DNA of 64,000 nucleotides from Apoderus coryli (Eukaryota; Arthropoda; Insecta; Coleoptera; Attelabidae), in the NCBI GenBank assembly GCA_911728435.2, contig OU452199.1, forward strand, positions 8,194,860-8,258,859. The letters run 5' to 3'. Under the pieces are notes generated by a model, which worked only from the letters and a program-made list of their open reading frames with translations, was not told the origin of the DNA and did not search any database. Both the position numbers and the translations under genes were made by a program. Numbering within the stretch: the stretch's first letter is position 1; every line of letters starts with the position of its first letter. Below are positions 1 to 64,000 of this stretch, piece by piece.

Positions 1-125
1 ACTGATGATGGGGCTTGAAGCTCCGAAACATGTATGATTTCATTGATGACTTGTCTATTAAATGTATTTCGTGGAGATTAGACTTTTATTTCCTGCGTAT
101 AACACAAGCTCATTTTTTACTTCAA
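1..125 (+). repeat. Penelope-like terminal repeat remnant with hammerhead-like core
   Basis: The first 35 bases read CTGATGA, then a hairpin (GGGGC / GCTCC with a 5-nt loop), then GAAACATGTA. This is the order of a hammerhead ribozyme core. One extra U sits between CTGATGA and stem II, and the 5' strand of stem I lies outside the window. Bases 57-110 resemble 49062-49140, and bases 2-35 resemble 49331-49362, so this is a dispersed repeat. Such cores are known in the terminal repeats of Penelope-like elements; assignment to that class is inferred. Confidence 0.4.
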
Positions 126-555
126 AGGGGATTTCCAATTGTGCTTGTTCACGGAAAGAATTATCGCAGCGAATTCTAACTCAAAGATATTGTTAGAATT
201 TTTATGGCCAACGAAATCACTTTTCCAGTTATCACGGCAGGGCCTTCAGATTTCATATCGTTATGAAAACATTAGGTAGGTACATAGTCAACTTGATTAT
301 AGTTAAAATAACGAAAGACATTTCCAGTCGCAACCTCAACAAAATTTATTTAAATTGGATTACATGTTTCGCCCTCAATTGGGCATCGTCAGATATGCCA
401 ACTACACTGGTCAAAACACCGGTGGTCACGTCAAGAAGCTTGTAAAAATTATACAACAGACGCTATTTTAGCGTGTTTGTGAATGTCATAACATTTAATT
501 TTCGACTCAAAATTTCTTTAGTTATTTTATTGATTCAACCTCTTTGAGAGATGAA
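126..555. other. No recognisable gene
   Basis: The stretch is AT-rich. A 60-codon open frame at 263-445 has no recognisable domain and is probably chance. Confidence 0.5.
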
Positions 556-1450
556 CAAATTTGTCGCACAACAAAAAGTTATGCTCAATTTAAAAGTTAA
601 ATCAACTTTTCTCGCGAATTGATAAATCGATTTTGATTAATTTTTTTTTTGAACTGTAGCTTTTTTCTTTGGTAATTGCACTGTGATAGAATTTTTTATT
701 CGGTCTTTAGTTTTAGGCTTATACAGGGTGCAAAAATAAGAAAAGTTTTTACGTTAAATTTGTGACACCCTGTAGGGAGAATTACCGACAACAATAAATG
801 CCATGGTGCAATCATACTGTAGCCTCATGTTTTCTAAACATTTTGGTTTTTTAATTTCTCTGATATCTGTAATATCAAAAATACGCAATATAGACAGCAT
901 CAACCCCCTCCTGCCAACCTGCAAGATGTTCAAATAATCGTTACCAAATTTGGAATGGACTTGACCAAAATCAAATTTCCGAGGCGATGTGAGGCAGTCA
1001 TTAGAAGTAGAGGTAAAACACGTGCTACTAATGGTTTTTTTGCTATTTATTGTTAATTGTTGTTAGTGTTATTTTTAGTTTAATGTTAGTTTAATAAAAA
1101 AACATGTTTTGGTATAAAACTGTGTATTTTCTTTGATTTTATAGATATCGGAGAAATTAATGAACCAAATGTTTAGAAAACATGAGGCTACAGTATGATT
1201 TCACCATGCCATCCGTTGTTGTTGCTAATGCTCCCTACAGGGTGTCTCAAATTTAACGTAAAAAAACTATTCTTATTTTTGCACCCTGTATAAGCCTAAA
1301 ACTGAAGTCTGAATAAAAAATTCTGTCACAGTGCAATTACCAAAGAAAAAAGCTACACTTCAAAAAAAATTATCGAAATCGATTTATCGGTTCGCGAGAA
1401 AATCAACTTTGAAATTGAGCATAATTTTTGGTTGTGAGTTATTTTTGCGG
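556..1450. mobile_element. Foldback / long-TIR non-autonomous DNA element
   Basis: Two arms of about 330 bases, at about 556-886 and 1121-1450, are reverse complements with scattered mismatches. They are separated by a 234-base unique spacer. Within the arms, TACAGGGTG and CACCCTGTA motifs occur at 724, 768, 1235 and 1280; such motifs are common at the ends of insect Tc/mariner-type MITEs. There is no coding capacity. The outer limits are soft because similarity decays toward the ends and I see no clear target duplication. Confidence 0.7.
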
Positions 1451-1639
1451 CTAAATGTAGATATTGTTATCTTTACTACAAATATGCATTAACTCCAAAA
1501 GCTATCCTAACTAGAATAAAATTGTCATTTATGTAGTTAGTATAATGCGATTGGAGCAGATTCGATTAGTGTTGAGATAGTTTTGTTCTGCTGTCCTGGG
1601 GTTTTGCCATATATTGTTAATATAATTAACTCCTGTTTG

Positions 1640-1937
1640 GTGTCTGTTAAATTTAGATCCGACGTCGACACAATCAACTTAAGGTTTAGAGAACTCATAT
1701 CACATCCTCCACACCGGACTGTAATTTTTGAGCGTTCGTTTTCTTTTAACATCTATTGTCTTTACCTATAATCAAATTCCGCCGGACATAAAAAGCTTGA
1801 AATTATCATCTTTCAGATTTGCTGTTTTCTAGCCCCTTTTGCAGTTGTCGTAAATATAAATTGTTTTTCGTTTATTTGTAATATTTGTGTGAATTGATTG
1901 CTGCAAATAAACTGATTTATTATTATTATTATTATAA
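1640..1937 (+). mobile_element. 3' end of a CR1/Jockey-type LINE (remnant)
   Basis: The translation starting KFRSDVDTINLRFREL, then HRT..FERSFSFNIY, then after a one-base frameshift YNQIPPDIKSLKLSSFRF, is the C-terminal tail found in this class of reverse transcriptase. A closely similar tail occurs at 62545-62755. It is followed by a short 3' UTR and an (ATT)n tail at about 1917-1936, the same kind of tail as on the intact LINE at 5906. The 5' part of the element is missing. The tail abuts a host repeat that recurs at 2241. Confidence 0.65.
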
Positions 1938-2207
1938 TTTCTAGTGATTCTCGCAAGAAATAAATTTGCGCACCAAAAGCATTTTACAAGATTCTTGAAC
2001 CAATCAAAACAGCCTGTGTAGTGCGTCTTTAGTGAATTTTTTGTTCGACAGTCGAAGGTCGATGTTGCGGAATTCGTTTGTTTTCGTTTATACAGTGGAT
2101 GGTTTGCGGTGAAATTTATTAAATATGTCTTATGCAATGGAGGATTCCGTTGAACACCTCCTGCAATCATGGAACTTAGATCATCTCGTGGCAATATTCA
2201 ATGGTAG
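1938..2207 (+). repeat. Repeat copy A: 5' UTR-like block plus SAM-like first exon
   Basis: This block has two parts. The first (about 1938-2120) recurs at 2241-2412. The second (about 2113-2207) recurs at 2883-2976. The second part encodes MEDSVEHLLQSWNLDHLV followed by a phenylalanine-asparagine-glycine end, which resembles the first helices of a SAM domain. The coding part ends at AATG|GTAGA, a plausible splice donor. It may be a duplicated 5' exon of an insect SAM-domain gene or of a repeat that captured one. No following exon is visible. Confidence 0.45.
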
Positions 2208-2240
2208 ATAATATTAAATATAATTTATATAACCATAATT

Positions 2241-2412
2241 TCTAGTGATTCCCACCAGAAATAAATTTGCATTCCAAAAGCATATTTCGAGATTCTTGAA
2301 CCAAACAAAACAGCCTGTAGTGTATATTTAGTGAATTTTTTGTTAGGTCGATGTTGCGGAATTAGTTTGTTGTCGTTAATACAGTGGATGGTGTGCGGCG
2401 AAATTTATTAAA
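2241..2412 (+). repeat. Repeat copy B: 5' UTR-like block only
   Basis: This is a direct repeat of 1938-2120 with small deletions, for example loss of the GACAGTCGA segment. The match stops at AAATTTATTAAATA, exactly before the exon that follows in copy A, so the coding part is absent. Confidence 0.7.
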
Positions 2413-2874
2413 TAATCAATATTTTCGTACCCTCCAAATTAACAATTTTTGGAAAGGAGAAAAAAAAAGAGAATAATATATATTAATTTTACCTAGCATA
2501 GATAACATTATCATTGACCACAATTTAGATGATATGTTCTGTATTAAATTTATATTCGTTTGAAGTATTGATGCAGGCACATACTCCTACACTCTGCTGT
2601 TGGATTGCGAAAATAATTATGATATCAAAAACTTAAGGTATACGATTTTTCTTTTATTTATTTGTTTCGTTAGTTATATGGAGTTCCCACTGTAGTTGAA
2701 TGTTTTGTAATTTGGTTATGTTTGTTTTATTGATGACCTTGCAGTGCCTCATTGTTATGTTCTAGTTTGTTACATAGTAAGGATTTTGTAATTGGTCATG
2801 TTCTGATGTTCATTTTAGCTTGAAAAAACGTTGCTGGATTTTGACTGAGTGTTGTGACATTATTACACCGTTTT

Positions 2875-3005
2875 TTAAAAATTTATTAAATATGTTTTAT
2901 GCAATGGAGGATTCCGTTGAACACCTCCTGCAATCATGGAACTTAGATCATCTCGTGACAACATTCAATGGTAGAAAACACACTCTGGTAATCCGGGTAA
3001 ACTAA
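2875..3005 (+). pseudogene. Repeat copy C: SAM-like first exon
   Basis: The block repeats the exon of copy A almost perfectly (MEDSVEHLLQSWNLDHLV) but has a different upstream sequence. The frame runs on to a stop at 3003-3005. The likely exon end is at AATG|GTAGAA near 2970. The SAM-like assignment rests on a short leading segment only; a full SAM domain would need further exons. Confidence 0.4.
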
Positions 3006-4145
3006 ATGTTTTGCTGGTTTTGATATATCATTGATGGGAATTTTTAACAAGTTTACGAGTGTTCTCGAGGAGAATACGAGTATAACAAATACCTATATAA
3101 TATTATGTTTCATTTAAAATTCTAAATCGGCGTTCTTTTTGGAACACCCCTTATAAGCAAAGCGATATTAATTTCAAATAATGGATGAAAAACCGTTTTT
3201 ACACTCCAAATCATTAAAACGAATGCAAATCTGTACTTTTTTTCTCATGAAAAATATGCCATATATACATTACGTTCGTTATTATTATTATTATTCTACC
3301 GTAAAATGTGCTTGTGCCTTTTGTGTTGTTGCATGCATAACTCTTTTTTTTTGTGCTGTTTTAAAAAAAATGTTGGCAGCTCGAAGCCATGTATCGATAT
3401 ATTCAGGCATTTTTATTTGGCATGGTTATTAAACGTTTGTATTTAATGTGAGCTCTCATTAAAATTATATGGTACAAGCGGCCGTAAGCGGCGCAGTAGT
3501 TAACGAAGCTCAAAACAATATATGCAGTGCTAAAATATATTATGGCAACTTATAAATAAAACATGTTTTAACGTGTTTTATTTTTCTCCTCAATATTTTA
3601 ATTTTATTATTTTGTTCAAAAAGCCGCAATCGCGATTTGCCTAGAAAGGAAAAGTTAAGTTTTAATTTGTGGCGACCATTAGGTACTCTTGTCCGTCGAT
3701 GAAACCAGAAAAGTGTGTAACTCCACTTTTTACGGAAACTGGAATTTCAAAGACCTTTATTTTTACTTAAAGTCCTAGCTGCTGCCTTGCTATTTTAATA
3801 ACGGCCGTTTAGAAAATGGTGTAACTCCACTAAGAAAAATTGGCGGGGAAACTGTACCTATATCCGATCTTGAGCAATGAATGGTTACAGGGTTAGTGAC
3901 AACGCGATCGTAAAAAGTGATTGATATACACTGAATATACCCTAAATAATAAAGTTTTAATAAGTGGACTTCGTAATACGGATTTAAGGTAATCTATATA
4001 TATTTATGATTTATCATATTATCGTAGTTTTTCGAGAATTCTGTGTTAAAATGTTACAAATGGAGATACACATTTGTCCTTGTCCTAAATTTCGAGGAGA
4101 CAGAGATACACATTTTGCGTCAAGCATAATACAGCTCCAGAAAGA
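3006..4145. other. No recognisable gene
   Basis: The stretch is AT-rich. An (ATT)n microsatellite lies at about 3276-3296. An open frame at 3181-3432 shows only low-complexity aromatic and cysteine residues. No splice-flanked exon is apparent. Confidence 0.5.
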
Positions 4146-4247
4146 TTGAAGATTGAAATACCTGTGTTTTTGCTGTTTATTAGCAACACACTGTATAGAA
4201 TAGATACTAAAATTGATTTTGAGCTGTTAAATGTAACTTCTTCATTT

Positions 4248-4905
4248 CCTACAGGTTGTCATCATATCTCGTGGTATCAAAATCCTGAATATATTAATAT
4301 GAACGGAGATACAATGATAGCTGACTTGGAGGGGCCTTCATCAAATATTGAGGAAAATGAATCCAGCCTGTTCAATAAAGCACTCGACGAATTTTTCATA
4401 GCCTCAGGCGATACTGATGTAGCAGTAGGCGTTGAGAAACCTTGATCAACATATATACGGGGGTGATAATATTAGTTATGAACGTTTAGATGCAGTACTA
4501 GATGTAGGTTTTGGCAATGCCGAAGATGAAGGTTTGGTAGCTTTAGATATTACTGATGTTGGAACCCGCATCGCAGGTTTTAATATCAACGCTGTCAATA
4601 TTTCGAACAGTAATATTATTACAATGAATAATAAACACAGCGATGAAGACGAGCACTCAGAGATTGATTCAGATTTTGCACCTTCAGAGAAAGAATTGCA
4701 AGAGCCCACTGCCGATACCGCAAATGAAGAAGGAACCAGAAGTGAAATTTACTAATTTGGAGTTGCACACTTTTCTGGTTTCACCTTTGAATAAACCAAA
4801 GCATAAAGGCTTATCTATACACCCGGTACATACGGAAAACAGTGTTGTAATTACTACCGTAGTATCCAAATTACCAAAAACGATTCCTACCCATAGGCAA
4901 TAACT
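4248..4905 (+). pseudogene. Unidentified acidic coding remnant in shifted frames
   Basis: Two adjoining open frames look like real decayed coding sequence. The first (to 4443) includes ADLEGPSSNIEENESSLFNK and ALDEFFIASGDTDVAV. The second (4432-4755) contains a strongly acidic stretch, SDEDEHSEIDSDFAPSEKE. They join through a frameshift near 4440. A polypyrimidine tract and TTTCCTACAG at about 4247-4257 make a good splice acceptor before the coding part. I do not recognise the protein. Acidic N-terminal regions of this sort occur in transposase-derived and nuclear proteins, but no diagnostic domain is seen. Confidence 0.4.
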
Positions 4906-5905
4906 GGTTCATCAGAAACCTAATGACCGTAGTATTATTTCAAGGTTTCATCTTTATTAATCGTTATCTTCAATTTTTCTGTGCCTACGGTAAGTCTCTA
5001 GCACTGCAAATATTGTCAGCATGTTATGGACAATCTAGTTATCTAAAAATCGACCATGTATACTTTTCTGTTGCGTCAAAAAACAAAAAAGTCAAGAGCT
5101 ATATGTTTTTTCCAGAAAACTGTCCTCTAAATCTTACCTATCTCTGTCCTCACCGTATAATTAATTATTCTTATAATACCCAAGCATTGTAGTCCTGGAA
5201 TAAACGTAGTTTTTCTTATTTATATAATAATAATAATTAAAAGATATAGTAGACCGCCATGTTCCACTATTGACAGTGGTGTATCGTCTTAAAGCGTGCA
5301 GATTAAATAGGAAAAAAAATATATACATTTTTTTACAAATCGTGACTCCTAGTTTTCAATATGCATTTTGTTTTATTTAAAATTAAACAAATATTGATTA
5401 TTTTAATAATGTTATATTTTATTATATTCATTTTGTAGACTTAATCGATTTTATGTTATTTTTATAAAAATGTTTACAGTTTTGTTTAATGTTTCACGAT
5501 GCTTGTGGTTAAAGCTTTTTATTTTATAACTGTTTAACTTGTAACTGTGGATAGTTATAGCTCTTTGTACAATTCTATGTTTTATTCTGCTATCCGTGCT
5601 GGTACCAGAGCTCTGATGAAGCATCGAGGGTTGCAACAGAAAAGAAAAACGAATAAAACTCGAAAAGAAATAAACCTATAAATAAACTGCCAATAACTTG
5701 CGGCAATTCTTCGACGGATAGTTCTCCTGTCCGTGCTTATTCCTGAGTTGTCCAGTTGGTTTTCTGAACTAAAATGAAAAGCGCGGTGCGTTAAGAATAA
5801 TAAGTACCTATAATTCTTTAAAAAAAGCAATTACAACAATAGTAGATTAAACAAATTGTATTAATAAACCTTTGTTATCTAATCCTTATTCCTTCTTCAG
5901 AACGT
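4906..5905. other. No recognisable gene
   Basis: The stretch is AT-rich intergenic or intronic sequence. The phrase TCCGTGCT..TACC/TTCC occurs twice, near 5590 and 5725, as a weak internal repeat. A short (AAT)n run lies at 5226-5238. Confidence 0.5.
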
Positions 5906-6144
5906 ATAATAATAATAATAATAATAATAATGCTTTATTGCTCAACAGTATTACCATTTACAGAGCAACAATATCTTAAATAATCATAATGTGCATACAC
6001 ATACATAATCAAACATTTGCGTCACAATCACTGAAAAATACATAGCCAACTGAATATAATAGCGCCTTAATAAAGGTAAATAAAAACTCACACTTTTATG
6101 CTTAAAAATAATAATAAAAATAATCAATTAAATCAAATTCACAC

Positions 6145-9018
6145 TCACAATGCATGCCTTCTCAAGATTGGTACAGCAGCCGAAACCATACTACCAAGTG
6201 AATCATGATTGATATCAGAAACACTAGATATGCGGTTAAATACATCACACATATTAAATACAGGAGATCTACATTGAATATTAGTTCTAGCTCTAATGTT
6301 ATAAAAAAGCAAGTTATTTCTGGCATTTTCACGTGGCACCCAAAAACTAACCCGCTCAAGGAGACTACTACAACAGATTTTGTTATTTAATAATTTGAAT
6401 AAAAATACAATTAGTGCTAGGCCCCGTCGCAAATCCAAACTGGAAACGTTAAAACGAGTGGTCAACAACGAATAATTTACACCTTGGTCAGGATAAGTTC
6501 CATCCTCCCGAAAACACAAAAACTTCAAAAATCTTCGTTGGACTCTCTCAATAAGTAATTTATAAGATATATAGTAGGGACACCATACAACTGAACAATA
6601 TTCCAATTTCGAGCGAACATAGGCATAGTATAAAATCATCAAAATATTTAAGTCAGCAAAGGGTTTGGAGCATCTAACAACAAAGCCATAGATTCTTAGA
6701 GCATCGCTTACATTTGAACGAATATGGTCATTAAAAGAAAATTTAGAATCAAACAATACTCCTAAGTCATTCGTAGAATCATAACGTGTAACCGATATGT
6801 CATCAATACAATAATCATAATGCAGAGGCGTTTTCTTCCGCGTATATGTAACTACCTTACATTTGTCGGGGTTCAAATACAAACGGTTCGCAGCACACCA
6901 AAGTCTTATGGCATCCAGACAAAGCTGTAAACTTTCACAGTCCTCAGCACTGTTTACAGACTTAAAAATCTTAAGATCGTCGGCGAAAAAGAGACCCGAA
7001 CATGTCAACTCCAGAGCCAAATCGTTGATAAAAATTAAAAATAAAAGAGGACCTAAATTGGACCCCTGTGGTACTCCCGAGACAGCCTTATAACAATATG
7101 AGTCGAAACCATACAATGATACATATTGATATCTTTCAGACAAATACGAGGAAAAAAGTGATACTAAACTCGGTCCAAAACCAAAACCCTCCAACTTCTT
7201 CAGCAACACAACATGACTTATTCGATCAAACGCCTTGGCAAAGTCCGTGTAAACTGCATCCACCTGACCACATCTATCCAACTCATCACAAACAAACTGC
7301 GAAAATACAGCCAAATTTGTGACAGTCGACCGCTGCGGCATAAAGCCATGTTGCATGTGCGTTATTTGATTTCTCACTTGAGGAAAAATGCGATTATATA
7401 TAACAATTTCAAATAGCTTTGAAAAATTAGATAATATTGAAATTGGTCTATAATTCGATACCGAGTCTCGATCACCACTCTTAAAGACAGGACATACTTT
7501 GGCCTTCCTCCATTTAGTAGGGAATACTTCTGATTTGAGAATAAGATTATAAAGCATACATAGTGGTCGCGCCAAAACATAAGCACAATCTTTTACCAAA
7601 AATGATGGAATAGCATCTGGTCCTGCTGTAAACTTGTTTTTAAGCTTTCGAGAAGCCAAAATAATATCTTCCTCAGTGATATTACCAATAAATATCTGGG
7701 ACGCAAAATCGATTCGAGGCAGTAGCAAATCTATCATGTCTTCATCATGACTCACAAACACACTCTCAAAATACTGAGCAAAACTGTTGACAATCGCCCG
7801 CTGATCACTTAGATCATTATCACCACACTTCATGACCCCTGGTATACGAGTAGCTTTACTACGAGTGCCCACAAATGACCAAAACTTACTTGGGTCTGAT
7901 TTTATGTTCTGCTCGACCTTTCTGATATGAGTAACATAAGCAGCTTTTATTTGTTGTTTGATCATACATCTCAGTCTACTAAACTCAGCATAGTAATACT
8001 GCAAACCGGTACGCTTGAAAGCTTTATGAAATTTAGCCTTACATTTTATATTTGTGATAATTTCGGAGCTATACCAATGAGGATACTGACGCCTGAACGT
8101 TTTACAAAGAGGTACACTGTCCTCGATAACATTGTACAATCTATTATAAAATACATCAACAGCGTCGTCCGTATTGCTAAAGTTATTCAAAAACTGCCAG
8201 TCAAATTCAAGTAAATCATTATATAATTTTGGATAATCAGCTCTTTTAAAATTGTACAGTTTTCTATTAACGTTTGTTAAAAATGGTTTTTCATTAAATT
8301 TCAAATCATCGAGCTGTATATATAGTGCAGGGTGATATAAAATGTCTTCTCTTATCAACGGCTGACTATCCCTATTAATATTACAACAAACATTTGACAA
8401 TACTAAATCTAGTAATCTACCCATTTCATTCAAGATTTTATTAAACTGAGAACAGTTCATTACATTTAGAAAACCATTAATAACGTTTGTCTCCCGATCA
8501 TTATTGTCTAATAAAGAGTAATTGGTAACATTAAAGTCTCCGACAATTAAGAATTTATTTGCATGCAAATCCTGCAGCTGCTCAAGAGACTCAAAGAATG
8601 ATTCAAATGATTCAAACGCTACCGATGGTGGAATATAAACTACTAATATATACAAACAAACATTAGGCCAAGTACATTTACAGCATAGTAAATCAATATT
8701 TGGAAATGATTCATCAATATCGGTTGTATCAACAACCTGCACCCTAACTGAGTTTCTAACTGCCAAAATTACACCACCCCCATCAACCTTATTAACTAAA
8801 TCAAATTTTCTATCTTTGCGAAAAACACAATAATAATCCGGAAAAATTTCACCACTCGACACGCCTGAATTAAGGAAAGTTTCAGTTAATGCCACAAAAT
8901 CATACTCACATTCACTAACAGTCGCAAAAAAATCATGAGTCTTTGTACGAAGCCCTCTAACATTTTGATAATAACACGTGAGAGTCTCTATTCGATCGGT
9001 ACTGCTGAGCCCGTCTAG
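6145..9018 (-). CDS. LINE ORF2: apurinic-type endonuclease plus reverse transcriptase
   Basis: The frame is open from 9021 down to the stop at 6145, about 957 residues. It begins with LDGLSSTDRIETLTCYYQNV and has no in-frame ATG until 8460, beyond the endonuclease active site. The endonuclease shows QNVRG, the TET acid, GGGV, IVGDFN, LLDLVLSN and the YHPAL histidine. The reverse transcriptase shows GPDAIP, NYRPIS, the DFAKAFD aspartate, GVPQGSNLGP, FADD, LNPDKCK and LGVLFDS, followed by a thumb with SKLEYCSVVW and VQRRFLKFLC. It nicks target DNA and copies LINE RNA in place. Its frame is exactly -1 relative to ORF1, so translation by frameshift or by non-AUG restart is needed. No internal stop or frameshift was found. 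Confidence 0.88.
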   Translation of the reverse strand, partial: LDGLSSTDRIETLTCYYQNVRGLRTKTHDFFATVSECEYDFVALTETFLNSGVSSGEIFPDYYCVFRKDRKFDLVNKVDGGGVILAVRNSVRVQVVDTTDIDESFPNIDLLCCKCTWPNVCLYILVVYIPPSVAFESFESFFESLEQLQDLHANKFLIVGDFNVTNYSLLDNNDRETNVINGFLNVMNCSQFNKILNEMGRLLDLVLSNVCCNINRDSQPLIREDILYHPALYIQLDDLKFNEKPFLTNVNRKLYNFKRADYPKLYNDLLEFDWQFLNNFSNTDDAVDVFYNRLYNVIEDSVPLCKTFRRQYPHWYSSEIITNIKCKAKFHKAFKRTGLQYYYAEFSRLRCMIKQQIKAAYVTHIRKVEQNIKSDPSKFWSFVGTRSKATRIPGVMKCGDNDLSDQRAIVNSFAQYFESVFVSHDEDMIDLLLPRIDFASQIFIGNITEEDIILASRKLKNKFTAGPDAIPSFLVKDCAYVLARPLCMLYNLILKSEVFPTKWRKAKVCPVFKSGDRDSVSNYRPISILSNFSKLFEIVIYNRIFPQVRNQITHMQHGFMPQRSTVTNLAVFSQFVCDELDRCGQVDAVYTDFAKAFDRISHVVLLKKLEGFGFGPSLVSLFSSYLSERYQYVSLYGFDSYCYKAVSGVPQGSNLGPLLFLIFINDLALELTCSGLFFADDLKIFKSVNSAEDCESLQLCLDAIRLWCAANRLYLNPDKCKVVTYTRKKTPLHYDYCIDDISVTRYDSTNDLGVLFDSKFSFNDHIRSNVSDALRIYGFVVRCSKPFADLNILMILYYAYVRSKLEYCSVVWCPYYISYKLLIERVQRRFLKFLCFREDGTYPDQGVNYSLLTTRFNVSSLDLRRGLALIVFLFKLLNNKICCSSLLERVSFWVPRENARNNLLFYNIRARTNIQCRSPVFNMCDVFNRISSVSDINHDSLGSMVSAAVPILRRHAL

Positions 9019-9776
9019 TTTAAATTATTATTACTTACTACAACTCTAGGAGTCCCACCCACGTATCGTATCCTAAGATTCTCTTCACCGTTCGCCTGGC
9101 GTTGCTGCAATTCGTCCTTGACAGATTTATAATACAACTGTTGCCTTTTCGTACGATCATAAGAAACATTGACCATTCTATAACGTGTATTCCTCAAGAT
9201 CTTTGCCTTCTTGATAACGTCAGACACCTGCCTAGAATTACCCAGCGATAATTTTAAAGGTCTGTTCTTACCCTGCACAAATTTTCCCAATCGAAAAGGC
9301 TTAAAGTTTTGCTGGTCGATAGAAACACTCATGCTCTGCATTATATCCTTCACTACATCAACATCTTTAGCTTCTCGTTCCTGCGTAGGACGCTGTTGAT
9401 CTTGTTCAGGAACATTAAAAAAAACTATATTACCAGAACGCGCATTTCTTTCCTGAATTTCCTGTACTACATCCTCGAATAATTTATCAGAGGGTGCAGG
9501 TGGTTGCTGATCGCGACTGGAGAATTCCGCTCTCAGATTAGTGATCTCATCTTGAAGCTGAATGATGAGTGCCTTCAAACCCCTAAAATCGCCAGCCACA
9601 GCACGGCATGCTACACAAGACCAATCATAGCCCTTATTAGCATTCAGAGCTCTCACCTCATTGGAGCTTAAGTCCACACATGTGTTTTTAAAGTATTTCT
9701 TGCATATACAACAACGTACCATAAGAATCTGATCATATGATCTTTCGCAACACGCACACAACAGCATCGACGGCAT
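9015..9776 (-). CDS. LINE ORF1 protein: PHD-like zinc finger, coiled coil, RNA-binding domain
   Basis: The protein of 253 residues starts at ATG 9776. Residues 7-60 form a cysteine-rich finger of PHD type (CACC, CCIC, then WSCVAC), but the usual histidine of the FHxxC signature is replaced (YFKNTC). Residues 70-95 are a predicted coiled coil (LIIQLQDEITNLRAEF). Residues 115-250 form the nucleic-acid-binding region seen in CR1-type ORF1 proteins, with IVFFNVPE, FRLGK, RPLKL and a basic DRTKRQQLYYKSVKDEL stretch. By family knowledge it packages LINE RNA. The last codons are AAT TTA AAC TAG, which create a -1 slippery site (see 9018-9024). Confidence 0.85.
   Translation of the reverse strand: MPSMLLCACCERSYDQILMVRCCICKKYFKNTCVDLSSNEVRALNANKGYDWSCVACRAVAGDFRGLKALIIQLQDEITNLRAEFSSRDQQPPAPSDKLFEDVVQEIQERNARSGNIVFFNVPEQDQQRPTQEREAKDVDVVKDIMQSMSVSIDQQNFKPFRLGKFVQGKNRPLKLSLGNSRQVSDVIKKAKILRNTRYRMVNVSYDRTKRQQLYYKSVKDELQQRQANGEENLRIRYVGGTPRVVVSNNNLN
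9018..9024 (-). promoter_or_regulatory. Candidate -1 ribosomal frameshift heptamer (T TTA AAC)
   Basis: On the minus strand the last sense codons of ORF1 are AAT TTA AAC, followed at once by the stop TAG. The heptamer T TTA AAC in the ORF1 frame fits X XXY YYZ exactly. A one-base slip gives TTT AAA CTA GAC, which is the ORF2 frame and stays open to 6145. The heptamer is one of the best-known efficient sites in viral systems. I could not make out a convincing downstream pseudoknot by eye. Confidence 0.6.
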
Positions 9777-9850
9777 AGTTGAAAATGCGCTACAAAGCTC
9801 TGACTAACCCTGTACAGTCACAAAACCGAACGTCGCGTCGCGTCGCACAA

Positions 9851-11432
9851 AAAATCCGATAGGTACCAATACAAAACTGATAAATATTTACATTTACTTA
9901 TATTCAATTAAATAAAGGATCTTATTTACGCAAATATAACACACTAACGAATTAATACGGATAAAACTTTATAATCAACGAAAAGCGCTCAATTTTTCGA
10001 ACAATTTGATACCAAATTTATGTTTTTTGGTAAAGTTAAAGTAACCGAATTCGGTTGTATTAGACGGAGCGACAAAATGTACATGCATACACACACACAC
10101 TTTCAATGAGACGTATGAGGATGTATCAGTTGGAATCAAAGTTTTTAGTTGCTCTGGTCGCGTTCCCTATTTTATTCCAGAAGTACCTGGCATTGTATGT
10201 CAGACCTGTAAATTCTGAAGTAACTTGAAGTTGTACAGGAGCAGAGTTTTTCTTCAACGTACGCCTTCCAAGAAAATTTAGAAAATCCCCAGTTTAAAAT
10301 GGTTGGAGCACATTGACTTAAATGCGTTCCACACCCAATTCTCTGGCTGGATGCCCAAAGTAAACATTTTGCAGCTGCCAACATAAAACAAACAGCGGCC
10401 TCTTATTGGCGTGAATTTAAAATTCCCGCTTTAATAGACGAATCGTAGTTTAACACCAGATTTGTTTTCATACAGTTGGCTCAACAATAGAGGAACATGG
10501 CGTTTCATCCTTCGAAAATGGTATGCGCACTCGTCGCCGTTTTTTTCCCTCCTCTATGTCTCTGGACGTGCCTGAGTCTCCCATATTCCGATACCTATAT
10601 CGGTTAAGTATTTGTATTTGTAACCAAAAATCGTAATCAACAAAGTTATAAAAAATCGTAAATTAACTTACATAGTTTAAAGAAGAAACTTATCAGGTCA
10701 ATTAGAAAGCTCGTTTTGTCCTGTTCTTGAAAGCTCTTGCTTCTAAATTTAAATTATGACCCTAAATAATATAAACAGCATTTCAAATGTCGGTAAAAAT
10801 AAACCTGGAGTTATTTATAAACTCTGCTAACTACCTGCAGATGACATTAATCTACTTTCATAGGTGAAAAGCAGCCCAGTATTAAACCTATAAAACTTGT
10901 TATATCCGCAGATTTATAATCTAATTATATCATGTCGCGACATGCCGAACATATGTCACTTCTACTACTGGCAACTAACACACTAGACCACTCTTTCCGC
11001 TGTTCTACGTTGCTCATAAAATGTTAGATTAAAGTTTTACACCCAAGTATAACCCAGCAACTGGCTATACATTAGCTTTATATGTTGCCAAAAAGCAAAC
11101 CGGAATAAAAGTTGATGATTTGTTTTGCGTTGGTATTGCAGCGGTAATTGCTAATTAAAAATACATTTGTTTGTTTTTTAAAAAAGAAACAAAATGTTTG
11201 GTTTTTAAATACGGGAGAATATTGGGTTCCAAGTTCGATTTCGCTATACAGTGAGTTCCACAGTTGCCAAACTGTCAGAAAGTGAAATTAGGTAGAACGC
11301 TTTAAAAAGAACCACTGCCTCAACTCGAATACTATGATATACAGGCACATCAGATCAATAATATACACTGTGTCCAAGATGTCGATGTCGGTTCAATTAG
11401 AGAAAAGTTGTACAACCTTTTAAATGGTGTTT
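9851..11432. other. No recognisable gene
   Basis: The stretch is AT-rich with a short (CA)n run near 10087. Open frames here (for example 10172-10384 minus) show no domain. Confidence 0.5.
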
Positions 11433-12230
11433 TCAAAAGTAAACTAACGTCAGCGGTGTTCGAGAATTTTTTAATAACGAGCGGAGGAGGTTTGAACAGT
11501 CCATCAAGCTATTTATAATCCTAAACAGAAAAATTTGCCCGGCATAAACTCTGCGAGTAGCCAGCGAAACCATTTGAAAGGGATCCAGCAGTGCTCTATG
11601 ATCGAATCCTCTACATTGGAATCTACCGTAAATTTTAAACGCTAAATATTTTAGGAATTTGCGCTGTATGTATTCAATGTGTCCTGCATGAGATTGATAA
11701 ATGGGAGACCATATTCTAGATGCGTACTCAAGCTTAGATCTTACCAGACAACAATATAAATTAGTTATACATTCAATATCACTAAAATCTTTAGTAACAC
11801 GAACACGACAAAAAGCCAAGCATGCGTAGTGCATCTTGGGCAATACTTTGAATGTGATAATTAAAGGACAATTCAGTGTCGACGTAAACTCCAAGTTCCC
11901 TGACAACATCACAACACTCAAGCGCAGTGTCACTTAGCTGATAGCGATATTCAAAAACAGTGTGCGATTTCGAAAATATTACAAACTTAAATTTATTGAT
12001 ATTTAAAGGCAATTTATTATAGTTACACCAATCTTCAAGCTTAGATAGATAAGTCGCGCTGCAACAATACGCAATCCAAAGTGTCTCGAATAACACGATA
12101 TAAATTTAGATCATCTGCAAACATCAAATGGTTGCTTGTAAGTTCCTGGGATATATCATTAATGAAAATTTAAAATATTAATGGTGCCAAACAGCTGCCC
12201 TGAGGCTGGTGGGTGTGAAGGTTTCCGATT
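11433..12230 (-). pseudogene. CR1/Jockey-type LINE reverse transcriptase fragment
   Basis: Read on the minus strand, the fragment holds the fingers-to-thumb end of a reverse transcriptase. It starts near a decayed PQGS..LAPLIF motif and an FADDLNLY catalytic motif (about 12100-12215). KLEDWCNYNKLPLNINKFK, RELGVYVDTELSFNYHI and then the thumb LVRSKLEYASRIWSPIY and IQRKFLKYLAFKI follow. At least one frameshift lies near 11860. The thumb is most like the fragment at 47632 (IQRKFLKYLSFKIDG). The 5' part is missing and the element is dead. Confidence 0.75.
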
Positions 12231-13531
12231 TATGACCATTGTATTCGACATAGTGGGAACTTTTTTTCATAAAATGACCTGAGAAATCGTCGCCTTAAAT
12301 ATTGGCTGTATAGGTACCAAATACCATTGTCAGACATAGAACGAAAGGAGAATTTTCTAGTCGAATTAAAATATTTCTACGCAAGTAATGCATTTGAATA
12401 ATACTAAAATATAATAATCGGATTATTGAGTATTTTGAATTCAAATAACAAAGATCAACAAAATATATTATATTTTCAATACAATTTTGGAAAATGTACT
12501 TTTAGATACCTGCACGTTGCAAATTAATTATATCGCACTCTTTTCATACACTTAGACATAATAACTATGGACCTAACCTACATGCTACGTAACTTATTTA
12601 CCCAAAAGAAAAAAAGGTATACATGCCTCGCTCACAAAACAGTTTTATTTTGTTGGGAATAAAATTGTATTTTGCCAGGCCGGCACACTCGGCACACAAT
12701 TTAGCGTTAATCTGCTTTTACCCTTCTTTTTACCTTTTCTTCTGTAACCGGCACGTGAGGTTTTCAAACAAAATAGTCTCCGGTTGGCCCTTTAAAGCCG
12801 TGTATATGGGGGAAATGTCCTCGAGGAGAGACCATTGAAAGTATAATGCTTAGCTGTATAGTTTTCCTTTGGATGTGTCTAATTTTTTCGGAAACAAAAC
12901 AAAAATTATATTTTTTATTCTGATTGTTGCCATTCTGAAATATATATTAATCTATGATAATTGGTTAATTTCGCTGTTAATTTTAATATAAACAGGGTGA
13001 ACTATCAACTGAGTACAAAAATTTTAACTGGAGGTAGAGAAAAATAAGATTTAACAGAATCGCTTTTCAAAAAATTTCCAACATTTGAATTAAGGCTGAA
13101 AATAATTTTTTTGTAAATCATATTAAACCCCCTTTTTACGACGCCTATGACCGCCTGCCCAACTGAAGTTTAAATTAGACATTAGTTTAAAGGTTATAAT
13201 ACAACCACATGTTGCCAAGTGTATCGATTTACCGAGTATTTAAAGTAAAAAACTTATTTAGGAAATGTAGATGATTATGTGACTTCAATCATGCGAAATA
13301 TTAAATATTATGTTAGCACCTACCATTCGGATATGTCTAACATCCCATATAATGATTTTTGAACTTCCTGGTTGGTTTTCCTCGATCACTCTTCTTGTTT
13401 AATGTCAGGTACTCAGCGCGACGACCACGACAAGGTGGATCCCCTCGGTCAGGAAAACTCCAAATGGTAACAAAAAACACACAAATGCAAATAACACTAG
13501 CACTTCAAAGCACTACAACAGCAAATGTTTA
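12231..13531. other. No recognisable gene
   Basis: AT-rich sequence. An ACAGGGTGA motif at 12993 may mark a decayed Tc/mariner-type MITE end. The open frame at 12623-12838 shows no domain. Confidence 0.45.
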
Positions 13532-14940
13532 AAGAGGCCACTGTTAACTTCACTTTATTTACGCGCTTAATCACTGAACTTCGGATACGTGCAAAAACAC
13601 CAGAATTATTGCGGATTTGATTAGTTGCACCTCAATTTGTAGACGTAACTGTTGTTCATCACCAATCTCCGTTTTATAGACAATCGATCTAAAATTATTA
13701 TTATTTTACATAAATCGTTCATGTTTTACAACAGGAACTTCTCGCACATCATTCTTCACAATAATAATATGTGGGCCTACAACCTATACCGTAAATTGTT
13801 GTGCTTCAAATTGATTCTTAAAGTTACGCTAATTCGGCCGTTCAATTTCATCACAAAATTTAAACAAACAAATCATAGATAAGTGTTTATTGAAACAAAT
13901 AAAAAATACGGTTAATAATCTTACGGTATAAACCTGCATTATAATCTGATATATATTTTGGGAATTTGTTTTTGCAAAGCAGCCATTTTATTATTAACAA
14001 AATCTTAAATATTTACTGTTAATAGCAAAAAATATCAACAACAAACTTGTGCATACTTGAATTTTATTTTTTGTAAAAGGAACGTGAAACTCAACATTGT
14101 CATTAGCTAATTTGCGCTTAATTTTTCACGTAACTAGATTTGTTTTCATAGGATTCGAAACTGTCAGAAATAGTATGGATTCTGCGCATAACGTTGTTGA
14201 CACGCGATGTAATTGATTTGCGCAGAATAGAGACTGTTTCTCACGATTTCAGAAGCCTGTGAAAACAAACCTAGTTACCTGCAAAATGAAGCGCAAATTA
14301 GCTAATGACATTGTGTTTATTATATTTTCGTGACGTCATCATAGTGAAACCGGCAATAACCGGGGTCGCGTGAATGCAAAAAGTTAATCCGTTTATAACC
14401 GGTTATAATCGGTCATGGCGTGAATTCGACTAATGTTTTAGTTTTCAGGAAATTGTGAACTGTCAAATATTTTTTGTATGTCAATTAACTTATTATGCAC
14501 TAGTTGTTATTTTTTGTTATTTACAGTAAAGATTTGAGATTTCGTTAATAATAAAATTGCTGCTTTGCAAAAACAAATTCCCAAAATATTTATCATATTT
14601 TAATGCAGTTTATACCGTTAGATTATTAACCGTATTTTTTATTTGTTTCAATAAACACTTATCTATGATTTGATTGTTTAAATTTTGTGATGCAAGTGAA
14701 CGGCCGAATTAGCGTAACTTTAAGATTCAATTTGAAGCACAACAATTTACGGTATAGGTTGTAGGCCTACATATTATTATTGTGATGAGCGAGAAGTTTC
14801 TGTTGTAAAACATAAACGATTTATGTAAAATAATAATAATTTTAGATCTACATGAAGACTTGTCTATGAAACGGAGATTGGTGATGATGAAGTTCAGTGA
14901 TTAAGTGCGTAAATAAACTGAAGTTTATGGTGGCCTCTTC
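13532..14940. mobile_element. Large nested foldback element
   Basis: The outer arms at 13532-14053 and about 14497-14940 are inverted repeats of each other. Shared blocks include AAAGAGGCCAC/GTGGCCTCTTC, CGGTATAGGTTGTAGGCCTAC and its complement, and GCAAAGCAGC..GCTGCTTTGC. The left arm carries about 75 extra bases (13588-13662). An independent inner inverted repeat lies between them, at about 14091-14190 and 14215-14318 (ATTAGCTAATTTGCGCTT and complement). The element therefore folds as a hairpin within a hairpin. There is no coding capacity. It may be a foldback transposon or a MITE inserted into a second one. Confidence 0.75.
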
Positions 14941-15289
14941 GAAAATTTGGGTTTTTCGCTACGCAAGAAGTCGTTGTTGTAAAAAGAACCGATTTGAGTA
15001 AAATAATCGGACATTTTAGTGTTTTTGCGGCTTTTGTTATTAGGGTAGTTGTTCAATATGCGAAAATATCCTTTTAGCAGTTTCCAAAAGCGAAGAAGTA
15101 ATGTACAATTATGCAGATGAACTTATTTAAATTTGTAATGTTTATTGTGGTTTAGTGTTCTACGCCAAAGATTCTATCATCGATTATTTCAATTTAGGTA
15201 GTTTGTTTATATATATAAGCAAATTTACTTGAAATTTTCTGACAGTGTTTTCTGCTATTTTGTATCATATATGGCTAAAATAACCAAAT

Positions 15290-15553
15290 CATGTCAACAT
15301 GTAACTGATAACACCACTCAAGGATGTTTTCAATCACTATGACACACCACAAATATTTTGGAAATTTTAAAACTGACAGCAACATTATTATGTACTTAAA
15401 TATTTTTACGAAAATACAAATACAGTAGTACTGTGTTTAGAAACTGAAAAATATAAATATTTTTAGTCAGGACCTGACTTCTCTCCTAAATCGTCAGACT
15501 TTGAAATTATTTAGTTCAAAGTGCCGACGTGGACTCGGAATGCCGTTCCACCG
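15290..15553 (-). repeat. Dispersed repeat family X, copy 1
   Basis: The reverse complement of this segment matches 33386-33650 over about 260 bases with small indels. Shared blocks include GGTGTGTCATAGTGATTGAAA, GTACATAATAAT and the palindrome GTCAGGTCCTGAC. The second copy lies inside a piggyBac-like element. The class is unknown. Confidence 0.7.
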
Positions 15554-16445
15554 TAGAATGTTCGATGGCTCCTCCCTATGCTGTGATTTCAGTTCATATC
15601 AAGGCCTACGACAGGAGGTATTTTGGACACGATATTTCTAAAGCTTAACATACACTGCAACATGAAATTGTAAATAACTCGAAAACTGTTACCTTTAGAA
15701 CATGTTAACAATAAAACTTTTTAATGTAGAATGAAGCAAGCTTTTTGGTTTTTTATAAACTTATTAAAAAAAAAAAGCAGACACAAAATATAGCTTAATT
15801 AAACTTTTTGCTTCTTAATCAATCATTTACGGGATACGTAACTAAAAGAAAAAATATATCCATTATAGAAAACAAAAATCGAAATTATTCTCGGATCTCT
15901 TTTAAGCTTTTTTTCTCGTAATTTCAGTTGTTCCGTATATTTTTTTGCCTATTAGTCGTATTAAAAACTTTAAATGTGTTTTGTATTTTATGGAGTTTAA
16001 AATCTATTAAAATAGACGGCGCAGGCTTTTTCCAGTTTATTTATTGCCTGTTACATTGCATACCGAATTTTCTTCGACTGACAAATCGTTGTTAATTAAA
16101 CAATAAATATTCCCTCGGACATTGTCATGTTATCGAATAAATTTACTCGTTTTGTGTGATGCCTGACGGTTTGAAATGAATGAAAATAGTTTTAGATAAA
16201 TTGAAATAAAGTGGTGCAGTTTCTATATTTATAATAACTGGAAATATTTATCGTGTTATAAGTTTATCCAAAGTTAATTTAAAATATATAAATTTAAGAA
16301 TTCTACCGCGGCTATCCGTTCTCATGCCTCTTTACATTATAAAAGGGCATCGAATGCAGCGTTTTTTGATACATTTCTCCCTCGTATATAAGACGTATAA
16401 TAAATCATGCCTGCCAAAGGATACCGACAGTAATAAAAAGAACTA
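15554..16445. other. No recognisable gene
   Basis: Plain AT-rich sequence. I see no domain-bearing frame or repeat. Confidence 0.5.
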
Positions 16446-16571
16446 CAGTGACTGGAAAAAGCATTGGGTTAATGATTAATCGAAAAAAAAAATAAAATGA
16501 AAGAAGATCTATCAAATTTGATAATAATTTTTAATAAAACCTCAAGTGGATGAAACTTTTTGCAGTCACTG
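16446..16571. mobile_element. 126-bp Tc1-type MITE with TA duplication
   Basis: The segment begins CAGTGACTGGAAAAAG and ends CTTTTTGCAGTCACTG. These are terminal inverted repeats of about 16 bases with one mismatch and one indel, of the Tc1 type. TA dinucleotides flank it at 16444-16445 and 16572-16573, as expected for the Tc1/mariner superfamily. It has no coding capacity. Confidence 0.75.
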
Positions 16572-17862
16572 TATCAGACACGCGGCTAGTAATAAAAGGT
16601 ACTTTTAATATTAACGCAATTGCTGAAAGGGAGGTTATGTAGTGGTACATCCATTACAAGATTGTATTATTGTTAACTACAAGATTTTATTATTGATAAA
16701 AATGATAAAATCTTGTAGTGGACGTACGGGGATTACTTCAAAGGGTGGCCCCAACGAGAACCAATCGGATATTCATGTGGCAGACCTCGCATTCTTATGG
16801 CAGGTGGGTTGAAAAAGGAAGAAATATATTTGTTTGTATTTTCTGGAGGCTATAGGTATTTTAACCCCCGTAGTTGCGCCACTGGTTCAAGCCATTACAC
16901 CAAACTAAACATTGCAAAATGTTTCGTGCAATGAACCGACGGGACTTATAGGAAAATAGTAGAAATCCGACCTAAATTGTTTAAAATGTTTAATGAAAAT
17001 ATAACAATGTTAAGTATGGCAAAGCTCTGATATCCTTGCAAAAACTTGTATAATTACAATCTATGTAAAATTAAGTTATAAAGTTTAGAAAGTTGCCTAT
17101 AAATTTTTAGTTTCTGAACATGTAACGATATAAATAACAAAATGGAATTTAAAGTGAAAGAAAAACTTAAACTATGTTAGATTAGAGAGGTAAAAAAGGT
17201 TTATCTCTTGAAGTTTTAAGAATGCTGGCTCAGAATTCTGTTATCACAAACGATCTGCCAAGCTGAACATAGCAGGGGTAGGGGTGATCCAAAAAGAGGG
17301 TTTGAGTTAGGAATTTTAATAAATGGTAGACTTAACTTATCTGAACATTTGAATATAATGAATTATAAGCAGATTGCGAACGAAATCTACATAACATACA
17401 TGGTGTGATAAATATTGGCAAAACTATAATTAGCCCCTTCGGAACCAGCCTATCTAGGCAAAGTAACGTTATCCGTACCATTTTTGCAAAAATTTGTTAC
17501 CCTACAGAATGCGATATCAGGGAGGTAATAATATTTTCAAAACCTTTGTTGGATAATTTGAAAAGCGATTTTCCGTTTTCTACATATACCATTATATCCA
17601 CCAGGGTGTCAACATTTTTATAAAAAACATCAAATTTATTTATTTTTTAAACTACTTTAGATAGGTATTTTAATGAAAATTGGCACGTTTGCATAGATAA
17701 TTTCGCTGCATCTTTTTGCGTCAAAAATATCATTTTACTTCCACCAGTGGAGTGCGTACGGACCCAACTTCGGGCAATTTTAATTAAAAAAATATAATAC
17801 GTCACTGTTTCTTTTTCAGTAAAAAACCATTTCTGGAATCCTTGTTTAATTTACAAGATTTT
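16572..17862. other. No recognisable gene
   Basis: A short repeat of AAGATT(T)TATTATTG / AAGATTGTATTATTG occurs near 16658-16695. The frame at 17405-17623 shows no domain. Confidence 0.45.
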
Positions 17863-17980
17863 TTTTGGATTCTTTCATTTTTTTCCAGTAGTCCCCTTCC
17901 TGAGAAATAATTCGAGCCTAATAAGAATGCCTGACACCTTCTGGGTCACGAGCTATAACCCTTGATATGTATATAAGTGG
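17863..17980 (+). repeat. Dispersed repeat family Y, copy 1
   Basis: This roughly 115-base segment matches 52625-52742 in the same orientation. Shared text includes CTTCCTGAGA, TGACACCTTCTGGGT and ACGAGCTATAACCCTTGATA. It is probably the remnant of an unclassified repeat. Confidence 0.65.
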
Positions 17981-19812
17981 GTTTGACCTATTGGGAATAA
18001 ATGCTTAATATTATATATAAATATCTCTTTTTTTTTCAGTGGTCAAAGAAACACTGACTTGGATCCCATATTATTCTGAAAGAACTTTTCAATACACCTA
18101 AGAAATCAAAACTATACCTGCTTTTCCAGGAATAATTAAACTGTTCTGGATTCTAAGAAAATCTGTTTACTCAAATTATTTGAGAAATACATTATTTTAA
18201 CCGAAAAATCAAGTACATACGTATATATTTATTGCAGTTGCACCTAAATCTATTTTCTATATTTTCTCTATTTCTGTCATCAGTTGCGTTATCAAAATCT
18301 CGCAGGCTTAAAATTTTCAGTACACCAATCATTCATCTTTTGTGTTTTCTCATAGAATGTGTGAGCGCTAAGCATTCCACATAGCACATGTACTTTAGTA
18401 CTCTGTATATGTGTCAGCATGCATGCACAAGTAAATATTGCCTGTGTCTACAGGCGTATAGTGCAGAATAATGTTGAACAAACATCCATCTTCCCCAACC
18501 CATTAATGACAAACTGGAAATCCAAGAGAGCTGCAGTTGAAACTATTCACTTAACTCTTTAAACCTAGACAGCGCTAGTGTTATTCTGCAAACGTTAGAT
18601 TTTGACAATACAAAGTTAACTTGAATATCATTTTAGCTACTTATTTGTTGTGAGAGGGTTTGGCATAATATGTTTGTGATTTTATTGCTTCAAGTAGAAT
18701 CCGATTTAATTTTGAAACATATAACCAAAGCGGTTCATGGTATCACGCGTTATACCAGTACGAGCTTACTAGACTACAAAAATGAAAGAAGAAAAACATG
18801 TTTTAATAAGTACACCAGTCAGTGGGGGCTGGTGCTGCCAAAAAGAGAGAGACTTAGCAGAGACATCTGTCGTTTCATCCGTTATTATTGCTAAATCCTC
18901 AGTATTATTCACTTAAAATATTTTCATCATAGAATTCTAACATAAATCCACTAAATCGTTCTGAATTTCTTTAGACATTCTTTTAAAAACTTAATATTAA
19001 GAGTTTTTAACTGCTTCGGCCGTATAAAAGTTATTAATACCATGTTACAGGTCAATTTTGTCAATACGTATTATAGTGATACTTGTTTGCTAGTAGTTTT
19101 AGGAAGAGTTTTATTTCCATTAGCCAGCTTCTATTAATAAAATCCCTACTATCTTTTCAGTAGAACACATATATATATATATAGCACCAGCTCGTTGAAT
19201 CTTAGCTAAAAGTATTGTTTGATACTATGCACTATTTTGATTTGCTATTTTGAAGCATTACTGACTGGTAAAATAATTAATTCCTTTTTGTTTGTTTTAG
19301 CGGTATCTTGCAAATTTAGACCGATTAGTTATTCACTATTTTAAGAATATAACATTGAATATGATTAACCTGTTTTTGTCATTAGTCATTATTCATTATT
19401 ATTGTGGTTAGAGGAGTTAAGAGGTATGTTTTGCGGGGGCGTTAACGTATGCTGTTAACGTGCGGCGTTTATTAGTGTATTGTCGTTAAATCAGCTGGTT
19501 TCCTAGATTGACAGAAGATGCTTACAGAATATTGCGTTAGTTCCCGCAATGGAAATTGGTACACGCCTATAAGTTGCAACCTGTTGCTTATAAATTTGCG
19601 CTGGTAGTTGTATTATCACTGAATGTGTTATACTCTGGTAAAATTGTTATTCTTTCTTAATGAAAACTGTTAAAAGTTACTTGGAGCCGATAGTGTTTCT
19701 TACTAAGTTTTCCGCAATGTTTTGTCAGTTCGACATATCACTTGAATACCGTTACTTTTTCTAATGTCGATTTGACAACACTGTTTGGTTCTCTTTATTA
19801 CCAGCAGAGAGG
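17981..19812. other. No recognisable gene
   Basis: A short (AT)n run lies at about 19170-19184. No conserved coding segment or structured RNA was recognised. Confidence 0.45.
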
Positions 19813-20040
19813 GAGCTGTGCTTTCACAGTTTAATATACAATTACTTCACCTCGTATCGGCAGGTTTGTTACCTCTGTCTTAAAAGCAAATCGCCGCCGC
19901 TTATAGCTATAGTATAGTATGTTATTGTATATAGATATAGTATATATAGTAGCGGGCCAGAATGTGGCTGGGATTGCGACGAGTCGATACCGTTTTTAGC
20001 GTCTACTGACCCTTCTTATCTATAGTTATTATTCGGTGGT
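19813..20040 (+). repeat. Dispersed repeat family Z, copy 1
   Basis: The segment matches the reverse complement of 39112-39345 over its whole length. It includes a strongly conserved block with GGGATTGCGACGAGTCGAT and CCGTTTTTAGC, an AT-rich TATAGTATA centre and CAGTTTAATATAC at the left. Conservation is highest in the GC-richer block at 19955-20020. There is no coding potential; it could be a SINE or a DNA element end. Confidence 0.75.
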
Positions 20041-21532
20041 GCTTTGGATATTATTTAGGACGTATTTTTTATCAATTCGACTACTATTTTCTCGGTGGGA
20101 AAGAAATAACTATTTCGGTACAACCCTTTTGAGTTTATTATGCTAATTTGGTGATTGATATGGTTTCATTAGTTTGAGGTGTACGGCAATTGAACCTACG
20201 GAGAATGTCTTTCTATTTTTGGCTCACTAGAACTGATGGGTGAATATCGGTTCCTGCTTCACTCACTCACTTGTCATTAGCTTTTGCAGAAGTATTGAGA
20301 TTTCTCACGTAAAACGATTGTCGTTGGTAATCTTATATGAATCACCTCATATTTTCATCTCTAGTTCTCATTGTCGTAATCGGGAGTTGCCATATGGATC
20401 ACTGATTACATTTATCCGTACATTAATGTGTTTTGTTTCCACATTTTGGTTGCAGTTTTGAACGCCTATTGTAGGGAAAATTGGTGGAAATTCCTATTAT
20501 GAATTATACTTGACTTGGTTTCGTTTTGCGAGTGTTTTGTTGAGTGTAAGTTGACTGTAGACAGCTTGGCTGGATTTGTTACGTATAGGAAAGCAGTGTT
20601 CTTAGAGAGGAAAGCGTGAAAATCAGGTGGAAACGCATGAGACTTTGTATGTTCTTCGCTAGGAGCCACATTACATCCAGAGCTCCTACGTGAGGAGGGT
20701 TAATCTTTCTCTTACTCCCATGAATGGAATCTTTTCTTATGAGATTATCCATATCTTACCATATAACACTGGGACGGGACTGGACTGTGATTGATCTGAG
20801 AGCCTGTTGGGTCACTAGCGGAATTGGTGGGAGTTGACGAGTATCTTGACGACTTTGGCTTGTCCTACCATTTGGTAGCTGGTTGTACAACAGTGCTCGC
20901 AGGATAAGTACACATTTAAATTTAAATTTATTATTCTAACTATCTTACGAACGTACTGCCGTTTGTGATACTGTTATTCACCTATAACCGGTTAATATTT
21001 GAACTTAGGACACACCTACTTTTCATTTAAATAACAACTAACTGTTATCTACTTTCAAAACAGATATTTACATAATGATGATAATTTAATAGTTAAACTC
21101 AGGTTGAGGCTTGCCACCCAAGTCTCTTGATCTTATTTTATTATCAGTTTGATTTAGAAGATTTTTTATTTAAATTCAACATCAAACTCAGCCTCGGAGC
21201 GACAAGTGCTCTGTTAATTTATTCTTTATGGGAAAAATTCTAAGTATATCGTAAATTGCAAGATCTCGTAAGCGTTATGTTTGTCTGTTGAAGTTCATCT
21301 AAATTTAAGGTTAATTATTTTTAGCGAATAGGTTTACGATCACAAACAGTTTATGGCAATTAAAGTACTAAATTGTAGTAAATTAGTAGTAGGTCTTTGA
21401 TTTGATTTTCTTCGTTCTTGTGGTAGTTCTTATGTAAATTATTAGTAGGTAAATATGTCTATAGAATATGTTTTCCTTTTGGGTTAAGTATTGAATAGCA
21501 TCATAGCTAGACTTCGCCCTTTGATTGAAAAC
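20041..21532. other. No recognisable gene
   Basis: Frames at 20240-20461 (+) and 20466-20669 (-) show no recognisable domain. No repeat shared with the rest of the window was seen. Confidence 0.4.
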
Positions 21533-21680
21533 TTATTATTATTATTATTATTATTGTAAAATGTGCCTATTGTTTATGTTGTTTACGTATTGTTAATTTT
21601 GATGGTTTATCACTTATTATTAATTGTGGGTTGTATAAGTTTTTTTCAATCAATAAAGACGATTATTATTATTATTATCA
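21533..21680 (+). mobile_element. LINE 3' UTR with ATT-repeat tails
   Basis: An (ATT)n run at 21534-21556 is followed by a 3' UTR-like segment. That segment ends in AATCAATAAAGACG and a second (ATT)n run at about 21663-21678. The end format is the same as on the intact LINE at 5906 and the fragment at 62545. It is probably a severely 5'-truncated insertion into an older tail. Confidence 0.4.
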
Positions 21681-23295
21681 CTATAAGTGACAACTGTTGA
21701 AGTATAATTTAAGATTCGAGTTCCGAATAGTAGAGTTCTCTAAACTGTAGTGGTAAGGAGCTACTTGGACCACCTTAAGCTGTGCCAATGAAAAATTGTA
21801 TGTTACATTTCAACATTAATTCGATTAACCCTTGCAACCATCGCATCATTGCATTCCCATTAAACTATGGAATATTTATCCAATATATCGAATCTAGTTG
21901 CTCCCTAGTATTAACCGAACCCAATGAGGTGTACTCAATTTGATTGTGTAAATGTGTTTTGCTAGATAAGGATTATATTGTGAAATATATGTTTTTTAAG
22001 GTTGTAGCTTAAGTGGTCAAATATTTGACCCCAACCTACACCAATGCTTCTTCACCTCCAAATAATATAGAAAGCAAGGACACTAGAGCATCCTCTTTGT
22101 CACAACCACATATCAAATTATTTCTCAAAAAATAAGAAACATTTATTAAAATCTCTTTTCCATGACTGCGGAAGCACGTTTTTCTATTAAATATCCGGAA
22201 ATGAAAATGTATATATGAATGAAAGAAATCAATTCAATATAAGTTGTTGACACTATAATATACAGAGTGACTCAGGCTTTTGTAGCAGGACTTTAAAAGC
22301 TTATAGAACATAGTTTTGCAAGATTTTCTGAGATACCGACTATCAAAGTTTCAGGATTTGTTCGATTTTTGTAAGTTTCATCCAACAGATCTGAGGTTAT
22401 TGAGAATTTTTTAAAACCTACAGGGTGGTACAACCCTGTATATTATATATTTTGTGGATATGACTCTTTTATTTATATGCCCTAAATTGAAAAATATTGA
22501 TAGAGGCGCTCAATATTTTGCTTTTGAGATATTCTCTAAAAGTAACAACAATATTGCATTAGAATAAATGCTGAGAGTTTTTTTTTATAAGAGCAATAGT
22601 TCTGGAAAAATCATAACAATCAATGGTTTTTTAGTATTATTATAGTGTGCGATATGTCTGAAGCTTATATAAAAAAAAATCTTTCTATTAAAAAAACTAT
22701 ATTTATGCTCACTGAAAATAAGCACTTACGATTCTATCTTTGAAGGACTTTTATCCTACAATTATTATTATTATAGCATAAGAAAGGTAACATCAGAATA
22801 TGACGCGCAAACAGGTCTCTTTACTATCAGAGTGATGATCAAAAAAGAGCTACCGTTTTCTTTCAACTAACTTTATCCTGTATAAACCTAGCAACCGAAT
22901 GTTTTTGAAGTTCACAAGAGGCTTGTTATACCTACCTATGAAAAATCTGTAATAACGACCCAAAGCCCTTGTGTTGTGCCTCTATCTTTTTGTGTAATGT
23001 CAACATTGCTTGACAAACTCGAAAATTTAGCCTAGCGGAAATTTCTGCAGTTCAATCGTACTATGATGTACCTTCTTCTGTGTTCGTTTTATCTCTATTC
23101 ACGGAATACGGTGAGGTCGTTAAGGACTTTTTCTTTTTGCGTTTTGTTACCGGCCAATTGAATATACCTTTAAAATGCAGCGGACGAAATATAATATAAA
23201 AATATATATAAAATGCTGAACAATGTTGTGGCTAGTATATTTAAATATTTGTTAAAGGTTTTGGGGAGTCTGCCTTGGTTCTTCTTTGAATAGAA
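21681..23295. other. No gene; a MITE-like motif near 22262-22440
   Basis: TACAGAGTGACTCAGGCTTTTGT at 22261 and ACAGGGTGGTACAACCCTGTAT near 22420 resemble ends of Tc/mariner-type MITEs, but no clean paired termini could be drawn. The rest is plain AT-rich sequence. Confidence 0.35.
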
Positions 23296-23365
23296 CTCTT
23301 ATTTACATGCCAAGCTTTCGGAGATTTTTATTTGTTTCCTTCTTCAGGGCTGTGAAAAAGTACAA
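23296..23365 (-). repeat. Hammerhead-like terminal motif of a Penelope-like element
   Basis: On the minus strand the order is ACAGCC, CTGAAGA, an A, then GGA..TCC as a weak stem II, GAAA, GCTT and GGCATGT. The flanks ACAGCC and GGCATGT can pair with one bulge, as stem I would. This is the arrangement of a hammerhead core with a very short stem III. Stem II is poor and has one extra base, so self-cleavage is doubtful. No adjoining coding region was found. Confidence 0.35.
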
Positions 23366-23468
23366 ACAACAATAATTACTAACTGACAAACACTCTTTTC
23401 TTGGCTCTATCTTAACTTGGAAAATGATGAACAATTTGACTGTCATAGGACATCTTAAAATACAACTT

Positions 23469-24292
23469 CTTTTTTTTTTTTTTTTTTGAAAGGGTCCGTA
23501 CGACTTAAGTCCCCGGTTTCACTGCAGCCTCATGGGCTTATTGTGAAAAATCCCCGTATATTATGCCACCCAATCCAGCAGCCCTGTACCCTCCACTAAC
23601 TTGTGGAGTTCAGTTATGTGTTGGGTGTCAATATCTGCTGGCGCAATCAGCGAATGCCCAAAGATAGCGTGTCTTCTTCGTTGTAGAACTACACACTCAC
23701 ATATTACATGGTAAGCTGTTTCAACTGCCCCATTACACAATCTGCATTGCAGGTCCCCATTGTACAGCCCCATCTTATTTAGGTGGTCTCTCAGAGCGCA
23801 ATGCCCAGTAAGGAGTCCCATAGTTATTCGCATCTGACTCCTGCTTAATGATAGCAGTTTTCCAGTGCGTTTTGTTGCGGCACCAGGTATAAACCTCTTC
23901 CCATGCTCCTGCTTGGGAATATGTTCCCAATATCTCTGGTGCTCGCTTTTGGCCCAGCACTTGAGGAGTTCCCTCGCCGTTCTTTTAGACAAGCCCAGCG
24001 CAGGTTCCGTGCCAGTATATGTGGTTTCAGAGGCTTGTCTAGCCAGCCAATCCGCTCTCTCGTTGCCTTCTATTCCCGAGTGCCCCGGGACCCACACTAG
24101 ATTAACCCTATTGTGGTCCGCCAAGGCCCTAAGTTCTGTTTGGCATTCCCATACCAGTTTGGTTGTAACCTTGGGGCTTCTCAGAGCCTTTAAGGCCGCC
24201 TGGCTATCTGAACATATATTGATTCGCTTGTTTGTATAAGCCCTCAATCTGTTTAGTTTTGCACATTGCAGAATTGCAAACACTTCCGCTTG
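23469..24292 (-). mobile_element. 5'-truncated RNase H-bearing LINE with perfect target duplication
   Basis: The insertion is bounded by a perfect 12-bp duplication, AAAATACAACTT, at 23457-23468 and 24293-24304. On the minus strand it ends in a poly(A) tail (T run at 23469-23488). It contains only the C-terminal RNase H part of ORF2. The exact duplication and uninterrupted frame show a recent insertion. It is a different family from the CR1-type LINE at 5906, which has an ATT tail and no RNase H. Confidence 0.88.
23561..24292 (-). CDS. RNase H domain and zinc knuckle of a LINE ORF2 (5'-truncated)
   Basis: About 243 residues are in frame from the truncation point to the stop at 23561. The RNase H domain shows QAEVFAILQC (catalytic Glu), SDSQAALKAL (Asp) and VWVPGHSGIEGNERADWLA (His and Asp). 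A C-terminal segment GLLTGHCALRDHLNKMGL is followed by a CCHC-type knuckle, CRLCNGAVETAYHVICEC. This order is typical of I/LOA-group non-LTR elements, where RNase H degrades the RNA of the RNA-DNA hybrid. The endonuclease and reverse transcriptase are missing, so the fragment is not autonomous. Confidence 0.85.
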   Translation of the reverse strand, partial: QAEVFAILQCAKLNRLRAYTNKRINICSDSQAALKALRSPKVTTKLVWECQTELRALADHNRVNLVWVPGHSGIEGNERADWLARQASETTYTGTEPALGLSKRTARELLKCWAKSEHQRYWEHIPKQEHGKRFIPGAATKRTGKLLSLSRSQMRITMGLLTGHCALRDHLNKMGLYNGDLQCRLCNGAVETAYHVICECVVLQRRRHAIFGHSLIAPADIDTQHITELHKLVEGTGLLDWVA

Positions 24293-24322
24293 AAAATACA
24301 ACTTTATTTGTTGTACATAATA

Positions 24323-25571
24323 CGAGGGTTGCCTTTTATATTTCGGGATTAAAGAACAAAAACAAATATTAATCATCGAAAATCACTTTATTGTTTTTCA
24401 AAATATTTCCCATGAAGATCTATACACTTTTGCATGCGTTTGAACCAATTGTGGAAGCACTTTTGCCACTCTGATTGAGGTATCTCCAAAACATGCATTC
24501 TGAATGCAGCAACCAGTTCTTGAGGTGTCGAAAAACGTTGACCTCTTCGTTTGTTTTTTTACACCGGGAATAAAAAGAAGTCATTCGGTGCCAAGTCAGG
24601 ACTATACCGCGGATGACTCATCAAATCGATGTTTTGGGTGCTCAAAAATGCAGTTGTTTGAGCCGAGGTGTGAGAGCTCGCATTGTCGTGGTGAAGAGTG
24701 ATCCGTCTTCGGCGGTTGGTTTTCCTGATTTCTTGGAAGACAACTGGCAAACAAATGGTTGTATACCACTCAGAATTGACTGTTCTGCGTTGTTCTAGTT
24801 GTACGGTTGCGCCATGTCCAGTTTTTCCGAAAAAACAGGCGACCATTTGCTTGGAAGTGCTTCGTGCGCGAACAACTTTTGTTGGATTTGGCTCATCTTG
24901 AAACATCCATACAGTCGACTACTGTTTACTTTCGGGCTCATACGCGTAAATCCACGATTCATCACTTGTCACGATGTCATAGGCGGGTTTGGAAGCACCG
25001 CGATCGTATTTTTGGAGCATTTCTTTCGACCAATCGACACGAGCCTTTTTTTGAGCGATTGACAAATTGTGTGGGATCCAACGCGAACAATTTTTTTTGA
25101 CAGTCAAATGTTTATGCAATATTGAATGTATGCTGGTCCCAGTAATGCCTAAGGTTGTCTCAATCTCTTGATAGGTCACATGACGATCTTGCAATATCAG
25201 TTCGCGCACAGCATCAATGGTTTTCGGAACAACAACTGATTTTGGATGACCTTCACGAAATTCGTCTTGGAGTGGTCCTTGATGGAGCTTCATCGCCAAA
25301 AATTGAATTAAGTTCATCCATGCACTGTTGCTGAGTTAATCCACGTCGAATGTTGTAAAAAAATAATCGCACGAAAATGTTCACGATTGAATTCCATTTT
25401 TGGGACGAGATGAATCTTTTAAGTTACTGTAAACAACAGAAATAGCGCTCGTATGTCAAAACGTTCTGAGTACGTATAACCTCAAAAATGTCCAACTTTA
25501 CGATAGAGCTGTCAGTTGCCAGAATGCAACACCAGGGTTGCCAAATCCCGACATATAAAAGGCAACCCTCC
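24323..25571 (-). mobile_element. Mariner-family transposon with TA target duplications
   Basis: The ends are inverted repeats: CGAGGGTTGCCTTTTATAT at the left and the complement of GGAGGGTTGCCTTTTATAT at the right. TA lies on both sides (24321-24322 and 25572-25573). The length, 1249 bp, is normal for mariner. The transposase is on the minus strand and is disabled. A deleted relative lies at 40499. This element sits only 16 bp to the right of the RNase H LINE's duplication, so the two are side by side rather than nested. Confidence 0.9.
24388..25397 (-). pseudogene. Mariner transposase, frameshifted and partly deleted
   Basis: Reading starts at ATG 25397 (MEFNREHFRAII) and ends at the stop 24388-24390 (KCIDLHGKYFEKQ). 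A frameshift lies in the T run near 25360. A deletion near 25280 removes the VYRWYGEFNRGR helix that survives in the copy at 40499, and another frameshift falls near 24910. The catalytic triad is still visible as TSDESWIY, LHHDNASSHTS and YSPDLAPNDFFLFP, the D,D34D pattern of mariner. An active enzyme would cut and paste the element at TA sites. The frame breaks mean this copy cannot make one. Confidence 0.85.
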
Positions 25572-25573
25572 TA

Positions 25574-26956
25574 AACAAATACACTTAGTTGCATAATCCA
25601 ATACTAAGATCAACCACCTAAATGATTTTTCTGTCTTTTAACTAAAGAAAAAATATTGATCGAAGTAACTAATTTTCTCCTTTATATATACAGGGTGACT
25701 TTTGATAAAAAGTGTCAATAGTGGCAATCTATTTTGAGGGACTTATGTTAATTTTAGGGGAGATACACTTCGCCCAGAATAAGTTTAAAAAGTTAGAGAT
25801 AGAAGTAAGAACATTTTTTTTCAGTTAGATTATACCTAATATTCAGTTTATGGCTATCGAGTTCTAATAATTATTTAAATGAAATAAATATATTAAAATT
25901 TAGTGTTGGACATTTATTTCAAGTGTACCTAAATATTCGATAATATAAGTTTACTACAATAGACGGTTTGATATGTGCCATACGACCGGTATACCTGATC
26001 CTAACTTCTGGACCTCTCAATATTGCGTCTAATTAAACATCGTATTTAGTTGAATGTGTAGCTTACTTCACTGTACCTTGGATATCACACTTGGAAACTT
26101 TTCTAAAAACCCATTCCAATGCGACGGTTGTCCTTTCCACTCTACTGGTTTTAGATTAAGGTACGAAACACCTAAAATATTATATAATGTCAGAAAGGTA
26201 ATACCAAAAGTGAAAAAACAAAAAAGAAACATATTTACGTCAAAAATCCATTTCACCGTTCAAGTTATATATCGCGCTATATGTCTCATAAAGGACTGTA
26301 TTAACGAAATAAAGCATGAAATATTACTGCCTAATATATTTTTTGAGCTCCAATCTGACGCAGATTTTGAGCGTTGAGAGCTTCTAGTCTAAAGGATGTG
26401 CATATTGGAGCGGAACGCTTCTTTCAATACAAGTTGCAGAAATAAAAAAAAAATACGTGCGCGGTCGATGCACAAAAAGAATCATCAAATGTAATCATTT
26501 ATGTCAGTGTTTTGGATTTTTTATTACAATCTGTTCATTTGTGCAATCATATGCAGGATATTGTAGAAAATGTAGTTCAAAAAACATAATTTTGTGAAAT
26601 TATACTTCTAATTACATTCTTTTGATTTTGGAATCAAATATTTAATTCCATATGATGGCAATTTATATTGATGATCATAAGATGGTTTTGTAGAGTAGAT
26701 GCCTTCAAAAACTTGTTAATATGGATTATTTTTTGAAATAAATAAATCTATATTGCCGCCAACAGTTTTCCCATTTACAGAGCAAATACAAACAAACAGG
26801 AATGACATGTGACAATACACATACAAATATATTTTTAGCGGTAAATTCAAATGATTAAATATACTACTACAAAAGATTTAAAGGTTTTTCGATTGCAATC
26901 TGGAAAATCAAAATGCAGAATATTCGAAAGCGTCAAAATGGCTTCCTATAATATAT
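25574..26956. other. No recognisable gene
   Basis: ATACAGGGTGAC at 25689 is an isolated MITE-end-like motif. The frame at 26054-26377 shows no domain. Bases 26872-26912 (AGATTTAAAGGTTTTTCGATTGCAATCTG) recur near 54697-54737. Confidence 0.4.
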
Positions 26957-27090
26957 CATATCTCTCTAATTTGAAATTCGTTGGTTTGTCAGGTTTCCAT
27001 TTTTAGGACTACCATATCTCTCAATTTTGAAATTCGTTGGTTGCAGTTATTATTCTACCATATCTCTCTAATTTGAAATTAGTTGGTTTG
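26957..27090 (+). repeat. Three-copy short direct repeat
   Basis: The phrase CATATCTCTCTAATTTGAAATT followed by CGTTGGTTTG or AGTTGGTTTG occurs three times, at about 26957, 27009 and 27056. The spacing is about 50 bases. The copies differ by only a few bases while the spacers between them differ entirely. Confidence 0.75.
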
Positions 27091-28069
27091 TTTTATTAAT
27101 TATAATGACAGATGGATTTATGTTATAATTTGACACTATGGAAAATCTCTACTTCTTTGGAGGTGGAGTTCAGTATATTTGCATTATTTTTTCGAAAATT
27201 AAGCATCAGTTTTGACTGGAAATTTTCATATAAGGTTTGTTAGCTAGGTGCTTCCAATACAAACAATTATTTATTGATATCGAATTTTTTTTTGTGTGGG
27301 GTAGCTGTCACAGTTTATATGACATTTGGATAAATAGTTGATATCTCCCTCTGCGTCGCACACAAAATGAACTTTTGTAGATGTAAATAAATTAATTAAT
27401 AAAATAATGTGTCCGCATTAAATCCCCTTGAAAAGTACCCATTGGGATGCAGCAAAAAACAAATTTTCCATATATAGACAGTCATATAGACAGACCTGCG
27501 GCTGCACGTTCGGTGCAGCTTTAAGTTAACTTACATAAATAGCGGTCCTTTTTTTGCAGATTTTCAACGACAAAAACAGCACTATCAGATATTATAAGGA
27601 TGAATAATATTACTTTAAAATAGGAATAATATTCTTAGTATACTGCTAACTTATTTTACTATAAACTGTATGTCAGATACAATAAACAAATTATTTTGAA
27701 GGATAACTTAAATAATGCTTAAACAAAAATTCATGTATAATATTTCGGTCAGAATTGAATGTTGAAATTCCAGATATATCATTACATAATGTTACATCAA
27801 GCGCACAACAAACAATGATCTTAAAAAACTGACAAAGTATATACTTTAAAGTTGTACAGCCGTAAAAAAAAAACAAAAATCACATTGAAAATACCCAACA
27901 ATACAAACATAGTTACGGAAAATATCGCTAACAAAACCTAAATAATTGAAAAAATTAAATTAAAGTTTTAAAAATCATACAATTATTGCAAAACGTGGGC
28001 TGCTCTTAGTAGATTTAGGGTACAATTGAGAAGGCCACATGTTTCACAAATTTGGTTTTAATTCTTACA
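27091..28069. other. No recognisable gene
   Basis: AT-rich sequence. The frame at 27691-27876 (-) shows no domain. Confidence 0.45.
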
Positions 28070-29235
28070 CATTATTTGAGCAGGAAACTGAGGCAAAACA
28101 TTGGTTCTGGCGCGATCAACATAGAATCTCAAGCCGTGTCTGGATGATAGCCTAGGGGCACTGAAATTCAGTTTTGATAGCAAAAACAAACAGTCTATGT
28201 CATTGTGCATAGGTTTTTACAACACAGATAGGCCTGACCAAACTCGCCGAACTTGAATCTTCAAATTGAGATAAAATAATCTCGCGTAGTTACAACGTAG
28301 GTAGATAGCAGGGTACTCTTCATGTATCTTAAAAGACAGGTATTTCAAGAATTTCTTTTGGATCTTCTCAACTAGTGATTTGTGATTACAATAAATCGGA
28401 TACTAAATGAAGGTACAATATTCAAGTTTAGAGCTGACATACGCAAATAATAAGGCTTTTAAAGCATTAACATGCTATTTCGATACTATAAATCCATAGG
28501 ATTTATTTGCTGTCGCAATGATAGTATCAATATAGGAAAGGTATAAATTAAGTCGATTATTATTAAAAGGTAAACCGCTATCAAACAAGACACCCAGATC
28601 GCAAACACTTTTACATCGGTTGAGACGCTCTCCCCTGAGCTTGTAGTTGCATAGAATAACATTTTTTCTCTTAGAAAAACAAAGAAACTTGCATTTACCG
28701 ACGCGAAGTTTAATTGAAGCTTCTTTGCCTGGCACCGGACCTTACAGTCATTAAAATTATTTATATTAGAAAACAACTTCAAATCGTCGGCAAAAATAAT
28801 GCTGGTGATTGCAAGCTCTTATCCAGGTCACTGATGTAAATTAAGAAAAGCAAGGGACCGAGATTTGAGGCCTAAAGAACGCCCAGATAGGACGCACACA
28901 GAGTAAGCAAATTTTTATCGGAACCAAAGCTTTCTACCTTCTCGATAAGTCTGCCGTGGTCTTGTTTATCGAAAGCTTTGGAAAAATCCGTGTAAATCAC
29001 GTCGAGCTGACTGCCCGAATTCAAGGCCCTTGCGATTTCATAAGACAAAACAGACAAGTTAGTTGTTGTTGCCCCTAGCCCTCAAAAAACCATGCTGACT
29101 TGCTGATATACGACTTTTTATTGACGCATATATTCTGTCAGACAGTACACGTTCAAACAACTTGGAAAAATTCGGTAATATGGAAATAAGGTGATAGTTT
29201 CAAAGATGGTGACTTCAATATAGGCATGATTTTAG
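28070..29235 (-). pseudogene. CR1/Jockey-type LINE reverse transcriptase fragment A
   Basis: On the minus strand the fragment runs from a decayed fingers region, through IYTDFSKAFDKQDHGRLIEK (catalytic Asp), to SNLGPLLFLIYISDL, FADDLKLF, a CKSVCDLGVLFDSGL motif and the thumb (SSKLEYC, IQKKFLKYLSFKI). A small deletion removes the part between ASYL and GVL near 28880. Several frameshifts and stops are present. It belongs to the same broad group as the intact LINE at 5906. Fragment B's 3' end abuts its 5' side. Confidence 0.75.
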
Positions 29236-29239
29236 ATTT

Positions 29240-30740
29240 ATTTATTTATTTAACAATTCGGGGTACACACAGATCAAAGATCCAAAACAGTACCCACAGA
29301 ATAATGTACATGTTCAGTGGGTTAATCAATAGAACTTAAAAAAAAAACAAATCATACATAAGAGTGCAAATACAATAGTTAGTTAATCATGTTTCTTTCA
29401 AATATATTAAATGTATATTTAGACATAGTGAGAAAATCGAAATCCACAATCATGAATTAAAAGTCTTTAACATCCTACAGATAGCAGAATTTTGTCCAGC
29501 ATTAGTTCGTCTAAATGGAATAACAAATAACTCATTGTTCCTCAAAGTTCTAAGTGGCTCGTTAAAAATAATGTTTTCTAAAATAGAATCTGACTGCAGT
29601 AAGCCTTTTAAAATCTTAAATATAAATAATAAATCAGAGAGTTGCCCTCTCTTTTGCAATGATATTATTGAATATCTTCGCATAATGGTATTATAATTCA
29701 CGGGAAAACTCAGTATGATGTCGGGCTTATATGCTAAGTATTTCAAAAACTTATGTTGTATACTCTCGATACGTTGAATATAGCACGCATATTGCGGACA
29801 CCACACTGTTGATGCAACACTCAGCTTTCCGTAAACGAGAGAATAATATAAAGAATTGTAGGATTCTTGAAATCTCTGGAATTTCTAATAATAAATCCCA
29901 GAGTTCTGTTACAGCTAGTTAGAAGTGCGTCAATATGTTGCTTAAACATCATTTTATTATCCATGATTACGCCCAGATCTCTCACTTCTGCGACCTTAAC
30001 CAACGAATGGTTTCCAATAGTGTAGTCGCAATCATGGATATTGTTATTTCTAGCAACGCACTTTAGCAAATTCAAAAATAAACTGTAATACTCAACCAAC
30101 CTATCCAAATCATCCTGCAATAGCTTGCTGTCATTAAGATTAGACACAGTTTTATATAATTTTAGGTCGTCTGCATAAAGTTTAAATTGGGAATTTTTGA
30201 TTTTTTATATAATAAAAAACAGAGGACCCAGATGATTACCCTGAGGAACACCAGATGGTACATTAAAAGCTTCAGAGTCAAAATTGTATAAAGAAACAAC
30301 TTAGCAAGTCATCCGTAACACCGATCTCAGCAAGCCGATCCATCAATATTTGGAGACTAATTTTATCAAACGCCTTACTGAAATCAGTGTAGATAGCGTC
30401 CACTTGCACTCGGTCATCCATTTTTGATATTACGTAATCCGTAAAATCTATCAAATTTGTTTCGATAGAACGCTTAAGAAAAAAACCGTGCTGTTCTGGA
30501 ATTATATGACGTTTAGTTTTATCAAAAATAATTTCATAAATTATTTTCTCAAAAACTTTACTAAAAATGTTTAGCTTACAAATAGGACGATAATTTTTTA
30601 TATCTCTCTTATCTCCACTTTTAAATAATGGTATCACAAATGATTTATTCCATTCGGCTAGGAAGATCCCATTTGCAATAGATTTATTGAATATTAAATA
30701 CAAAGGTTTTATTAAATTCTCACGGCTATTTTTTATAAAT
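29240..30740 (-). pseudogene. CR1/Jockey-type LINE fragment B
   Basis: The minus-strand copy begins within the fingers (ENLIKPLYLIFNKSIANGIF). It continues with FKSGDKRDIKNYRPI, EQHGFFLKRSIETNLIDF, VDAIYTDFSKAFDKIS, an ADDLKLYKT catalytic motif near 30160, VRDLGVIMDNKMMFKQHI and a thumb ending YSIISLQKRGQLSDLLFIFK. Frameshifts lie near 30290 and 29815. The 3' end carries (TAAA)n at about 29243-29258 rather than an ATT tail, so it is a different subfamily from fragment A. It may have inserted at or into fragment A. Confidence 0.75.
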
Positions 30741-30872
30741 ATAACATAACATAACATTGTTTCCATTTTCTCCGAGAGTCGCTGTCATTGTCCCAGGATA
30801 GACTCGCAGGGATACTAAACATTGTAGTTTTCGCACTGCACCATATTATCTTATTTATGAATTGATTATAAA

Positions 30873-30962
30873 ATAAAGTAACAAGACTTTAGGTTATCTT
30901 GGAAATTTGATTCACACTACCATGCTTTCACCAGACGGGTCGTTTCGTTGATCCACAGAGAG
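30873..30962 (-). repeat. Decayed second copy of the hammerhead-bearing element
   Basis: The segment matches 41319-41408 over about 90 bases (AACAAGACTTTA, GGAAATTTG, CACACTACCATGCTT, CACCAGACG). On the minus strand the GAAAC, the short stem III and the TGGTG of stem I are retained. The CTGATGA core and the outer stem I strand are lost, so this copy cannot fold as a ribozyme. Confidence 0.7.
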
Positions 30963-30965
30963 TTG

Positions 30966-32069
30966 TACTTAAAAAAACTTAATAACACTTATTATAATAT
31001 TGATTTTAAGTTAATACTTTATCACCATATCGAGGAGAATAAACAACTTAAACTAAATGAATATGAATGAGATGAAAGCTACCACTTTTGTGTATACTCT
31101 TCAAATGTCATGTAAGAGTGATGATGTTGTTACAGCTGCCGGCAGGCTGACGCGTCACCAGGAACACCCTCTTAAAATGGACTGTTTTCTACCCTCTCGA
31201 ATTATACTAGTATATAGATATATTGGAGAGTGAAAGAAAATTGAATCTTGCTACACAGTTTAGGTGGTCGGATTTTGTTTCTTTATGAAAAGGGGTGAGA
31301 TGCTTTGATGTTATATTTCGTCAAAAGGCAATGGGGTAAATATCAGTAAACTTCTTAATTGTTAAACGAATGAGTTAATATTTGCTGTGACATTGTTAAC
31401 GGTGAAGGTTATAAAATTACAATAAAAATTGGGTTTTAATTTGAACACATTTAAATTTTATTAATTTTCTTTGTGAATATATAAGGACATTCAATAACAA
31501 ATAATTACAATTCAGGTTTTTTTCATGATTGGACGTCCCCAATTCGCTCACAAATTTTGACCAGTTTTTTTAGAAGCACCTTGTATAATACAACGCTTTA
31601 TAATAATTCTCGACGGTACTTGTATAAAATGTGTTTTATTGTCGGCATAGCGGACTGTTATTTCATTATTGATTAATGAAAACTGCTCATTAAATCCTAA
31701 ATATCCTCTTTATTTCCGTGAAAATTTCATCTTCACCAGGAGGTCGGGCTACAATGACTACAAAAAATGATTGTTAAAACTTGACTTGAATATCTCAAAA
31801 TGATATAAAACACACTTGCATTCAGAGAAAACTAAATTAGCTTTATATGTCAAAAACACATAACCGGAACAACAATTATTGCACAGTGTAAAATCAGAAT
31901 ATAAAATTGTTTCAACATATTCTCAAAACATACAAAACGATTTGATGCTATGAACAATATTTCTTAGTTAAAAGCTATATTATTCTATGTTAGATTAGTT
32001 TACCAAGTTGCAATAAATCACACTTAATTGACTGATATCAGATCTCAAATGTATTGCAGTTGTGTTTTA
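30966..32069. other. No recognisable gene
   Basis: No domain-bearing frame or repeat shared with the rest of the window was seen. Confidence 0.45.
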
Positions 32070-32243
32070 TTAACCCTTCACTGCATGATTTTTTAATTTT
32101 GATTGGAAAAATTTATTGTTACCTAGGACAGGGAAAAATAATAACAAAAAAATATATGTTATAATTTATTGTCAAAATAAGTCAAAAAAATGTGTGTTGT
32201 TGAAAAACAACACCATGCAAATAACGTACACAAATTTAAGTAT

Positions 32244-33060
32244 CTAATTTATATAGAAATATTTAAAACAAGATTTATTTTTTGTAAAACAAAGGGCAAC
32301 TTCACATTTTTCACGTAAAATATGTGAAAATCCTTTGCATCCAGGAAACTTACACCGAATTTGTTTTTCACTCCAACATGGCCAGTGATGAATTCCATCT
32401 GTTTTTACATCTTTTGCTGGAACAATTTGCGCTGGTCCTTTTTTATTTGGAGGGCATTTTCTATACCGCCAGATGATGGCCGTCCTCTTTTAGAATTGTC
32501 CAACTCTACATAATGCCTTTGCTACCTGCGATCTAGATTGAGATTGAGTAATCTTACATAGAGGGCCAGGCTTCTGTTCCTGCAAAGCTCTTTTATATAA
32601 AATCCAACTGTTGGCTATAGTCAGATCCAATAAATGGTAAAAAATTCTGAAATACCATTTTTTGCTTCTTTTCCCACGTCCTAAATTGCTGTCTAATAAA
32701 TCCACTCCACCCATGTTTATTGTAAGTACTCTTTTACAATAAATGGGCAATCTACATCTAGAGATTTCAACAACAAAAATGCTTACTTCTCCCATTACAG
32801 TAAACAGGATATTGTTTTTTGGACTGTCCTGGAGTCTTGATTTTGCCAGAAGTATTATCTGACACAAACAAACACAAGTTTGACTTCAGGTTCCTGATCT
32901 ATGTCATCATTACCAAAAATAAAATTATTTTAAAGTTGCTCTAATTCAGTCATTTCCGGCTCCTCGTCAAAATCAAACCCATCCTCACTATCAGAAAGGT
33001 TATTGATGATCTCATCCAACTCTTTATCAGTCAAACCCTTATTTCTATGAAAAATTGCCA
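32244..33060 (-). pseudogene. piggyBac transposase, internally deleted
   Basis: The reading starts at ATG 33060 with an acidic N-terminus (MAIFHRNKGLTDKELDEI, DSEDGFDFDEEPE). The middle third with the catalytic aspartates is missing. The C-terminal part follows: NMGGVDLLDSNLGRGKRSKK, WYFRIFYHLLDL, then after a small frameshift near 32490 the cysteine-rich domain (HHWPCW, RCKFPGCKGFS, CEVALCF, KSCFKYF), ending at 32244. That domain normally binds the element's termini. The deletion of roughly 350 residues explains why the element is non-autonomous. Confidence 0.82.
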
Positions 33061-33385
33061 TTTTATGAAATATCGAAAAATATAACTGCTAATGCATGAT
33101 GTTGTTTTTGAACAACATACACAAATATGGCTTTACTCGACATTCGAAAAAGAAGAATAGTTATGAGAAGATCCAAATAATTCCCGTATCTTACCTTCCA
33201 ACCACTAGGTATTTTTATATTTTCCAAAATAAGAGGAATTCTGCTAATAATACAAGAAAAAAATAACAACATACACAAATTTAAATGCCGTTGACAGCTA
33301 ATTAAATTTTGATCTTCAACGACTAGCACCATCTAGTAAAGTTTTACTCAATTATACATCCTTAGTTGTATCACAGCATTAATAA

Positions 33386-33650
33386 CTACAGCATTCCGAC
33401 TCCACATTGGCACTTTGAAATAAACTGTGACGTATACCGCCGCCATTTTGGGTTACAAGTCAGGTCCTGACTAAGAATAATTATAGTTTTCAGTTTCTAA
33501 CCACAGTACTGTATTTTCATTTTTGTAAAAACATTTAAGTACATAATAATATCGCTGTCAATTTCAGAAATATTTATGGTGTGTCATAGTGATTGAAAAC
33601 TGCCTTGAGTGGTGGTATCAGTTAAATGTTGACATGATTGGGTGATTTTT
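33386..33650 (+). repeat. Dispersed repeat family X, copy 2
   Basis: This is the inverted counterpart of 15290-15553, located in the non-coding half of the piggyBac-like element. It is followed at 33649-33667 by an (AAT)n run that reads as an ATT tail on the minus strand. Confidence 0.7.
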
Positions 33651-34263
33651 AATAATAATAATAATAAACACAACAATAATACAGACTTTATTAGTAAAAA
33701 AGACATTTTTATAAAAGTTGAAGCAGTGCTTCCTAACTTAACCTAAACGTAACTTATATTTTAAATAGTTTTACATCGCTGGCCAAATTAAGTAGGTAGC
33801 TTATGTTTATAAATTAATTTGTTCTATTACGTGTACGTATTCCGTACGTGTTAAGTATTCCGCCTATTTCCATCTGATGATTTTTATTAATCAAAATTAG
33901 TGAATGAAAATCCGACGTTGTTTCATTCTTAACCAGCCGATTTCCTTAATCTCATTGCTAGCCTTTTTCACCCCTACGAATTCCACATACAAGCCGTGTG
34001 CCTGAATTCTGCTTCAACTGAATCCTGTTCAGCAAATTTTAGTCAAACAAGGGCCATATATATATTGTCAATAATATAACCCCTAGCTGATTGTGTTATC
34101 ATGCTATCTCGCCACGAGACAACTTGTGTTTATGTTTTACTTTCATTTAGTTTAAAAACATATTAGATACTGCCATTTCGTAATATAAATTTTACGGTTA
34201 TAAAAAAAATGTAATAAACGTAAAATTATCTAGTACTCATCTTTATTTTTACTTATTGCTCAC

Positions 34264-34364
34264 CTCACAGGATCTGTGGGGAAGCGAAAAAAATGTTTAG
34301 AGCAAGTGTACCGCTTATTGGGAAAACATTTTGCAGCACACACATGTCCTCCCTGATTGTTCAT
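34264..34364 (-). pseudogene. THAP-like zinc finger first exon
   Basis: From ATG 34364 the minus strand encodes MNNQGGHVCAAKCF, then NKRYTCSKHFFRFPTDPVR. It stops at CCTGTGAG|GTGAGC, a good splice donor (GT at 34262-34263). The CxxxC pair followed by FFRFPxDPxR matches the start of a THAP DNA-binding domain. The rest of the domain (W and the C-x2-H pair) would be on a later exon, which I do not find. THAP domains occur in P-element and other transposases and in host genes. Its position inside piggyBac termini suggests capture of a foreign exon, or an unrelated insertion. Confidence 0.5.
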
Positions 34365-34789
34365 TGTATTAATCATAAGATACATAAATAAAAATAAAAT
34401 CCTTTTAATTCTCACGAACACTATACCAAAAACGCAAAACAGAATTAGATTTAAACACAATATTTATTTATCTCGTACACGCCGACAATGAACTATATAT
34501 TGAACACAGGAGTGAACGGTATTTATCTACGTCTATGTGATTATTGTGACGTTGTAACCCATAATGGCGTCATGCGCAGGACGGCTCGCAAGCGAAAAGT
34601 CAGAATACTGTATTATTTATTATACTGTGGTTGTATGTTGTTCAAAGACATCACCGGTGATAATATGCTAAATTTTATTACAAGAAGATTTCTATTTGAA
34701 TTTTTGTGGTATGTTGTTTTTGAACATCACTGTGCAGTGAAGGGTTAATGTGAAGAATTTAGAGATAAAGTCTCTTGGTTAAATTGTTC

Positions 34790-35080
34790 TCCCTATCTAG
34801 AATGGATGGATCAGTGAAATATTAACGATGGTCAAAGCTTATGGGGTGATTAACAAGTGCGCAAGATTGTTTGCCTACTCTTGTATCACTCTTATGTTGA
34901 GTTATGCGTTGCTGGAAGTGTTGTGTTGCTTGTCCTATGTAACAACCATTACAATCCTGGATCATGTCGAGTAATACTAAAAGCAAATCTTTTTTTAACT
35001 GCCAGTGAAACATGCTTCTTCATCCTTCTTCTCTCTTTGAGTTTTAGGTTCCATAAAACTTTGATGGGAATGAAGATTAG
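34790..35080 (-). pseudogene. Penelope-like element GIY-YIG endonuclease fragment
   Basis: On the minus strand NGCYIGQATQHFQQRITQHK and ALVNH.ISFDH are the conserved core of the GIY-YIG nuclease of Penelope-like retroelements. The upstream part (FSPNLIFIPIKVLWNLK) looks like the linker that precedes it. In an intact element this nuclease cuts target DNA next to a reverse transcriptase on the same protein. Only the C-terminal domain remains here, with a frameshift near 34985. A separate Penelope-type reverse transcriptase fragment lies at 40955. Confidence 0.7.
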
Positions 35081-35659
35081 ATTTGGTGAAAAGTGAAATT
35101 AGGAAATAAAGGAGGATATTTTGCGTTTGACTATAATATAATGAAGATTGAAGTTCCACAGCCAGGAGAATATGATGGCGACTTTAAAATTTAATTTATA
35201 TAAATTTGTTAACCACGTCCACGACACTAACTACGCCAATGCAAGTTTCGTTTGGCCCTTGCAATATGAAAACTAAAAATACTCTTAAATCATCTCGATG
35301 AATATTTTTCATACTGAAACGACATACGCCTCGTACAGTCGTATATCCGTTGGGTTCTTTTTTCTGCATTGCATATATTATGCATAAAACTTGAATATGG
35401 ATGGTTTCTTCGAAATATGTGAGCAGTTGTGTGGATGTTATATATTCGTATATGCGCTTTTGTTGAGTAGAAAGACTGGTCGAACAATACCACCTTCATT
35501 ATGTGAAAATCGTTCCTTTTGTAGTCAAGTTTTATCTTTTGAAATTTCTAAAGAATTGTAGAACAAAAAACTTTATGCATGAACTCTGATACTATAAAAC
35601 ATTTAAGATGATCTTTCTAAATATGACAATCCTTATTAGAGCAGGATAAACATTATCTG

Positions 35660-35752
35660 AACTCTGCTCTATTGAGACAAATGGTAGAGAAGTGGATTGC
35701 TGAATTTAAACATGGTCGTACCAGCACAAATGATGCATCTGATGTACGCTAA
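35660..35752 (+). pseudogene. Mariner-like transposase HTH scrap
   Basis: The translation MVEKWIAEFKHGRTSTNDA matches the second helix-turn-helix region at the start of mariner/Tc transposases. Nothing else of the element is visible before the LINE fragment at 35821. Confidence 0.5.
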
Positions 35753-35820
35753 ATTAATATAGGAATAGATCACACAAGGCTTAATAATAGTGGGATAGAG
35801 ACATATGCGTTCCCTAATCT

Positions 35821-36535
35821 ATGGAAAAGCTCATTATTGATACCCATTCCCAAGATATCAAATACAGGTCCACCCCTGCCCTTTTAAAAGTTGCTGATGA
35901 TATATTAGAAGCTACAGATCGTGGTGAGCTTACCGCGCTTATCTTGTTGGATTATTCTAAAGCTTTTGACCAACTGAATCATCAGTTCCTTTCGGTTATT
36001 TTAAAAAATCTTGGTTTTAGCAGTGCTAAAGAGTGAGCTTACGGGACGACCGCAGTCTGTGAAACTAAATAGACAAGTATCCAGTCAGATTGGGATTTCC
36101 AGTGGTGTTCCACAGGGTCTATCCTAGAACCGCTTTTTTGTATCCTCTATACATCTCAGCTTTGTACCTACACATTTACGCCTTTACACTGATGATTCAC
36201 AACTTTACCTATCTTTTAAGCCAGAACACACTTTAGAAGGTAACAATAAACTTAATGACGACCTTGGATTGTTGGTGGATGCTTCTGCAAAACATTGTTT
36301 GGAGCTAAATCCCAGGAAGTGCTCGGCCAATGCCAGGAATTTGTAAATAATTGCATTGGGAGCGCGTTTGCTAATCTTAAACTTACATACAATCAACGTA
36401 ATTTACTGAAGATAAAACTAAAGAAATTATTGTGCGATAGTTTATTTCTGTCACAATTTACATTTTGTGACGCAGTGTATGGTCCTTGTTTGTTGAGCGA
36501 ATACAGAACCGCTGTATGCGCCTAATTGGTAGCAT
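35821..36535 (+). pseudogene. Jockey-type LINE reverse transcriptase fragment
   Basis: The plus strand encodes TPALLKVADDILEA, then LTALILLDYSKAFDQLNH (catalytic Asp), a shifted SSQIGISSGVPQGS motif near 36085, and a thumb-like region (FANLKLTYNQRNLLK, LFLSQFTFCDAVYGPCL). At least three frameshifts are present, and the YADD motif is lost or reduced to YTDD near 36185. It is a different family from the FADD-type LINEs. Confidence 0.65.
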
Positions 36536-36539
36536 AAGA

Positions 36540-37072
36540 AAATAGGGGTGAATGTCAGTTTAGAAGAGGAAGTAGATCTTTATTTTTTAAATCTGAACTT
36601 GAAGATCTTGAATTTAAAGAAGTAAAATTTTGACGCCAAAGTTACCTTTGGTGGAACAAGTTTCTACAGCAAGAGGAATAAGAAACCACTTTTTTGAAGG
36701 CAACTTCCAGTATCAAACAGCGCAAGCGAGCTAGGCAAATCTGTGGAAGATCACTGAGATTGTATTTTGGTCTGGAAGTGAAGTTCTAATTTTTTCAACT
36801 TTTGGTTTTAGCCAGTTTGTTTTTCCCTATACATATTAGTTATCAAAATGTTTTGTAAAATTCGGCAAATTTAATATTTCTAGAATTGATTTTCCAAAAC
36901 CTACTTTTAAACTTACTTTGTGCTATTCCAAAGTTAGTATCTCAACTTACTAGATTTTTGAATTGGAAATTTAACTCACTATATTATTACATTGTAAAAT
37001 TTTCCAAAATTTAAAAAATATATAGTTTTAGTATGTCGATCATGGTAGTTTTTAAGCATACTTTTAGGTATA
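36540..37072. other. No recognisable gene
   Basis: AT-rich sequence that may contain decayed 3' UTR of the preceding LINE. Confidence 0.35.
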
Positions 37073-38660
37073 CCGGGTGGTCCATTTATCTTGAGACAGT
37101 CTTATATGTGGAGAAAAAACAATGGTGGCACCCATTGGCGAGTTTGTCAACCGTTTCGAGGTTATCTCAAGGTCAACTCGTTTTTTCTTAATGGAAACAT
37201 ATATGTTCCATTACCGACTCGGATTCTACATAAAAAAAAAAACAAATAACTTTTGTTAATAAATTTTTTTGATTCCGATAATAATTTGGGTTAATTTCTC
37301 TGTTTCTTGTTCTTGGAACTGAGGCTCAACAATGTAAAAATCATCGACCCAAATAATAATTTTAGATAATTATTTATTTTTTCTTTGTTTCAACGTTTCA
37401 TCAGGAATTTAGTAAAATACGTTCTCGTAAACTTCTTCGCAACACAGTAATAAAATGATCCCATGCATATTATAGTATTTTATCTGCAAAACTTTTTCTG
37501 AGACCGAAAGATATTCCATATTTTGTTAAAAATAGCAAAATTGATAACAAACTAACGAACATACCTACTGATCGTCATTCGTAAGTAAAAGTTAATAATT
37601 CCTCATAAAAAATATTTGATTTTTTTTATACTTAAAGAAAAAAGTAGTAAATTTTTTATCTGGTAAACATTTTCGCACATTTATAGCAAAGAAATCATTC
37701 ATAATATCTTTACACTTGTGAGTGACAATAAACAATAAGTTAGTTTTGAGAAAATATGGAACATCTTTCTGTAGCACAAAAGGTTGAGATGATATTGCTA
37801 TATGGAGAATGTCACAGAAATGTCGATAATCATGTAGCATTGTATATGCAACGTTTTCCAGAAAGAAATCCTATATCCCGCGCTACATTGTACCGTGTTG
37901 TGAAGGATTTTAGAGAAACCGGAAATGTACAGACGAAAAAATGAACTCGACGAGCTACTGTCAGTGGTGTAAAATAATGAAATCGCAGTATTGTTGGCTA
38001 TTGCTGTGAATCCGCATGTTTCTTGTCGAAGAATTCCACGAGACTCTGGAATTTCTAAATCAAGCATTCTTAGGATATTAAAGCGGCATAAATTTCCCAC
38101 GTATCACATTGCTTTGCATCAAGAACTTCATGGTGATGATTTTGAGAATCGAGTCAGATTTTGTCAGTGGGCACGAGAACAAATTCGATTAAACAGAAAC
38201 TTTCTCATTAGTGTGTTGTTTTCGGACGAATCTGGTTTTACAAACCATGGACAGGTGAATCGCCACAACCTGCATTGTTGGAGTGTCGGAAATCCGCGGT
38301 GGTTAAGAGGACGGTGAATGTATGGTGTGGAATTCTTGGAGATACGTTGATTGGTCCATATTTTATTGAACGAATATTGGATGGACAAAATGCTTGCAGA
38401 AATGTGAACAGAGACAATATTACTCAGAGTCAGGAAACCTTCATAAAGCGAATTGTAAGTGCATTGAAGGTGGAGGTCACCATTTTGAGCATTTATTATA
38501 ATAAATTTCAAGGTTTTGTCGAAACCTTTTCCTTTCGTGTAATAGCAAATAAATGTTGTACAAAATGTTATTATTTCAATCGCAATAAAAAAATGTTGTT
38601 AACAAAAGTTATTTGTTTTTTTCTGTAGAATACGATTCTGTAATAAAAAATCTATGTTTC
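37073..38660 (+). mobile_element. IS630/mariner-type DNA element remnant with long inverted ends
   Basis: A terminal inverted repeat pair can be matched. The left (37195-37275) has GATTCTACATAAAA..ACAAATAACTTTTGTTAA, and the right (38575-38655) is its complement, with CTGTAGAATACGATTC. The left outer side begins ACCGGGTGGTCC near 37073. A transposase pseudogene lies between the arms. The exact right boundary is unclear. Confidence 0.6.
37756..38500 (+). pseudogene. IS630-type transposase of a widespread insect family
   Basis: Reading starts at ATG 37756 with MEHLSVAQKVEMILLYGE and an HTH. It passes a stop and frameshift near 37942, then gives SCRRIPRDSGISKSSILRIL, FCQWAREQI, FSDESGFTNHGQVNRHNLHC (first catalytic Asp) and, in another frame from 38305, VNVWCGILGDTLIGPYFIE. 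The C-terminal catalytic acids are missing. Frameshifts lie near 37975 and 38310. Transposases with this FTNHGxVNxHN motif are common in insect genomes. Confidence 0.75.
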
Positions 38661-39111
38661 TATTTAAAAAACCAAAGTTAATAATATCACATAGGTACAT
38701 TAAATCAAATTACCAATTGTTATTTTGAAAAACAAATATTTCTAAACAAACTGTTTAAAAGATTGAGCTTACTTGCCTAAAAAAATCACACACATTTTTT
38801 AAAAAACATGAATAACTTCGCTTAATTTCGCAGCACAGTGGCCCTTATCTTTTATAACTTGGTTCAAACTATTTGCCCCTACAAGTCCAATACATCTTAA
38901 GCATTCTAAAAAGAGAGCTTAAAAATCTTACTAGATGACTGCAAAAATTTTATTAAATTCTGACTGTGTTTATTAAATTTGCATTGCATATTTTAAATAT
39001 TATAGATATTAGCAGGTAGTAAATTCTCGTCTCAGGTTTTATTGGCCATTTATTGGGGGTGATTTTAGCATTTTTTTTAGGTATATAATGGGGAATTCCC
39101 AACATGTGTGC
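38661..39111. other. No recognisable gene
   Basis: No domain or repeat recognised. Confidence 0.45.
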
Positions 39112-39345
39112 TTGCGTCATAGAATGATAACTATAGATAAGAAGAGTCAGTAGAAGCTAAAAACGGCATCGACTCGTCGCAATCCCAGCTACATTTCTGG
39201 CCCACTACTATGTTATACTATATCTATATATAGCATAAGATACTATACTACAATTATAAGTGCGGCGAATTGCTTTGTCGACAGAGAGATAAAAGGCTCC
39301 GACACGAAGTGAAGTAACTGTATATTAAACTGTGCTTGCGTTGTT
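39112..39345 (-). repeat. Dispersed repeat family Z, copy 2
   Basis: This is the reverse-complement match to 19813-20040. The most conserved core reads CATCGACTCGTCGCAATCCC on the plus strand. Confidence 0.75.
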
Positions 39346-40498
39346 TTTCTGAAGACCATAAACAGGTAAAATATAAGACATTCTCAATTATACTTAAGGA
39401 TTTGAAAATCGGTAGACTTATTGTATAAATTAGAACAATTTTATTTTACTCTATCTAAACTTAAAAATTTTATATTTGCCCGTAATCAATTACACTTTTT
39501 TTTTCTTTAGAGCTGAACAATAATTTCCAAATTAGAAAATATATTTCAAAATAATTTTAGGTTAAGGTTATTTTATACATTAAAATTAATCAATAAAAAT
39601 TTTAAAAATATAAATAAAATGATTATATGGAAACATGAATAAAAGCAAATAAGTAATTGTTTGTTTTTATGATTCAGAAAGATATAATTCTATTATAAAA
39701 TAATTCTATTACTCCCCTGTTCTTTACCTATCCTGTAATTTCAATGAAACGTAAATACGGATCTGTCGTGTATATTAAAAAATGGCTACCACCTGCCTCG
39801 CACAGGGCAATAGAAAGTGGTGGGTGCTCATATTCTCGTTATTTATTCTATGCTTTTGCTTTGCACGGGAGAGAAGATTAATTATGTAGTAATTATAAAA
39901 ATTACACAATGTTTTAAAAGTATACTATAATACTGTCAAATTGTATCCATTTCTAAAAGGCTGGCACAAATATCTCGCCATTATATGGATTGCAGTGTAT
40001 CAGTAAGTAACGGTTTCCTCTTTCCGTTTTTGGTTATATTGGGTAAGGAAATGGCAGACGCCAAGATCCTGTGTTATAATATTACACGCACTGCCGCTGA
40101 AATAGAAATATAACTATATTTTCCGTTTTGCGCGTCCAAATAGAATATTGTAGGGATTTTTTCTGTTTATGTATATTTGGATACAAATACAAACATTTTA
40201 GAAAATTTATAGTTGGTGGGCAGGAAAAAAAATAGGAAATGTGTACCAAATTCGTTTTGGGTTGTTAGTTTTGGCGTTACATTATTTATGTGAATATGCT
40301 TTTTATGGCGACACTTATAAAATACACAATACAATTTGGCTACAGAAATGTGTGAAAATATGGTTCATTTTTAAGTTTGTAAATATTTCTGAGAAACTGT
40401 TTTGCTCAAATTTATTGCATTTGCATCTTTAACATGTCTGTGCCAATTTGATTTTTATACTTTTGTGACTTCTAGGATGAAGAACTCGGTGGTACATA
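39346..40498. other. No recognisable gene
   Basis: AT-rich sequence. The frame at 40241-40432 shows no domain. Confidence 0.45.
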
Positions 40499-40860
40499 CG
40501 AGGGTTGCCTTTTATATTCCGAGATTTCGCAACTCTGGTGTTACAATCTGGCAACTGACAGCTCTATCGTAAAGTTGGATATTTTTGAAGTTATAAGTAC
40601 GCAGAACGTTTTGACATACGAGCGCTATTTGTGTTGTTTACAGTAACTTAAAAGATTCATCTCGACCCAAAAATTGAATTAAATCGACGTGGATTAACTC
40701 AGCAACAGTGCATGGATGAACTTAATTCAATTTTTGGCGATGAAGCTCATCATGGACCAGTGTTTATCGATGGTATGGTGAATTCAATCGTGGTCGTATT
40801 CGCCGTTTGGTCACCTGAATAGAGAGACTTTTGAAATTTGACGGTGGTTGAAAAATATCT
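40499..40860 (+). mobile_element. Mariner deletion derivative (same family as 24323)
   Basis: The segment starts CGAGGGTTGCCTTTTATAT after a TA (40497-40498), the same terminus as the mariner at 24323. It follows that element's 5' region, with CTGACAGCTCTATCGTAAAGTTGGA. It then has a start-proximal piece encoding MDELNSIFGDEA and, in a shifted frame, VYRWYGEFNRGR. The rest of the transposase and the right terminus are missing, as is part of the sequence between the leader and MDELNS. Confidence 0.8.
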
Positions 40861-41303
40861 TAAGTACTTATATATCAATTATATTGACAGACTAAGGATT
40901 ACAGGGTGTTCGCAAACTGTGTGATCTGCTAGTACTAATAAAAATAGGCATAATTGAATTTTCTGAAATATGACAACCTGTATATTATCTAATATTCTGA
41001 AAGACAATCAAATTTTCTTTCAAATGATAGTCGCTGTATGGCGAGATGACATTTTCATTGTCTGGCCTCATGGACGTGACACTGTTCAGGAGTCTCTTAA
41101 CTATGTAAATTCTCTCCATTCTAATATCCCGTTAACAATAATTGTTGATATTATTGAAGAAAACATTTTTAAACTTTCTTATCAGTCGTAAACTACTTAG
41201 GTTGGTTGAATATTCAGCATATTATATAGGTATCGAACAAATACTGGCAGGTATCTGAAAGCTCATTCACGTCACAATCCAGTCATCCGTAATAAATTAA
41301 TTA

Positions 41304-41750
41304 AGAATTGCTTGTTACATAAAGCAACAAGACTTTAAGTTATGTTGGAAATTTGTTTCACACTACCATGCTTCCACCAGACGCCCGTTTCGTCGATCCA
41401 CGACTCATCAGTGGTGACCGGTAGGCAGTGTGCCCAAATTTCCAACATTTACAAAGAGCTTATACTAGCACGAGAATTGATTGAGAGAGAGAGATGTTTT
41501 TGGCGACACCTAGCGTGAACAGGCAATATGCCGGGTGAAACACAATTCACAAACGATGGCCGGACAAGAATTAACAACTCCATTATATCCTATTGCCAAC
41601 ACTAGATGCGCCCGAATCCCCTAGCAGGGAGAATTTATTTAAGAAGAAGAAGAATGGAGTTGTTACTTCTTGTCCGGCCATCGTTTGTGAACTGTGTTTC
41701 ACCCGGCATATTGCCTGTTCACGCTAGGTGTCGCCAAAAACATCTCTCTC
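41304..41750 (-). mobile_element. 447-bp non-autonomous element carrying a hammerhead ribozyme
   Basis: A perfect 13-bp duplication, AATAAATTAATTA, flanks it (41291-41303 and 41751-41763), and the host Penelope sequence continues on both sides. On the minus strand the order is a 100-bp inverted-repeat pair (41750-41480), a long hairpin with a hammerhead core (41448-41342), and a small terminal hairpin (CTTGTT..AACAAG, 41328-41308). It has no protein coding capacity. A partial, decayed relative lies at 30873-30962. The length of the duplication suggests retrotransposition by a LINE- or Penelope-type machinery; this is inferred. Confidence 0.7.
41342..41448 (-). ncRNA. Type I hammerhead ribozyme in an extended hairpin
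   Basis: Minus strand. The core C3-A9, CTGATGA, is at 41411-41405. Stem II is GTCG/CGAC with loop TGGAT (41404-41392). GAAA is at 41391-41388. Stem III is A-C-G paired with C-G-U around a GG loop (41388-41381). The cleavage residue C17 is at 41380. Stem I pairs 41412-41417 with 41379-41374 (ACCACT-type, one G·U). An internal loop follows, then five pairs (41420-41424 with 41367-41363), four more (41429-41432 with 41362-41359), and a perfect 14-bp outer stem (41435-41448 with 41355-41342). Every invariant residue is present. Minimal stem III is typical of retroelement hammerheads, which often cleave best as dimers. Confidence 0.8.
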
Positions 41751-41753
41751 AAT
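41480..41753. repeat. 100-bp inverted repeat with 69-bp spacer
   Basis: The arms at 41480-41583 and 41653-41753 are complementary with two or three mismatches and one 4-base indel in a GA run. The shared sequence includes GGCGACACCTAGCGTGAACA and GATGGCCGGACAAGAA. Near identity of the arms points to a young or gene-conversion-maintained structure. It could be a separate MITE, but it lies wholly within the 13-bp duplication that also encloses the ribozyme hairpin. Confidence 0.85.
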
Positions 41754-42010
41754 AAATTAATTAGTTCATCGTGTATTTCCTCGGTGCCAACCTGAATCTC
41801 TTGAATCATACCTATTACATGATACGTTTGTTTTACCCAAAGAACCTCCAATAACTATAAATTCCCACACCAATAACAGTAGTGAGCCTCAGTATCCAGT
41901 TGCTCCAGTCGTCTTCCATATGTACAAGATCACTCACCGCATCTGAAGTGTGGTTGAAAACTATAATATTAATTCGCAACTTGTTCAAAATTATTCGATT
42001 ATTTAAGATC

Positions 42011-42490
42011 AATAAATGATCGTATCCTCCTCTCAAAGCCCAAAAACAAAAATGCCGGAAAATTTCAACCCGCTTAAAGGAACATGAAAGATAGGTCAGA
42101 AAAGCACAAAGGTGCTCATAGCTACACTGACGAATTGGCTTGCTTGATTATCCAAATATTCAAACTTCGAAGATCTCAAGAGTACACAAGCAGATTAATA
42201 AGATATGCACCGTTTCAGAAGAAAATGAATGGGATTTTATACAATTCGTTTTTTAATGTAAACGTAAACACACAGTTCTACTGGGGAAGATCTGTTGCTA
42301 CTGCTTCGACTTCCGTTCGCCTCTTCAATTGCGGAAAGAACCGCACGACAGTGAAAATTTGTTTTCAACAAGGTAAAACGTCATAAGACTTAACAAATTC
42401 ATCGTTTATGCAAAAGCGCTTTGTGCAACAGTACAATACAACAATTATAGTTTGATCATGAATTCATATGCAAATTGTTTAGATTATGTA
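42011..42490. other. No recognisable gene
   Basis: A 100-codon open frame at 42084-42386 (+) has no recognisable domain. I cannot tell whether it is real. Confidence 0.4.
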
Positions 42491-42869
42491 AAGGTGCGTC
42501 CAGACTTGTAACAAACCCAAGAACCAACGTCGGTCGTCACGAACATCAATGCAATGCATTCCCGCAACGCACAAAGCTGTAACATCACCGCGTTCCATCG
42601 ATAGTCAGTAATCTGCGGTCACATCAAAAGAAATGTTGCGCCGTCTCGTTTGCTGCTTTGTTGTAAGTTCGCCAAAATCTTCGACTAATCGCCCTGCAAT
42701 TTCCGTTGTAGCGCACCAATGAATTCGGCGCAGTCACTAATCGGAAAGCCGTTATGGTCGCGCCGCTTGATTGTATTTTTTTAAATAGCTCCATGTTCGC
42801 AACGATGTGCGCAGCGATGTTCACCTCGATGTTCGCGACGAGGTTTTGTTGCAAGTTTGTACGCACCTT
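42491..42869. mobile_element. 379-bp GC-richer MITE
   Basis: The ends are inverted repeats: AAGGTGCGTCCAGACTTGTAAC at the left, and the complement of AAGGTGCGTACAAACTTGCAAC at the right. The interior is GC-richer than the surroundings and contains repeated GTTCGC/GATGTTC units. A clear target duplication could not be identified, so the superfamily (hAT, P or other) is undecided. Confidence 0.7.
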
Positions 42870-43660
42870 AAGAATATGTATATTGTCATTTATTGCTTCT
42901 GGATTTCGAAATATCATTTACCAAATGTAGAAACAAAAACCAGATACATACATACAAGAAAACAACGAACCAAAAAAGAAAAGAGGAAAAACGAAAATTT
43001 TTATTAGTCGTAGTTATGCTATCAGGAGAAAAGTTATAAAACATATACAGTTCAAACATTATCCGAAACTTCAAAATAGACCAAAAGAGCCAGCATAAAG
43101 TCAATAAAACAGCAAACCTATACCGATACAGAAGAATTTATTATTAAGTTATCTTCACCGCGCGCCCGCACTTAGGCAATATAACCATGAAATATTAGAT
43201 TATTTATGGCCAGCCATCGTTTTGTTTCCTAATGTAATCTACAAAAGCATCCACTCAGCGATTTCCGATACAGTGACGTAGGGATACAAAATATCCAGAC
43301 TCTGCTAACTGCCAATAGATTTTGAGTGAGATACATGATAATGTTAATGTGCTGGTTTACGACCGACACTAGATCTCGACCATTTGTCTATATTTAAATG
43401 TGAATAGGTAACATTTAAATTAACCGCCAAATGTTATTAAAAAAACATTAGCTCTACTGTTAAAAGTTGGACCAATTTCCCGCGAAAAATCAGTGGACAT
43501 TTCGTATTCCTTCATATCGCACGTGTTCCTGAATATCTTGCAAAATTGCTAGGTGGCAGTGTGCTCGTAAATAGTAAGTAATTTTTAATTTGATTTAAAT
43601 TAATGAATGCAATATGATACATAGAGTACGGGGGGCATTAAATAACATTTTTGTACAGTA
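42870..43660. other. No recognisable gene
   Basis: AT-rich sequence. The frame at 42886-43104 (-) is hydrophobic but shows no domain. Confidence 0.45.
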
Positions 43661-44950
43661 TATGTATGAGCTGCCAGTTGCTTTAGGGTCTGTTTGCATT
43701 CCCATGCTATCTTTGACGTGAAGGTGTAAGACCTCAGTGCTTTTAACGCAGCTTGATTGTCTCACATAATATTGATCTGCAGGCATTCTTGAGCACAACG
43801 ATTAATAGCGTTGATCTCTGCTTGGAATATAGTGGGACTTTTCCCGAGAGATTCAGAGAGCCTGCAATTAGGCCCGTATACTCCCATGCCTGTGTTCCCT
43901 TCTATTCCTTTTGAACCGTCCATATACCAGACGGATGTGTTTTTTGGGATCGTGGTTCCCCATTTAGCTATTTTTGATGGTCTCCAATGACCACTTCAAA
44001 TGGGATTTCAAAATCATGTTTGCGTGGCAAAGCGTCCGACGGTTTTCTTCCTGAATCCAAAGGTATTAGATTCAGGATTCCCATGTGTTCCTTTAGATCG
44101 CCAGATTTGTATTCCATTACCTGTGCCAGTTTCAGAGCGCTAATTGTTGCCTCTTTTTTGGCTAGGACAGGCAAAGGTATCAGATGCAGCAACGTTTCCA
44201 TCGCTGCTGTGGGGCAAGTTCGCATTGCCCCTGTTATTCCTAAACATGCAAGCCGTTGCAACTTTTGAAGACAGCATTGTGTATGCTTAATATTAACTTT
44301 TGGCCACCATACTAATGAGGCGTATGCGAGGCGTATGCAACCATGGGTTTGATGACTGTTTGGTACACCCAGTATGTGAGCTTTGGCTTTAGCCCCCAAG
44401 TTCTACCGAGTAGCCTGTGACACGTCCATATGGCCGCTGTGGCTTTCGATATGGTTTTCTCTATATGCTGATTCCAGATTAGTCGTTAATCCAGGATTAC
44501 TCCCAGGTATTTGACTTTATCCGAAAGGCAAATTTGCTCACGGCTGAGAGTGGGGTTAATAATGTCCACCTTTCTCTTTCTCGTGAATGGTACCAACACT
44601 GTTTTTTTCGGATTTATATTCAAAATTGCCTGAATCCATTTCACCAGTGAGGAGTCGACACTCCTCTCTTCTAGTGCTCTGCTGATGGATTCATGTGAGG
44701 TATTGTCAAAGGCACCCTCTATATCGATAAAGGCACATAAGGATACTTCTCGATGTCTTTTACTAAGCAGTGCAGGGCATTAATCGTAGATTTTCCCGCT
44801 GGGTAGGCGAATTGCCTTTTGTGAAGCGGTTTCCTATTTAAAGTTTCGCTTCTTAGGTATTCGTCTATTATCTTTTCCATAGTTTTCAGTAGGAAGGAGG
44901 TTAAACTAATAGGCCTGTGGCACTTAGGGTCATCCTCTGGACGGCGTTAT
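43661..44950 (-). pseudogene. RNase H LINE ORF2 copy 1, with RT core deleted
   Basis: On the minus strand the fragment reads KCHRPISLTSFLLKTMEKII, FAYPAGKSTINALH, then after a frameshift FIDIEGAFDNTSHESISRAL (catalytic Asp). WIQAIL is fused directly to LNINPKKTVLVPFTRKRK. The part between, which carries GCPQGG and YADD, is gone. The thumb follows (RLAYASLVWWPKV, LQRLACLGITGAMRT, LIPLPVLAKKEA), then the start of the RNase H domain, which is truncated at 43665. The end at 43665-44040 overlaps and closely matches 57838-58228. The family is I/LOA-like. Confidence 0.78.
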
Positions 44951-45249
44951 AATCCTATAAGTAGTCACAATGATTACTAAATTTTGTTTGCGACCACTAT
45001 TTTTAACTTAAGAATTACAAAAAAGATTATATATAATTAGTTAAAATCGGTGGTCGAAAACCGAATGATTTATTTTCTGTTCTCGACCGGAGGAATTATT
45101 CAAAACTCTTTAGCGGGAAAAATAATACACATTCATAGCTGCAGCCCAAATATTGTTTAGGTGGGAGCTTTGCGTTGGGTGTAGCATATAGTTTAGGGAT
45201 AGCAGATATTTTCAAAATCTTTTTAGTGACTCCCACAAGAAAAATAGGA

Positions 45250-45690
45250 CAGTCGCGTAGAGAAAAAGGAACAAATCTTAAAAAGACTAAAGTGCAGAAG
45301 AAAACTATCAAGAGAAGCCTTCTTTATACGGATTAAGACCTTAAAAAGGCCTTAAATGAAATCAGCGAACATAAAATGCCTGTCAGGCATGCCAGTCGGG
45401 CATTTAATGTCCCAAAAACTACCCTTTTGGATAGAACTTCTGGTTGAGTACCTGACGATAAATTAAGGAGTCGAGGTCCACCTCCACTTCTTACAGTAGA
45501 AGGTGAAATTCGCATCAAAACATGGACTATTAACACGGCAAAGTGCGGCTTTCCTATCAAAAAAGAAATGTTGTTTGATACTGTCTCCAAAATTGCTGCT
45601 GATTCTGGTAAAAGAACGTGTAATGGCGCCTCTGGTATAAAAATTTCATCAAATGAAATCCAGAAATTTCTCTAAGAGAAGCTGAGGGAA
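45250..45690 (+). pseudogene. Pogo/CENP-B-type transposase N-terminus (Pipsqueak HTH)
   Basis: The plus strand encodes KTIKRSLLYTD, a stop, then DLKKALNEISEHKMPVRHAS and RAFNVPKTTLLDRTSG, a Pipsqueak-type helix-turn-helix. SRGPPPLLTVEGEIRI and WTINTAKCGFPIKKEMLFDT follow, the second helix-turn-helix of CENP-B/pogo-like transposases. Two in-frame stops and a later break end the similarity near 45690. The catalytic DDE_1 domain is absent. It may be a dead Tigger/pogo element or a remnant of a derived gene. Confidence 0.7.
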
Positions 45691-47631
45691 TTACCAAAGC
45701 GAGAGCAGTTGTAAGCGAAGAAGGCACTAGAAAATGTGTAACTATTTTGAATTAGCGGGTATTATTTACATTCAGAAAGAATACTAATTTTGTAGCTGAG
45801 TCCAGAATGAATCCCAATATGCTACTCAAATTGTTACGTGTTCGATTTAAGTTTTACGAGCGGTTTAATTAAAGAAGAACAATAAAGAATATCAACTTTA
45901 TTAATCTGTATTAAAGTAATGTAAAATTACTCACCTCTTATAATTCTGGATCTCTGTCGGTCACCCACTTTGTATTTAAAAGAGAGTTATTAATTAAATG
46001 ACCCTTCTGTCAACAACATAACGAAAACTTTATTAGAAATAAAACGCATAGGCATAATTAAAATTAATAAAGAAACAACAACGAAATAAAAATGTATAAA
46101 TAAAAAAAAACTGAATTTATTTCAATTACTAAAATAAACAACTTTAATCTTTATAAAAATTGATTGGAAACAAAAAGACCTTCAATTAAAAGAATTAACA
46201 AAGAACTTACTGAACTTGAACTTAGATTATCATTAAGAAACTTTATACAATTAGAAATCACATCTAGACTCTACCAAGGATAAAACGAATCTAACTTGAA
46301 AGTCCTATTGCCTTTCCAAAATTACCTCATAAAAATGACAAGTAGGTACTACAATAAGAAAAGAGCATTTTTAAAATATATTCCTATACAAATACTACAG
46401 CTACAAGGTGAATAGTAGTTTACGCCTTAGAAATAAAATACATATTTATGTCGACTGTAATAATGATTGTTGATACTTAGGTATCTTATGTTGGAGTTCG
46501 TTCAAAAGATTAACCAGTCACTACCATTTGTAAAGCAAGAAACAATACGATTTTATAATGACTTCTCAATCTCCTGAATCAGCGACTGGACAAAAACCCA
46601 TTGTTTTTTTATGCGCCCTTTATATATATTATTTGATATGGGAAACCGTGACACCCTCCAATTTGCTTCTGTATATAATAATAAAAGTCCGACATTTAAT
46701 TTATATGAAGGTATTTCGATGTTCAAAAGTGTGACCACTGTCAACATGTCATTCTTCGAACAAGAAAACACGATCTATTTCTAAAAGTTGAACAAAGAAA
46801 AGAGATAAAAATTATATAATTTTGTTATTCATGTACCTACTTGCAAATGTGTTTATTGCGTTTCGTAAAACCCATAGCAATAAACGATAAGATAGATAGG
46901 AACTGTCTGTACCCTTAAATTTTATGACTAAAAAGATAGTTTAGGAACATTTGTTAACAATCTACTTAAAATAATATTCACAAAAATATTATATTTCCCA
47001 AACTAAGAGAAAATATCTATAAAATCACACAACTAGTATGCCAGTGGCGTGGTTTGTTACAAATGGTTGAAGTAACTTACCCACATTCTAACAAATAAAA
47101 ATGACCCCAGTAGAGGGACGAATCTGGAATCGCTTTATGTCCAAAGTCAGGCAAAGTACTAGGACCCAAAGGATTTAAAAAATTTTGTCGAATAATTTTT
47201 GTTTGTTTTCGTTAATGAAAACGATTTGTTGTGTTTAAATTTTTATTTTTATTCTTTCTATCCATGACTAGTACTCCACTTTTAACGGTCGAAAACCAGC
47301 TTTAAAATTGTCGAGAATTGCGATCGGTAGTCGTAAATCAGCTAAAATGCACGTTTTTAACATTAACGTATTTTATTTATTAATTACAAAAACAAAAATC
47401 AAATTTATAGTTATAAATTTATCTTAAGACTTTGAACAATTCAAAATTACTGTGAGATATGGAATTAAAATTACTACATCTTAAAGTTGGAATTTTTGTT
47501 AAAAGTTCGAGAACCAGCACATTCACCCTACCTATTATTACTGGCCAAATTCAATTACAGTTCTCTAAAATATTCTCTACCTTATGATACTTATTTGTAA
47601 GATAATAAGAAATTTCAAAATATTAATTAAT
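45691..47631. other. No recognisable gene
   Basis: AT-rich sequence with no domain-bearing frame. I see no splice-flanked exon. Confidence 0.45.
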
Positions 47632-48350
47632 AGCCGCCTTTGTTGTGTCTATTTTGGAATTCGCTACAATTATTTGGTCGCCCATCTACCGTGTTCATAT
47701 ACAGAGATTGGAGAGTATCCAACGTAAGTTTTTAAAATATTTGTCATTTAAAATTGATGGATATTTTCCTCCTCGTGGGTGTGATCACGGCCTGTTACTG
47801 ACAAGGTTCGGATTTCGGCGGTTAGCCAAAAGACGCATCTTCGCGTCTCAGATCTTTCTTTTTAAGTTGATCAACAATATGCTGGATTGTCCTCGGTTGC
47901 TTCAGCAGCTATGGTTTCGTGTCCCTAGGGTGCACTCTAGAAGCGCTAGTTTATTTTGGGTGCCACAGATTCGTTCTAATTATGAATCTAAAGCACCCCT
48001 ATTTGGGGCTTGTAAATACAGCAACCGATTAGTCATTAATAAAAACGTTGAATTTTTTAATGTATCGCTTGATTCTTTTAAGGAAAGTTTAGAGACATGT
48101 TTGCGGGCTACTGATTTGGATTTGTTTTGATGAATTATGTTCAAGTGTTAATTATTAATTGTTCTTGTAATCCTCCCAATTTTCTTACGCTTTGATGCGT
48201 GTATTTCCTTTTTTGTATTTTTCTATTTTTCAGTTAGTTTTAAGTTGGGTATTTTTGTATGCTAATGCTAATCAATTGTTTTTGTGTATGTAAGATTTTG
48301 TCTGTTATTGGGTAGCAATACCTGTTAGACAATAAAGAGATTAAGATTGC
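47632..48350 (+). pseudogene. CR1/Jockey-type LINE 3' end (thumb and 3' UTR)
   Basis: The plus strand encodes VVSILEFATIIWSPIY, IQRLESIQRKFLKYLSFKID, LLLTRFGFRRLAKRRIFASQ and a C-terminal tail ending RATDLDLF at 48130. A 3' UTR follows, ending in AACAATAAAGAGATTAAGATT at about 48348. The frame is uninterrupted, so the insertion is fairly young, but it is truncated 5' at about 47632. The thumb resembles the fragment at 11433. Confidence 0.8.
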
Positions 48351-49061
48351 AGTTTTCCTTATATGAGTCCCTGCAAGTGGACCTTGTAATTTTTGTTTGT
48401 GTAAAATTCAAAACTATGCGTACGCATCCTAATAATTATTATTCCATGTTAGCCGATAAGATAAAAGCATGTCCAAATTTGTAAAATTTATACGAATTTA
48501 ATAAAAGCGGCAAAACCACCGGAACTGGTGGTTGAAACACACGGGAAATTGCACCACCATAATTTGGTATGTATTATACAACTCGTTTTTTTTTACCCAT
48601 TCAATTTAGAGTGTTGTTATTTTGACCGTTTACATTTTGCGGTCAACTATTACCGTAATCAAATTTACAGTTCACATTTTGGATTTCGGCAATGTCATAA
48701 TTAACAAAATGTTTTCCATTTGATGTCGATTGGATATCCGTTGCATCATATATTGCTTTACAGGAGTATTCATGGGAGTCGTTAAAGCTTTACGGACAAG
48801 TGATGTATTTAGGAATTTGGAAAGCGTGTTCCAAGAAAAGGTTTCAACGGTTCTAAGTTTACATTTCCAATTTGTTTTGTTTCATTTCAAATTGGAATTC
48901 TCTTTGTTTTTTAAATATGTTGAACACTAATTTCGATATTGTGTTGAGATGAAGTAACAAAAACTACAACTTTTTATCTCTTGTATTTTTTTATATGTTG
49001 CTTTGTTTACAAGATAAAAAATCAAAACATTTTCCAACATACCATGACTCCCAGAAGATTG
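48351..49061. other. No recognisable gene
   Basis: No domain recognised. The frame at 48730-48930 is not supported by any motif. Confidence 0.45.
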
Positions 49062-49365
49062 AATGCATTTCGTGGAAATTAGACTTTTTTTCCCACATAT
49101 AATATCTCACTGGACTTAAATATGGACTACTTACTTCTTTAAATTCAAAAAGTGTGAACGTTTTTTTTCTTTGACAGATTGGTTTTCCTAATGTAAATTA
49201 GAACATTTTTTCATTGTTTTCTTTCCACAGTGTGATCATAATAATTAATTAATAAAATATTTTAATATGTTAAGAACAAAAACCGTTCACTAGTTTCCAA
49301 TGCTTTTTAGTACTTTATTGTTAATCTAACCAGTGATGATGGGAATAAGATTCCCGAAACATGGA
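49062..49365 (+). repeat. Penelope-like terminal repeat remnant, second copy
   Basis: Bases 49062-49140 match window bases 57-130 (GCATTTCGTGGAAATTAGAC). Bases 49326-49362 show the hammerhead-like order AACCA, GTGATGA, T, GGGAAT/ATTCCC, GAAACATGGA, TGGTT. The AACCA and TGGTT strands pair as stem I. Compared with the copy at window start, C3 is changed to G and the base before the cleavage residue is changed, so this copy should be inactive. Confidence 0.5.
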
Positions 49366-49379
49366 TGGTTTTGATGGTT

Positions 49380-50965
49380 TATTAAATAAATCAAAAAATT
49401 AAAAATAATTTGTAGACTGGTAAACAAAACATAAGAATAATAATTAATACATACAGGTACATCGTCAAATAAATAAATAAATCAATTAAGATACTTAAAG
49501 TTAATTAATTAAGTAAATATTCTACAGTTCAATATATATACACATATATACAAAACACACAATACAAACTACTACCATCCAGGGTGTGAATCGCTCAAAA
49601 AGTAATGCACATTAAAAAAGTCACCTACTGTATAAAAAGCATTTTCTAACAAATACGTCTTTAGAGCTTTACGGAATCGAGGAAGGGATGATAGCAATTT
49701 GATTTCCATTGGCAGATGGTTGTGCATTTTTTTTTGCATCGGAGGATGGGGCTGGCAGATAAAGATCATGTTCGGAGGTTCTAAGGAGCTAGTTATGGAA
49801 TGGTCTTTCAGAGACATCTGACAGGTGTTTGCGGATTAAGCAGACCGATTCCAATATGAATAAGGAAGGTAGTTAGTATTTTAAATTTTCTGAAGAAGTC
49901 CTGGCAATGGGCTCTATAGTGCAATCTCAGAGAGTATCGAATAGCTCTTTTTTGATATCTAAAAATACGCCCAAATTGCGTTGCACAGCATGTATCCCAG
50001 AATGGGAGCGCGTATCGAAGATGGGTTTCGAAGAATGAAAAGTAGACTGTTATGGAAGTTGACAAGTCAAGTTCTTTGGAAACTGATCTTATCGCAAAAT
50101 AGGCAGAGCTTAATTTTTTTGATAACGCATCAATGTGCAACTTCCACTTCAGGGAGCTGTCAACAACGAGGCCCAGAAACTTCACAGAAGAAATAACTAC
50201 AATAGTGGAATTATTAAGTTCAAAAGACTGCAGCATACCTTTATATGACACAGATTTAGTTTTCGCAGTGTTCAAGCACAACAGGTTAGAGTAACACCAT
50301 GATTTGATGGTGATTAAGTCTTTGGATATGGTACTATGAAGATCCACACTATCCGGGTCGCACCAAGTGAAACTAGTATCATCAGCAAAGGGACATACTT
50401 TACCGCTGATGTCTAGGCACGTAATGTCGTTGATAAATAGCAAAAACAAAATAGGACCCAACACCGAACCCTGTGGAACTCCACAATCCATCGGCCTGCA
50501 AGAAGACACAGCCGCATTGACCCTCACACACTGACTTCTGTTGCTAAGGTACGACTTAAACAATCCCAGTGGAACCACCTGAATTCCGTAGTGTTGTATC
50601 TTGTTAATTAAGATGTTATGTCTTACACAGTCGAATGCTTTGGAGAAATCACAGAAAATTGATGCTGTAAAGTGAAGATTGTTCAAGTTGGAGTAAACAT
50701 TGTTGAAGACGGAGAATATAGCATCATTAGTGCATTTGTTAGCTAAAAATCCAAGTTGGTGGCTAGCTAATACTTCATATTTGTGCAGAAATGATAGAAG
50801 TCTCCTTTTAACCAGTCTTTCAATGATCTTGGATAGAGTAGATAGAAGTGCAATTGGACGATAGTTTGAAGCTTGATCTTTATCGCCACCCTTGTGCAGA
50901 GGAATTATTATAGATGTCTTAAGGCATTGTGGAAAAATTCCATTTTGGAATGACTTGTTAATTAA
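49380..50965 (-). pseudogene. Jockey-type LINE with near-complete reverse transcriptase
   Basis: On the minus strand it runs from LINKSFQNGIFPQCLKTSII through NYRPIALLSTLSKIIERLV, ASIFCDFSKAFDCVRHNILI (Asp), CGVPQGSVLGPILFLLFIND, FADDTSFTW (catalytic pair) and KFLGLVVDSSLKWKLHIDAL, to a thumb (FETHLRYALPFWDTC, YQKRAIRYSLRL). One frameshift at about 49812 separates the last 81 residues (HNHLPMEIKLLSSLPRFRKA). It is truncated 5' before the endonuclease, so it cannot move itself. It is a different family from the intact LINE at 5906. Confidence 0.82.
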
Positions 50966-51445
50966 ATCTGTGAAAACGATTAAATATAAATAATATCATA
51001 TAGATTATAGAAGACTGTATTGTGGTTCATTTCAATAATTATAATAATAATTTTTTTCAGATTTCATCCGGTTTTGGTGTTAAAAAGCATGCTGTTTGCA
51101 CTATTTAAGCACATTACCTGCATGATATCCTCCCTTTTAGATATAAATTTGATTTCAGACCAATGAATTACAATAATTACAGGTCCGGTGATTGGCCTGC
51201 TTTTGTTCCGGTTAACAATATATTCCGATTACCGTTCAGCAAATTTTAAATTCATTAAACCAAACGGTCTCTGTGCTAATGGGCTTACATTTATAACATA
51301 TTGTGTGATTGTCTAGTTTATCTCCAAAATACACCGTATTATGTTATGTATCTTCATAAAGCCTATAGTATAGCAAAAAAACATTTAATTTCGCTTCTAT
51401 TAAAATACTTATTTAGGTAAATATAACTTAAATAAAAACACTTAC
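50966..51445. other. Probable intron of the Beat-family gene
   Basis: No coding motif. It lies immediately downstream (minus strand) of the Ig exon's splice donor. Confidence 0.5.
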
Positions 51446-51651
51446 ATCAACTGTTAAATTTGGAATGGGAAACACCATGGTAGGAGGTGATTCTTTTGGT
51501 ACGTATCTGTAGAATTCCTCATCGTTTCGATACCATTTTATGGTATATAACGGTACTGACTCCAAGTCATAATCACATGCTAACGAAACAGAGGAACCAA
51601 GTGGAACTGCTTGAGGAACTTTTATGTGCATATCTTTTAGAGCGAGGACAT
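51446..51651 (-). CDS. Beaten path (Beat) family immunoglobulin-domain exon
   Basis: The 206-nt exon follows a splice acceptor (TTGTTTCAG, 51660-51652) and ends at a consensus donor (GTAAG, 51445-51441). It encodes VLALKDMHIKVPQAV, SVSLACDYDLES and PLYTIKWYRNDEEFYRYVP, then KESPP..VFPIPNLTVD. The B-strand cysteine, the YDLE motif, LYxIKWY and EFYRYxPKExPP are diagnostic of insect Beat proteins, cell-surface ligands or receptors in axon guidance. Which paralogue this is cannot be told. It is the only host exon found; neighbouring exons are outside the window or too short to see. Confidence 0.88.
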
Positions 51652-52621
51652 CTGAAACAAATTAACCAAATGTCAAACATGAATACAAAGTATTTTATAA
51701 CAGCACGTATTATTATCCAATGCAATAGACTTGTGGCGACCATTATTCTTGCGCCACACAGTATATATTGTATTTTATTCTGTAGATACTGGGGCAACCT
51801 TTTTATTGTGCCACACTGTATATATGTATTTTTAAATTTAGTTATTTCTTTGTAAAAATTTAGTATAGTAGTTGTAAATAATATTTTCTAAATTGCACCA
51901 AATGTTCAAACATCTGGCACGAATATTTCTACTTTCTTTTTAATGTTTTTCATTTTCGGGAACAAAAGAAATCCCTAGTCCGTACCTAGAAAAAGCAGTG
52001 TTTATTGTTAAAGCTACGTACCGAACAGATGTCGTACTTTCTCAAGAGAAATGTTTTTTTCTATAATTTTATAATTTTAGCCCAGTCAGTCTTCAACATC
52101 AAAACCGTCAACATCTCTCTCGTGCCAAAACTCTCTCTCTAGATTTTATAACAACTTAACGCTCAAACACACTCTTTTCCGTTTTAATAAATATTCAGTT
52201 TTGTATATACTGTTAAACAGTGTTTTAATTATTACAATCATACTACCCAAATTACCAAAGACTATTAAAAGCAGCAGCGAAAATTGGTACCTACACCTAC
52301 ATTTTGTCCTTTTAGCTTGTATGGCCAATCCAATATTCAAAATTTATGAATAGAAATACTTTCCCTTAATAATTAATTCATCATTCAACAAAACAATCGA
52401 ATCTTCAATAACCTACATCTCTCTTTATCATCGCTCGAAAAATCTCTTTCCTCTCTGTTTTTTTTTTTATATTACTTAGCATTTTTGCAAAGTATCAAAA
52501 TAGATTAATAAAATTTTCGTTCACGCATACAGGTCTGGACAAAGATCATGAAAATATTCCAAATCAAAGATTCACTCATAATGCGATAAACAAACATTTG
52601 TCGCAAACGACCCCCATATCC
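51652..52621. other. Probable intron of the Beat-family gene
   Basis: AT-rich sequence. The acceptor-side polypyrimidine tract is at 51652-51660. No further exon was recognised. Confidence 0.5.
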
Positions 52622-52742
52622 CGTTTTTTGGATTCTTTCCTTTTTTTTGTTTTCTAATAGTCCTCTTCCTGAGAGATTATTTTTGAGCCTAGTGAGAATG
52701 ACTGACACCTTCTGGGTTACGAGCTATAACCCTTGATAGGTA
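52622..52742 (+). repeat. Dispersed repeat family Y, copy 2
   Basis: This is the direct match to 17863-17980, including TGACACCTTCTGGGTTACGA and GCTATAACCCTTGATA. Confidence 0.65.
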
Positions 52743-55700
52743 TTAACATTAACATACATGGCCTGATATTTCGATCCCTGTGGTACTCGCCACTTAAAAC
52801 CAAAATTCTCAGGACCGGTATTTAAACGAACTACCGATAGCACATTATTTAAGCTAAGCCAGGGCTTAATTTACCTAAAATTTTATTAGCTATATTATAC
52901 CTAACACCTAACAAATTGGCTAGTCTTCAACCGGATTTGAAACCAGTTTTAAAATAAATACCGCGAGTATATTTTGGAAATATGGTAATGAAATAAATTT
53001 GGAACTTGCTTGAGTTTAACGGGAATCTGCTCCATTATGTGAAACTTAACAATAATTAATATTGCTGCGAATTTGACGCGCTTTTTTTGGGGCTCGGATA
53101 CAAACTTTTGCGCTAAATAATGGATGGAGTTTTATGTATAGTGGTCCCTCGGACGTTCTGGCTCAAAGTTATAAACGCAGTTGGGATATTTATGTGACAT
53201 ACTGCGAAAATATAAGTTTTATGAGTACTTTTTGTTTTCTAATTTGATTTAAATAACTGTAATGGCATCAGTATTTGTATTTGTAGAAAATTGTACACGA
53301 AGAATGCCAATACATTTGCCGAAACGTCGATTTAAGAAAATGATATAAACTAGAACAATAAAAATATTTTTAATGCATTACTTCCAGGGACGTCGATCTT
53401 CCGAGATATTGAGCCGTAAGCGCTTGAAAAATATTCAAATTCCATTAGTGCAAGCAATTAATTTATAGTACACGATGTGTCTATCAGTTTAACGAATATG
53501 ACGGCAAAACAAAATATCAAATCAGTTTGATTTCAATACAATTACAAGAGGAGCTCCATATATTTTCGGTTCGCCTGTGAAACGTTCAAAGTTCCTTGTC
53601 TGGGCACTTTGTTATGTACATTTACATACATTTTATACCTTAAGGTGAACGAATATACCTAAACCGATATACGATGTACCCAAAGCCTTACAACGAGCAA
53701 ACAAGCAACGTTTATTTAGTTTACAGTAGCTGTTTGTAGTAATAAAACGCTGGTGTTTATTGAATATGGATCGCTTTCATATTTTCACAGGCGATGTTTG
53801 CGTTTCAACCGTAGGGGCAAAATAATAAACGATGCATTAGATATACTGCAATATGTATGGCAATATGGAAAACAGAATTTCTTCGAACTGCGCTGCGCCT
53901 TTGTGAAACATTGTTCGTAAAGTTGTAGATCTACGTGTGGAAATGTTTGTTTTTTCATTGAAACGTGAATAATAGATAATAATAATATGAGTGTAACTGA
54001 TGATTCTCATCATTAATAATTCGAAACATTGAAGGGCTCCCGACATAAATAATATTTCTAAAAATTACGATGTTCTCTTCTTGGACATTCTTCTAGAAGC
54101 AATGCTTCTAGATAAATCCAGCGTCAAACTTATATTAGCTAACCTAACATATAACTGCTATATTCGTTCGATCAAAGCCCTATCTACTGCAGCTGCAAGC
54201 AGTAAACGAATTATTTAAGCGACAGAAGTCTGTTATAAGTGGAATACACTGAAACGTTAATATTTTGTAGACAAGATGAAATTTAAACGTAATAAAACTA
54301 AAACCGTGTTTAAAATACGGGATTTATTAATATGACAAGAAATCCCTTTAGGATTTCCCAGTCGTTTTGTGGTAGTCTTATCTATGACAAAAGTCATTGA
54401 GGGTTATAATAAAAAAATTTAATTTTTTTTTATTATTTTTTTTTTGTAATTTTTTTTAATCTATTTAAAAAAATTTGTTTAATTTTTTTTTATTAATTTT
54501 TTTGAATTTTGCTTTTATGTTTTTTATTAATTTTTTTGATAACCTGATAACAAATATTTTCAAAGAAATTTTGAATTCAAATATAAAAAAATCAAAACAT
54601 TACTCAAAATATTACTTTTTTGTCTTTAAAAAAATTAACAAATATATTTTTGACTCACCCCGTATTTAAATTTAAAGTGTACGCTAAAAATTTCTAAAGA
54701 TTTAAAAGTTTTTCGATTGCAATCTGAAAAAAAAGTTAAATGTGCACAATCAATAACACATTCAAAAATGAACTGGGATCAGTTTGTGTATAACTACACC
54801 ACCTAAAAAAACACCTCTATATATACTGAAACTCATCAAAAAAATCTAATTTATTAAGAGCATCGAAAAGTGTCTTATTCCATAGAAGAGGTTATGCAAC
54901 CGTAAATACCATAATGATGTGTTGGAGGTTGCATAAGCATAAGATATTAAATCTAATCAGTTAAAGGTCATTGATTGGTTGTAATTATTGAAATTGTAGC
55001 CCGTCTGCACATATTCTAAGATGTTAATATATCTGCACATATAACGGGATCGTTGAACTTTTTTGTATTATTATTGAAATTGTAACCTATCTGGTGCGAA
55101 TCAATTTTCGAATGGCAAAAAATGTGTCAACTTGTGCACACTTCTCGGCCAGATTTAGTTCATGTGAATAGTAGTAAAATAAAAATAAGTATAAATTAGT
55201 AGTTTTTTTAGATAAAATAATGTTTTAATATTTGTTATATTATTGTGGGAGTCGAGTAAATTAAATTTGTTGAAAAATCAAGTATCTAATAATTTTACAT
55301 GTGTAAATCTATTGTGTAATGTGTGGATTTATTGAGGAAACTCTGCTGAAATATGTTGGTTGTGCAAATCTTCAAATAAAGTGTGGCATCACCGAATTTC
55401 TCATCTTGTCTTCATTATTGTCAGACTTTGGATGAATTGCATTGAATGAAATAAACATAATATGGAATTTTTTTAATAACCAAATTATTTTAGCAAAAAT
55501 AAAATAAAATAAATTTGAGGAAATTGAGTTTATATTTAACTAAGCATCTGCACGTAAATAGATTTCGGATTAATTACGCTATTGCGAGATAATTTGAAAA
55601 ACAATCTGGCAGCACTCTGTGTTACATGTTACGGCGTAACTTTAGTTATGGTGGCTTTCGTTAAAAGGGACTCTACATCAAAATTGACCGATATATCATT

Positions 55701-57200
55701 CTACGTAAGTTGATTTTCTTTACGAGGGTTTTGAACGAAACGTGGAGTCTGTGTAAATGGAACTCAGAGATTTTGTTAGAGGATATGCTGGAGAGTCAAT
55801 TATACAACCCTGGGAGCAAGTGGAACATTCAGTTTATTAATCTATAGCCATAATATAATCCATCAGTTTGAGAGTCCTGTGGAATATTCTTTCGCTGAAC
55901 GTCTTCTGGGATCGACAACTGCTTTATTCATTTGGTAACTGATCCTTCTATAGATAGCGTTGGATCTTTGTTGAATTTTCGGTAGGACTCATCTGTTAAA
56001 ATATTGTTAGCTTTTTCTTGATAATCTTGTGTATTCTAAGCCACTGTTGAATTTACTTAAGTGCTTTAAGTATTGTGACGTTAGGATTTTGAGCAATTAC
56101 ATTGTGGTAATTTGGCTTTTCAAAGAACTCTAGCTCTTTGAAAACGTGAGTTGGTTGTAACCGTTGGTAAATAACTATCGACTAACTACCTTTTGGAATA
56201 TATCATAAAGGAAGAAGGAAATTTGGATTATGAGAGAGAACAGCGTTTTCTGCGGCAGTTAAAGAAAGGTTAGTACTACTGTAGTACTTGCTAGAGGTTT
56301 GATAATCGGTTTGGGGCTTTTTGCGGCTAGGAGTTGTTCAAATTTATGTAATTTTCTTGAGATGAGCTTTGTCGTTTGATATCATCTGGTCTAGACTTTC
56401 CCAGACTGCGTATGAGACAAGGCAGGAGCGTTCAGGCAGATTGGAGTCTAAATAAGCACTGATGAACTGGTCAATGCCTGTGTAGGAACTATTTATTCTT
56501 CCGCGAAAAAGCTAAACTTACATGATTTAAAATATAAGTAGCTGACCTGAATTTGATTTTTTTTTTAAAACTCTATGTTATCTGTCCATAAAACTACACT
56601 TTTTGAAAGAGTTTTTGACAAACAATGTTCATTAACTTTTTTTTCCTTAGCTGAATATACAGGAGAAATAAAAAAGAGGAACAATTTTTTTGCAGCAAAG
56701 TTTTTTAAATAAATGTTTAAAAAATGAAGTAATTTTCATAACAGAATCACCCCTTACCTTTTTTCGGTGTTCTTTACATACACCCTATATTATACCTCAG
56801 TCATCGTGGATAAAACCAATTTCAAATGTTGCGCATCAAAATATATTCCGAAAATTCGTATCGTTTCATTTTCTATACGTTTATTAACCCAACAAATATA
56901 AAATGACAAAAAATACTAATCAACAACGGATTTTGATTGTTGATAGAACAAAACTGGAAAAAAAATTAGTATAGGTACCTACCTATTCCAGAAAAGCACT
57001 AAATCTGGTTACGACATTGTTTGATGTAGACGATAGCCATAGCCATTTATCGATTTACTTGCTCTCAGACGGATTTATTTCCTTTATAAATGTTGTTTAT
57101 ACTATAGGGGAGATATTGACAGAATGTTATCTTTGCGGAGTGCAACCAATACAGCTTCCAATTAATTTACAACAGCTCATACCGCCAGAAACTCAATGAG
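52743..57200. other. No recognisable gene; low-complexity and short repeat scraps
   Basis: At 53297-53332 the order GAAGA..TTGCCGAAACGTCGATTT is a decayed hammerhead-like terminal motif. Bases 54415-54530 are a low-complexity T/A tract. Bases 54697-54737 share a 40-base motif with 26872-26912. Frames such as 57017-57199 show no domain. No splice-flanked exon was recognised. Confidence 0.4.
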
Positions 57201-57293
57201 GGTCCTGCGAGAAATGTTTAATGGCCGACTCGTTTCTCGATTCGGAGATTTGCCTTGGTCTTTTAGGCACCCGATTTTTTCCTGTGGGGATAT

Positions 57294-58228
57294 TCAAAAG
57301 CCAAAGTGTTTGCGAGTCGTCCAGGTACAATCGAGGAACTGAAAGTCAAAATTCGTAAAGAAGTTGAAGGAATAGACGAAGGTTTGCTCCGCCGTGTAGA
57401 TTGTTTTATCGGAGTCGTTTAGGCGGTTTGGCCTCCCCTCACTTCGACCTGCAGAAGATCTTTTGTGACTGACTCTAATCTCGGTTAGGCCTATCTTTTT
57501 GAGATGGTACTTCACTGGGTGGTGTCCCGTAAAAAGGCCTGTAATTCGCCTTAGGTCGCTTCTCTCCAGTTGGATAAGCTTCCCTTCGTTGGCCTCTGAA
57601 GGTTTGATAAACCTTTTTATTGTCTTAGGCCTGGAATTCCAGTAAGACTTAAGTTGTTCCTTTTCCCATCTCCGAAGTTCTTCCTTCATATGGCTTTTTG
57701 GAAGGCCAAAGATGGGTTCCGGGCCGCAGAATGGAGCGTTTGCGCCCTCTTTTGCAAGTTGGTCCGCCGCTTCGTTCCTCTCTATGCCTTCATGTCCTGG
57801 CACCCATGTCAGATTATTCTTTTTCCCCTGAGCTGCCTGTTGCTTTAGGGTCTGTTTGCATTTCCATGGTAGCTTTGACGTGAAGGTGTAAGACCTGAGT
57901 GCTTTTAATGCAGCTTGACTGTCTGACATAATATTGATCTGCCGTTCCGGGATGCCTTTCTGCAGGCATTCTTGAGCACAACGATTAATAGCGTTGATCT
58001 CTGCTTGCAATATAGTGGGACTTTTCCCGAGAGATTCAGAGAGCCTGCAATTAGGCCCGTATACTCCCATGCCTGTGTTCCCTTGTATTCCTTTTGAACC
58101 GTCCGTATACCAGACGGATGTGTTTTCTGGGAATCATGGTTCCCCATTTAGCCATTTTTGACGGTCTGCAATTACCACTTCAAATGGGATTTCAAAATCA
58201 TGTTTGCGTGGAAAAGCGTCCGACGGTT
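57294..58228 (-). pseudogene. RNase H LINE ORF2 copy 2
   Basis: On the minus strand MGVYGPNCRLSESLGKSPTI, LQAEINAINRC (Glu), SDSQAALKALRS (Asp) and LTWVPGHEGIERNEAADQLA (His, Asp) give a good RNase H domain. KLIQLERSDLRRITGLFTGH follows. The zinc knuckle is deleted: HLKKIGLTEI runs straight into the C-terminal end, which in another frame reads DLLQVEVRGGQTA before a stop. The 5' limit near 58228 is where similarity to 43661-44040 stops. A frameshift lies near 58085. It is not autonomous. Confidence 0.82.
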
Positions 58229-61200
58229 TTGCTACGCCGTGTAATGAACCACTTTATATTTAGATAGAAGTTCAGTAGAAGTATTAGTAGTAGTATATTA
58301 GTATTGAAAAATGTGTTGAAGTTGGTGGAGTTCATTTAGAATATCTGATTTATAAGCTATCATAAATCCCAAAGAATTAGCTGTAATTTAGTAAAATAAA
58401 AAGTTTGTTTTGTTAACAAAAAATTTTTTAATTTAAATGTTAAAATGGGTAGTCTATTATGAGGAACCTTCGAAATTAGCGAAATAATTTAAACTGTTAA
58501 TTTGGTTTGTTTGTATTGTCGGCGTTGCTATGGTGAGTTTTCATAACCGATGCTACTTTTGTCATTACCAGGAAATTTACCCGTGCATTTTCGAATATTT
58601 CCCACTAGTTCCTCAGTAATATAGAGAAGATATGGATGTGGATAAAGTTTATTTTAAACAAAACGGCGCTACGTGCCAGTGGTGAACCATTGCTATTTTG
58701 CGAGAAAATGTTCTCAATATGTGAAAATCTGTGAAAATATTATGAAAAATTCAAAAGAGTATGGTCCTGCAATAGGAGTAGTGGAGGCCATCTGCCTGAT
58801 ATTGTTTTTCATTATTAATGACAAACCTTTTTCTATCGAATGAAATAAAAATCAAATGATATTTTACAAAAAACACGTATTTTTCTTAAAAATCAAAATG
58901 AAATGTCTAATTGGAAACTTTCATAATATACTATTTTATGGAATAACCGTGAGGGATTTGAACGTACTGAAATATTTCCAAGTTAAACTAATACCAATAA
59001 TAACTACAATATTTAGGTATTAGGGTAATTATTATTTCAAGCAGACCTGAAATGTATCGCGTCAATATAACTACCTACAAAACCCATTCCATTTAGATTT
59101 CCAGGAATTTTGTAGTTCCTAATTCTCAATTCACAGTGAGTAAGTAAACTTAAACGCCGCTCATTTATTAACGCTAACTTTGCCTAGCAGATATCCTGTG
59201 TGGTACAAAGTTAGTATTTAATTGATTTTCGTTCACTTTGGACTTTGATGGTTCACTTTCTGTAGGTGTATGCTTCTTGACATACAGAATTATTTATATG
59301 TGTGGTTATGTAGGTTACAGTTCTGCAATACTCCAATGCATATTGATTGTTAGATTTGAAAACATGGTCCACAACTGTGTAGATGAGTTAATTAATAAGT
59401 CTAAACTCCACAAAACATCTACGATCAGTGGATCACAAGTACAGTGTGTACAAGGATTAAGTGCAAATGACGAAAAATTGAGCTTGTAGAGATCAGTCCT
59501 AGTGGTTTAACGATAAATTTTCAAAAATTGTAAAGAGTAAAGTACTTTTTTTGTATACTAAAAATGTTTACTTAGAAAGTAGTTCAGAATTAATTCTTAA
59601 ATTTTTAACACCCTCCTTTAAGCGGGTTAAGAGTTTTCTCTTAGATATGGAAGAACGACTGAACAAAAGAATTTTTGAGATGGGCTATGTCTGTGTGATT
59701 TCTTAGTCACAAAAGTTAAACTGAAGTAGAAAATGTCGATTTTCATACATGCGATAAGAAAGCACCAACATGTTTACCAAATCGAAAAAAATAACTTGAA
59801 ACTCTGGCATTCAAATGTATCTAAATATGAACTCAAGAATTTGCATCTGATCATTCAGGTCAAATTTTTGATCTCGCGAGAGAATATTCATTGAAGATTC
59901 CATGACCCACTTAATTATGCTTAACAAAATGGATAGCTATGATTTTCATAACAAACTGTCAGTTTCAGATGTGACGATCCAATAATATTGTTGATAGAAA
60001 TTTTAATTTAAATAAAATGTTGGTCAGAGATGTGCGGTTGGTGTCTCGTATTGAAATAGAATTTTGCTATTCGGGACGTGAAAAATCAGAAATAAAGGGA
60101 CTAAAATAGATCTCTGTGGAGCACCATAATAAACGCCTTTATGTTTTGACTTGTAACAGCGTGAAATGAATGAACAGCAATCTCCCTAAACCCTAAGAAC
60201 CCATAAACAAACCCTCCAAAGGGGTTTTGAAAACTCCCATTTGCTTGAATATATATATTTTTTCATATGGTAATTTAGGAAAATCTTTTCAAGCAAATAG
60301 GGATTTTGGTACTTGGTTATTGTAATACTTTATCAGTTTGTGAATTTGGTAATTCAAACTATTAGCTTACTCGTTGAATAACTGTAACATTATGTTTATT
60401 TCTTCTTCAAAGAAGTACAAAAGCGGAATTAAAATCATATTACAGGACAAAGCCTGGAGAGACAGTAGAAATGCACAAACAACACCGATGTGAAATTGAC
60501 GCCAATAAACCGAAATTTAATTATTGTACGTACGTCTTTTGTACCATGTACTCGTATTTTCAAAATTCGGTCACGTAATATTTATCCAGGATAGAGTTAT
60601 AATGCTGCAATGTTGTGTTCACGTTTGAGAAACGGGCCCACTATACAAGTCTTGCCTGAACAAATAATAGAAAGTCATTTAGAGCTGAATAATTATAAAT
60701 GAAATTTTCAACAGCAATGCTTTCATGAAATTGACATTATTTGCTAGACTGTAACATTTTTTGTAGTCTAGCTATGGTATAGATACCTACATGGCTATTT
60801 TGTCATTTTCGGTGGCTTTCTAACCCTTAGGGTACTATGAAGTCTGTTTTATATAAAAAATACAATTTGTATATTAAGTGGTGTTTTCTATCACTTAGAA
60901 ATATTCGCTAAAAGTTACAGAAATATTGTTTTTATTCTTATTTCTTTTCTGCTTGCCTTTCACGTCAGTTGAACTGATGAGAGGATCATTTGTTCCTATT
61001 AGTTATTGAACGATAAGTTCTATTTTTTTGTAACGGAAATGCTTTATGTAGTGAGGGTTGAATGAGAATATTTGTTATTTCAAATCAAGTGAAAGCCAGT
61101 AATACTTAAGTTAGTTGTGATTAAGTAAGGACTTTTAATTAAGTAAACATTTGTATATAATTAAGCCAGTAATACTTAAGTTTCAGAATGTAATATTGTT

Positions 61201-62134
61201 TTGATTTTTTTTTATACGCAAATAAATTTAAATTATTATTATATGCGTTATCCATCACGTCAGCTCTGCTGATCCACTAACCGTTTTTTTTTTAAGAAGA
61301 AGGAATAAATCTCTAAAAATTATCATTGGCAACAAAGCATCTTATGGTTACATTATATAATTTAACGGCCAATACAATTTCTAAAACAAAAAAAATGTAT
61401 TAAATTGTATTTAACTAATAATTTATAGCTCTCCATATAAATATGTAATATGGAGGCTATTAGTTTGATAATTTCACCAAAAATACATTTTTTCGGTCAT
61501 TTTATACTTAATTATGAAAAAATCTGTCTGTCAGGTAGTCTGTGTGTCTGTATGTCTGGCTTTGTGTCTGTATCCACTATAACTCAACATATTTTAACCA
61601 AATTTGGTATAAAAATAGTACAGGATATGTCTAGATGCTTTTAGGAAACATTGAGCGTAGACAAGGCGTTTAAAAAAGGGTTCAAAAATTTAAAAAAATT
61701 GCACTCCTTAAACCTAATCGAAATATTTATTGAATATTTTTTCATTGGATTAATAGAGTAGAACCTAAAACGTTAACCATATAAAAATTAGATCACATTG
61801 ATGTTCGAAATGAGTGTAAAAAGGGTCAAAAACTAAAAAAAAAACATATTTCTTAAGCAGAAATATTGACTAGTTATTTATTGCTTTGATAGAACATAAC
61901 CTATGAACTGTATCATAAAAAACTTGTTTACATAGGGGTACGTGAAAAGTGGAAAAGAGGGAAAAATAAAATAAAATTAGACTGTAAAAATTGTATAATT
62001 AACCTTTTCAGTATAGGTACGTGAATTGGTGTAAAAATACACGACAACAACTAATTGTACCATAGACGTCCGTGAAAAGTCGAAAAAAGAGTCCTAAAAA
62101 TCTGTATTCAGGATAACTCAAAAACCATTAAATG
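58229..62134. other. No recognisable gene; possible LINE tail near 61180
   Basis: At 61180-61245 the sequence GTAATATTG, a T run, CGCAAATAAATTTAAATTATTATTA resembles the CR1-type LINE 3' end at 63000-63050. AGCCAGTAATACTTAAGTT occurs twice (61094 and 61164). The rest, including frames at 59238 and 61450, shows no domain. Confidence 0.4.
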
Positions 62135-62480
62135 GTTCGTCAATTTTTATCAGACAAACAGCTGACAGAAATAGCTGCCAGCCTCAGTGATTTTGATGAA
62201 TGTGAAGAGAGTCTAAGTCAATTTGGTGAATCTTGTGAGGTCCTCTGAGACAAAATAGTGAACATAGTCTACATGACTGAGAAAGAACATGTTGAAGACG
62301 AAAAGTGCTAGAGGTTCGAATTAGGCCGACTGAATAACCAGAAACGATTCATATACCAAAAATATATATAAATGGGCGAAAATAGTTCCAACAAATAAAT
62401 TCCAGCACCATTTCATTGATGTACTTACTAAGAATGAAGGGGCCTGCTGGAATACAACATATTTTGAGTCAGGAAAACAT
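62135..62480 (+). pseudogene. Possible transposase N-terminal remnant
   Basis: The plus strand encodes RQFLSDKQLTEIAASLSDFD, then ECEESLSQFGES, an acidic leader like that of piggyBac-type transposases. In shifted frames TNKFQHHFIDVLTKNEGA or MKGPAGIQHIL follow. This is suggestive only; the catalytic part is absent and other origins are possible. Confidence 0.3.
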
Positions 62481-62519
62481 TCGATATGTAAGCAAAACAA
62501 TATAACTCTATTCTGACCC

Positions 62520-63052
62520 GGAGACAGCCTCCATACTTATATAATAAACTCACATTCCGTTCTGACGTTCACAATGTGAATATTAGATACCGTAATCTTC
62601 TTTCACCCCCAGCTCATAGAACTTCAAGTTTCAAGAGATCATTTTCCTTTCAGATATATAAGTTGTATAATAAGATTCAGGATACTTTGAAGTCGTTAAG
62701 CCTTTTCACATTCAGACGAAAATTGCGTGATCTATTGTTAAATTCACTCTTATAAAAGATACATACATTATTTCTTTGTTATTAACTAGAATTTTGTTTA
62801 CATTTTTTTTATTATTGTTGTAATATTAATTATATTTCTATTTCTTAGTTTTCTTGTTGAATTTTGTATTTTAAGGTACGTACGGTTAGCGTACATTATG
62901 TTGTTTTTTCTCGGGCCTAGATTTCAAAATCAGTAGTTATACTGCCATCTAGACCTTTTTGTAGTTTTTTTGGTATTGTAATAATTATTAGAGTTGTAAC
63001 TTGTTTTTTTTTTTTAACTGCAAATCAATTTATTATTATTATTATTATATAG
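62520..63052 (+). mobile_element. CR1/Jockey-type LINE 3' end with ATT tail
   Basis: The plus strand encodes TFRSDVHNVNIRYRNLLSPP, AHRTSSFKRSFSFQIYKLYN and KIQDTLKSLSLFTFRRKLRD, ending LLLNSLL at 62755. A 3' UTR follows, then CAAATCAA and an (ATT)n tail at about 63029-63050. It aligns with the remnant at 1640-1937. The tail of this element directly faces the opposed LINE fragment starting at 63060. Confidence 0.75.
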
Positions 63053-63059
63053 GAGCTCT

Positions 63060-63590
63060 AGCAAGAAATTACATACTTTAATATTTTAATTTGATGTTTT
63101 GTTTTACTCTGGATAAATTGTAAGAAGGTGGTATAATTCTTAACATAACTAATACATTAGATCTATGAATCAGTAGGGGCAGACGTTTTTGATTTATAGA
63201 TAAATCCCTCTCCTCTCGATAATGGATTACTAACAAAAATAATACGTTAGAGTCAAAAGTAATGCCAAATTGTAGAAGAAATGATAATTCTATAAATTTA
63301 AAAAGGGAATTCTTGCATATACTGCTGCAATGCTCATTGAAGTTCAAATGAGAGTCAATGACAACACCCAAATCGCGAACGCAATCGGTTATTAGCGCAC
63401 GAAACAAAAAACTGTGTCAGTTCCCTATTTATTATATTCAAGGCAGTCTCTGCGTTAGCAGAAGTAAAGGACGAATATACTTGTATATCACCTGCGTACA
63501 TATGTATATTGGAGTGCTGAAATGATTTTAAAATGTCAAACTTGTAAAGAGAGACACCACTTCTGGTTTGTGACCATCCCAAGAACTCTC
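63060..63590 (-). pseudogene. LINE reverse transcriptase fragment with altered catalytic box
   Basis: On the minus strand SLYKFDILKSFQHSNIHMYA leads into YAGD, where YADD is expected, so one catalytic aspartate is replaced by glycine. ITDCVRDLGVVIDSHLNFNE and a thumb-like RLPLLIHRSNVLVMLRI follow. A frameshift lies near 63380. It is a dead fragment of another Jockey-type family. Confidence 0.65.
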
Positions 63591-63657
63591 GATGTAACTT
63601 TACTCTATGCTTTCGACTAACGTAACAAACTAACTACTTTATTCAAAAATTAGAAAA

Positions 63658-63742
63658 GTATTACCAGAACTGGGATTCGAACACCTACCCTTCCGAATAC
63701 GAATCGAAGGTGCTGTCAACGAGACTACGGTGCCACCTATCG
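63658..63742 (-). tRNA. tRNA-Thr(CGU)-like pseudogene or SINE head
   Basis: On the minus strand the segment has an A-box-like TGGCACCGTAGTC, an anticodon arm and a B box, GTTCGAATCCC. The anticodon arm pairs TTCGA with TCGGA around the 7-nt loop TTCGTAT, giving anticodon CGT with U33 kept. The T stem and acceptor stem pair poorly, so it is unlikely to be a working tRNA. A TTTT run downstream could terminate RNA polymerase III. A tRNA-derived SINE is the likeliest source. Confidence 0.4.
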
Positions 63743-63745
63743 TAT

Positions 63746-64000
63746 ATACACGTATTGTATTTTAAATGTAATATATATATACGTTCCAACTGCCTAACTG
63801 CTGTAAAACACAATTTTCTCGAGAATTATGGGGGCAGAAAATGCTTTAAAAGGATGTATCACTCGACCCCTACTAATATATAAAAATTTAGCGGTTGTTT
63901 CCACCTTTAAGCTTAAGCGATTTCAACCAAAATCTAATGGCTTCATCCTAGGACTGCCCCAAACTCATATACCAAAATTCAGCTCAATTGGTTAAAGCGT
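63746..64000. other. No recognisable gene
   Basis: Window end. Contains an (AT)n run at about 63770-63781 and nothing else identified. Confidence 0.4.

Follow-up and report, generated by a model that had tools for sequence, protein, structure and literature searches.

The hammerhead ribozyme in the window (the whole stretch of 64,000 nucleotides that we analysed) lies within an insertion of a 336-nt repeat. It probably belongs to a non-autonomous, non-coding retrozyme of the animal class whose RNA, either circular or multimeric, is copied from both nicked strands of the target by the machinery of a Penelope-like element (PLE). As judged from sequence, the insertion scars of the retrozyme resemble those of a Penelope-type retrotransposon, which suggests what the copying enzyme may be. 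The new part is the anatomy of the insertions, which have two start sites, one for each side.

The hammerhead and its genomic copies

On the minus strand, from 41448 to 41342, we find CTGATGA, stem II (GTCG/CGAC), GAAA, and stem III (ACG/CGT) with a GG loop. Stem I is extended, with blocks of 6 (inner), 9 (middle), and 14 (outer) pairs. These are the elements of a type I hammerhead (a CUGANGA..GAAA..UH core and three stems, open at stem I), and the sequence supports the view that this is a complete one in an extended hairpin. The original prediction had reported every core residue of this type, and both the sequence and the stems match that description. It had also placed the cut between 41380 and 41379, and C17 is indeed at 41380. 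RNA from this locus would be expected to be cleaved at that site. The window copy has a single ribozyme, which on its own would permit a cut but not the release of a circular unit.

The hairpin has a predicted minimum free energy of -47.9 kcal/mol, as compared to -28.7 +/- 3.4 kcal/mol for shuffled sequences (z = -5.6). The Rfam model for these ribozymes (RF00163) aligned end to end at 41374–41417, with a score of 27.6 bits (E = 4.5e-5 in a scan of 201 bases), which does not reach the model's gathering score of 34. Because the window copy scores below 34 bits, an Rfam scan of the whole window at the gathering score returned no entry. We also built our own covariance model from 26 copies (the window copy among them), and it matched a single place in the window, with scores of 122.7 bits (minus strand) and 40.1 bits (plus strand, over the same stretch). 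By this model, the window contains only one hammerhead.

The 428-Mb genome contains many relatives of this hammerhead. A 121-bp segment has at least 43 matches on 12 contigs (40 of 864 candidates were scored), and the hammerhead core pattern, with up to one mismatch, is found at 2937 places, as compared to 0 for the reversed pattern. These counts bear out the view that the hammerhead is more than a chance assembly. A genome-wide Rfam search gave four matches among the 73 scored of 52198 candidates, and two of these were above the gathering score (37.4 and 34.4 bits), so the covariance-model check is passed by two relatives but not by the window copy itself. A single copy in the window might have been an isolated regulatory or decayed hammerhead without any mobile context. 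The 2937 places in the genome, and the defined insertion with a duplication that is described below, refute this idea, and we give it practically no weight.

The stems are conserved among these copies. In 34 copies that we could delimit, pairing holds in 98.1% of the stem cells, and changes on both sides are seen in 10 of 36 pairs (the mean for shuffles is 3.9, and sliding the partners gives 0–1). The genomic copies thus retain their stems via compensatory changes, as expected if the original prediction was correct. The covariation is found in the outer and middle helices of stem I. One of five measures of covariation, further pair types, was not above the shuffles (18 versus 17.6). Few events underlie the two-sided changes, most of which come from four rows of a second family (see below) and a single A-U subfamily within family 1. 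The first covariation count used 26 of the 34 delimited copies (the other eight have indels or a damaged core), and a recount with all 34 had a similar outcome. (Seven more pattern matches could not be delimited, and L002 at 723, which is among these, does not represent a retrozyme.)

The forms of stem III include ACGGGCGU and ACGGCCGU, with ACGGCCGU in 26 of the 34 copies. The GG loop that had been described is present in the window copy, but just 3 of the 34 copies have GG. ACGGCCGU is a palindrome, and pairing between two ribozymes could also be possible.

Anatomy of the insertions

The window copy is one 447-bp insertion (41304–41750) with a 13-bp target-site duplication (Table 1). It interrupts an old and decayed PLE: if one copy of the duplication is taken out, the two flanks can be aligned as a single PLE stretch, with stops and gaps. 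We did not find any open reading frame (ORF) of at least 100 amino acids that overlaps the insertion. The original prediction had the coordinates of the ribozyme part right but covered just this part of a larger insertion, and it missed the 336-nt retrozyme, the target-site duplication, the inverted arm, and the surrounding PLE remnant.

Table 1. Features of the insertion and its flanks (positions in the window).
Feature	Positions	Strand	Basis or remark
Type I hammerhead with extended stem I	41342..41448	-	Sequence, fold, Rfam, covariation
Catalytic core, RF00163 match; predicted cut 41380/41379	41374..41417	-	Rfam alignment
Left retrozyme arm, spanning about one turn of the 336-nt unit; start site A for cDNA at the low-coordinate end	41304..41645	-	
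Small hairpin CUUGUU..AACAAG just upstream of site A	41311..41331	-	Similar hairpin at the same place in family 2 (by eye)
Head-to-head junction of the arms	41646..41652		
Right arm, inverted partial copy, circle ~134 to ~235; cDNA start site B; no ribozyme	41653..41750	+	
Target-site duplication, left copy, AATAAATTAATTA	41291..41303		
Target-site duplication, right copy, AATAAATTAATTA	41751..41763		
Remnant of a decayed Penelope-like reverse transcriptase, on the left flank	41036..41303	+	tblastn with the young PLE protein
Same PLE remnant, continued to the right of the insertion	41751..42100	+	Follows on from the left part

The window also contains a 916-amino-acid LINE-type ORF with a match to RVT_1 and a weak endonuclease match (6145–8895, minus strand), an adjoining 253-amino-acid ORF without a Pfam match (9015–9776, minus strand), and reverse transcriptase or RNase H fragments that are apparently LINE remnants (23561–24376, 30278–30766, 49808–50686, and 57294–58070, all minus strand). 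Short matches to the GTGTCGCCA block, which precedes site B, are at 40302–40317 and 42669–42682; perhaps these are remnants of other elements that use the block, or they may be due to chance.

Several loci in the genome contain tandem units of 336 bp. Metazoan retrozymes are characterised by tandem units of 170–400 nt that are bounded by hammerheads, by duplications of more than 4 bp when these are present, by a GC content of under 45%, by the lack of an LTR, PBS, PPT, or ORF, and by expression as linear and circular RNA. The genomic copies agree in their units and in their duplications (below), and we measured GC contents of 44.6% and 43.5%. In the window copy, there is a single unit with a single hammerhead.

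We numbered the unit as a circle, beginning at the predicted cut, and divided each insertion into arms. (For the counts of start sites and of distances to the cut, the arm ends were transferred by hand.) Our first sample was ranked by similarity to the window and contains 31 distinct insertions, after dropping repeat rows (L006, L014, and L016–L020, which repeat L037, L038, and L036). Among the 49 arm 3' ends in these insertions, 23 are at site A (near position 80), 21 are at site B (near position 235), 3 are near position 195, and 2 are elsewhere. In other words, 44 of the 49 ends are at one of two fixed positions. The 5' ends of the arms vary, and the longest arm makes 3.7 circuits; the longest insertion has 6.25 circuits over its two arms. 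The three arms that start near 195 (L003, L012, and L002) possibly mark a minor third entry site.

The two sites are also paired in a regular way. Head-to-head composites make up 18 of the 31 insertions (14 A/B, two A/~195, one A with another position, and one B with another position), and none of the 18 is A/A or B/B. The other 13 insertions have a single arm, which starts at A in six cases, at B in six, and near 195 in one. The four composites that are not A/B, each of which has an end at another position, count against our model.

The windows for A and B were set after these 31 insertions had been seen, so a binomial P for this sample has descriptive value only, and a second sample serves as the test. 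For this we took the first 15 core-pattern places listed on one contig (C1), which were not chosen by similarity, and we dropped L075, L076, L079, L081, L085, and L086 as repeats of L074, L078, L080, L084, and L022. Of the 10 distinct loci, one had already been counted (L086 is L022) and another (L080) is a duplicate of L078. Two of the remaining eight are single-armed (both A), and all six of the composites are A/B. Four of the six belong to the second family, with sites at 71–78 and 231–234 of 338 nt. (The A end of L078 is at 68, which is outside the family-1 window of 75–86, and was counted as A.) L080 was considered as an A/A exception and rejected: its flanks match those of L078 (88–92%), and the B end survives in its left flank. 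It is therefore a duplicated copy that has undergone a deletion. A kilobase-scale duplication thus carries one composite twice, and one of the two copies has a deletion in its left arm.

The second family includes three of the genome-wide Rfam matches (L040–L042) and L049, which lies beside a PLE. It has the same core as family 1, a different stem I, and a unit of 338 nt. Outside of the hammerhead, the only sequence that the two families have in common is a 20-nt block upstream of site B (blastn, E = 0.08), and the hairpin before site A is similar in both families (by eye).

The regular pairing bears on how the second arm arises. Snap-back self-priming has been proposed for rotifer PLEs (PMC3846280), and head-to-head arms are common here (18 of 31). 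By our own reasoning, self-priming should repeat the first start and give A/A or B/B, and there are 0 such cases among the 18 composites and the 6 of the second sample. Because the same start would recur on both sides, self-priming fits the scars poorly, and we think it is very improbable. We think just as little of the idea of a satellite-like repeat that is spread by DNA recombination, with the ribozyme as a passenger. It could explain the tandem 336-bp units in several loci and the kilobase-scale duplication that carries a copy, but it would not lead us to expect matches on 12 contigs, target-site duplications, an interrupted PLE remnant, or arms that are head-to-head with fixed 3' ends and variable 5' ends.

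We also compared the 5' ends of the cDNAs to the predicted cut. Just 2 of 47 arms (leaving out two arms of 20 and 29 nt) have a 5' end within 5 nt of the cut, where 1.4 were expected. Cleaved linear monomers therefore did not usually serve as the template. In the predicted minimum-energy fold of the circle, sites A and B are unpaired at the central junction that bears the ribozyme arm. The units within an insertion differ by 0–0.8% in seven young insertions and by up to 6.25% in older ones. We dropped this identity as a proof of circular templates because the young subfamily is itself homogeneous.

Target-site duplications were identified by a score of at least 9, which was reached by 20 of the 31 insertions and by 16 of 930 mismatched pairs of flanks. 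The duplications are 12 bp (eight), 13 bp (seven), 11 bp (two), 9 bp (two), or 14 bp (one), so 15 of 20 are 12–13 bp. The other 11 insertions lack a clear duplication by this score, which counts against our model. The duplications of the retrozyme are AT-rich (83.4% for 18 of the 20, with the two 9-bp ones left out), as are those of the PLE described below (82.6%, n = 7), as compared to 66.4% for the window.

The resident Penelope-like element

When we searched the genome with the peptide of the interrupted remnant, we obtained 66 matches, and after the window itself, a young PLE family leads. Across 29 loci, the longest matches to L052 are 94.8–99.5% identical. Many of the young copies are about 99% identical, so the family was probably active recently. 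The young PLE fragment matches RVT_1 (1.7e-12) and is 46% identical to a protein from Anolis carolinensis. It has 972 homologues at E ≤ 0.001; insect proteins are among the 120 listed, and the named organisms among those 120 are mostly insects. PLEs are characterised by a telomerase-like reverse transcriptase and a GIY-YIG endonuclease. Pfam did not detect GIY-YIG in the fragment, where a GIY-YIG-like motif is seen by eye only; among the 120 homologues listed, one (P0064) carries PF01541 and another (P0057) is named as a predicted GIY-YIG endonuclease. The young copies (L044–L072) have a minimal hammerhead, CTGAAGA..GAAACGTT, over the presumed start of the ORF (near 2535 in locus orientation).

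The PLE copies end at two sites that are 31–35 nt apart. Within the 29 loci, there are eight distinct insertions with both ends in view (L065 was dropped because it is the same insertion as L062). In seven of these, the long site is on one side and the short site is on the other, and the duplications are 12 bp (five) or 13 bp (two). The eighth, the composite L057, departs from this scheme. So, the features expected of a PLE as mobiliser (two internal starts for reverse transcription, head-to-head copies, and AT-rich targets) are found in both the retrozyme and the PLE; within this genome, the comparison covers the resident PLE family only. L057 and the GIY-YIG domain that Pfam did not detect count against our model.

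We also compared the start sites of the PLE to sites A and B and saw no convincing similarity (P = 0.007 in one of eight comparisons). Site B of family 1 ranks first among 336 positions for the PLE's short site, but antisense controls do equally well and family 2 disagrees, so we rejected this likeness. The lack of a convincing match in sequence would seem to count against a role for the PLE.

LINEs can also leave behind variable 5' truncations, inverted pieces of their 5' part, and duplications of similar length. The same retrozyme might have been moved by a LINE, via target-primed reverse transcription with twin priming as in L1, and the window contains LINE-type fragments of reverse transcriptase and RNase H. 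The second of the two starts in twin priming is arbitrary, but here both starts are fixed and complementary. Furthermore, the resident PLE has the scheme of two sites with one per side. We consider the LINE explanation to be improbable.

Our preferred account of an insertion, in which a PLE is the probable protein partner, is as follows. Tandem copies of the retrozyme would be transcribed, and the hammerhead would cut the RNA into units that would be closed into circles, as judged from published retrozymes. The PLE's endonuclease and reverse transcriptase would nick both strands of AT-rich DNA, 12–13 bp apart. Each 3' end would then prime the synthesis of a cDNA from the retrozyme RNA. One cDNA would begin at site A (near 80) and the other at site B (near 235), and each would travel from part of a turn to several turns around the template. 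Finally, the two cDNAs would be joined head to head; the window copy would be one such insertion, into an old PLE.

The template need not be a circle. The PLE machinery might copy the retrozyme from uncleaved linear multimers, and the units in the resulting insertions would look the same as those from a circle. The arms of up to 3.7 units and the composites of up to 6.25 need only a multimer, and most of the RNA that the Anolis PLE inserts in vitro is uncleaved (PMC11167929). On the other hand, published animal retrozymes accumulate as circles (PMC7229834), and a multimer would offer sites A and B many times over. Pairs of the A/A and B/B type should then occur, unless the pairing were imposed by the protein. 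We view linear multimers as a serious alternative, if an unlikely one.

For a circular template, we can tentatively offer a more specific version, to which we give slightly less than an even chance. One circular RNA would be held on a dimer of the PLE's reverse transcriptase, and both subunits would copy it at once, one for each nicked strand, with entry at A or at B for each and up to 6.25 turns before joining. If this bilateral, rolling-circle form of target-primed reverse transcription is correct, then the rule of one A and one B would imply that each insertion derives from one RNA molecule, in retrozymes and PLEs alike.

Comparison with known systems

Which enzyme spreads animal retrozymes is a standing question. 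PLEs have been described as no more than a strong candidate (PMC7229834); it has been stated that LINEs or PLEs must mobilise retrozymes (PMC11722881); and the repeats are reported to have no conserved motif that would help to deduce the autonomous partner (PMC7761336). The scars that we describe reveal two entry sites, as well as a length of duplication that is common to the resident PLE, so the identity of the enzyme can be put to a direct biochemical test. The rule of one site per strand also bears on the integration of PLEs themselves, for which self-priming was proposed (PMC3846280).

The elements most similar to ours are the metazoan non-LTR retrozymes described by Cervera and de la Pena (2020; PMC7229834). 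They have in common with ours a type I hammerhead, a unit of 170–400 nt with low GC content, tandem copies, no coding capacity, and coexisting PLEs that bear hammerheads. In contrast to that account, 18 of 31 insertions here are head-to-head, with two fixed starts and duplications of nearly constant length; two fixed cDNA start sites are not described in the portion of that article available to us. Similarly, among the titles and abstracts listed in our searches of the retrozyme literature (subscription papers were mostly outside these), none mentions fixed start sites in retrozymes. The satellites with hammerheads in newts and salamanders, as summarised in the same article, resemble ours in having tandem units of about 330 nt, a weak stem III, and a proposed cleavage as dimers. 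This likeness is by description only, and the copies that we sampled are dispersed short insertions. As for RF00163 (Hammerhead_1), its core and stems II and III are what align end to end in the window copy, at the score given above.

Among PLEs, those of the Penelope/Poseidon clade are the closest parallel, as far as the available text of the study of PAc from Anolis shows (PMC11167929). The purified protein is reported to cleave both DNA strands at AT-rich sites, with ATT as the most frequent target, and to start cDNA at two internal positions, without an observed difference between strands; PAc also has a hammerhead at the start of its ORF, and the related PLE in this genome has one at its presumed ORF start. 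Rotifer PLEs, as described in PMC3846280, form inverted partial copies with duplications of 8–10 bp (some have none), and a tail is present on one of the inverted repeats. The retrozyme differs from PLEs in that it is non-coding, has its own start sites that are 155 nt apart (instead of 31–35 nt in the resident PLE), and has a hammerhead with a stem III.
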